The notes under the pieces were generated by a model, which saw nothing but the letters and a program-made list of their open reading frames with translations, had not been told where the DNA came from and searched no databases. A DNA stretch of 36,718 nucleotides. It comes from a bacterium (lineage in GTDB: Bacteria; Hydrothermota; DG-26; JAUXAN01). Shown here in pieces: positions 1-36,718 of this stretch. Each line of letters starts with the position of its first letter. Position 1 is the stretch's first letter. Location: the NCBI GenBank assembly GCA_030619885.1, contig JAUXAN010000026.1, forward strand, positions 1-36,718, written 5' to 3'. Made by a program: the position numbers and the translations under genes.

Positions 1-1
1 T

Positions 2-358
2 GATTGGCCCCTTCGGAATGCATACTTTGATAGAAGTGACTGGGTAGTAGGGATAACCGAGGCTCCTGTGGTGAAGCCGGCTATTCTTGCATCTTTGAAT
101 CACTATCCTGAACCATTTACCCAGTATGCAGATATCAGGTATCAACTTCCAGCCAGAACCAGGGTCTCCTTGAAGGTTTACGATACAGCAGGAAGACTGG
201 TAAAGACCCTTTTGGATGGCGAGAATGGACCCGGAAGTTATGTAGTTAGATGGGATGGTAAAGACAAAAACGGCAGAAAGGTTCCAAGTGGAGTCTACTT
301 CTACAGGCTAAATGCGGGTAATTTTGCAGCGTCTAAGAAGATGACCCTCTTGAAATAG
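2..358 (+). CDS. C-terminal end of a secreted protein with a FlgD-like / T9SS type A sorting domain (5' partial)
   Basis: The frame is open from the first bases of the window, so the gene starts upstream; the ATG-like codon at 68 is internal. The visible 118 residues end in the Ig-like fold typical of C-terminal sorting or anchoring domains: an IRYQLP strand, VSLKVYDTAGRLVKTL, an RWDGKDKNGRKVPSGVYFYRL segment split over several strands, and a final KKMTLLK. In FCB-group bacteria this domain follows an extracellular enzyme or adhesin domain and directs export through a type IX-like route or attachment to the surface. The functional part of the protein lies outside the window. A strong terminator follows 10 nt after the stop. 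The PorV/PorQ-like gene at 23733 makes a T9SS-type role plausible but does not prove it. Confidence 0.85.
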   Translation, partial: DWPLRNAYFDRSDWVVGITEAPVVKPAILASLNHYPEPFTQYADIRYQLPARTRVSLKVYDTAGRLVKTLLDGENGPGSYVVRWDGKDKNGRKVPSGVYFYRLNAGNFAASKKMTLLK

Positions 359-368
359 CCACTGAAAA

Positions 369-407
369 CAGGCCTGTCTAAAATCCGCAGGACAGGCCTG
401 CCTTTTT
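369..407 (+). terminator. Rho-independent terminator
   Basis: A perfect 10-bp inverted repeat (CAGGCCTGTC at 369-378, GACAGGCCTG at 391-400) encloses a 12-nt loop and is followed by CC and a run of six T residues at 403-408. It sits just after the stop of the sorting-domain gene, so it ends that transcript. Confidence 0.93.
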
Positions 408-410
408 TCT

Positions 411-612
411 ACCAATAAGTTACCTACGAATGAGCATCTATCTATGTTCATCTAAGAAATCCCAATACTACCAAATCCAAAATCCAAATTAAATCTCAAT
501 TCCCAAATCCCAAGGATACAGATGACAGATTTGAAAATAATGACTCAATAACCAATGACCAATTTATCCGCAGTTATCCGCGTCAGCATCCGCGGTGCTC
601 CGTGTTTTTGTC
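411..612. other. Non-coding gap with low-complexity repeat remnants
   Basis: Between the terminator and the next promoter I see no gene. About 465-515 has short near-repeats built on 'aaatccaaaatccaaatt' and 'cccaaatccc' words. At 563-581 an 8-bp word, TTATCCGC, occurs twice in direct repeat and leads into the dispersed repeat at 574-606. An open frame starting at 555 runs through this repeat, but its first 32 codons look like translated non-coding DNA. Confidence 0.55.
574..606 (-). repeat. Dispersed intergenic repeat, copy A
   Basis: Reverse-complemented, these 33 bases match 15592-15624 with only two differences (G in place of A at two positions). Copy A ends seven bases before the TTGACA of the regulator promoter, joined to it by TTTGTC. 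Confidence 0.85.
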
Positions 613-640
613 TTGACACAACTGAAAAAATTACCATAAT
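613..640 (+). promoter_or_regulatory. Sigma70-type promoter of the GAF/sigma54 activator gene
   Basis: TTGACA (613-618), a 16-nt spacer and CATAAT (635-640). Transcription would start near 647, only a few bases before ATG 651 or about 13 before ATG 660. This argues against a start at 555, upstream of the promoter. Confidence 0.8.
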
Positions 641-659
641 AACAATAGATATGGTTAAT

Positions 660-2129
660 ATGGAAAAAGAAGAACTTGCTACTTTATACGATATATCACA
701 GATTATAAATTCCATTTTAGACATAGGTGTACTGCTCAATAAAGTTATGGACCTGGTCATCGAAACGACAGGTGCAGAACGCGGTTTTTTGATGCTTAAA
801 GAGAATGGAAAACTAAAAACAAAGGTTGCAAGGAATATTGATAAAAGAACAATCGAGACCGAAATTTCAAATACGGTCGTGAATAAAGTGTTCTCATCAG
901 GTGAATCGCTTCTGACGAGTGATGCAAAAGCGGACCCGAGATTCTCCTCTTCAGATTCAGTCTTCCTCTATAACATAACATCCATACTTTCCTGCCCTCT
1001 TGTAAGTAAAGGAAAAACTATAGGTGTGATTTATGTTGATTCGATAACTAAAAAGAAAGTCTTTACCAAAAAAAACCTCAATTTTTTGCAAGGGTTCTCT
1101 AACATCGCTGCAATATCCATCGAAAATGCAAACCTCACTTCTAAACTAAAAGAAGAGAATGTGGTGCTGAAAAGAGCAATTGGAGACAGATACAGTTTCA
1201 AAAATATTGTGGGAAAGAACAAAAAGTTCAAAGAAATTCTAAATGTTATTGAAAGGATTATAGACTCGAATGTTTCAATTCTATTAGAGGGTGAGAGTGG
1301 AACAGGAAAGGAATTGCTTGCAAGGGCTATTCATAACAATAGTCAACGGAACAAAAAAGAATTCGTCGCATGCTACTGTGGTGCTATGCCAGAAACTCTT
1401 CTTGAAAGTGAACTCTTCGGTTATAAAAAGGGTGCATTCACGGGTGCATACGAAGATAAGAAAGGACTCTTTGAAGAAGCCCATCTCGGCACATTCTTTC
1501 TTGACGAAGTGAGTGAGATTCCACCGAGAGTCCAGGTGAAATTGCTCAGGGTACTGCAGGATGGTGAAGTAAGAAGACTCGGTGAGACGAAATCGAGAAA
1601 TTTTGATGTGCGACTCATATCTGCTACAAACAAAAATTTAGAAGATGAACTTAAAACTGGAAAGTTCCGTGAAGACCTGTTCTATCGATTGAAAGTCGTG
1701 AAGATAACACTCCCCCCTTTGAGAGAAAGAAAGGATGATATCCCAATTTTAGCAGACCACTTCTTGAAGATTCAGTCAAAAGAGAGTGGGAAACATGTAA
1801 ATAAAATAAGTAATGAAGCAATCAGGGCTCTGGTAAATTATCTGTGGCCTGGCAATGTGAGGGAACTTGGAAATGCAATCCACTATGCTGTGGCAATGGC
1901 AAGAGGAGAGGAGATTACGCTCGAAGACCTTCCTGCCAATATTGTAAATCCTGCAGAAGAGGTGAAGTCTATTAAGAAACTAAGAGAATGGGAAAAAGAG
2001 ATAATACTTCGAACCTTCAAAGAATGTAACTATGCTAAGGTAAAAACGGCAAGAGTTTTGGGTATATCTCAGCGCACACTCCATTCAAAACTCAAAAAAT
2101 ATAAACAGGGAGGTGATTATGGAACATGA
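660..2129 (+). CDS. Sigma54-dependent transcriptional activator with N-terminal GAF sensor domain
   Basis: An enhancer-binding protein that remodels RNA polymerase-sigma54 using ATP. From M at 660 (489 aa): a GAF domain at roughly residues 10-165 ('LYDISQIINSILD', 'RGFLMLKE', 'SCPLVSKGKTIGVIYVD'), a AAA+ domain with Walker A GESGTGKE (211-218), the sigma54-contacting GAFTGA loop (258-263), Walker B 'GTFFLDEVSEIP', and a Fis-type helix-turn-helix at the C-terminus ('VKTARVLGISQRTLHSKLKKY'). There is no response-regulator receiver domain, so activation probably follows ligand or redox sensing by GAF rather than phosphotransfer. The start is 660 or 651 (MVN); the longer frame from 555 runs through a dispersed repeat and the promoter. 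Its stop overlaps the next gene by 11 nt. Target promoters are unknown; I saw no convincing -24/-12 site in the window. Confidence 0.93.
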   Translation: MEKEELATLYDISQIINSILDIGVLLNKVMDLVIETTGAERGFLMLKENGKLKTKVARNIDKRTIETEISNTVVNKVFSSGESLLTSDAKADPRFSSSDSVFLYNITSILSCPLVSKGKTIGVIYVDSITKKKVFTKKNLNFLQGFSNIAAISIENANLTSKLKEENVVLKRAIGDRYSFKNIVGKNKKFKEILNVIERIIDSNVSILLEGESGTGKELLARAIHNNSQRNKKEFVACYCGAMPETLLESELFGYKKGAFTGAYEDKKGLFEEAHLGTFFLDEVSEIPPRVQVKLLRVLQDGEVRRLGETKSRNFDVRLISATNKNLEDELKTGKFREDLFYRLKVVKITLPPLRERKDDIPILADHFLKIQSKESGKHVNKISNEAIRALVNYLWPGNVRELGNAIHYAVAMARGEEITLEDLPANIVNPAEEVKSIKKLREWEKEIILRTFKECNYAKVKTARVLGISQRTLHSKLKKYKQGGDYGT

Positions 2130-2790
2130 GATTTTATATAGACCATCTTATTCACTTTTGAAGATACAATTGGGGACTGGTGAGTCAATACAGGCAGAGG
2201 CAGGTGCTATGGTGAGTATGTCACCCGATGTTTACATCGAAACTAAAGCAAAAGGTGGATTGTTTGGTGCACTGAAACGGTCTGTCATCGGTGGCGAAAG
2301 CTTCTTTCTGAATACCTTCTCAACCCAGATAGGTGGGGAAGTTACCTTTGCCCCCTCACTGCCAGGTGACATTTCACACCTCGCATTGAAAGGGGAGACC
2401 GTTTTTGTCCAATCGGGTTCTTATATCGCCAGTTCACCAGATGTGAACATAGACACAAAATGGGGTGGTGCAAAGACATTCCTCTCCCGTGAAGGACTCT
2501 TTTTATTGAAACTTTCTGGAGAGGGCGAGTTGTTTGTCTCAAGTTATGGTGCAATCCATCAGACAGATTTGAAACCGAATGAATCATACATCGTTGATAC
2601 AGGACATATGGTCGCATTTGATGAATCAGTGAGATATACTGTGAAGAAAGTTGGTGGATTAAGATCTACGCTCTTCAGTGGAGAAGGGCTGGTCTGTGAA
2701 CTGACAGGACCCGGTCGGATATTTATCCAATCGAGAAGTGAAGATGCCTTTCTCTCCTGGTTACTTCCTAAAATACCAAAGAAAGGTTGA
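2119..2790 (+). CDS. AIM24 / TIGR00266 family protein
   Basis: A 223-aa all-beta protein of the AIM24 (TIGR00266) family: an N-terminal 'LLKIQLGTGESIQAEAGAMVSMSPDV' stretch, glycine-rich turns (GGLFGALKRSVIGGESFF), 'GDISHLALKGETVFVQSGSYIASSPDV', and a C-terminal 'GEGLVCELTGPGRIFIQSRS'. Bacterial members have no settled biochemical role; the fold is a jelly-roll-like trimer and the yeast homologue is mitochondrial. The start is ATG 2119, preceded by a strong GGGAGGTG Shine-Dalgarno site (2108-2115); the GTG at 2113 lies inside that site. It overlaps the end of the GAF activator gene by 11 nt, so the two are translationally coupled. It has no signal peptide and no membrane segment. It is convergent with the metallopeptidase gene, only 2 nt apart, with no terminator between. 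Confidence 0.9.
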   Translation: MEHEILYRPSYSLLKIQLGTGESIQAEAGAMVSMSPDVYIETKAKGGLFGALKRSVIGGESFFLNTFSTQIGGEVTFAPSLPGDISHLALKGETVFVQSGSYIASSPDVNIDTKWGGAKTFLSREGLFLLKLSGEGELFVSSYGAIHQTDLKPNESYIVDTGHMVAFDESVRYTVKKVGGLRSTLFSGEGLVCELTGPGRIFIQSRSEDAFLSWLLPKIPKKG

Positions 2791-2792
2791 AA

Positions 2793-3155
2793 TTACTCTA
2801 GATCTTTAAGTTCATCTTCACTTAGACCGAAATAATGTCCGATTTCGTGTTTAACTACTTCTCGAACCCTCTCCTCTATTTCCTCCTCCGAGTTGCATAC
2901 AGATTCAATCGGCTCCTGATAGAGCGTCACTTTGTCGGGTAATACACTCCCATAGCGTATTCCACGCCTTTTCAAAGGGACACCCTGATATAAACCCAAT
3001 AAGAGTCGAGGATGTCCAATTTGCAACTTTTTTAGAACCTCTGAAGTCGGTCGAGTTTCTACTACGACTTCTATGTTTTCGAGTTTCTTCTTGAAATACT
3101 CTGGAAGTTCTTCGAGCGCCTGAACGACAAGGTCTTCAAAATCTTCTCTTCTCAT
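2793..3155 (-). CDS. Small zincin-like metallopeptidase family protein (PF06262-type)
   Basis: A cytosolic protein of about 120 aa with the zinc signature HEIGHYFGLSEDEL near the C-terminus: HExxHxxG plus an acidic residue, as in the MPTase/zincin-like family PF06262 (formerly DUF1025). The N-terminal 'FEDLVVQALEELPEYFKKKLENIEVVVE' and central 'LLGLYQGVPLKRRG' with 'PDKVTLYQEPIE' are typical of that family, whose substrates are unknown. The start is ATG at 3155 or an adjacent in-frame TTG at 3158; neither has a clear ribosome site. It lies 14-17 nt after the stop of the BatA/VWA gene and is probably the last gene of that operon. Confidence 0.88.
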   Translation of the reverse strand: MRREDFEDLVVQALEELPEYFKKKLENIEVVVETRPTSEVLKKLQIGHPRLLLGLYQGVPLKRRGIRYGSVLPDKVTLYQEPIESVCNSEEEIEERVREVVKHEIGHYFGLSEDELKDLE

Positions 3156-3172
3156 CAAGTAAAAAGGTAGAT

Positions 3173-5128
3173 TCAGAAAAATCTCAATATGACAACTTCT
3201 GTAATGAATAAAATTAATACTAACCAGAGAATCGGTCGGGTCAGTTCACTAAAGGCTTCTTTCAATATAGATTCCTGGAAAGTCTTTGCCTCACTGATTT
3301 TCTTCCGTTTTAGATTCGATTCTTCAGGGTCTATGTTTACCGCGAAGGAGGCTAATAATCTATCTTCTGTTTTTAAACTGTAAACACCAGGTGAATCTGT
3401 GGTCTTAAAACTCACAATCAATTTCCCAGAAGATACTCTGGGCAGTAGATCTATTCTCTCATCTGTTGGTGTGAGACATGAAATTTTGTATGCTGTTTCT
3501 TCGCTTTCATAGTTAAACTTTTCATCTACTAACAGATTGAGTCCTGTTTTTTGTGTCTGTGTCAGATGATAGAAAATACGATGCATAAATGGAACAAAAA
3601 TGGCTCTTTTGACAATGTTACTCATTCCAAATGATGATGTGAAAAGAATGCCACCCTTCCCTTCCAAAATTGCAGGCATCCCGTTTGAGTAAGATGCAAG
3701 GATTTTCGCCGAGCGAATACTAACAGGAAAGTAAGAATAGAACCTGGACAAAGAAAAATCTCCGAGTCTCTTTTCTTTAAATAGGTTGAATATTTTATGC
3801 TCAAAGGCGACCCTATCAATAGTTAAAAAATTTGAGCCCTCGAGTGTTACCATATCGCTAACCTTTGCACCAAAACCATTTTCTAAAATCTGCTGATTGT
3901 AAAAATCGACATCAGATTTATCACCTAAAAAAATCAGCACCTTTCCACCTTTATCTATGAAATTTTTAACAACTTTCAACTCATACGGCGTCAACCTTGA
4001 TATATTTAATAGGGTAACTATCTTATATTTTTTCATATCAACCGCAAAAATTCCTTTCGGGGAGATCACTTTTACTTCAAACGGTGTCGGAATTTCAATA
4101 GAAGGTTTTAACGCTTTTTCAAGATACACCGATTCTTCAAAAGAATCGGTTATAACCAACACAGAGATTGATTGGGGAACAAAGAGAGTAAAATATCTTA
4201 TGTCATCTGCTGCGAAAGCATCGTTTTCTATTGCTGCAAAACCAGAATGGAACCCTGCATTCTTCAATCTTATTTTGAATTTTGCCATTCCTTCCATATC
4301 AGGCTTGATGTTAATTTCCTGTACCCCTACTTTCCTTCCATCAAGATTCAGAACAATTTTCCTCTTTGTTTCAGTGTTGGAATAATTCTTTACATCCACA
4401 CTGAAATTAACAGGTTCTTCTATGTTAAGTACTGTAGATTGAAACTCTATTCTACTTACTCCAATATTGTCTACAGGAATGCCAACTTCCCCAAAATGAA
4501 TATTTTCGAACTCTGTTATCCCTTTGAAATTAATCTCCTGCATATCCGAAATGAAATAGATAACTCTATTGGGCTTTTTAGATTTGGCGAGCATTGCATT
4601 AGAATAAGAGAGCAAATCTTTTAGTTGAAATATTCTATAGGAGAGGGAAGCATCTTCTATTTCTTTATGCAATAATCTAAAATTATTTGTAAGGGGATAC
4701 TCTGTACCATCTGAAAGGATGACCCCAGCCTCATCTTCTGCTTTTAAATGGGTGAGCAGTTCCTGTGCCTTCTTCTTGGCATTTTCAAACAGGATCTCTC
4801 CCCCAATCTTTACTCCCATACTTGGCGAATTATCAACTATTATGCACACAGCCACTGGTGGATGGACAAAAATAGACTTTCCAAATCCGAGCTTTGCCAC
4901 AGGTCTGGCTAAAGCAAGGAATAAAAATCCACATATCGCTGTCCTCAGTATCAACAACAATATATTTCGCAGTTTCAACCACCGCTTTCTTTTCTGTTCG
5001 ACAGGTTTCAGAAGGCGCAGGGACGAAAATTCTACCACAGGAAGTTTCTTCCTTCCAAAAAGATGTATTAGAATCGGTATAGCCATCGAAGCCAATCCTA
5101 TAAGATAAATTGGATTTAAAAACTTCAT
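3173..5128 (-). CDS. BatA-type membrane protein with von Willebrand factor A domain
   Basis: A 651-aa inner-membrane protein. The N-terminus has the BatA double-membrane-segment region (TM about 5-23, arginine/lysine-rich link, TM about 54-75, ending in 'LALARPVAKL'). A VWA domain follows with an intact MIDAS start, D99-N-S101-P-S103. The middle contains an extracytoplasmic 'LNIEEPVNFSVDVKNYSNTETKRKIVLNLDG' CARDB-like beta domain and a glutamine-amidotransferase-like segment ('KIVTLLNISRLTPYELKVVKNFIDKGGKVLIFLGD'). A C-terminal TM lies at about 632-650. Such proteins usually neighbour MoxR and DUF58 genes, which are absent here. The ATG overlaps the stop of the upstream barrel gene by one base (TAATG), giving tight coupling. 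A role in envelope assembly or stress is inferred from the family only. Confidence 0.88.
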   Translation of the reverse strand: MKFLNPIYLIGLASMAIPILIHLFGRKKLPVVEFSSLRLLKPVEQKRKRWLKLRNILLLILRTAICGFLFLALARPVAKLGFGKSIFVHPPVAVCIIVDNSPSMGVKIGGEILFENAKKKAQELLTHLKAEDEAGVILSDGTEYPLTNNFRLLHKEIEDASLSYRIFQLKDLLSYSNAMLAKSKKPNRVIYFISDMQEINFKGITEFENIHFGEVGIPVDNIGVSRIEFQSTVLNIEEPVNFSVDVKNYSNTETKRKIVLNLDGRKVGVQEINIKPDMEGMAKFKIRLKNAGFHSGFAAIENDAFAADDIRYFTLFVPQSISVLVITDSFEESVYLEKALKPSIEIPTPFEVKVISPKGIFAVDMKKYKIVTLLNISRLTPYELKVVKNFIDKGGKVLIFLGDKSDVDFYNQQILENGFGAKVSDMVTLEGSNFLTIDRVAFEHKIFNLFKEKRLGDFSLSRFYSYFPVSIRSAKILASYSNGMPAILEGKGGILFTSSFGMSNIVKRAIFVPFMHRIFYHLTQTQKTGLNLLVDEKFNYESEETAYKISCLTPTDERIDLLPRVSSGKLIVSFKTTDSPGVYSLKTEDRLLASFAVNIDPEESNLKRKKISEAKTFQESILKEAFSELTRPILWLVLILFITEVVILRFF

Positions 5129-8100
5129 TAAAAGTATCCTCTTAGTTCGATTGCAAACCTATGTTCAATGGCTTTCCCTTCTCTTTTTTCTCCAGAATAG
5201 TTGAGAAGAAATACGAGATAGTTATTTAGCATATAGTCCCCACCAACCCTCCATTCATAAGTTATGCCAACGGGTGCTGTAAGGGAGACATCGTATGGGA
5301 TGAATTCTACATTCGAAGACCGTTTTGTCACTTTGATACTGCTCTTGAACCTTCCTTTCCCTTTTATCTTATAGATAACCTCTGGAGAGACAAACAGCGA
5401 TTTTAGTTCGATCTCTCCTATCTGGGGATAGTAAAATGGCTGTCTTATTTTAGAAATCGTCCCACCTTGTTCCGATGAGATATCAATATTTGCCCGGGTA
5501 TGGATTACCTCGAATCTTAAATTTCGCTCTCGCTCAAGTCTTTCCAGACCGTTCTCCGTTGAACTTTTTTCATCTTCACAGAGTTCTCCTTCCAAAATGA
5601 GGGTTATTTTCTTCAACTTTTTTGATTCAAACCTTACCGAACGCAGTTTTTCCATTTTAGACTCATGTCTTCCTTCCGAGCGGTTATCTTCGATTTTCTC
5701 GTCTCTCTGTCTTATTCTCACTGAAAGAACTTTGTTCTTTGGAAAGAGAGTGAGAATATTTTCGAGAGAAATCTCCCCTTCTATTGTCGTCAGATCTTTT
5801 TGAAACTTTGTAAAGTTAAGGAGATATATTGATTTCTTATCTTCCTCTTTAGTATTCTCCTCAGCAGAAGCAAATGTTTCTAATTCTAAAATTGGCAACA
5901 CTGAGAAGTTAGAAGAGAAGGATGTATTCAGATCAACTGTAGATACAGGGTCCCCGACCAAAACTATCTCTTTTATATAATCACCTTCTTCATCCCTGTA
6001 ATATTCGCCTGTTTCAGGATTTTTTTTATAATCTCCCCTGCCCTCCTGTGTAGGTTTAAATATCTCTTTTGTCAATTTCTCCTCTTTGTTATTCACGGTA
6101 TAGAATGCATCAAAACAAAACACATCTTTAAATGGCGTTGAGTTAAACTTGAATGAGGCGAGACTGTAGTCGAAATTCTCTCCAGGTTGTCCCTCCTCAA
6201 AGATTTTTTTTCTATAGGTATAATTTACTACAAGGGCTGAGGTAGAAGAAAACCTTAAATCCCCGTGAAAATTTCCGCCAATCTCTTTCGAAAGAGGAGA
6301 CCATATATCCTGGAGAGTTTTGTCTTTCCTATATCTTATTCCTGTCTTTAAAAAAATCCCATCTCTGTTGAAAGAAGTGTTTCCTCCATACTCATCGTAT
6401 TGTGTGCTATCTCTATCCTCGGTTTTATACGAAACGGACGGTTCAAATTTGTAGATTTTATAACCAATAGATCCTCCTTTCCTTGTCCTGAAGTTACTAT
6501 TCCCCCCTTCTTTACCTAAAACATTTTCATACCACAGAGATAGATATGGGAAGCGGTGAGGAGAAATTTTAGTAGCCACCGTTTTGGTTTCTGACTGTGA
6601 ATTTTCGTATCTCAATATTCCATAGCCTCCATTTATTCCAATGAAAGACAAAGGGTTATATCCGCCATAAATTTCTGTGATATTCTGTGCAGAAGTCTTC
6701 TCTTTTGTATTCCATTTATCTTCAAAATTGACGGACGATTTCCTTCCGGGTGGAGTAAAGTTCTTGTCAACATTTTTATGATATCCTGAAAGTGATAGTT
6801 TACCAAAGTAGGGTATGTGGAAGTCTTTAAAATCGAACCCAGATGTATATCCGAACGATTTATTGTCACCATCATCTATTTTTGAAAAGGTGTTCAAATC
6901 CTCATCGGAAATGGCGTATTCAAGATTTATTTTTAGAGGCTCAACTGGATGTGACTGGAGATGGAAATCATAAAAAGAATAGGAATGAGGCAGAGGTAGT
7001 TTCACCTTTGCTACATAACTCCCGTTTCCCTCTCCACGGTAAAGATAATTATTTACACTATTGTCATATGCATAATCACCCTTTCCTTCTCCAATGTATG
7101 TAAAAGCCACACGATAGTCTCCTCCATTTTTCCCCGCATACTCATAGTAGTCGTCAACTCGTCTATAGTCACCATTCCCTTCCCCGACGAATTCTCCTCC
7201 ATCCACCCATGCAGAGAGTGTATCATCTCCTATATTTGATAAATATCTTTTTCTCTCATCAGAAAAACTTGTTCGCAGTGGATTACCTGAATCATCGCTT
7301 TCTGTCAAGATTGTGGCACCAAATGACAACTTCTTATCCAATAGGAATGTTTTACATAAACCAGCGTAGAGATTTCGCTTAAAGTCTTCATCCGAATATT
7401 GAAAGTCCACGACTATTTTAGACTCTGAGGTAATCGGTTTTTTAGCAGTAAAAGTTATACTACCCATTGAATAGTCAATCGTATAATCGTTTATCTCGCC
7501 TCTTTTCAAAAGTTCTCCGTCAAACCACACCTTTTCAGAACCTGCTACTATAGCACAGCCTTCTCCCTCTTCTGTTTTCAATTCGTAAGGACCCTGTCTA
7601 TTGTCCTCTCCATTAAATCTGTTCGTTGCAAACCTGCCTTTGGTAACTGCGCCTGCCAATACAAACTCCCCATAAGGCAGGTTAGCGTTCCCTGTTGCCC
7701 CTTCCAATTTTCTGTTCACAGACCCAAACTCTCCATTCTTTATTGAAAGGTCATAATCTCCTAATTTACATCCCAGTGACTTTGATTTGATTTCTATGTA
7801 GACATCATCCAGCTCAGAAAGTTCTTCAGTAGTTCCTTCCACATCCAATGGACCACTTTCATCCGACAATACACCTGTGACCTCCACACCCGAAACCTCG
7901 CCTGCAAGATTTACATGAAGCGACTGGTTCAAAGCCATATCCTGTTTTGAACCAAATGAAACAGAAAAGGTTTTACATCCATTTACAAACAGTTGAGCGT
8001 CGTCTGGTGGGCTATATATATCCACACTATTTTTCTCTTCCACGCTTTTTTCGAGAGCGGTCCCGATTATTCTTTTATGATAGTATTCTCTACTGATATT

Positions 8101-8364
8101 GAATGGGAAGATTTTGTATCTCAATTTCGCAGTAGTGTTCAGTTCTTCTTGAAAGAGCACATATCCGAAATCATAATTTATTTCATATTCTTCTGTTCTC
8201 AATTTAATACTGTCAACCCATATCTCCTCCGAGCCCTCAACTATAAAGAAGTGTGGAAGTTGATATGGTCCAACTATCCCCCTACCAGAAATCTCTACCT
8301 CTTTTTCGGCAAGGCTATAACTTTCCAGAAAAAGAGCACAAAATAAAAAAACTGCTACCATCAT
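5128..8364 (-). CDS. Large predicted outer-membrane beta-barrel protein with GxGxGDY repeats
   Basis: A 1078-aa protein with a signal peptide (hydrophobic stretch 'VAVFLFCALFLESYS' then A). Two copies of an Ig-like strand pattern appear near residues 35-75 and 275-325 ('IWVDSIKLRTEEYEINYDFG' and 'VWFDGELLKRGEINDYTIDYS'), each reading like 'a value assigned to the start of a barrel'. A cluster of GxGxGDY-type repeats follows at about 390-450 (GEGNGDYRR, GGDYRV, GEGKGDYAY, GEGNGSYVAK), with two more near 775-800 (EGRGDYKK, EEGDYIKE). The second half is alternating aromatic/polar beta strands, and the chain ends in Phe ('IELRGYF'), the usual BAM recognition signature. The start may be ATG 8364 or ATG 8361; the promoter position favours the latter. 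The precise function is unknown. It is tightly coupled to the downstream BatA/VWA gene. Confidence 0.8.
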   Translation of the reverse strand: MMVAVFLFCALFLESYSLAEKEVEISGRGIVGPYQLPHFFIVEGSEEIWVDSIKLRTEEYEINYDFGYVLFQEELNTTAKLRYKIFPFNISREYYHKRIIGTALEKSVEEKNSVDIYSPPDDAQLFVNGCKTFSVSFGSKQDMALNQSLHVNLAGEVSGVEVTGVLSDESGPLDVEGTTEELSELDDVYIEIKSKSLGCKLGDYDLSIKNGEFGSVNRKLEGATGNANLPYGEFVLAGAVTKGRFATNRFNGEDNRQGPYELKTEEGEGCAIVAGSEKVWFDGELLKRGEINDYTIDYSMGSITFTAKKPITSESKIVVDFQYSDEDFKRNLYAGLCKTFLLDKKLSFGATILTESDDSGNPLRTSFSDERKRYLSNIGDDTLSAWVDGGEFVGEGNGDYRRVDDYYEYAGKNGGDYRVAFTYIGEGKGDYAYDNSVNNYLYRGEGNGSYVAKVKLPLPHSYSFYDFHLQSHPVEPLKINLEYAISDEDLNTFSKIDDGDNKSFGYTSGFDFKDFHIPYFGKLSLSGYHKNVDKNFTPPGRKSSVNFEDKWNTKEKTSAQNITEIYGGYNPLSFIGINGGYGILRYENSQSETKTVATKISPHRFPYLSLWYENVLGKEGGNSNFRTRKGGSIGYKIYKFEPSVSYKTEDRDSTQYDEYGGNTSFNRDGIFLKTGIRYRKDKTLQDIWSPLSKEIGGNFHGDLRFSSTSALVVNYTYRKKIFEEGQPGENFDYSLASFKFNSTPFKDVFCFDAFYTVNNKEEKLTKEIFKPTQEGRGDYKKNPETGEYYRDEEGDYIKEIVLVGDPVSTVDLNTSFSSNFSVLPILELETFASAEENTKEEDKKSIYLLNFTKFQKDLTTIEGEISLENILTLFPKNKVLSVRIRQRDEKIEDNRSEGRHESKMEKLRSVRFESKKLKKITLILEGELCEDEKSSTENGLERLERERNLRFEVIHTRANIDISSEQGGTISKIRQPFYYPQIGEIELKSLFVSPEVIYKIKGKGRFKSSIKVTKRSSNVEFIPYDVSLTAPVGITYEWRVGGDYMLNNYLVFLLNYSGEKREGKAIEHRFAIELRGYF

Positions 8365-8368
8365 GTAA

Positions 8369-8397
8369 AGATTAACAAAAAAATGAACTTATGTCAA
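8369..8397 (-). promoter_or_regulatory. Promoter of the barrel - BatA - metallopeptidase operon
   Basis: On the minus strand, TTGACA (8397-8392) and, after 17 nt, TAATCT (8374-8369). The start point would fall on or within the ATG pair at 8364/8361, so the transcript has essentially no leader. The -10 is weak. Confidence 0.6.
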
Positions 8398-8473
8398 GTC
8401 AGGGAAATCACTATTTCATGCTAAAAAGATCTCGGAGGGAATCCTGTGGATACTTGTTCTTTACTTACTCGGT

Positions 8474-9577
8474 TTAATTCAATCTTATCGGCATCAAGAG
8501 GTAGAGGAGTTCTTCGTTCTCTTTCTGTTTCGTCGAAATCATTGTACCAGCTTTATCAGAACTTTTTAGTTGGCAAACTACATCATCACCCTCAATACAT
8601 TTTAGCACGCCTAAAAGATAATTAGCATTGTATCCTATCTCCAGCTCTTCACCTTTATAACTGCAGACGACTTCATCCGATGCCTCTCCAGATTCAGTGG
8701 AGGAAGAGAATAATTTAATGAGATTTTCTTTTAGAGAAAGTTTTATAAGGTGTGTATGTATATCTGAAAAGAGAGAGACCCTGCGTATTGCTGAAATGAA
8801 TTTACCCTTGTTGACTTTTATTATCTTATCATTATCTTTGGGGATAACAGTATTGTAATCTGGATAAGCAGCATCTATCAATCTCGATATTACCACTGTA
8901 TTATTGAAATAAAATCCTATCCTTCCCTCTTCAAATCTTACATCAATTTCAATCTCTGGTGAAATCAATCTGGTGAGTAAGTTAAGAACTTTGGGGGGAA
9001 TTATAACTTCCCTCTTTTCTCTTTTGGGCATATTCAGTTTTCGCAGGAAAGCCAATCTATGTCCATCTGTTGTAACAACCGTCATCTCCTCTCCGGATAT
9101 TTGCCACAGAAGTCCACATAGAGCAGGTCTCGTCTCATCAGTAGAAACTGCAAAAGAAGTCTTGTTTATCAAACGTAAGAGTGTAGCTCCATCGATTTTT
9201 ATTACAGATGCTTCGCCCAATTCTGGAACATCAGGATACTCCTCTTTGCTAATACCCGTCAGCCTGAAAAAACTTTTTTCGCATTCGATAGCAATTACAT
9301 CTTCATCTACCCTCATATAAATTGGAACCTCAGGAAGCTCTCTTATTATATCAACAAATTTTCTTGCTGGAACAGTGATAGACCCTTCTTCCTTTACTTC
9401 AGTCTGAATGGAAGATGAAAAGAAAATATCGAGGTCTGTAGCTGCAAATTTCAATTGGTTCTTCTGTGCTTCGATAAGAAAATTTTGAAGAATTGGAAGG
9501 GTAGTTCGTGGAGGTATTATGTTCAAAACGGATTGTAAAATGTCTGAAACTTCTTCTTTTTTAATTACGAGTCTCAT
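8474..9577 (-). CDS. dnaN: DNA polymerase III subunit beta (sliding clamp)
   Basis: A 367-aa clamp of normal length with three repeated clamp domains. Recognisable segments are the N-terminal 'LQSVLNIIPPRTTLPILQNFLIEA', 'KFAATDLDI', 'VPARKFVDIIRELP', 'FRLTGISKEEYPDVPEL', 'VTTDGHRLAFLR' and the terminal 'LLYLLMPIRL', which ends in the conserved M-P-x-R-L. It forms the ring that tethers polymerase to DNA. The start is ATG 9577 with a good AAAGGAG ribosome site upstream. It lies downstream of dnaA in the same direction across a 218-nt gap that holds the origin elements. recF and gyrB do not follow; the next minus-strand gene is the outer-membrane barrel. Confidence 0.97.
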   Translation of the reverse strand: MRLVIKKEEVSDILQSVLNIIPPRTTLPILQNFLIEAQKNQLKFAATDLDIFFSSSIQTEVKEEGSITVPARKFVDIIRELPEVPIYMRVDEDVIAIECEKSFFRLTGISKEEYPDVPELGEASVIKIDGATLLRLINKTSFAVSTDETRPALCGLLWQISGEEMTVVTTDGHRLAFLRKLNMPKREKREVIIPPKVLNLLTRLISPEIEIDVRFEEGRIGFYFNNTVVISRLIDAAYPDYNTVIPKDNDKIIKVNKGKFISAIRRVSLFSDIHTHLIKLSLKENLIKLFSSSTESGEASDEVVCSYKGEELEIGYNANYLLGVLKCIEGDDVVCQLKSSDKAGTMISTKQKENEELLYLLMPIRLN

Positions 9578-9600
9578 TTCTTCTCCTTTCTTTGTTATTC

Positions 9601-9804
9601 ACATATAGATACTTATACTATATAACTTATACTTATAGTAGATGTAGTAGGGGGATTGAAAAAGTGGATAAGAAGCGCGTTCTAATGTATGGAGTGAGAT
9701 ATGACTCCACTCTCTTTGTGGATAAACTGTTAAGAAAAACTCACTTATCCACATAACAGTAATTTTCCCCCATTAATACCAGTGCTATTCACCACTTATC
9801 CACA
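9601..9804. other. Putative oriC: DnaA boxes, DnaA-trio and AT-rich unwinding region
   Basis: The dnaA-dnaN gap holds three perfect DnaA boxes: TTATCCACA at 9745-9753 and 9796-9804 on the plus strand and 9717-9725 on the minus strand. A one-mismatch box (TTATCCACT, minus) lies at 9663-9671. Reading the minus strand from that last box: 12 nt ending in CCCC, then CTACTACATCTACTA (9650-9636), then an AT-rich stretch with three ACTTATA words on the plus strand (9611, 9625, 9631). Box, C/G cluster, trio repeats and AT-rich DNA match the known order of the bacterial basal unwinding system. The box at 9796 overlaps the dnaA stop codon. Confidence 0.82.
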
Positions 9805-11100
9805 TAACGAATTTGTAATCCTTTCAATTATCTCATTCAAATTTCCGTCTTTTCTTATCAATCTCTCAATCTTCCCATATGCGTGAATGATAGTAGTATG
9901 ATCTTTACCTCCAAATTTTGCACCTATCTCCTTGAGTGACTGATTAGTCAATTCTCTCGCAAGATACATTGCCAATTGTCGTGGCAGCACGACCGAAGCA
10001 CTCCTTCTTTTTCCTCTTATAGCATCTTCCGATAAATTATAATATAGAGATACGCTCTTTACAATATCGTCTATCGTTACGCGCTTTTGTGTTCCTATAA
10101 TATCCTTGAGAACATCCTTGGATAGCTCTAAATCCACATCTACATTATCACAGGAAGCGCATGCAAGTAACCTGATCAAACATCCTTCAAGTTCTCTAAC
10201 ATTTGATTTGACATTACTGGCGATATAGAAAATCACATCATCAGGAATAAGAATATCATCGAGTTCAGCCTTTTTTCTTAATATTGCTATTCTGGTCTCT
10301 AAATTTGGAGGCTGGAGGTCAACCACCAATCCCCATTGAAATCTTGAAATTAATCTATCTTCTAAATCTGGTATCTCCTTCGGGGCTCTATCAGATGTTA
10401 CAACTATCTGTTTCCCTCCATTATGAAGAGAGTTGAATGTATGAAATATCTCTTCCTGTAAACCTTCTTTATTTGTAAGAAAATGAATATCATCTATGAG
10501 CAACACATCTCTCTTCCTATATTTATCTTTGAACTCTATAGTAGTTCTGTTCTTGATCGCTGATATCATCTCGTTCATAAAATTTTCTGTTGGAACATAA
10601 TATACCTTATAAGAAGGTCGTCTCTTTTTTACATAATTACCTATCGCCTGCATGAGATGTGTTTTACCAAGTCCGACACCTCCGTAGATGAATAATGGGT
10701 TATAAACCTTCGAAGGGGCATCGGATACTGCCTTCGCTGCTGCATGGGCAAACTTGTTACTTTCTCCGATAACAAAAGTTTCAAAAGTATATCTTTTATG
10801 AAGATTACACTCATTCTCATAGAACTCTTCATCCCGCCCGCTCACCTTTTCTTTATCTTCTTTTGGTATGAACTTTACTTTCAAATCTGTGCCAAAGACA
10901 TTCTGCATGGCATCTCTGATAGCAGGCATATACTTGCCCTGAATGAAATCAGCAAAGAAAGCAGAAGGAACTTTTACAGAGAGTAGATTATTCTCAATCT
11001 GCACTGCCTCAGTTTTTGACAGCCAGTTCACATAGAGATGCTCATCTATATTATCTCTGATATAAAGCAGAGCCTTTTGCCATGTATCGTTTAATGTCAT
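9796..11100 (-). CDS. dnaA: Chromosomal replication initiator protein DnaA
   Basis: A 434-aa initiator ATPase. Domain I (about 1-78) begins 'TWQKALLYIRDNIDEHLYVNWL'. The linker domain II is short (about 79-103). Domain III starts 'YTFETFVIGESNKFAHAAA' and has Walker A GGVGLGKT (140-147), Walker B 'VLLIDDIHFL' and sensor segments. Domain IV ends with the DNA-binding signature 'LKEIGAKFGGKDHTTIIHA', which reads DnaA boxes. The start is ATG 11100 with a GGGTGAG-type ribosome site. It is transcribed toward dnaN. The upstream region has a strong promoter and three good DnaA boxes between promoter and gene, which suggests self-repression. The short domain II makes it slightly smaller than E. coli DnaA. 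Confidence 0.98.
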   Translation of the reverse strand: MTLNDTWQKALLYIRDNIDEHLYVNWLSKTEAVQIENNLLSVKVPSAFFADFIQGKYMPAIRDAMQNVFGTDLKVKFIPKEDKEKVSGRDEEFYENECNLHKRYTFETFVIGESNKFAHAAAKAVSDAPSKVYNPLFIYGGVGLGKTHLMQAIGNYVKKRRPSYKVYYVPTENFMNEMISAIKNRTTIEFKDKYRKRDVLLIDDIHFLTNKEGLQEEIFHTFNSLHNGGKQIVVTSDRAPKEIPDLEDRLISRFQWGLVVDLQPPNLETRIAILRKKAELDDILIPDDVIFYIASNVKSNVRELEGCLIRLLACASCDNVDVDLELSKDVLKDIIGTQKRVTIDDIVKSVSLYYNLSEDAIRGKRRSASVVLPRQLAMYLARELTNQSLKEIGAKFGGKDHTTIIHAYGKIERLIRKDGNLNEIIERITNSLCG

Positions 11101-11132
11101 CTCACCCTTCCATACCGATCCACACGGACAAA

Positions 11133-11283
11133 CTATTCACACACTAAGTGCCGATAGTTCAACGACAAACAAAGGTGCTCCTCAACTTATTCACAGAGTT
11201 ATCCACACTCCACATCTTCCGTAACTCGTTGATAATCAAAGAGGAAATCAAAAACTGAGGGGAAATACGCTTAATTATCCACA
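11133..11283. promoter_or_regulatory. DnaA-box cluster upstream of dnaA
   Basis: Two perfect TTATCCACA boxes (11199-11207, 11275-11283), a TTATTCACA box (11187-11195) and a weaker CTATTCACA (11133-11141), all in the same orientation. They lie between the dnaA promoter and the dnaA start, so they could serve autoregulation and as the second half of a bipartite origin. Confidence 0.82.
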
Positions 11284-11333
11284 TAAGAAAACCATCGAAA
11301 ATTTCGGGTGAAAAGAGAACCTTATCGAATCCA

Positions 11334-11362
11334 ATTCTAACATAATTAAAATTTTTTGTCAA
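11334..11362 (-). promoter_or_regulatory. dnaA promoter
   Basis: On the minus strand, a run of seven T then CTTGACA (the -35 at 11362-11357), 17-nt spacer, TAGAAT (11339-11334). This predicts a leader of roughly 225 nt before ATG 11100, the long exception in a window of short leaders. Confidence 0.8.
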
Positions 11363-11392
11363 GAAAAAAAGTTCAAAATCGAGAAAAAAACC

Positions 11393-11420
11393 TTGATTTT
11401 TATTTTTTTTTTAGTAAAAT
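11393..11420 (+). promoter_or_regulatory. lptF promoter
   Basis: TTGATT (11393-11398), 16-nt spacer made almost wholly of T, TAAAAT (11415-11420), then 8 nt to ATG 11429. The transcript would be leaderless or nearly so. Confidence 0.72.
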
Positions 11421-11428
11421 CTAATGAG

Positions 11429-12670
11429 ATGTTAATTAGAAAATATATTTTAAAGGAACATATTGTTCCTTTTGTAATTGGATTATCTCTTCTCACTTTG
11501 ATTTTGATATTGGACAGGATTTTTGATCTTGTAGACCTCATAATTGGTAAGGGGCTTGGTATCAAGATAGTATTAGAGGTTTTGGTGCTGAGTCTTCCAT
11601 TCATAGTTGCGTTAACTATTCCAATGGCGGTATTGGTCGGAGTAGTGATTGCTTTCGGAAGACTTTCGGAGGACAATGAACTACTTGCTTTAAAATCAAA
11701 TGGAGTCAGTTTTATCTTCTGTTTAATTCCAGTGCTCGTCGCTGCTGCAGTAGTATGTTTAGGTATGATATATTTCAACAACTACATCCTTCCCGAATCG
11801 AATCATCTTGTAAAAAATCTAATGATAAACATTTCAGAAAAACGTCCAACAGTAAAAATAAGAGAGAACATATTTATACCTGATTTTAAAGGTTATAAAG
11901 TGTATATAAGAAGAAAGGATGAGAAGAGATCAAAAATAGAGGGCGTTACTATTTACGAATTAAAAAAGAAGGGAAAACCGAGATTGATTCTTGCTAAAAG
12001 AGGAAACATAGAATTTTCTGCTGGCAAGAAAATTTTCACCATTATTCTTGAAGATGGAGAAATACACGATGTGGATGAAAAAAATCCGGAGCGAAGCATC
12101 TCAATGAAATTCAAACGTCATACTATAAATATACCATTAGATACTGAACTGGTGAGAAAACAGAGGGAATACCGGAGTGATAGGGAGTTGAGTGCAGGGG
12201 CAATGAGAAAGAAAGTCGAATACTTGAAGAAAGAATTGAAAAGAGAAAAAGAAAGACTAAAAAATGCGAGTAGCCCACAGGAACGAACAAATATTGAGAA
12301 ACTCATAAATCTTAAATTGCGTCAGATAAGCAAATATATGGTGGAAATTCACAAAAAAATTTCTATACCTTTTGCGTGTATCATCTTTGTACTCTTAGGT
12401 GCACCTATTGGAATGATGGTAGGAAAAGGAGGAATAGGTATAGGTTTTGGGGTCAGTGTGGGTTTCTTTTTATTATACTATCTATTTTTAGTTAGTGGTG
12501 AAGAACTTGCAGACCGCGGGCTGCTCTCTCCATTCTGGGCGATGTGGCTTCCAAATGTTGTGATGGGTGCAATTGGAGTATACCTGACATACCTTGTAAA
12601 TAAAGACAAAAATATAGAGCCATTAGTTGAGAGACTTCATTCCCTGTCGAGGAGAATATTAAGAAAATGA
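11429..12670 (+). CDS. lptF: LptF-like permease of the lipopolysaccharide transport ABC complex (YjgP/YjgQ family)
   Basis: A 413-aa inner-membrane protein, one of the two half-permeases that with LptB ATPase extract lipopolysaccharide from the inner membrane. N-terminal 'LIRKYILKEHIVPFVIGLSLLTLILILDRIFDLVDLIIGKG' and 'NELLALKSNGVS' are family hallmarks. There are three N-terminal and three C-terminal TM segments around a periplasmic beta-jellyroll region. A basic, helical insertion at about 255-310 ('KKVEYLKKELKREKERLKNA') lies before the last TM group and lengthens the protein. The upstream in-frame codons from 11393 lie in the promoter, so ATG 11429 is chosen. The last 4 nt overlap lptG (ATGA). 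Confidence 0.92.
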   Translation: MLIRKYILKEHIVPFVIGLSLLTLILILDRIFDLVDLIIGKGLGIKIVLEVLVLSLPFIVALTIPMAVLVGVVIAFGRLSEDNELLALKSNGVSFIFCLIPVLVAAAVVCLGMIYFNNYILPESNHLVKNLMINISEKRPTVKIRENIFIPDFKGYKVYIRRKDEKRSKIEGVTIYELKKKGKPRLILAKRGNIEFSAGKKIFTIILEDGEIHDVDEKNPERSISMKFKRHTINIPLDTELVRKQREYRSDRELSAGAMRKKVEYLKKELKREKERLKNASSPQERTNIEKLINLKLRQISKYMVEIHKKISIPFACIIFVLLGAPIGMMVGKGGIGIGFGVSVGFFLLYYLFLVSGEELADRGLLSPFWAMWLPNVVMGAIGVYLTYLVNKDKNIEPLVERLHSLSRRILRK

Positions 12671-13752
12671 GTCTACTTGATAGATATATTGTATCCGACT
12701 TTTTAAAATTTCTGTTTTTAAGTTTATTGGCAATTGTAATTATATTTGTTGTGGTAGACCTGTTTGAAGATCTGGACAAGTTCATAGACAGAAAAGTGAG
12801 TGTTATGAGTGTGGTAGAATTTTATCTGTATGAGATCCCGAATATAGTGATATTGATAACACCTGTAGCACTCATAGTATCCTGTTTTCTCTCTTTGGGG
12901 ACACTTTCACGGCACAACGAACTGCTTGCTATGCGTTCAAGCGGTGTATCACTTTTCAGAATTCTCATTCCCCTGTTTATAATTGGCATCGTAGTCAGTG
13001 CTGGAGTTTTAATAATGGATGAACTCCTCATTCCATATACCAATCAAAAAAAACAAACTGTAAAAAGAGTAAAGATAGACAAAAAGCCGAAAATAAATTA
13101 TGAAAGAAGGTGGAATTTATATTACGCAGGTGAAGGGAATAGGTTCTACTTTATAGGTTTCTTTGATGCAAGAAAGAAGATCGTCAGGGATATTATGATT
13201 TCAGAATATACAGCTGACTGGAAACTCTCGCAAAGATTGGATGCAAAGAACGGTTACTGGTCAGATAGTGTATGGTGTTTCAGAGATGCTGTTGTCACAA
13301 AGTTTATACCAGGAGGAGAACAAGTGTCAGAACATTTCAAAGAGTTGAAGATGCCTCAGATAAAAGAAGTTCCCGAAGACTTTTCCAAACCTCAGAAATT
13401 TCCTGAGGGAATGAATTTTCTTGAATTGAAAAAATATTCGATGAGATTAAAAAGGAGTGGAGGGAATTATATTAAATATTTAGTAGAACTACATTACAAA
13501 CTATCATTTCCATTCACGAGTTTTATAATCATCTTATTTGGTGCACCTTTGGCGGCAAATTTAAGGAAGACAGGATTTGCTATAAGTTTTACGGCGAGTC
13601 TGACTATATGCTTTGTATACTGGGGTGTGATACAGATATTTCGATCTTTTGGACAGAATGGGGTTTTGCCTCCCAGTATATCTTTGTGGATTCCAAACAT
13701 AATATTCTTATCCGGTGGGATTTACTTATTATACACAACAGCAAAGAAATAG
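12667..13752 (+). CDS. lptG: LptG-like permease of the lipopolysaccharide transport complex
   Basis: A 361-aa partner of the preceding LptF. N-terminal 'LLDRYIVSDFLKFLFLSLLAIVIIFVVVDLFEDLDKFID' is typical of LptG; 'NELLAMRSSGVSLFRI' is the coupling-helix region that contacts the LptB ATPase. There are six predicted TM segments with a periplasmic middle domain and a C-terminal 'PFTSFIIILFGAPLAANLRKTG'. It overlaps lptF by 4 nt. lptB, lptA and lptC are not in the window. The stop codon overlaps the 3' end of the convergent tRNA-Thr gene by 2 nt, and no terminator separates them. Confidence 0.92.
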   Translation: MSLLDRYIVSDFLKFLFLSLLAIVIIFVVVDLFEDLDKFIDRKVSVMSVVEFYLYEIPNIVILITPVALIVSCFLSLGTLSRHNELLAMRSSGVSLFRILIPLFIIGIVVSAGVLIMDELLIPYTNQKKQTVKRVKIDKKPKINYERRWNLYYAGEGNRFYFIGFFDARKKIVRDIMISEYTADWKLSQRLDAKNGYWSDSVWCFRDAVVTKFIPGGEQVSEHFKELKMPQIKEVPEDFSKPQKFPEGMNFLELKKYSMRLKRSGGNYIKYLVELHYKLSFPFTSFIIILFGAPLAANLRKTGFAISFTASLTICFVYWGVIQIFRSFGQNGVLPPSISLWIPNIIFLSGGIYLLYTTAKK

Positions 13753-13822
13753 CCGACGACCCGATTTGAACGGGTGACCTGCGGTTTACGAAACCGCTGC
13801 TCTACCACTGAGCTACGCCGGC
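13751..13822 (-). tRNA. tRNA-Thr (anticodon CGU)
   Basis: A 72-nt cloverleaf on the minus strand: acceptor GCCGGCG/CGTCGGC with one G-U pair, D arm 'GCTCAGTGGTAGAGC', anticodon stem GCGGT/ACCGC around the loop TTCGTAA (anticodon CGT), T arm with GTTCAAATC. The discriminator is U and no CCA is encoded. Its 3' end overlaps the lptG stop codon. Confidence 0.95.
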
Positions 13823-13831
13823 ATCTTTTGG

Positions 13832-13859
13832 ATTTTACCATCCCACTAATTTTTGTCAA
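13832..13859 (-). promoter_or_regulatory. tRNA-Thr promoter
   Basis: Minus strand: seven T residues, CTTGACA (the -35 at 13859-13854), 16-nt spacer, TAAAAT (13837-13832), then 9 nt to the tRNA 5' end. Confidence 0.85.
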
Positions 13860-13987
13860 GAAAAAAAACCGCAGAGGCGCAGAATTCACAAAGAAAAGGC
13901 AGAATAAAAAAACAATTGAAAAATCTCTGTGTTTCTTCTGTAATCTCAGTGAATTCCCGTACGGGTCTGCAACCGTGTCTTTTTTTC
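13860..13987. repeat. Degenerate dispersed repeat bracketed by two outward promoters
   Basis: This 128-nt segment lies exactly between the -35 boxes of the tRNA-Thr and tRNA-Gly promoters. Its ends are inverted (GAAAAAAA at the left, TTTTTTTC at the right). Inside are 'ccgcagaggcgcaga', 'tctctgtgtttcttctgtaa' and the 10-bp palindrome CCCGTACGGG (13956-13965). The 'gcagaggcgcag' type of word recalls degenerate intergenic repeats common in uncultured bacterial genomes. No credible gene is seen. Confidence 0.6.
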
Positions 13988-14016
13988 TTGACAAAGTATG
14001 AAGAAATTGCAATAAT
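13988..14016 (+). promoter_or_regulatory. tRNA-Gly promoter
   Basis: Seven T, CTTGACA (the -35 at 13988-13993), 17-nt spacer, AATAAT (14011-14016), then 9 nt to the tRNA 5' end at 14026. Confidence 0.87.
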
Positions 14017-14025
14017 GGATTAAAA

Positions 14026-14097
14026 GCGGGAGTAGCTCAGTGGTAGAGCACCACCTTGCCAAGGTGGGAGTCGTGGGTTCAAATCCCATCTCCCGCT
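14026..14097 (+). tRNA. tRNA-Gly (anticodon GCC)
   Basis: A 72-nt cloverleaf: acceptor GCGGGAG/CTCCCGC, D arm 'GCTCAGTGGTAGAGC', anticodon stem CCACC/GGTGG around TTGCCAA (anticodon GCC), T arm GTGGGTTCAAATCCCAT. The discriminator is U and no CCA is encoded. Confidence 0.96.
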
Positions 14098-14194
14098 CTT
14101 TGTCCCCACCCATCCAAAGGGATATGTAAGCCATTTTAAAAATAGGGACATAGATAAGAACTGGGTAGAGTAGTGACGGATGTTATCGTGAGTT

Positions 14195-14267
14195 TGGGCC
14201 CGGAAGGACTTGAACCTCCGACCAACTGATTATGAGTCAGCCGCTCTACCAACTGAGCTACGGGCCC
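14195..14267 (-). tRNA. tRNA with CAU anticodon (elongator Met, or Ile2 if lysidine-modified)
   Basis: A 73-nt cloverleaf on the minus strand: acceptor GGGCCCG/CGGGCCC, D arm 'GCTCAGTTGGTAGAGC', anticodon stem GCTGA/TCAGT around CTCATAA (anticodon CAT), T arm GGAGGTTCAAGTCCTTC, discriminator A, no encoded CCA. The first acceptor pair (G-C) excludes the usual mismatched initiator tRNA. Sequence reading alone does not separate elongator Met from tRNA-Ile2 needing TilS. Confidence 0.93.
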
Positions 14268-14281
14268 CTGCTATTTTTAGT

Positions 14282-14310
14282 AATAGAATAAAAAATTTAC
14301 ATTTTGTCAA
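14282..14310 (-). promoter_or_regulatory. Promoter of the CAU-anticodon tRNA
   Basis: Minus strand: seven T, CTTGACA (the -35 at 14310-14305), then a weak -10 (TCTATT with 17-nt spacing, or TATTCT with 14). Confidence 0.65.
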
Positions 14311-14405
14311 GAAAAAAACACGAGAGTACGGGGTCAGTCCACCAAATTACAAATTACGAGATTGCCACCCCCAAAAGGTCGGGGTCGCAATGACATTCTC
14401 GGCTC
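14311..14405. repeat. Dispersed repeat of the ATTGC...GCAAT type between divergent promoters
   Basis: The core is a nested inverted repeat: CGAGA (14357-14361) with TCTCG (14397-14401), and ATTGC (14361-14365) with GCAAT (14387-14391), with ACCCC/GGGGT inside. The 'GAGATTGCCAC ... TCGCAATGAC' shape matches widespread palindromic intergenic repeats in many bacterial phyla. The segment fills the space between the tRNA and radical SAM -35 boxes. Confidence 0.72.
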
Positions 14406-14432
14406 TTGACATTCCTCAAAAAATCTTATAGA
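14406..14432 (+). promoter_or_regulatory. Promoter of the radical SAM - Nudix pair
   Basis: TTGACA (14406-14411), 15-nt spacer, TATAGA (14427-14432), then 8 nt to a GTG start at 14441. With an alternative -10 (TAGATT, 14429-14434) the spacer is 17. Confidence 0.68.
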
Positions 14433-14440
14433 TTCAAAAA

Positions 14441-15184
14441 GTGGAACCCACTCTTTATGACCCGCTCGAACTATCAAAAGAGATACAAAAAGTAGTGGTT
14501 AAAGGAAACAAAAGAAAATATTATCGCATTCCAAGAGGAGGAATGTGGTACGGAGGTATTGCAACTGGTGACTGTTGCGGTTGTAACCTGCGATGCATTT
14601 TTTGCTGGAGTAATGCACCGAGAGACCATCCCGACAGTATTGGAAAATTTTATTCACCAGAGGATATATTTTTTAAAATTACATCCTGTGCGAAGAAGCA
14701 TAATTACCGCTTATTAAGAGTCAGCGGGAATGAACCCACCTTGAGCAAAGAACATCTATTAAAACTTTTGGAACTCGTTGAAAGGACAGAATACCTATTC
14801 ATATTAGAGACTAACGGAATTTTAATTGATAACAAATTCGCCCGTAGCCTTACAGGATTCAAATCGCTTGAAGTAAGGGTGGCTTTGAAGGGTACTACGC
14901 CAGAAGAGTTTTCGCTTTTAACAGGTGCCGTTCCTGATGGTTTTGAACTTCAGATCGAAGCACTGAAAAATCTTGCGAACAATGGGGTAAAAGCTTTCCC
15001 TGCTGTGATGTTATCATTTTCCTCAAAAGAAAATTTTAGCAAATTAAGGACAAGACTGAGAAAAATCTCCCCTGCATTTGAGAAAAGTATTGATGATGAA
15101 TATGTCATTTTATACCCTCATGTGAAGGAGAGATTAGAGAAGGCAGATATTAAACCTTCAATCGCATATAGTTCAGAAAGATGA
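14441..15184 (+). CDS. Radical SAM protein (MoaA/PflA-like, archaeal-type YGGIATGDC family)
   Basis: A 247-aa protein with the 4Fe-4S/SAM motif CNLRCIFC (CxxxCxxC) near residues 48-55, preceded by '[13 protein letters not shown]' and followed by WSN. The glycine-rich strand '[16 protein letters not shown]' and 'LETNGIL' are the usual SAM-binding elements. The small partial barrel resembles single-domain radical SAM proteins common in archaea; the substrate is unknown. GTG at 14441 is the start because it lies 8 nt after the -10 and I see no Shine-Dalgarno site, which implies a leaderless message. The stop is 1 nt before the Nudix ATG, so the two form an operon. Confidence 0.86.
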
Positions 15185-15185
15185 T

Positions 15186-15593
15186 ATGAAGGTAAATTCA
15201 GAAACCACGAGACAGCCCCGCCTTACAGTTGACATCATAATCGAATATGGAGATGGGATAATTCTCATAAAAAGAAAGAACCCCCCTTATGGATGGGCAA
15301 TCCCTGGCGGATTCGTGGATTACGGCGAAACCGTAGAAGAATCTGCAAAAAGAGAAGCGAAGGAGGAAACATCTTTAGATATTGAAAAATTAAGACAGTT
15401 CAGAGTCTATTCAGATCCGAACAGAGACCCACGTGGTCACACCGTTTCGATCGTTTTCACAGCAAGGGCAACGGGAACACCTAAAGCCTCTGATGATGCC
15501 AAAGAATTGGGAGTATTCAAAAAAGATAACCTCCCAGCAGAGATAGCCTTCGACCATCGAAAGATTTTAAACGATTATTTTCAAGAAAAATAA
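15186..15593 (+). CDS. Nudix hydrolase
   Basis: A 135-aa phosphohydrolase with a near-complete Nudix box, [20 protein letters not shown] followed by ET (Gx5Ex7REUxEE pattern; the usual Gly after EE is Thr). '[12 protein letters not shown]' and '[19 protein letters not shown]' resemble ADP-ribose or 8-oxo-dGTP/NADH-type pyrophosphatases; the 'DPRGH' segment is typical of the ADP-ribose pyrophosphatase-like group. It is probably cotranscribed with the radical SAM gene just upstream (1-nt gap). Its TAA stop lies at the edge of dispersed repeat copy B. Confidence 0.93.
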
Positions 15594-15624
15594 CACGGAG
15601 CACCACGGATGCTGACACGGATAA
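15592..15624 (+). repeat. Dispersed intergenic repeat, copy B
   Basis: The 33 bases match copy A (574-606, opposite strand) except at two positions. It starts within the Nudix stop codon and runs into the hairpin at 15626. Confidence 0.85.
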
Positions 15625-15625
15625 A

Positions 15626-15650
15626 CCCCGCACCAAATCATGGTGCGGGG
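15626..15650. terminator. Strong hairpin between convergent genes
   Basis: A perfect 9-bp GC-rich stem, CCCCGCACC (15626-15634) with GGTGCGGGG (15642-15650), and a 7-nt loop. Neither side has a full T tract (TAAATA on plus, TTTATCC on minus), so it may be a weak bidirectional terminator or a transcript-end stabiliser for the Nudix and acpS operons. Confidence 0.6.
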
Positions 15651-15737
15651 TAAATACAGACTAAAACATAGGAGAAAAGGAGAAAATGGGAGATGGAGAG
15701 GGATAAATCAGAGTTAATCTATGTCTAAGAAGATGCT

Positions 15738-16103
15738 CTATTTATTTAATAATGCTACTGCTACAGCATATTCTTTTATATGAGAAAGGCTCAAGGTAAT
15801 TTTTTTCGAGCCTACAATTTTTTTAACCCTTCTTCTCAGTTTCACAACAGGTGCATGATGTCCATCATCAATTATCTCCATATCTTTCCATCTTATGCCT
15901 GAAGATTTGCCCGTTCCAATTGCCTTCAGTATCGCTTCCTTGCATGCGAACCTCGCAGCATAAGATTCATACCTATCTTTCCTCTTCTCGCAGAAACTTA
16001 TTTCACCTTCTGTAAATACTCTGGCTAAAAATCTCTGTCCAAATTTTTTTTCTGTGGCCTCGATTCTCGCTACCTCAATAATATCAATTCCTATTGAGAA
16101 CAT
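15738..16103 (-). CDS. acpS: Holo-[acyl-carrier-protein] synthase
   Basis: A 121-aa phosphopantetheinyl transferase of normal length that moves 4'-phosphopantetheine from CoA to acyl carrier protein for fatty acid synthesis. It begins 'SIGIDIIEVARIE', where the Asp of GIDI binds magnesium, and has 'FTEGEISFCEKR', 'YAARFACKEAILKAIG' (the Glu of FACKEA is catalytic) and 'LSLSHIKEYAVAVAL'. The ATG at 16103 overlaps the HAD gene by 20 nt in another frame. It is the last gene of a three-gene minus-strand group. Confidence 0.96.
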   Translation of the reverse strand: MFSIGIDIIEVARIEATEKKFGQRFLARVFTEGEISFCEKRKDRYESYAARFACKEAILKAIGTGKSSGIRWKDMEIIDDGHHAPVVKLRRRVKKIVGSKKITLSLSHIKEYAVAVALLNK

Positions 16104-16773
16104 CCTCGGGGACTATATCTAAAAGTTCTATTATATCATCTATATCATAGTCAGCACCTGAGTGAACTGTTTCAAATGTATCACCATAACGAGTAAATAC
16201 TGTAACCATTCCAATCGCTTTTGCACCTATTATATCTCTTTCTGGCCAATCACCGACCATTATGGTCTCTTCTGGTTTGATTCCAAGAAGTTCAATGACT
16301 TTATTGAACGGTTCTTTGGAAGGTTTTTTTACTCCACTATCGTCAAAGGTGACAACCACATTGAAGATATGCTGCAGTCCTAATTCGCACAATCTGAGCC
16401 ATACCTGTGCTCTAGGTGCGTCTGAAACTACAGCGAGTTTCAACCCCCTTTTTGTCAACTCCATCAGTGTGAAGTTTACATGTGGATATAAAACCATAGA
16501 TGCGCTTTTCGCCTTTCTATAACCCACAATTCCAGCTGCATGAATCCTGTAGTCTATCTCTCCAAATTCCTCTTTTAGAAACCTATCAAACACTTTCTGA
16601 TCTTCTATCCCTTCCTTGTCATAAATTTTGAATATCTTTTCTTTTGCGGTTTTGGAGTCGAGTTTGAGACCAGCATCTATCATAGCATCTACTGCTGCAC
16701 CGATAGCATTTTCTTTCATCTTCATAAAATCTATCAGAGTATTGTCCAGATCGAATACCACTGCTTTTATCAT
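16084..16773 (-). CDS. HAD-family phosphatase (TIGR02253/YjjG-like)
   Basis: A 229-aa hydrolase. Motif I is 'VFDLDNTLID' (DxDxT type, D8 and D10), a four-helix cap follows, motif II 'LAVVSDAP' (Ser), motif III Lys in 'GVKKPSKEPF', and motif IV 'MVGDWPERDIIGAKAIGM' (GDxxxxD). It acts on a small phosphorylated metabolite in the cytosol; the substrate cannot be told from sequence. It lies 24 nt after the sugar transferase gene and overlaps acpS by 20 nt, so the three are one operon. Confidence 0.92.
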   Translation of the reverse strand: MIKAVVFDLDNTLIDFMKMKENAIGAAVDAMIDAGLKLDSKTAKEKIFKIYDKEGIEDQKVFDRFLKEEFGEIDYRIHAAGIVGYRKAKSASMVLYPHVNFTLMELTKRGLKLAVVSDAPRAQVWLRLCELGLQHIFNVVVTFDDSGVKKPSKEPFNKVIELLGIKPEETIMVGDWPERDIIGAKAIGMVTVFTRYGDTFETVHSGADYDIDDIIELLDIVPEDVLNRN

Positions 16774-16797
16774 AGACGAAGTGTTGTGAGATAGAAC

Positions 16798-18189
16798 TTA
16801 ATGTGCTCCCTGTCCTTTAAGAACAACAGGGATGGTTTTAAATAATACCTTAAAATCGAGCAGCAGAGATATGTTATTGATGTATATCAAATCGTATTCG
16901 AGTTTCTTTTTGACATCCTTCAGTAATGTATCATACTTGTGGTCTACCTGTGCCAGACCAGTAAGTCCGGGCTTCACTTTGAGGCGTTCCATATAATCGG
17001 GGAATCTTCTTTTTAATTTTCCAACAAAAAAAGGTCTTTCAGGTCTTGGACCCACTATAGACATCTCGCCCTTCAGTATATTAAGAAACTGGGGTATCTC
17101 ATCGAGCCGTGTTTTCCGTAATATTCTTCCTATAGGAATGACCCTGTTGTCATTTTTCTCTGCCCAGATAGGTCCGGTTTCATCTTCCGCTTCATGAACC
17201 ATAGTTCTGAATTTATACAGGGTGAAAATCTTCCCATCCTTTCCAACCCTCTTTTGTTTATAAAAAACAGGTCCATTAGATGAAACCCTTATCAAAAAAG
17301 AAATTATTGCAATCAGTGGAGTAGATAGCATTAGAATTAGCAACGAAGAAAACATATCTATACTTCTTTTGGCGATCTTATATGTCTGAGTGATAGGAAC
17401 CTTCACAAGCTGTATGAGCGGCGTCCCATTCAATTCCAAAAAATGTACCTTGTTCGTTATCATTTCATAAAGGTCGGGAACGAATAGAAAATCTACAGGA
17501 AGATTCTTACATCTGGATATGATTTTCGACACCTTATACTGTGAGTGTATTGGAATGGTGATGAGAAGGGTGTCGATATTATTCTTTTCGATTATCTCAT
17601 TTATCTCTTTTGCAGTACCAAGATAATTTGGGCCGTTGCTTCTCTTCTCTGAAATCTGTCCAATGAATTTAAATCCAATATCGTGTTTCTTTTCGATATT
17701 TTCACACAGGGATTTCGTCAAATCTCCATTACCAACGAGAGCTACTCTTTTTAAAAAATGTCCCCTTTTGAACATTGAAATTTTTATTTTCCACACAGTA
17801 AATCTTCCTATCGAAATTAAAATGAGCGAGAGGAAACAACCAAGCAAAAATACGAATCGAGAATATGCAAACGGTCTAAAAAAGAAAGTAACTGCAAGTA
17901 TAATACAACTTCCTAAAAAAGAGCCTTTTAAAGCTCTGTAAATATCTTCTGATAGGGTATAAATTCTTTCAGTAGTATACAGATTGAAAAGATAGAATAC
18001 GAATACCCAGACTGCGGAGACAATTACCGCACTCTGCATATAATAGACTATGGAAGGTACGAGTAGAGGTATATTCATCAATCCCGAATGGAATCGCACC
18101 CAGTATGCTATATAGAAAGAAAACAGAATTGCCAGGATATCACTTACTAAAAACGATAAAATGTATAAGATCTCTCCCTTTTTTCTCAT
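16798..18189 (-). CDS. Undecaprenyl-phosphate sugar phosphotransferase (WbaP/ExoY-like)
   Basis: A 463-aa membrane enzyme that starts polysaccharide or O-antigen assembly by placing a sugar phosphate on undecaprenyl phosphate. About four or five N-terminal TM segments (to about 125) are followed by a Rossmann-like CoA-binding-type domain ('RVALVGNGDLTKSLCENIEKKHDIGFKF' split around GNGD, then 'IDTLLITIP'). The C-terminal catalytic sugar transferase domain has 'RSIDMFSSLLIL', 'RVGKDGKIFTLYKFRTM', 'LRKTRLDEIPQFLNILKGEMS', 'VGPRPERP' and 'VKPGLTGLAQV'. The promoter is divergent from ftsK; its -10 ends 9 nt before ATG 18189, with no ribosome site visible. Which sugar is moved is unknown. Confidence 0.93.
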   Translation of the reverse strand: MRKKGEILYILSFLVSDILAILFSFYIAYWVRFHSGLMNIPLLVPSIVYYMQSAVIVSAVWVFVFYLFNLYTTERIYTLSEDIYRALKGSFLGSCIILAVTFFFRPFAYSRFVFLLGCFLSLILISIGRFTVWKIKISMFKRGHFLKRVALVGNGDLTKSLCENIEKKHDIGFKFIGQISEKRSNGPNYLGTAKEINEIIEKNNIDTLLITIPIHSQYKVSKIISRCKNLPVDFLFVPDLYEMITNKVHFLELNGTPLIQLVKVPITQTYKIAKRSIDMFSSLLILMLSTPLIAIISFLIRVSSNGPVFYKQKRVGKDGKIFTLYKFRTMVHEAEDETGPIWAEKNDNRVIPIGRILRKTRLDEIPQFLNILKGEMSIVGPRPERPFFVGKLKRRFPDYMERLKVKPGLTGLAQVDHKYDTLLKDVKKKLEYDLIYINNISLLLDFKVLFKTIPVVLKGQGAH

Positions 18190-18198
18190 TTTCCGATT

Positions 18199-18226
18199 AG
18201 TTTAGTTAATAAAAAGATTTTGTCAA
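18199..18226 (-). promoter_or_regulatory. Promoter of the sugar transferase - HAD - acpS operon
   Basis: Minus strand: TTTTTCTCTTGACA with -35 at 18226-18221, 16-nt spacer, TAAACT (18204-18199), then 9 nt to ATG 18189. Confidence 0.68.
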
Positions 18227-18275
18227 GAGAAAAATGGGGTTAAAAATCTGTGTTAATCTGCGGGTTTCTTTTTTC
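18227..18275. repeat. Short dispersed-repeat segment between divergent -35 boxes
   Basis: Forty-nine bases fill the space between the outward-facing -35 hexamers of the sugar transferase and ftsK genes. The core 'aaaaatctgtgttaatctgcggg' is of the same 'tctgtg/ctgcgg' type as the other dispersed repeats. The ends are GAGAAAAA and TTTTTTC. Confidence 0.55.
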
Positions 18276-18304
18276 TTGACTTTGCAATCAATTTTTAATA
18301 TTAT
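18276..18304 (+). promoter_or_regulatory. ftsK promoter
   Basis: TTTTTTC then TTGACT (18276-18281), 17-nt spacer, TATTAT (18299-18304), then 8 nt to ATG 18313: a predicted leaderless transcript. Confidence 0.8.
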
Positions 18305-18312
18305 TTCTGCTA

Positions 18313-20688
18313 ATGGAAATTATCAAATTTATTGGTGTCTGGATTCTCTACGGTCTTTTCATCCTTATAGGGATCTTCGGTATCCTTTTTCTCATTCTGG
18401 CAGCATTTCGATCATTTAAAGGCATATCCAATGAGAGAAGGAACGAAATATTGGGTCTTTTTTTATTACTGCTCTCTGCACTTATTTTTTTAAGCCTTTT
18501 AACTTATGACCCGCTCGATTTTCCTGAACTTTCAAAGGTGCATAATCTCGGTGGATGGGCAGGTGCATTCGTCTCTCATTGGTTAATAACCTATCTTGGT
18601 ATCGCCTCTTTTGTAGTTCCTGCGATTCTACTTCTATGGAGTATAAACAGATTCCGGAAGTTACCGTATCAGAGACCTTTTCAAATTACATTTATCCTAG
18701 CAAGCCTTTCAATTCTGTTCATCGCATTTCTTGCAACAACTAATCTTGAGTTCCCCCTCGAATATTCTGCTTCAGGAATAGTTGGACAAAAGCTGAGTCT
18801 TTGGGTGATTACTTACTTGGGTAAATTAGGTTTCTATATTTTGATGGTCTTTCTCGTATTGATTATTGTTACAGCAGGGGCAGAAGTGAGCGTTATTAGA
18901 ATAATGAGAGCACCGCTTAAAATTCCCCTTGTTTTTAAAAAGCTACCAGAGAAAAAAGGTCCAAAGGCGAAAATCTCTAAGAGAGCAGTAAGAGAGAAAT
19001 TCATTGAAACTGCTCGAGTTGAAGAAAAGACAGCAGAATCTGTGAAGCGTAAACCTGTAGTTCTAAAAGCTAATTATAGAGAAGCATTCCTTGCTCTACT
19101 CAAGTCTCCAGAAGAACGGAGGGAAACTGTATCAAAGGAAGAATTGAAAAAGAATGCTGCAATATTGGAAGATAAATTTTCCAATTTTGACATTGAAGGC
19201 AAGGTTACAGATTTCTCCCCCGGTCCCGTTATAACCAGATACGGATATGAACCTGCACCAGGAATAAAGTTGAGTAGAATCGCTTCTTTATCAGATGACC
19301 TTGCTCTCGCAATGAAGGCAAATCGTATCAGAATTGTTGCGCCAATTCCAGGGAAATCCGTTGTTGGTATCGAGATACCTAATAGACGCAGATACAATGT
19401 TTATATAAAGGAGATGCTCACAGAAGATAAATATTTGAACTCACCTTCAAAACTACAGATAGCATTGGGCAAAGATATAGCAGGGAATCCAGATTCGGCA
19501 GACCTTTCCGTAATGCCCCATCTCTTGATAGCAGGAACTACTGGCTCAGGTAAATCTGTCTGTATAAATTCTATAATTACAAGCATACTATTCAGGGCAA
19601 CAGAAGGTGAAGTGAGATTTATAATGATAGACCCAAAACGACTTGAACTTCCAGTTTATAATGGCATACCACATCTTCTAATGCCAGTGATAACAGAAGC
19701 TCAGGAGGCATTGGAAGTATTGAAAGAGGTAATCGAATGGATGGATAAGAGATACAGAAAATTTGCACAGGTAGGTGTGAGGGATTTAGAAGGATATAAC
19801 GAAAGGATAGAGGATAAGAAACCTTATATAGTCGTAATAATTGATGAACTTGCAGATTTGATGATCCAGGCTCCATCCGAGATAGAAGAAAAATTGACAA
19901 GACTGGCACAGATGTCAAGGGCGGTCGGTATTCATCTGGTTCTTGCTACACAACGCCCTTCAGTTGATGTACTTACAGGACTCATAAAGGCAAATTTTCC
20001 TGCACGCATCGCATTTCAGGTGGCATCCAAGACAGATTCGAGAACCATCCTCGATATGAACGGTGCAGAAAATCTACTCGGGAAGGGCGATATGCTCTTT
20101 CTACCTCCTGGTAGGGGTGAACCTGTGAGACTGCATGGGGCGTATATATCTACTTCTGAAGCAAGGCAGATTTCAAATCTTTTGATAAATAGATACCTTT
20201 CTAATTTACTCGAAGAAAGATTTGGTCCTCCTGGAAATTTCGTGGAAAGGCTCATTGAGAGGAATCTTATAGATGCGCTCGCTGAAGAAGGGGCAGCCAA
20301 GGATGTGAAGCTCTCTGCCATTACAGAGATGCTGGAAGAAAATTATAGTATATCCACTGAAGAAGCGAGGGACTTCCTCGATGGATTCAATTACTATCGA
20401 CAAATAGAAGAGGAGACACAACCCACAGGAGAAAAAATGGAAGGGAAAAAGGAGGAAGAGGAAGAAACGGTAGACGAATTATTCAAAGATGCGGCAAGAT
20501 TAGTTGTGCGTCATAAACTGGCATCGGTATCACTCTTACAGAGAAGGCTAAAAATAGGATACGCAAGGGCAGGAAGGATAATAGACCAACTTGAGGCAGC
20601 AGGCATAGTAGGTCCATTTGAGGGGAGCAAAGCGAGGGATGTATTGGTGGATGAAGAAGAATTGGAGAACATATTGAAAACTCAGTAG
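18313..20688 (+). CDS. ftsK: DNA translocase FtsK/SpoIIIE
   Basis: A 791-aa septal DNA pump that clears and aligns chromosome termini during division. About five N-terminal membrane segments lie within residues 1-200. A short basic linker follows (about 200-250), then the alpha region ('FSPGPVITRYGYEPAPGIKLSRI') and the RecA-like motor with Walker A GTTGSGKS (about 409-416), 'MIDPKRLEL', Walker B 'YIVVIIDELADLM' and 'LATQRPSVDVLTGLIKANFPARIAF'. The C-terminal gamma winged helix ('SVSLLQRRLKIGYARAGRIIDQLEAAGIVGP') reads KOPS-type polarity sites. The linker is much shorter than in E. coli FtsK, similar to SpoIIIE. It appears to be a single-gene unit with its own promoter. Confidence 0.97.
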   Translation: MEIIKFIGVWILYGLFILIGIFGILFLILAAFRSFKGISNERRNEILGLFLLLLSALIFLSLLTYDPLDFPELSKVHNLGGWAGAFVSHWLITYLGIASFVVPAILLLWSINRFRKLPYQRPFQITFILASLSILFIAFLATTNLEFPLEYSASGIVGQKLSLWVITYLGKLGFYILMVFLVLIIVTAGAEVSVIRIMRAPLKIPLVFKKLPEKKGPKAKISKRAVREKFIETARVEEKTAESVKRKPVVLKANYREAFLALLKSPEERRETVSKEELKKNAAILEDKFSNFDIEGKVTDFSPGPVITRYGYEPAPGIKLSRIASLSDDLALAMKANRIRIVAPIPGKSVVGIEIPNRRRYNVYIKEMLTEDKYLNSPSKLQIALGKDIAGNPDSADLSVMPHLLIAGTTGSGKSVCINSIITSILFRATEGEVRFIMIDPKRLELPVYNGIPHLLMPVITEAQEALEVLKEVIEWMDKRYRKFAQVGVRDLEGYNERIEDKKPYIVVIIDELADLMIQAPSEIEEKLTRLAQMSRAVGIHLVLATQRPSVDVLTGLIKANFPARIAFQVASKTDSRTILDMNGAENLLGKGDMLFLPPGRGEPVRLHGAYISTSEARQISNLLINRYLSNLLEERFGPPGNFVERLIERNLIDALAEEGAAKDVKLSAITEMLEENYSISTEEARDFLDGFNYYRQIEEETQPTGEKMEGKKEEEEETVDELFKDAARLVVRHKLASVSLLQRRLKIGYARAGRIIDQLEAAGIVGPFEGSKARDVLVDEEELENILKTQ

Positions 20689-20814
20689 CCTGAACGTTGT
20701 GTGTCATGAAAGGCCTGGAAGTGAGGCTTGAACCCATTGACCGTGATCGGATTCAGCCTGGTCTTCATACTCGTCAAATAAGTTGGAATAAATAACTTGT
20801 AAACGGGAGGCAAA

Positions 20815-21324
20815 ATGGAACTGATGGATGTGATTAGAAACAGAAGAAGTGTCCGTTCCTACGAAAGTAAGCCTATACCAGAAGAGAAGTTGATGAGGGT
20901 GCTGGAAGCAGCCAGGTTGGCACCTTCAGCGGCTAACAGACAGCCATGCAAGTTCGTGGTGGTCAGGGAAGAGAGCAAGCGCAAAGCTCTGGCAGTCGCA
21001 GCTGCAAATCAATCTTTTGTAGGTGAGGCACCCGTAGTTATTGCTGCTGTTGCAACGAGTCCTCATCATGTAATGAGATGTGGTGTCCCCTCTTATGCGG
21101 TCGACCTCGCTATCGCAGTAGACCACATAACCCTCGCAGCAGCAGATGAGGGGTTGGGAAGTTGCTGGATAGGCGCATTTGATCAGGATGAAGTGAAGCG
21201 AATATTAAAGATACCAAAAAGCTATAAAGTCGTTGCACTGCTTCCCGTAGGCTATCCAAAAGATAAACCATCTCCCAAATCCCGCAACCCCTTGCAAGAG
21301 ATAATCTGCTGGGAGAGTTTTTAG
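20815..21324 (+). CDS. Nitroreductase-family flavoprotein
   Basis: A 169-aa FMN-binding oxidoreductase. N-terminal 'MDVIRNRRSVRSYESKPIPEEKL' and 'AARLAPSAANRQPCKFVVV' are the FMN phosphate-binding and family signatures; 'LAAADEGLGSCWIGAF' and 'VVALLPVGYPKDKP' complete the fold. It reduces nitro compounds, quinones or similar using NAD(P)H; the natural substrate is unclear. It is on the short side of the family. The start has a GGGAGG ribosome site (20805-20810). No clear promoter was found in the 126-nt gap after ftsK. hypF follows after 31 nt, so the two may be cotranscribed. Confidence 0.93.
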   Translation: MELMDVIRNRRSVRSYESKPIPEEKLMRVLEAARLAPSAANRQPCKFVVVREESKRKALAVAAANQSFVGEAPVVIAAVATSPHHVMRCGVPSYAVDLAIAVDHITLAAADEGLGSCWIGAFDQDEVKRILKIPKSYKVVALLPVGYPKDKPSPKSRNPLQEIICWESF

Positions 21325-21355
21325 TCGGAATTCCTAAAGGAGAGGTTTCATTGAT

Positions 21356-23620
21356 ATGCAATGTAACTATTCTATAGTAATCAAGGGTGTTGTTCAGGGG
21401 GTTGGATTCAGACCATTTGTCTATAGACTTGCATACAAATATGGTTTGAAAGGCTGGGTCTTGAATTCTAATGAAGGATTGAAGGTTGAGGTAGAAGGCG
21501 ATGAGAAGAGAATATTTTCATTCATCTCGGATTTAAAACAGAACCGCCCCCCAATTTCTATTGTTGAATCAATCGATGTAAAAAAAGCCAGGTTGCACAG
21601 ATATAGGGAATTCAGTATAAGAAAGAGTATTGGAAAGGGTAGAAATATAACTCTCATTTCACCCGATATTTCAACATGCGACCAATGTCTAAAGGATGTT
21701 ATGAACAAAAATAACAGAAGACATAACTACCCATTTACAAACTGTACAGACTGTGGTCCAAGATTTTCCATAATTAAAAATACACCATACGATAGGGAGA
21801 AGACTACTATGAAACATTTTGTTATGTGTAGTGAATGCAGAGACGAATATGAAAACCCATTGAACAGAAGGTTCCATGCCCAACCAAATGCATGTAATGT
21901 GTGCGGGCCCCAGCTTGCGCTTTTCAAGAATGGAAAATCTGAAAAAGTAAAAGAAGTAATATCAACTACTGTGAGACGACTCAGCTCCGGAGGGATTGTT
22001 GCAATAAAGGGTCTGGGAGGATTTCATATAGCGGTCGATGCATCAAATGAAAAAAAGGTGAAAGAATTGAGAAAAAGAAAGAATAGACCGCACAAACCTT
22101 TTGCAGTTATGATGTCAAACATTAAGACAGTTGAAAAATACTGTGTAATAACAGACAAAGAGAAAGATATATTAAAAAGTCCTCGCTCTCCTGTAGTGCT
22201 TTTAAGAAAGAAGAAAGGCTCAAAAATAGCCTGTTCAGTTGCACCCTCCAATCCATATCTCGGTGTGATGCTGCCGTATACGCCTCTGCATCATCTTCTA
22301 TTTAAAAGAGGCAAGTTCGATGCATTAGTTATGACGAGCGGAAATAGAAAGGACGAACCCTTAGTTGGAGAGATTGAAGAGGCAGCCGATAATCTGAGCG
22401 GTATAGCAGACTATTTTCTATCGCATAACCGCGGTATAAAAAATAGAAACGATGATTCTGTCGTATTCTATTTGAAAGATTCTCCAACCATTATACGCCG
22501 TTCGAGAGGATATGCACCCTACCCAATACTCCTTGACCGTAAACTCGAACCTACTCTTGGGGTTGGTCCAGAGTTGAAAAATACCTTCTGCTTAGCAGAA
22601 GGGGAAAAGGCGTTTATCTCACAACATATAGGTAACCTCGAGAATTTAGAGACTTTTGAATTCTATAAGGAAATGATAAACAAATTCAAGTACTGGTTCA
22701 AGATAGACCCCCAAATAGTTGCTTACGATTTACATCCAGACTATTTATCCACGAGATTCGCAAAAGAACTTACAGGAGTGAAGTTAATTGGAGTTCAACA
22801 TCACTGTGCTCATATAGCAAGTTGTATGGCTGAAAATAGAATTAAGAAAAAGGTGATCGGGTTATCATTTGATGGAACAGGCTATGGGACAGATGGAAGG
22901 ATATGGGGATGTGAATTTTTAGTTGGAGACTACAATGGGTTTGAAAGAAAAGGTCGGCTCAGGTATTTACCGTTGCCAGGTGGCGAGGTAGCTATAAAAA
23001 AACCTTACAGAATAGGCATTGCATATGTCCTCTACCTTTTGGGAAAAGATAGGTTAAAAAACGAGCTGTTTAAAGGAATTGATAGTCGGGAGATAGAGGT
23101 GATAAAGAAACAGATCGATCGTGATATAAATTTAACCTGGACTTCGAGTTTAGGCAGACTCTTCGATGCGGTCTCTGGAATACTGAGAGTCTGCAGTAGT
23201 ATAACCTTTGAGGCACAGGCCGCAATGGCTCTCGAGTATGAGGCAAAAGATACAATTCTATCGCCATACGACTATGAAATAGTTGAGAAAAATGGATGTT
23301 TCATCATCGAACCAACCAAGATTATCGAGGGGATCCTCTACGATTATTTACATAATATAAATCGGTCTGAAATTTCAACCAGGTTCCATTCCACAATAAT
23401 TAAATTCTCAAAGGATATCTGTTTAAGGATAAGAAGGGAGACAGGGATTGATAAGGTTGTGCTTTCTGGGGGTGTGTTTCAGAACAGGTTATTCTTAGGC
23501 GGTATGATTGACGAACTTTCAAATGCAAAATTTGAGGTATTCACGCAGAGATTAGTTCCACCTAATGATGGTGGAATATCCCTGGGGCAGGTGATGATAG
23601 CAAACGCTCGTTTACATTAG
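21356..23620 (+). CDS. hypF: Carbamoyltransferase HypF, hydrogenase maturation
   Basis: A 754-aa enzyme that turns carbamoyl phosphate into a carbamoyl-adenylate and passes it to HypE, for the cyanide ligands of NiFe hydrogenase. In order: an acylphosphatase domain ('GVVQGVGFRPFVYRLA', about 1-90); two zinc fingers of C-x2-C-x18-C-x2-C spacing (CDQC...CTDC and CSEC...CNVC, about 105-185); a YrdC-like domain ('SGGIVAIKGLGGFHIAVDA', 'KPFAVMM', about 200-385); and a Kae1-like carbamoyltransferase domain ('GVQHHCAHIASCMAEN', 'GLSFDGTGYGTDG', 'VVLSGGVFQNRLF'). Full length and intact. No other hyp gene or hydrogenase subunit is in the window. A GGAGAGG ribosome site lies about 10 nt upstream of ATG 21356. 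Confidence 0.96.
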   Translation: MQCNYSIVIKGVVQGVGFRPFVYRLAYKYGLKGWVLNSNEGLKVEVEGDEKRIFSFISDLKQNRPPISIVESIDVKKARLHRYREFSIRKSIGKGRNITLISPDISTCDQCLKDVMNKNNRRHNYPFTNCTDCGPRFSIIKNTPYDREKTTMKHFVMCSECRDEYENPLNRRFHAQPNACNVCGPQLALFKNGKSEKVKEVISTTVRRLSSGGIVAIKGLGGFHIAVDASNEKKVKELRKRKNRPHKPFAVMMSNIKTVEKYCVITDKEKDILKSPRSPVVLLRKKKGSKIACSVAPSNPYLGVMLPYTPLHHLLFKRGKFDALVMTSGNRKDEPLVGEIEEAADNLSGIADYFLSHNRGIKNRNDDSVVFYLKDSPTIIRRSRGYAPYPILLDRKLEPTLGVGPELKNTFCLAEGEKAFISQHIGNLENLETFEFYKEMINKFKYWFKIDPQIVAYDLHPDYLSTRFAKELTGVKLIGVQHHCAHIASCMAENRIKKKVIGLSFDGTGYGTDGRIWGCEFLVGDYNGFERKGRLRYLPLPGGEVAIKKPYRIGIAYVLYLLGKDRLKNELFKGIDSREIEVIKKQIDRDINLTWTSSLGRLFDAVSGILRVCSSITFEAQAAMALEYEAKDTILSPYDYEIVEKNGCFIIEPTKIIEGILYDYLHNINRSEISTRFHSTIIKFSKDICLRIRRETGIDKVVLSGGVFQNRLFLGGMIDELSNAKFEVFTQRLVPPNDGGISLGQVMIANARLH

Positions 23621-23678
23621 GTATCGATGATAGCCCTGGGAAAACTGCTCACGGAACTGTTCATTAAGTTGTTTTTTC

Positions 23679-23707
23679 TTGACAAATTTTGCAATGAATA
23701 CTAAAAT
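23679..23707 (+). promoter_or_regulatory. Promoter of the porV-like - yajC - def - fmt - rsmB operon
   Basis: Six T, C, TTGACA (23679-23684), 17-nt spacer, TAAAAT (23702-23707). The start point is near 23714, giving a short leader that carries GGGAGG at 23721-23726. Confidence 0.87.
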
Positions 23708-23732
23708 AATCTTTATACAAGGGAGGAAGATG

Positions 23733-24701
23733 ATGAGAAAATTTATCGTAATTCTGTGCATAGTTTTTCCTTTCAGCCAATCTCTTTCTGGGGTGGGAAC
23801 TACAACCTATAATTTTCTGAAAATTGGTGTTGGGGCACGTCCAACATCATTAGGAGGTGCCTTTACCGCCCTTGCAAATGGTGTCACTGCTATCTACTGG
23901 AACCCTGCAGGATGTATCAACTCAATATATCCTGAAGTTAGTGTAAACTACAACCACTACATAGCAGGCATCAAGAAAGGATATGTTGCCTATGTCGCCC
24001 CGATGAGTGAGAGAACTTCTGTTGGAATTGGACTGAACTACATCACCATAGGTGATATGGTTAGGACAGATGAGTGGGGCGATAGTCTCGGTACATTCGG
24101 TTCATCAGGGATAGAAGCGACTGTAAGCTGTGCGAGGGTGATTAAAGCAAAGGTCGATTATGTAAAAGTAGAATCTAAAATGATTGAAACATACGAACCG
24201 ATACTCGTTGTTGGTGGTAGTATAAAAGGTATCTATAATTCAATCTATGAATACAATTCCCATGCGATTGCATTAGACCTCGGGGTATTATACAGACCGA
24301 AAATTGAAAATCTAAAAGTAGGATTCTGTATACAGAATCTTGGAGTTCAGACAAAACCTTTCGACGAGGAAAAAGAGAACTTGCCTCTCAACTTCAAATT
24401 AGGCGGTGCATACTCATTGATGGATGAGAAATTGACCGCTTCTTTAGACCTGAACCAGTGTATAGATTACCGATTGGTTATCTGTTTCGGTGTTGAGTGG
24501 TTCCCTTTAAATCTACTCTCTTTGAGATTTGGTTATAATTCTACTGGCGCCGATTATAAATCTGGCTCAGAACTCGATGTACTCGGTGGACTTTCATTCG
24601 GTTTCGGATTGATATGGAAAGAATTCACCTTTGATTACGGATTGATACCTATGGTCGAATTGGGATCTTCAAACAGAATATCGCTCTCTTATAAATTTTA
24701 A
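23733..24701 (+). CDS. PorV/PorQ-family outer-membrane protein
   Basis: About 322 aa with a signal peptide ('MRKFIVILCIVFPFSQSLS') and the family hallmark near the mature N-terminus, 'FLKIGVGARPTSLGGAFTALANG' followed by 'AIYWNPAG'. The rest is beta-barrel-like, with glycine-rich turns and a C-terminal Phe ('ISLSYKF'). PorV and PorQ shuttle or tether type IX secretion cargo in Bacteroidota; related barrels occur more widely in the FCB group. The start is ATG 23733 (6 nt from GGGAGG) or the adjacent ATG 23730; the open frame further upstream begins inside the -35 box and is not coding. It heads an operon with protein-biogenesis genes. Confidence 0.88.
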   Translation: MRKFIVILCIVFPFSQSLSGVGTTTYNFLKIGVGARPTSLGGAFTALANGVTAIYWNPAGCINSIYPEVSVNYNHYIAGIKKGYVAYVAPMSERTSVGIGLNYITIGDMVRTDEWGDSLGTFGSSGIEATVSCARVIKAKVDYVKVESKMIETYEPILVVGGSIKGIYNSIYEYNSHAIALDLGVLYRPKIENLKVGFCIQNLGVQTKPFDEEKENLPLNFKLGGAYSLMDEKLTASLDLNQCIDYRLVICFGVEWFPLNLLSLRFGYNSTGADYKSGSELDVLGGLSFGFGLIWKEFTFDYGLIPMVELGSSNRISLSYKF

Positions 24702-24709
24702 AGGAGGTT

Positions 24710-25009
24710 ATGTTGTTCGGATGCACCACTGCACCACAGGGTAAACAGACAAATCCTTTTGTCAGTATCCTTCCCCTCATTTTAATCTTCCTCGTCTTCT
24801 ACTTTCTACTCATATATCCTAAAAGCAAAGAGCAGAAGAAGCATCGGCTCTTACTCTCAAAATTAAAAAAAGGCGATCAAGTAATTCTATCCTGCGGCAT
24901 ACACGGAAGGGTGGTCGGCGTGACAGATAAGATAGCGGTTTTGAGAATTGCAGAGAATGTCAAAATTGAGGTGGAGAAAGGACATATAGTTACAGTCATG
25001 AAAAGTTAA
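24710..25009 (+). CDS. yajC: Sec translocase accessory subunit YajC
   Basis: A 99-aa single-span membrane protein. The TM at about 18-37 ('VSILPLILIFLVFYFLLIYP') is followed by basic 'KSKEQKKHRLLLSKLKKGDQVILSCGIHGRVVGV', the standard YajC cytosolic domain. It binds the SecDF-SecYEG complex. The AAGGAGG ribosome site (24701-24707) is only 2 nt before ATG 24710; the next codon, TTG 24713, has better spacing and could be the real start. secD and secF do not follow; def does. Confidence 0.93.
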   Translation: MLFGCTTAPQGKQTNPFVSILPLILIFLVFYFLLIYPKSKEQKKHRLLLSKLKKGDQVILSCGIHGRVVGVTDKIAVLRIAENVKIEVEKGHIVTVMKS

Positions 25010-25510
25010 ATGAGTTTAAAAATAAGATTATATGGTGATGCTGTATTAAGAAAAAAGTGTGAACCGGTCAAGAATTTCGATGCCGGATTACAGGAATTCA
25101 TAGATAATTTAGTTGAGACACTTATGGATGCTGGAGGCGCAGGTCTTGCAGCACCCCAGGTAGGGAAGTCGAGTGCAATCATAGCTGTTAACCCTACCCT
25201 ATTCGATCCGGATAGTAAACCTTTTGTACTGATAAATCCCCATATCGTTGATCAGAGTGGAGAGATTATACAGGAGGAAGGGTGTCTGAGTTTTCCAGGG
25301 ATTTATGAGGAAGTGAAAAGACCTGCAAGAGTGGTAATTAAAAGTCTGACAAAAGATGGGAAAGAAGTAGAGATGGAAGGCAGGGAAATTCTTGCAAGGG
25401 TGTTTGCACATGAGATAGACCATCTTAATGGTATCCTTTTTATAGACCATATCTCACTTGTGAGGAGGGAACTTTTAAAGGGGAAATTGAAAGAACTGAA
25501 AAAGAGATGA
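25010..25510 (+). CDS. def: Peptide deformylase
   Basis: A 166-aa metalloenzyme that removes the formyl group from new N-terminal methionines. All three motifs are intact: GAGLAAPQVG (43-52), EEGCLS (89-94, Cys metal ligand) and HEIDH (134-138). The start codon follows the yajC stop with no gap. The stop overlaps fmt by 4 nt. Pairing with fmt, which adds the formyl group, is classic. Confidence 0.97.
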   Translation: MSLKIRLYGDAVLRKKCEPVKNFDAGLQEFIDNLVETLMDAGGAGLAAPQVGKSSAIIAVNPTLFDPDSKPFVLINPHIVDQSGEIIQEEGCLSFPGIYEEVKRPARVVIKSLTKDGKEVEMEGREILARVFAHEIDHLNGILFIDHISLVRRELLKGKLKELKKR

Positions 25511-26430
25511 AAATAGCCTTTTTCGGCACCCCTGACTTTGCATCCGTATCTTTGGACTTTCTTTCAAAGAATCGTAAAAAGATAATTTTAGCCGTAACAC
25601 AACCCGACAGACCTAAAGGAAGGGGAAGAAAAATAGACTATACCCCTGTTAAAAAAGTTGCTTTAAAAAATTCAGTTCCTGTGCTCCAGCCAGAATCACC
25701 CAAGAGTGTTGATTTTATTGAAAAACTAAAAGAAATTTCTCCCGACCTCATATTAGTGATATCTTACGGGCATATTTTGAGAGAAGAACTTTTGTTAATT
25801 CCACAATTAGGATGTATCAATCTTCATCCGTCACTCCTTCCCAAATACAGAGGTGCTGCGCCAATAAACTGGGCTATAATAAAAGGCGAAAACGAAACGG
25901 GTGTTACAACTATGTTTATGACGAAGAGGATGGATGCAGGTGATATTATAGAACAAAGACATGTAGATATAGAAAAAGATGAAATCGCATCAGAACTCGA
26001 AACGAAACTTGCTGAAGAAGGCAGCAAACTTCTGCTTTCAACACTCGACCTCGTGGAAAAAGGTAAAGAAAAACGCACCCCTCAAAATGAGTCCGATGCT
26101 ACATACGCCCCCAAACTTGATTTGGAAATGTGTCGAATAGACTGGAGACAAGATGCAGAGTCTATATCAAACCTAATAAGGGGGCTCGCATATACACCCG
26201 GTGCTTATACATATTTCAGAAGCAGACGGGCAAAACTTTTGAGGAGTGAATTTAAAAAAGGTGAAACCGTAGAAGAGATGGGTTCAATTATAGTAAAAAA
26301 AGGACTCTCTGTGGCGGCTAAAGGAGGAGTAGTTATTGTAAAAGAAATTCAGGTCGAAGGAAAAAAAATTATGAACGCAGTCGATTTCATAAACGGCTAC
26401 AAACCAAAGCATGGTGAAAAATTCGAATGA
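25507..26430 (+). CDS. fmt: Methionyl-tRNA formyltransferase
   Basis: A 307-aa enzyme that formylates initiator Met-tRNA using 10-formyl-tetrahydrofolate. It begins 'KIAFFGTPDFASVSLDFL', and has 'PKGRGRKIDYTPVKKVA', the catalytic region 'GCINLHPSLLPKYRGAAPINWAI' split around N-H, 'TGVTTMFMTKRMDAGDI' (catalytic Asp), and a C-terminal OB-like domain starting near 'YAPKLDLEMCRIDW'. The ATG overlaps def by 4 nt (ATGA) and the end overlaps rsmB by 4 nt. Confidence 0.97.
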   Translation: MKIAFFGTPDFASVSLDFLSKNRKKIILAVTQPDRPKGRGRKIDYTPVKKVALKNSVPVLQPESPKSVDFIEKLKEISPDLILVISYGHILREELLLIPQLGCINLHPSLLPKYRGAAPINWAIIKGENETGVTTMFMTKRMDAGDIIEQRHVDIEKDEIASELETKLAEEGSKLLLSTLDLVEKGKEKRTPQNESDATYAPKLDLEMCRIDWRQDAESISNLIRGLAYTPGAYTYFRSRRAKLLRSEFKKGETVEEMGSIIVKKGLSVAAKGGVVIVKEIQVEGKKIMNAVDFINGYKPKHGEKFE

Positions 26431-27731
26431 ACCCAAGGGAAATCGCCTTATCTGTTTTAAATAGATTCGAAAAAACCGGAGTATATCCAGAAAGAAGCCT
26501 CAACTCTTACTTTCATAAAGAATACCTTCCTTTTAAAGACAAAAGATTGGCAAAAGAACTCGTCTGCGGAACGATACGATGGAAGAAAAAATTAGACTAT
26601 ATAATAAACCACTTTGTAATGAAAAAGAGATTCAAAACAGATGTGAGAAATATACTCAGATTGGGTGTCTACCAGATAATATTTTTAGATAGAATACCGG
26701 ACTATGCGACTGTGAACGAATCCGTCAAACTGGTAAGAGAAAGAAGAATGAAAAATTTTATAAATGGTGTTCTGAGAAACATTGTGTCGCAAAAAGAGAA
26801 ACTGCCTCTTCCAGAGCTCGAAAATTCTGTCGGGTCTATCTCGACTTATTATTCTTTCCCTGAATGGCTCATTGAAAAGTGGCTTGCAAGGTTCGGATAC
26901 AAAGATACCGTTGAACTCTGTGAGTCAAGCAATTCTAAACCCGAGCTTTCCATAAAAGTAAACACATTTAAAACGACACCAAAAAGACTGAAACAATCAC
27001 TGAAAGCTGGGGGCATTGAAGTAGAGGATGGAAGGTATCTCTCAGAAAGCTTAGTCATAAAGCCAGCGATTCCTCTCTATGAGATGGAACTTTTCAAAGA
27101 GGGTGAATTTTTCATACAGGATGAGAGTGCTACATTGGTGGCTTTGATTCTTTGTCCAAAACCAGAAGAGACGGTTGTGGACCTGTGTTCCTGTCCTGGT
27201 GGTAAAGTAACCCACATTGCAGAGCTAATGCAGAATTTGGGAACCATAATTTCTGTAGACAAAAACAGGATGAGATTTAAAGAACTTGCAGAAAATGTAG
27301 AGAGATTGGGTATTAAAATAATATATCCTGTAGTCTCCGATGGGAGATATTTTTCTTTCAAACACGCAGATAGGGTCTTGATAGATGTTCCATGTTCTGG
27401 TCTTGGAACGTTAAGAAAGAGACCAGATTTGAAATGGAACATCACTAAAAAAGGAATAGAAGAGTTATCGGACATTCAATATGCTATGCTACAAAATGTA
27501 GCATCACAGATAAAAATTGGGGGGGTAATAGTTTACAGCACATGCACGATTGAGTTTGATGAAAATGAGTATATAGTTGAAAAATTTCTAAAAAATCATA
27601 AGAACTTCGTTTTGGACGATATATCCAAGTATATCCCAGAGGAAGTTACTGAAGGAAACTATGTAAAAACCTTTCCACACATACATGGTATAGATGGCTC
27701 CTTTGCAGCAAGATTAATAAAGGTAAGATAA
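26427..27731 (+). CDS. rsmB: 16S rRNA m5C967 methyltransferase RsmB
   Basis: A 434-aa RNA cytosine-5 methyltransferase. A NusB-like RNA-binding domain occupies about 1-135 ('RLAKELVCGTIRWKKKLDYIINHF', 'ILRLGVYQIIFLDRIPDYATVNESVKL' split over two helices). The SAM-binding methyltransferase domain has 'VVDLCSCPGGKVTHIAELM' (normally C-A-A-P-G-G-K, here C-S-C-P-G-G-K), 'RVLIDVPCSGLGTLRKRPDLKW' split at the catalytic Cys, and 'YSTCTIEFDENE' with the second Cys. It is the last gene of the porV-to-rsmB operon. Confidence 0.95.
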   Translation: MNPREIALSVLNRFEKTGVYPERSLNSYFHKEYLPFKDKRLAKELVCGTIRWKKKLDYIINHFVMKKRFKTDVRNILRLGVYQIIFLDRIPDYATVNESVKLVRERRMKNFINGVLRNIVSQKEKLPLPELENSVGSISTYYSFPEWLIEKWLARFGYKDTVELCESSNSKPELSIKVNTFKTTPKRLKQSLKAGGIEVEDGRYLSESLVIKPAIPLYEMELFKEGEFFIQDESATLVALILCPKPEETVVDLCSCPGGKVTHIAELMQNLGTIISVDKNRMRFKELAENVERLGIKIIYPVVSDGRYFSFKHADRVLIDVPCSGLGTLRKRPDLKWNITKKGIEELSDIQYAMLQNVASQIKIGGVIVYSTCTIEFDENEYIVEKFLKNHKNFVLDDISKYIPEEVTEGNYVKTFPHIHGIDGSFAARLIKVR

Positions 27732-27742
27732 TGAAAATATAA

Positions 27743-27880
27743 ACACGAATGTTCATTCACTCCGCACTTACCTGCCCGCCGCTTTGCTTTGGCAGGCGGG
27801 TGCATAAGTAGGGGCGGGTTGGACAAATTGCACGAATTTCTTTTATTCTTCTTTTTGAGAATTTTTTATATTATTCGTGT
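27743..27880. repeat. Intergenic palindromic repeat cluster
   Basis: ACACGAAT (27743-27750) and ATTCGTGT (27873-27880) are inverted at the edges. Inside is a GC-rich hairpin with two mutually exclusive pairings: CCTGCC/GGCAGG (27771-27776, 27791-27796) or CCCGCC/GGCGGG (27775-27780, 27795-27800). 'acttac'/'ataagt' lies outside it. No gene is seen in the 235-nt gap. Confidence 0.68.
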
Positions 27881-27902
27881 GATTTATGGTTGCAATTTTT
27901 CC

Positions 27903-27930
27903 TTGACAAGATTTTTAATAATATTATATT
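27903..27930 (+). promoter_or_regulatory. pilC promoter
   Basis: TTTTTCC then TTGACA (27903-27908), 16-nt spacer, TATATT (27925-27930). The leader is about 30 nt and carries AAAGGAGGTG just before ATG 27967. Confidence 0.85.
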
Positions 27931-27966
27931 ATTTACATTTATAGAATTTAAAAGGAGGTGTAAATT

Positions 27967-29175
27967 ATGCCGGTTTATGTATGGAAAGGCAGAACACCTA
28001 CAGGAATAGCATCCTCAGGTGAATTGGCCGCAAAGTCAGAAGCGGAGGTCATTTCACATCTCCGTGCAAGAAAGATAATACCCACCTCTGTTAAAACTAA
28101 ACCCAGAGAGATTACTATACCGTTCCTTGGCGGTAAGGTAGGAACGAAGGATCTTGCTGTGTTTACCCGACAGTTTGCCACTATGATAAACGCAGGGCTT
28201 CCCTTGATGCAATGTCTGGACATACAGACACAGCAGGCTACAAACCCTGTGCTCAAAAAAGGTCTAGGTCAGGTGATGACAGATGTAGAAAGTGGGTCAA
28301 CCCTCGCGGAATCTCTGCGTAAACAGGATAAGATTTTTACCGATCTATATGTTAATATGGTTGATGCAGGTGAAGCAGGTGGTGCACTCGATGTCATCTT
28401 GACCAGATTGGCAGGGTATTTAGAGAAATCGGCGGAATTGGCGAGAAAGATAAAAAGTGCGATGATATATCCTGTAATGATTACTGGTGTTGCCCTAATG
28501 GCAACTCTCGCACTGCTCATATTCGTGATACCTATCTTTGCAGGAATGTTTGAATCCTTCGGACAGGAACTTCCAGCTCCCACCAGAATCGTAATGAAAT
28601 TGAGTGACATAGTCCGTGGCTACTGGTGGGTGATATTTGCCGTGTTGATAGCTCTCTTCATTGGATTTCGGACATGGAAAAAGACTTCCGGAGGGGAGAG
28701 CGTAATTGACAGAATGAAGTTGAAGATTCCAGTGGCTGGCACCCTCGTTCGAAAACAGGTGATCGCAAGGTTCGCCCGTACCCTTGCGACACTCCTATCC
28801 AGTGGTGTTCCTATATTAGATGCCCTTGAGATAACAGCGAAAACATCAGGGAATAAACTCGTAGAAGATTCGATAATGGAAGCAAGGAGTTCTATAGCAG
28901 GTGGTGAAACCATTGCAGAGCCACTCAAAAATGTGGGCGTATTCCCTCCTATGGTTACACAGATGATCGCCATTGGTGAAGCAGCAGGAAATCTCGATGA
29001 TATGTTAAACAAAGTTGCTGATTTCTACGATTCGGAGGTGGATACCGCTGTGGAAGGTCTTATGTCAGCACTTGAACCGGTAATAATGATCTTATTGGGC
29101 CTCGTAATCGGTGGTATGGTAATGGCGATGTACCTGCCCATATTCAAGATGGTGACACTTATAAGTGGAGATTAA
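27967..29175 (+). CDS. pilC: Type IV pilus inner-membrane platform protein PilC (GspF family)
   Basis: A 402-aa polytopic protein that anchors the pilus assembly motor. It has the N-terminal 'PVYVWKGRTPTGIASSGELAAKSEAEVISHLRARKIIPTSV' region, then two GspF domains, each with a long helix bundle and TM: first 'LAVFTRQFATMINAGLPLMQCLD' with TM 'IYPVMITGVALMATLALLIFVI', second 'VIARFARTLATLLSSGVPILDALEIT' with a C-terminal TM 'EPVIMILLGLVIGGMVMAMYLPIF'. The length is normal. It has a strong ribosome site. Pilus ATPases (pilB, pilT) are not adjacent. A terminator-like structure follows, then a PilS-like kinase. Confidence 0.95.
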   Translation: MPVYVWKGRTPTGIASSGELAAKSEAEVISHLRARKIIPTSVKTKPREITIPFLGGKVGTKDLAVFTRQFATMINAGLPLMQCLDIQTQQATNPVLKKGLGQVMTDVESGSTLAESLRKQDKIFTDLYVNMVDAGEAGGALDVILTRLAGYLEKSAELARKIKSAMIYPVMITGVALMATLALLIFVIPIFAGMFESFGQELPAPTRIVMKLSDIVRGYWWVIFAVLIALFIGFRTWKKTSGGESVIDRMKLKIPVAGTLVRKQVIARFARTLATLLSSGVPILDALEITAKTSGNKLVEDSIMEARSSIAGGETIAEPLKNVGVFPPMVTQMIAIGEAAGNLDDMLNKVADFYDSEVDTAVEGLMSALEPVIMILLGLVIGGMVMAMYLPIFKMVTLISGD

Positions 29176-29180
29176 ACCGT

Positions 29181-29249
29181 ACTACAGGTTCCGCCCCATA
29201 GGAATCCTGCCATATGGGGCCCGTATGGGCGATTGTAGTTAATTTTTTC
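29181..29249 (+). terminator. Structured terminator after pilC with alternative pairings
   Basis: Outer stem ACTACA (29181-29186) with TGTAGT (29234-29239), followed by TAATTTTTTCTT. Inner stem GCCCCATA (29193-29200) with TATGGGGC (29213-29220). A third arm, TATGGGC (29224-29230), could compete for the same 5' strand. It probably ends the pilC message, at least in part. Confidence 0.7.
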
Positions 29250-29284
29250 TTAACTGTTGGGAATTACCTATTTCCAATCTTTAC

Positions 29285-30856
29285 ATGAAAAAGCGGCTGG
29301 ATAGAAGTATAGATTGGTTACTTGCTGCAAGACCTCTGATTGTAACTGCAATATTAGGAACAGGGATTCTGGTATTGAGGGGAGAATTTACTGTCTCCCT
29401 TTTACCATTTTATATACTGATTGCAGCGAGTTATGCGCTGAGTTTAATCTACTGGATCTGTTTCAGAGTTGGTTTATCTGCTACTCTCATTCTGTATATT
29501 CAGATAGTCGGTGATATTCTATTGGTTACAAGTATAACGGTGCTCACCGGTGGCATCTACTCCCAATTTTCAGTTCTTTATTTTCTGCCCATAGTTTATA
29601 GCAGTATATTTTTGATTATAAAAGGGGCATTCACATCCGCATCTCTATCTTCTATTTTCTATACACTACTTCTTGTAGGATTATATAAGGGATACTTGAA
29701 GGAGATATTTCCTTTGGAAACAGATGTGACTGGGTCTTATGTTTTTTTCAGATCCTATCTCCACACACTGCTTTTTTTCCTCGTTGCATCTATGAGTGGG
29801 TTTCTTGCAGAACGATTGAGGAAGAGGATACATGAACTGGCAGAAATTAGATTGACTACCGATGATATACTCCTCAACATCGGCAATGGACTTTTTACAG
29901 TAGACAGTGAAGAAAAAATCGTATTCTTCAACAAAACAGCCGAGAATATCTTACAACTGAAGACAGAGGATGTGAAGGGACATAAATTCGAAGATATATT
30001 TCCAAAACGACTATCAAATCTAAAAAATAATATAGTTACTGCAGTAAAAGAGAAAAGCAGTTCTTATACCGAGATTGAGATAGAAAAAAAAGAAGGCGAG
30101 AAAATACCTTTGGGTTTGAATATAACATCTCTTCTCACACCTGATGGGAGAGAAAGAGGGGTGCTCTTCTTATTCGAAGACATGACTCTAAAAAAGAGAA
30201 CAGCAAGAATGGTGGCACTTGGGGAACTCTCATCCGGGTTGGCTCACGAAATTAGGAATCCTTTAGCATCCATAAGGGGTGCAACAGAGGTGCTCTCCAG
30301 TTCCATTAAAGTTGAAGATGCTAATAAAAAACTGTTTGAGTTGATATTGAGAGAAACAGACAGAGTGAATAGAAGTATAAGAGAATTCCTGAGTTTTTCC
30401 CGCATCCTTCCGCTACACTTCGCAAAATTAGAACTCGGGAAAATTATTGGCGAGGTTATCACATTGGTAAAGAATAACCCTTCATATAAGAAGGGGATTA
30501 CTATAAAGAACAACATTAAAGAAAAGATATATTTAAAAGGTGATAGAGAACAGTTAAAGCAGGTATTTTCTAACATTCTTCTGAACGGAATCAATTCGAT
30601 TGATAAAAAAGGCACACTTAAAATATCAGGTGACCACAATGGAGGGAATGTTTCTATCACAATCGAGGATAATGGTGCTGGTATAGGTAAAAAGGATTTG
30701 GAAAAGATCTGGATACCCTTCTATACTAAAGGCAAGGGGTTTGGATTGGGTCTGCCGATTGCCAAGCGCATAGTCCAGCAACATAAAGGCAAAATTTATG
30801 TTAGAAGCAGACCAAACTACGGCAGCAAATTTACTATCGTGCTGCCAAAGGGATGA
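29285..30856 (+). CDS. Sensor histidine kinase, PilS/NtrB-like (6 TM, PAS, HisKA, HATPase)
   Basis: A 523-aa inner-membrane kinase. About six TM segments within residues 10-175 are followed by a coiled segment, a PAS domain (about 195-290, 'ILLNIGNGLFTVDSEEKIVFFNKTAENIL' split), a HisKA helix with phosphoacceptor H321 in 'LAHEIRNPLASIRGA', and a HATPase with 'DNGAGIGKKDLEKIWIPFY' and 'GFGLGLPIAKRIVQQHKG'. The layout matches PilS, and pilC lies just upstream, so a link to pilin gene control is likely; no PilR-type response regulator is adjacent. A weak promoter (TTAACT at 29250, TCCAAT at 29273) ends 6 nt before ATG 29285. It overlaps the next gene by 4 nt. Confidence 0.92.
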   Translation: MKKRLDRSIDWLLAARPLIVTAILGTGILVLRGEFTVSLLPFYILIAASYALSLIYWICFRVGLSATLILYIQIVGDILLVTSITVLTGGIYSQFSVLYFLPIVYSSIFLIIKGAFTSASLSSIFYTLLLVGLYKGYLKEIFPLETDVTGSYVFFRSYLHTLLFFLVASMSGFLAERLRKRIHELAEIRLTTDDILLNIGNGLFTVDSEEKIVFFNKTAENILQLKTEDVKGHKFEDIFPKRLSNLKNNIVTAVKEKSSSYTEIEIEKKEGEKIPLGLNITSLLTPDGRERGVLFLFEDMTLKKRTARMVALGELSSGLAHEIRNPLASIRGATEVLSSSIKVEDANKKLFELILRETDRVNRSIREFLSFSRILPLHFAKLELGKIIGEVITLVKNNPSYKKGITIKNNIKEKIYLKGDREQLKQVFSNILLNGINSIDKKGTLKISGDHNGGNVSITIEDNGAGIGKKDLEKIWIPFYTKGKGFGLGLPIAKRIVQQHKGKIYVRSRPNYGSKFTIVLPKG

Positions 30857-32307
30857 ATGGTATGAAAAAATTAATTTTTATATTGAGCATCATCTTCTTT
30901 GGAATTATTTTAGTGTATGCTGTTAAGGAATATTCCACCAAAGGAGATGCTAAAAGTTCAATTCGTATATCCGAGCATGGAATACCCTTTAAAGAAGAAT
31001 GGATGGGAATCTATATCGGGGAGCAGAAGATTGGTTATTCATATACACTCACACAGAAGAGCGAAGACGGTGGATATATCATAACCGAGAGAACGAAGAT
31101 GGTTATCAAATTGCTTGGGGAAGAAAAAAAGATTGAGACATTTATCAAATCTTATGCTACAGAAGATTACGCTATGAAATCTTTTATTTTCGAGTTTCCA
31201 CAGCCGACTCATCCGATGAAAATAGAAGGCGAAGTCGTCGGTTCCCTTCTCAAAACGAAAATTTATACGGGTGGAGAAGTAAGAACAGAAGAGATACTCC
31301 TCGGTGGAGATACCTACCTCCCTGTTTCGATAGAAGGTATAGTTGTCAAATGTGGATTGAAAGAGGGGAGCAGGTACGAATTTCCAGTGTTTGACCCATC
31401 AACATTTTCAAAGGTGAATTTGGTTATAAATGTTGGAGGAAAAGAGAAATTGACCATAGGTGGTAAAGAGTATGAAGCAAATAAATTGGAAACAATCTTT
31501 TCAGGAATCATATCATATATATGGGTAACAGAAGAGGGTGAGGTATTGAAAGAGGTCTCGCCAATGGGTATATCTATGATAAAAGAATCGAGGGAGGAGG
31601 CTCTCAAAACAGAAGCGAAAGAGATGCTTTTAGAAATTATTGCTTATTACTCTATACCTTCATCAGTAAAGATCAAATCACCTCAGAAAACACAATATCT
31701 AAAGGTAGAACTCGATGGGATAGACGACCTTTCGTCGTTAGATATAGAAGACGAACGCCAGAGAATCCTGTCGAAGGAACCGCTCTGTGTAGAAATAGTA
31801 AATAGGCCAACAGTTAACAGCCATGAACCGACGGCTGAAGACCTATCATCTACTCCAATGATACAGGCGAACGATAGATTGATAAAAGAGACTGCCCAAA
31901 AGGTAATGAATCATAAAAAGACAGATTCTCTAAAAGTAGAAGCACTTCTGAAATGGATGTGTGAAAATATTGAGAAGCGCCCCACACCATCTCTCCCTTC
32001 AGCCATAGATGTATTAAAAACTAAAGAAGGTGATTGTGGGGAACATTCTGTTCTCTTCTGTGCACTTGCAAGGGCAGAAGGTATACCTGCGAAGGTCTGC
32101 CTCGGAGTGATGTATCATAATGGGCTATTTTCTTACCATGCATGGAACAAAGTTTTTTTAGGGGAGTGGGTTGCAGTGGACCCTATCTTCAATCAGTTTC
32201 CCTGTGATGCTACACATATCAAACTTGCAGAGGGAGAAATGGATCGTCAGATTTTGTTGGCAAATATAATTGGCAAGTTGAAAATCAAAGTCATTGAATA
32301 TAGATGA
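30853..32307 (+). CDS. Membrane-anchored transglutaminase-like domain protein
   Basis: A 484-aa protein with an N-terminal signal anchor ('KKLIFILSIIFFGIILVYAV'). The middle (about 40-300) is a beta-rich, unassigned region ('WMGIYIGEQKIGYSYTLTQKS' onward). The C-terminal transglutaminase core keeps the Cys-His-Asp set: C395 in 'GDCGEHSVLFCALARAEGIPAKV', His in 'SYHAWNKVF', Asp in 'WVAVDPIF'. Such proteins are usually extracytoplasmic, acting as cysteine peptidases or peptide-bond enzymes, but the substrate is unknown. The start is ATG 30853 (4-nt overlap with the kinase) or ATG 30862 (MKKL). It overlaps the ABC ATPase gene by 4 nt, so kinase, transglutaminase and ATPase are a tight operon. 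Confidence 0.87.
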   Translation: MNGMKKLIFILSIIFFGIILVYAVKEYSTKGDAKSSIRISEHGIPFKEEWMGIYIGEQKIGYSYTLTQKSEDGGYIITERTKMVIKLLGEEKKIETFIKSYATEDYAMKSFIFEFPQPTHPMKIEGEVVGSLLKTKIYTGGEVRTEEILLGGDTYLPVSIEGIVVKCGLKEGSRYEFPVFDPSTFSKVNLVINVGGKEKLTIGGKEYEANKLETIFSGIISYIWVTEEGEVLKEVSPMGISMIKESREEALKTEAKEMLLEIIAYYSIPSSVKIKSPQKTQYLKVELDGIDDLSSLDIEDERQRILSKEPLCVEIVNRPTVNSHEPTAEDLSSTPMIQANDRLIKETAQKVMNHKKTDSLKVEALLKWMCENIEKRPTPSLPSAIDVLKTKEGDCGEHSVLFCALARAEGIPAKVCLGVMYHNGLFSYHAWNKVFLGEWVAVDPIFNQFPCDATHIKLAEGEMDRQILLANIIGKLKIKVIEYR

Positions 32308-33035
32308 GTATAGTTCGGCTATGTGGCATTACAAAAAAATTCGGAGAGACTATAGCGGTCGATAAGTTAAATTTAGAAATCGAGCGTGGCGAACTCTTCA
32401 GTCTGATAGGTCCGAACGGGGCAGGGAAGACGACCACGATTAAACTCATAGCAGGACTTCTCCACCCCACAGATGGCAAAATTTTAATAGATGGGATAGA
32501 TATGAAAAGCGAGCCCGAATCTGCAAAATCCCGCATCGGTTACATACCTGACAATCCTTATATCTACGATACACTCACAGGGCGGGAATTTTTAGAATTT
32601 ATCGGCAGATTATACTCTATGAAGGATAGGGATATAAAAAGGAGGATTGACGAGTTATTCGAAATCTTTGAGATAACAGAATGGGGGGATATGAGATCTG
32701 AGGGGTATTCGCATGGCATGAGACAGAGGATAGTCATTTCATCTGCCCTCATTCACTCGCCTGAACTGATAATCATAGACGAACCGATGGTCGGGCTTGA
32801 CCCCAAAAGTGCAAATACAGTAAAAAAGTTATTCAGAGAAGAGATAGAAAAGGGGCATACCATATTTATGTCGACTCACACATTAAGTTTGGCAGAGGAG
32901 GTATGTTCGAAAATAGGTATCATAAACAGGGGAAAGTTGAAAGCTATTGGGAGTTTGAGTGAATTAAGGGAACTCTCTGCAAGAAAGAGCAAGAGTTTAG
33001 AAGAACTATACCTTGAAATAACAGAGACGGTATAA
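32304..33035 (+). CDS. ABC transporter ATP-binding protein (ABC-2 type)
   Basis: A 243-aa ATPase subunit with Walker A GPNGAGKTT (about 36-44), Q-loop-like region 'IGYIPDNPYIYDTLTGREF' (Q replaced by P/D surroundings), signature 'YSHGMRQR' in place of LSGGQ, as in ABC-2 exporters of the CcmA/drug type, Walker B 'LIIIDEPMVGLDP' and H-loop 'STHTLSLAEEV'. It would power export of a substrate by an unlinked or fused permease; no permease gene follows, and the next gene is on the other strand. It overlaps the transglutaminase gene by 4 nt. Confidence 0.93.
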   Translation: MSIVRLCGITKKFGETIAVDKLNLEIERGELFSLIGPNGAGKTTTIKLIAGLLHPTDGKILIDGIDMKSEPESAKSRIGYIPDNPYIYDTLTGREFLEFIGRLYSMKDRDIKRRIDELFEIFEITEWGDMRSEGYSHGMRQRIVISSALIHSPELIIIDEPMVGLDPKSANTVKKLFREEIEKGHTIFMSTHTLSLAEEVCSKIGIINRGKLKAIGSLSELRELSARKSKSLEELYLEITETV

Positions 33036-33050
33036 AATGGGGTTCGACTC

Positions 33051-34199
33051 TTATTTGCAATTTCTAATAAATGACTTCTCCATTGGCTTATCAGTGTCCA
33101 ATACGGTGCTGTTAGTTATGCTATAGTCGTCTTCACTCCCTTTTCTTCTTATTCCAAATGATACTTCTCGAATTCCGGATGATTTGTTAAATTGTAACTT
33201 AATTTGAAAATATCCTTTTCTGTTTGGAACAACTTTGTGATTCTTTCCCGAAGTGAAAATCATCAGTTCATTTCCTGAAGACAATATGTTGCCTGCAAGT
33301 TCGAGTTCATACTTGATTTGGCATTTTTCTTCTATTCCTGCATAAATGATCTTCAGTTTTGCATGGTCCTCTCTGGATATTATTGATTCGGATGGCTTTT
33401 TGTATGTATCTATCTTCATAGTAACTAAATCGAGAAAATCCTCTTCCGAACCTGAACTGCGAATTCCTACATCGATTGTGTGGATCCCGGAATACTTTTT
33501 AAAAACCATTTTTACGATGAAAAAACCAATACTATGTGCTTCCTTCGTGCTGAAATGCTGATTATCGAGAAATATACCTATCTCATTTTGTTTTTCTGTT
33601 TTCAAGCAGATAGTAAGAATATACTCTCTGACTTCTGTTTCGTAAACCTCGATTTTATGTAACTCTACATCTCTATGGACAAAAACCTGAGTTGCATAAT
33701 AAATTCCATCTGCAGTTGCTGTTACACCGACTCCTGTGTGAGTAAAATCTCTGTTCAGAATGTTCCTTCTATGCCCAGGGCTTAACATCCACCCCTCCAC
33801 GATCTTTGTAGGCAGAACATTAGTATTGTATCCATAGACAGTGAAGATATTCTCTGCCATAGACATCTCTGTAAGTCCGGCATTTCGAACTCTATCTCTC
33901 ACCTCATGATTTTTGGCAATTGGTGATGTATGTGAGAAATAATTTAATTCTCCCATCTCTTTAGAATGTTGTCTTGCAGCAAGTTCAAGTTTACTATCGT
34001 AAATGAGGGTACTAAGACGCTGTTTCTCCCTTTCTTCATTCACCAACTGAGATATCTCTTTCTCTAAAATTTCAATTCCTGAGATTGGTGGATAGACAGG
34101 TTCAAAGGATACTTTCTGTGCAATACCTGCCAGAGGAGTTAGAGAAAACACTACTAAAAGAAATGCTCTAAAACACTCTATTCTTCGATTTTGTATCAT
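33051..34199 (-). CDS. Secreted CAP/SCP-domain protein with duplicated C-terminal domain
   Basis: A 382-aa protein with a signal peptide ('FLLVVFSLTPLAGIA') and a CAP domain at about 45-175: 'LVNEEREKQRLSTLIYDSKLELAARQHSKEM' split, 'FSHTSP', 'DRVRNAG', 'AENIF', 'GWMLSPGHRRNILN', 'HTGVGV', the expected His/Glu/His pocket residues. Two related beta domains follow, each containing 'F(K/N)K.SGI', 'GIR..GSE(E/D)D' and ending 'DT' (about 195-285 and 285-375), an internal duplication. The role is extracellular or periplasmic; bacterial CAP proteins have no single known activity. The promoter -10 ends 8 nt before ATG 34199 and there is no ribosome site. Confidence 0.87.
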   Translation of the reverse strand: MIQNRRIECFRAFLLVVFSLTPLAGIAQKVSFEPVYPPISGIEILEKEISQLVNEEREKQRLSTLIYDSKLELAARQHSKEMGELNYFSHTSPIAKNHEVRDRVRNAGLTEMSMAENIFTVYGYNTNVLPTKIVEGWMLSPGHRRNILNRDFTHTGVGVTATADGIYYATQVFVHRDVELHKIEVYETEVREYILTICLKTEKQNEIGIFLDNQHFSTKEAHSIGFFIVKMVFKKYSGIHTIDVGIRSSGSEEDFLDLVTMKIDTYKKPSESIISREDHAKLKIIYAGIEEKCQIKYELELAGNILSSGNELMIFTSGKNHKVVPNRKGYFQIKLQFNKSSGIREVSFGIRRKGSEDDYSITNSTVLDTDKPMEKSFIRNCK

Positions 34200-34207
34200 C
34201 TTCCAAG

Positions 34208-34236
34208 ATAATAATAATTGAAAGTCAATCTGTCAA
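34208..34236 (-). promoter_or_regulatory. Promoter of the CAP-domain gene
   Basis: Minus strand: TTCTTTC then TTGACA (34236-34231), 17-nt spacer, TATTAT (34213-34208), then 8 nt to ATG 34199. Confidence 0.83.
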
Positions 34237-34255
34237 GAAAGAAGAAACCACAGCA

Positions 34256-34284
34256 TTGACATTCAGGTCGATTTTTGCTATATT
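34256..34284 (+). promoter_or_regulatory. Promoter of the amrS-like gene
   Basis: TTGACA (34256-34261), 17-nt spacer, TATATT (34279-34284), then 8 nt to ATG 34293. This mirrors the divergent CAP promoter, with only 19 nt between the two -35 boxes. Confidence 0.88.
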
Positions 34285-34292
34285 GTACTCCT

Positions 34293-35414
34293 ATGAAGGA
34301 GCTAACGAGAAGAGATTTTTTTAAAAAATCTTTAGCCACTGCCTCCATTACATTGTTATCTGGAAGCCTTCGTATGGTAGAGGCACAGGAGTTGGGCTTT
34401 ACGATTCCTAAAAAGGCAAGATACTATACAAAATTGGACAAAAAGAAAATCCAGTGTAATTTGTGTCCAAAGCAGTGCTATGTCACAGATGGGGCAAGAG
34501 GGGTATGTGAGGTAAGGGAAAATAGAGATGGTGAGTACTATACCTTGGTGTGGGGTAATCCCTGTGCCGTCCATATAGACCCGATTGAAAAAAAACCGCT
34601 CTTCCATTTTCTGCCAACGACCAATGCATTGTCGATCGCAACGGCAGGATGCAACATTGAATGTAAATATTGCCAGAACTGGCAAATATCCCAGGCAGTT
34701 CCGGAAGATACATATAACTACGAGTTACCCCCAGAGACTGTTGTTGCACTTGCTTTAAGAGAGAAATGCAAGACAATCGCTTATACCTACACCGAACCAT
34801 GTGTATTTTATGAATACATGCTTGAAACTTCGAAACTCGCAAGAGAATCTGGAATACGAAATCTCTGGATTACAAATGGCTTTCTCAATAAGGACCCCCT
34901 TTTAGAACTCTGTGACTTCCTTGACACTGCAAATGTTGATTTGAAAGGATTTACAGAAAAGTTCTATGCATCTGTCTGCAGCGGAGCACTCCATCCTGTT
35001 TTGAATACATTGAAGACATTGAAAAAAAGAAATGTACATTTTGAGATTACAAATCTCATTGTCCCAACCAAAAATGATGATATGGCAACCATTAGAAAAA
35101 TGTGTATGTGGATAAGGGATGAGTTGGGCGCCGACTACCCTCTCCACTTCTCAAGATTTCATCCTATGTACAAGTATAAAAATCTACCACCGACTCGAGT
35201 AGAAACACTCGAACAGGCAAGAAATACGGCACTTGATGTTGGTCTAAAATATGTCTATATAGGCAATGTCTACGGACATAAGGGCGAAAATACATACTGC
35301 CCAAATTGCAAAAAGGCTATTGTAAAAAGGACAGGTTTTTTTGTATCCGAATACAAAATTAAAAATGGGAAATGTCAGTATTGTGGATATAAAATCTATG
35401 GGGTTTGGGAGTAA
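34293..35414 (+). CDS. amrS: AmmeMemoRadiSam-type radical SAM enzyme (AmrS-like) with a twin-arginine leader
   Basis: A 373-aa protein. The N-terminus is a Tat-type leader, 'RRDFFKKS' plus the hydrophobic 'LATASITLLSGSL'. A Cys cluster 'CNLCPKQC' with 'GARGVCEVREN' follows, then the radical SAM motif 'CNIECKYC' (CxxxCxxC) in 'ATAGCNIECKYCQNWQIS', and 'YTYTEPCVFYEYM'. The C-terminus adds a CPNC...CQYC zinc-ribbon pair. This is the family linked to AMMECR1 and Memo proteins; neither partner is in the window. The start is ATG 34293, 8 nt after the -10, with no ribosome site; an earlier in-frame TTG lies in the promoter. ffh starts 3 nt after the stop. Confidence 0.9.
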   Translation: MKELTRRDFFKKSLATASITLLSGSLRMVEAQELGFTIPKKARYYTKLDKKKIQCNLCPKQCYVTDGARGVCEVRENRDGEYYTLVWGNPCAVHIDPIEKKPLFHFLPTTNALSIATAGCNIECKYCQNWQISQAVPEDTYNYELPPETVVALALREKCKTIAYTYTEPCVFYEYMLETSKLARESGIRNLWITNGFLNKDPLLELCDFLDTANVDLKGFTEKFYASVCSGALHPVLNTLKTLKKRNVHFEITNLIVPTKNDDMATIRKMCMWIRDELGADYPLHFSRFHPMYKYKNLPPTRVETLEQARNTALDVGLKYVYIGNVYGHKGENTYCPNCKKAIVKRTGFFVSEYKIKNGKCQYCGYKIYGVWE

Positions 35415-35417
35415 ATT

Positions 35418-36718
35418 ATGTTTGAGGAATTAACTAATCGTCTCCAAACTATTTTTCGCAAGTTACACAGCTATGGCAGACTGAGTGAGAAGGATGTGAG
35501 GACAGGTCTTCGTGAGATAAGGGTAGCTCTGCTCGAAGCGGATGTGAACTATAAGGTGGCAAAGGATTTTATCCATCGTATTGAAGAGAAAGCAGTTGGG
35601 AAAGAAGTTTTGCAGGGCTTGAGACCTGCCGATGCTTTAGTGAAAATAGTCTATGAAGAATTAACAAACCTTCTCGGAAGACAGAAGGTTGGGATAAATT
35701 TTTCATCCATACCAACTATAATTTCACTCGTCGGTCTGCAAGGTTCCGGCAAAACCACCACCGCATGTAAACTCGGTTTGAAGTTCAAAGCCAGAAAGCC
35801 ATTGCTTGTAGCCTGTGACTTTAAAAGACCTGCTGCTTACGAACAGCTCCAGATTCTCTCAAGACAGACAGGATTAGATTTCTTTGAAGTAAAAGAGAAA
35901 GATCTTACCAAACTCTGCAGGTCTGCGATAGAAAGTGCCGAAGAGAAAGATAATAGAATTGTTATATTAGATACTGCGGGCAGACTTCATATAGATGATG
36001 AGTTGATGGACGAACTGGTGCGAATAAGGAAGAAAATATCACCTTCAGAGACGATTTTAGTTGTAGACGGTGCCACAGGTCAGGATGCGGTGAATATAGC
36101 ATCGGAGTTCGACACTAAACTGGGTATAGATAGCATAATCTTGACGAAATTGGATGGTGATGCAAGGGGTGGTGGTGCACTGTCCATAAGAGCAGTTACA
36201 GGAAAACCAATAAAGTTTGTAGGTATGGGTGAAAAGGTAAAAGATTTGGCCGAGTTCTATCCGGACAGACTCGCATCGAGGATACTTGGAATGGGCGATG
36301 TATTATCTTTAATAGAGAAGACCGAAGCTGTATATGAAAAAAAGGAGGCGAAAAGATTAGAAACAAAGATGAGAAAGGAAACACTTACATTCGATGATTT
36401 TCTGCAACAATTAAAAGCAACGAAGAAGATGGGACCTTTAGAGGAGATAATAAAGATGATACCAGGTATGTCCGGTAAACTGCCTTTGGATTTAAAGATT
36501 GATGAAGATGCGATTGTGAAGGTCGAGGCTATAATAAACTCGATGACAAAAGAGGAGAGGGTCAAGCCACGTATAATAGATGGTTCGAGGAGAAAGAGGA
36601 TTGCAAAGGGGAGTGGAACGAGCGTGGAGGATGTGAATCAACTACTCCGTCAGTTCGAACTTGCAAAGAAACTCATGCGCAAACTCTCCAAAGGCAAATC
36701 CCCATTCAAATTTAGTGG
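35418..36718 (+). CDS. ffh: Signal recognition particle protein Ffh (3' partial)
   Basis: The reading frame opens at ATG 35418, 3 nt after the upstream stop (GGGAG ribosome site inside that gene's end), and is still open at the window edge after 433 codons, near full length for the family. N domain 'FEELTNRLQTIFRKLHSYGRLSEKDV'. GTPase G domain with 'GLQGSGKTTTACKL', 'ACDFKRPAAYEQL', 'ILDTAGRLHIDDELM' and 'TKLDGDARGGGAL'. The methionine-rich M domain has 'GPLEEIIKMIPGM' and the RNA-binding 'RRKRIAKGSGTSVEDVNQLL'. It binds signal peptides on ribosomes and delivers them to FtsY; FtsY and the SRP RNA are not in the window. Confidence 0.97.
   Translation, partial: MFEELTNRLQTIFRKLHSYGRLSEKDVRTGLREIRVALLEADVNYKVAKDFIHRIEEKAVGKEVLQGLRPADALVKIVYEELTNLLGRQKVGINFSSIPTIISLVGLQGSGKTTTACKLGLKFKARKPLLVACDFKRPAAYEQLQILSRQTGLDFFEVKEKDLTKLCRSAIESAEEKDNRIVILDTAGRLHIDDELMDELVRIRKKISPSETILVVDGATGQDAVNIASEFDTKLGIDSIILTKLDGDARGGGALSIRAVTGKPIKFVGMGEKVKDLAEFYPDRLASRILGMGDVLSLIEKTEAVYEKKEAKRLETKMRKETLTFDDFLQQLKATKKMGPLEEIIKMIPGMSGKLPLDLKIDEDAIVKVEAIINSMTKEERVKPRIIDGSRRKRIAKGSGTSVEDVNQLLRQFELAKKLMRKLSKGKSPFKFS

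Follow-up and report, generated by a model that had tools for sequence, protein, structure and literature searches.

Repeats and promoter boxes in the window

The window, i.e., the whole stretch of DNA analysed here (36,718 nucleotides), is contig 3 of a WOR-3/Stahlbacteria MAG (2.46 Mb, 86 contigs). Between its divergent tRNA-Thr and tRNA-Gly genes, two outward-facing -35 boxes, with T8 on the minus side and T7 on the plus side, surround a repeat-like core (Table 1), as reported in the first-pass annotation of this DNA. Both boxes have a -10 at 16–17 nt and are good predicted promoters of the tRNA genes; the 140-nt gap (13854–13993), folded as a single strand, gave −40.1 kcal/mol (z = −5.0). 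The same layout was recovered in the gap 18221–18281, except that its right box reads TTGACT and not TTGACA, and the repeat edges at 596–618 and 14305–14322 were as originally described. Only a short remnant was found at 34231–34261, where a one-sided pattern had been proposed, and the edge indicated at 11357–11398 has the T-tract and CTTGACA but no recognisable dispersed repeat.

A 36-nt repeat is present twice in the window as an inverted pair (574–609 plus, 15624–15589 minus, 92% identity). Beyond the repeat, both copies continue with a T-tract and CTTGA; from there they differ, one entering a promoter-like stretch and the other not. The sigma-54 activator ORF next to the first copy is listed as 555–2129, its true start being probably further downstream. 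The proposal that the paired -35 boxes are terminal inverted repeats of a single unit was not borne out: in the two divergent gaps, each outward box belongs to the promoter of the adjacent gene, in tandem gaps the -35 is found on one side only, and the other end, as seen in the genus UBA3073, is different (T(n)CTTGA^TTGCATAGGAAANTATA, with ^ marking the junction here and below).

Table 1. Repeat ends, promoters and tRNA genes in the window.
Feature	Position	Strand	Details
Repeat copy TTATCCGCGTCAGCATCCGCGGTGCTCCGTGTTTTT ending GTCTTGA^CA	574–618	+	upstream of sigma-54 activator gene
T-tract CTTGACA promoter of minus-strand genes (dnaA, 9796–11100)	11357–11370	-	no recognisable repeat
tRNA-Thr gene	13751–13822	-	
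Element 3' end towards tRNA-Thr, ...CTGCGG-T8-CTTGACA	13854–13868	-	-35 13859–13854; -10 TAAAAT 13837–13832
Repeat core (CCGCAGAGGCGCAGAATTCAC...GTGAATTCCCGTACGGGTCTGC) able to form a hairpin, flanked by the outward -35 boxes	13869–13979	.	strong fold of gap
T7-CTTGACA end towards tRNA-Gly	13980–13993	+	-35 TTGACA 13988–13993; -10 AATAAT 14011–14016 with TG
tRNA-Gly gene	14026–14098	+	
GTG-T7-CTTGACA end towards tRNA-Met gene (14195–14267, minus)	14305–14322	-	
Second copy of the 574–618 repeat	15581–15624	-	ends T-tract and CTTGA, then unrelated CTTGA^AAATAATCG; not a promoter position
Short divergent gap, core AATCTGTGTTAATCTGCGGG	18221–18281	.	TTGACA minus 18226–18221; T6-CTTGACT plus, TTGACT 18276–18281
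T-tract CTTGACA promoter	23673–23684	+	no recognisable repeat
Repeat end ATTCGTGTGATTTATGGTTGCAATTTTTCCTTGACA	27873–27908	+	upstream of gene at 27967
Remnant between divergent promoters	34231–34261	.	GTGGTTTCTTCTTTCTTGACA on minus, TTGACA minus 34236–34231; TTGACA plus 34256–34261

Repeats upstream of promoters in the source genome

Motif counts in the genome of the window were compared with those of the reversed pattern as background control. The combination of T-tract and CTTGACA (TTTTCTTGACA) was found 115 times against 3, and GTGGN{3,12}TTTTNTTGACA 47 times against 0. The distance from GTGG to TTGAC peaked at 11 nt (24 cases) and 12 nt (10 cases), compared with about 2.6 per offset. Among the 95 TTTTCTTGACA sites listed, most had a dispersed repeat upstream, with several unrelated cores (CTCTGTGG, AATCTGTGG, ATTCGTGG and a ACTCGGTACATAGCACCTCG tandem ending in GGTCGAT). 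Nested palindromes (CCCCGCACTTATGCATAAGTGCGGGG, CCCCGTTAGATA..TATCTAACGGGG, CCATACGGATCCGTATGG) were observed within repeat cores at L053, L069, L087, L103 and many other loci, where repeats seem to have been inserted in repeats. At six loci of G000 (L029, L030, L045, L056, L072 and L077), a ACTCGGTACATAGCACCTCGTTTT-type tandem ends near GATAGGTCGATTTTTCTTGACA or a variant of it, representing a further unrelated family sharing the same boundary.

The analysis was performed on stretches around sites, and the long ones were picked for containing repeat ends, blind to what comes after the end beyond GTGGTTTCTT; in this sample, whose repeat density is therefore not representative of the genome, TTGAC was located 9–12 nt from 24 of 75 intergenic repeat ends (0.7 expected), and 20 of the 81 TTGACA promoters with a -10 were repeat-adjacent. 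The latter had 76% T at positions -11 to -2 before the box, versus 39% in the others. Where a repeat end was followed by NTTGA (78 cases), the next base was C in 70.

Three tandem paralogues on contig 48 are alike from TTTTCTTGACA onward and carry three unrelated upstream sequences, of which two are repeats (ATTCGTGG and CTCTGTGG) and the third is of another kind; a paralogue pair on contigs 50 and 60 behaves in the same way. The trio (L052, L053 and L054) consists of small genes, PilZ-like by eye (RRRYKR..DISGGG), and their 5' leader may contain an old element preserved in full (CTTGATTGCATAAGTATA...GTTGCATTTTTTCTTGA). A scan of this genome for left ends retrieved only a handful of candidates, intact left ends being rare.

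Filled and empty sites in the genus UBA3073

The nearest informative comparison was provided by the genus UBA3073 (genomes G008, G145 and G146), which belongs to the same phylum as the window genome but to a different family; both the complete anatomy of the elements and the comparison of empty with filled sites come from this genus and not from the window's own family. Four copies in G008 are 98.3–99.6% identical over 231 nt inside and 24–57% outside. On the left, their junction is T(n)CTTGA followed by TTGCATAGGAAACTATA, eroded in one copy; on the right, all four stop at ...T7CTTGA, the end reading GTGGTAATTTTTTTCTTGA and then the CA of four different promoters, each with its -10 in place. 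A second family, in G146 and G145 (GTGGTGTCTTTTTTC), is present in about 16 copies, and CTTGAC follows in nearly every case. The left-end motif CTTGATNGCATARGRAANTATA, allowing at most two mismatches, matched 76 times in the three genomes and 0 times in the reversed control, with T-tracts of varying length before it and several different cores after it. The right T-tract is constant among insertions and the left one variable, which shows that the element brings the right T-tract with it; a T-tract arising as target duplication was rejected on the same ground. The base after CTTGAC can be A, T or G, so that the sixth base of the -35 is supplied by the target.

The elements are short, non-coding and multi-copy with defined ends, as MITEs are, but the ends are unlike each other (TTGCATAGGAAACTA.. 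vs. ..TTTTTTTCTTGA) and inverted repeats are subterminal only, not at the very ends. With the exception of L195, CTTGA stands immediately 5' of the left end, like the fixed target of IS200/IS605 or REP/RAYT elements; in almost every copy of the two main families, the right foot of the hairpin is GTGG and not the REP tag GTAG. L195 has CAA on both sides rather than CTTGA. Some repeat ends lie away from promoters (L195 and 15581–15624 in the window), so targeting is not confined strictly to promoters. In G007, from another family of the phylum, repeats end in GTGGCAAAATTTTCTTGACA or GTGGCTAATTTTTCTTGACA in place of GTGGTTTC-T6, which suggests that a parallel family of elements shares this target.

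Gene names at the compared loci were assigned by eye from translated starts. At the promoter of a TetR-like gene, the G146 site (L214) is empty, reading ...GGTGAATGTCTTTTTTTGAAAATTTTTTCTTGA^CAAATTGCAAATC, and so is that of G145 (L217), at CTTGA^CA; the G008 site (L200) is filled, reading ...GGTGAATGTCATTTTTTCAAATTTTTTTCCTTGA^(270 nt ending GTGGTAATTTTTTTCTTGA)^CAAATTGCAAATTTTG. The junctions are thereby T6-CTTGA^CA... in two species and T7C-CTTGA^TCGCATAGGAAAC...GTGGTAATTTTTTT-CTTGA^CA... in the third, which is the orthologous empty-versus-filled comparison expected of a mobile MITE. By BLAST of L200 against L214, the left segment ends at position 1168 of L200 and the right one resumes at 1425, the two overlapping by 14 nt in L214 (1425–1438), i.e., exactly the duplicated T-tract and CTTGA. 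Both flanks are kept right up to the duplicated CTTGA at this one locus, the other comparisons being of absence or of a different element. An element in one species and the same -35 and -10 without it in another were observed for L265/L271, L210/L258 (both flanks syntenic), L201/L224, and L207 versus L212/L216. The alaS promoter is the same in three species and carries three different repeats, whereas L267/L274 and L268/L273 show different cores at the same site in two species. At least once a new element lies beside an older one, so that hits pile up on the upstream side.

One could suppose that target specificity is absent, the intergenic space being saturated with repeats and selection merely guarding the upstream edge of the promoter. 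Intergenic regions are indeed dense with nested palindromic repeats, but selection alone would not be expected to give a fixed spacing of 11–12 nt, near-identical copies that break off abruptly at CTTGA, or an insert with CTTGA on either side; we therefore regard this reading as very unlikely and rejected selection as the sole cause of the boundary. Ectopic recombination or gene conversion, with the T-tract and CTTGACA as a patch of homology through which upstream regions are swapped without transposition, would agree with the same promoter having different cores in related species (L267/L274, L268/L273) and in paralogues, and may account for core swapping. As a general explanation it seems to us scarcely probable, since L200, compared with L214, keeps the old left flank up to CTTGA with 270 nt added, and the conserved left end TTGCATAGGAAANTATA comes straight after a target-like T(n)CTTGA.

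The first-pass annotation had offered two alternatives, either that repeats preferentially sit between divergent promoters or that they are small non-autonomous mobile units supplying outward -35 elements, and had suggested that the latter could be a new way of distributing promoters. Each alternative holds in part: the repeats are mobile, with abrupt ends and a 3' end carrying the T-tract and CTTGA, but the promoter is older than the element. The distribution of new promoters is unsupported, since at several loci empty orthologues already hold TTGACA and a -10 at the same place. A MITE with a -35 at each end, landing anywhere and giving a new promoter where a -10 happens to follow, would explain why copies end in T6-7CTTGA and why a few ends are not at promoters. 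Against it, all four near-identical G008 copies have a -10 at the proper spacing, the varying base after CTTGAC shows that the target provides the last base of the -35, and in G036, of the same phylum and with 100 TTTTCTTGACA sites, most of the 15 examined have no recognisable repeat. Such a MITE is thus highly improbable, and it was rejected because the promoter is kept in empty orthologues; nor did we find a promoter created where none was, as with Correia-type elements. Element-free orthologues with TTGACA and a -10, together with the repeat-poor sites of G036, argue instead for an element restoring the promoter that it splits. Repeats absent or different before the same -35 had been foreseen as a refutation of mobile units, and this was found; the same refutation implied no alignment boundary near the T tract, on the contrary the boundary is sharp.

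A proposed insertion route and its relation to known systems

From these comparisons we consider it probable that non-autonomous mobile elements of about 50–300 nt target the -35 hexamer of ordinary promoters, insert at a specific site within it and rebuild it. In UBA3073, the comparisons show T(n)CTTGA^CA as the target, the -35 box being split there. The left junction in that genus is T(n)CTTGA^TTGCATAGGAAANTATA and leads into a core that can form a hairpin and differs from family to family (CCACAGAG..CTCTGTGG, CACGAAT..ATTCGTGG and others); the right end is GTGG-N4-T6/7-CTTGA^CA, its T-tract being brought by the element. Insertion thus strands the upstream half of the -35 on the left, while the element's own end remakes TTGACA at an unchanged distance from the -10; the junction of an excised circle would read GTGG-N4-T6-CTTGA^TTGCATAGGAAA. 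The same process presumably produced the arrangement of repeat, T-tract and -35 in the window's own genome, and insertion would be tolerated because the promoter survives. The hairpin and T-tract just before the promoter resemble an intrinsic terminator and may shield it from upstream transcription, an idea that is weaker for the short natural copy L065, given its fold (−9.4 kcal/mol, z −1.7).

CTTGA on both sides may reflect either a 5-bp duplication of the target or, with the geometry of IS200/IS605-type elements, a target next to an element whose end has the same sequence; L195, with its CAA on both sides, leans towards target-site duplication over a Y1 mechanism. The weakest part of the proposal concerns the mobiliser, which could tentatively be a single-strand HUH/Y1 transposase (IS200/IS605, REP or TIR type) cutting after CTTGA, in keeping with the geometry of the junctions, although we hold this to be appreciably less likely than its opposite. 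Y1 genes were present in all six genomes searched individually. Across 147 genomes, their number did not track that of the sites, and genomes of family f10 had up to 13 Y1 genes and 0–1 sites; a Y1/RAYT enzyme as proven mobiliser was rejected, gene numbers not following site numbers. The Y1 loci examined were flanked by inverted repeats other than those of the element, and no transposase-enclosing element was found there. In G000, G146, G008 and G007, long inverted repeats (GGGGTCAGGC... / ...GCCTGACCCC, or GGGGACGGTTCTC) flank the Y1/RAYT genes at L231, L234, L247, L252, L253, L255 and L257, an arrangement like that of published TIRtrons, the left repeat being directly upstream of a CTTGAC box in the transposase gene's own promoter.

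To do little damage, mobile elements usually settle in intergenic DNA or at the ends of tRNA genes. Insertion into the promoter box in greatest use, followed by its reconstruction, would solve the problem differently and, if so, would allow such elements to reshape the upstream sequence of a sizeable fraction of promoters, offering a testable route by which promoters gain T-tracts. Intergenic repeats that halt at a T tract elsewhere in the phylum might be explained in the same way. Whether the WOR-3 phylum has a class of mobile elements using the vegetative -35 box as attachment site and carrying a replacement half-box, a T-tract and a terminator-like hairpin is, in our judgement, evenly balanced; each landing would leave the promoter functional, perhaps also insulated, and provide a new site for further landings, and unrelated repeat families could stack on the same promoters. 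In a pattern scan of named genomes, WOR-3/Stahlbacteria loci had a repeat context in most cases, and scattered matches in other phyla had none.

In the open-access literature, which makes the following negative results weak evidence, a search for the repeat words returned one unrelated paper only, nothing relevant was retrieved on promoters as insertion targets or on repeats of WOR-3/Stahlbacteria, and no description was found of an element targeting and restoring a -35 box. Small repeats bearing promoters are already known, such as CREE and MITEAba12, the targeting of the -35 and its restoration being the part that we did not find described. In the CREE of Neisseria, the Black promoter has its -35 within the element, and the Snyder promoter combines a native -35 with a -10 within the element (PMC2649163). 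CREE are likewise small non-coding repeats upstream of genes, able to complete promoters, but they are bounded by inverted repeats, their target is TA (or CA) and their promoters are made by chance, whereas here the ends are unlike each other and the target is the -35, rebuilt by the element. MITEAba12 is a non-autonomous element of about 110 nt with outward sigma-70 promoters (PMC6382973), similar in these respects to ours; it shares terminal inverted repeats with ISAba12 and makes 9-bp target duplications without sequence trend, while our elements are specific for CTTGA and the Y1 loci examined revealed no partner IS.

ISDra2 inserts 3' of 5'-TTGAT next to its left end (PMC2806898). Insertion 3' of a fixed pentanucleotide, asymmetric ends and subterminal inverted repeats are features that our elements share with IS200/IS605 (ISDra2, IS608), REP/RAYT and TIR/TIRYT systems, and the RAYT genes between long inverted repeats recall TIRtrons (PMC3733652). 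The repeats described here differ from IS200/IS605 and REP/RAYT in that the Y1 genes have different inverted repeats, and the number of sites does not vary with that of Y1 genes. Genomic islands integrate into tRNA genes and carry a cut-off piece of the host feature. The restoration of a host feature from such a carried piece is common to both systems, but here the feature is the -35 box of a promoter and the element is tiny, non-coding and present in many copies.
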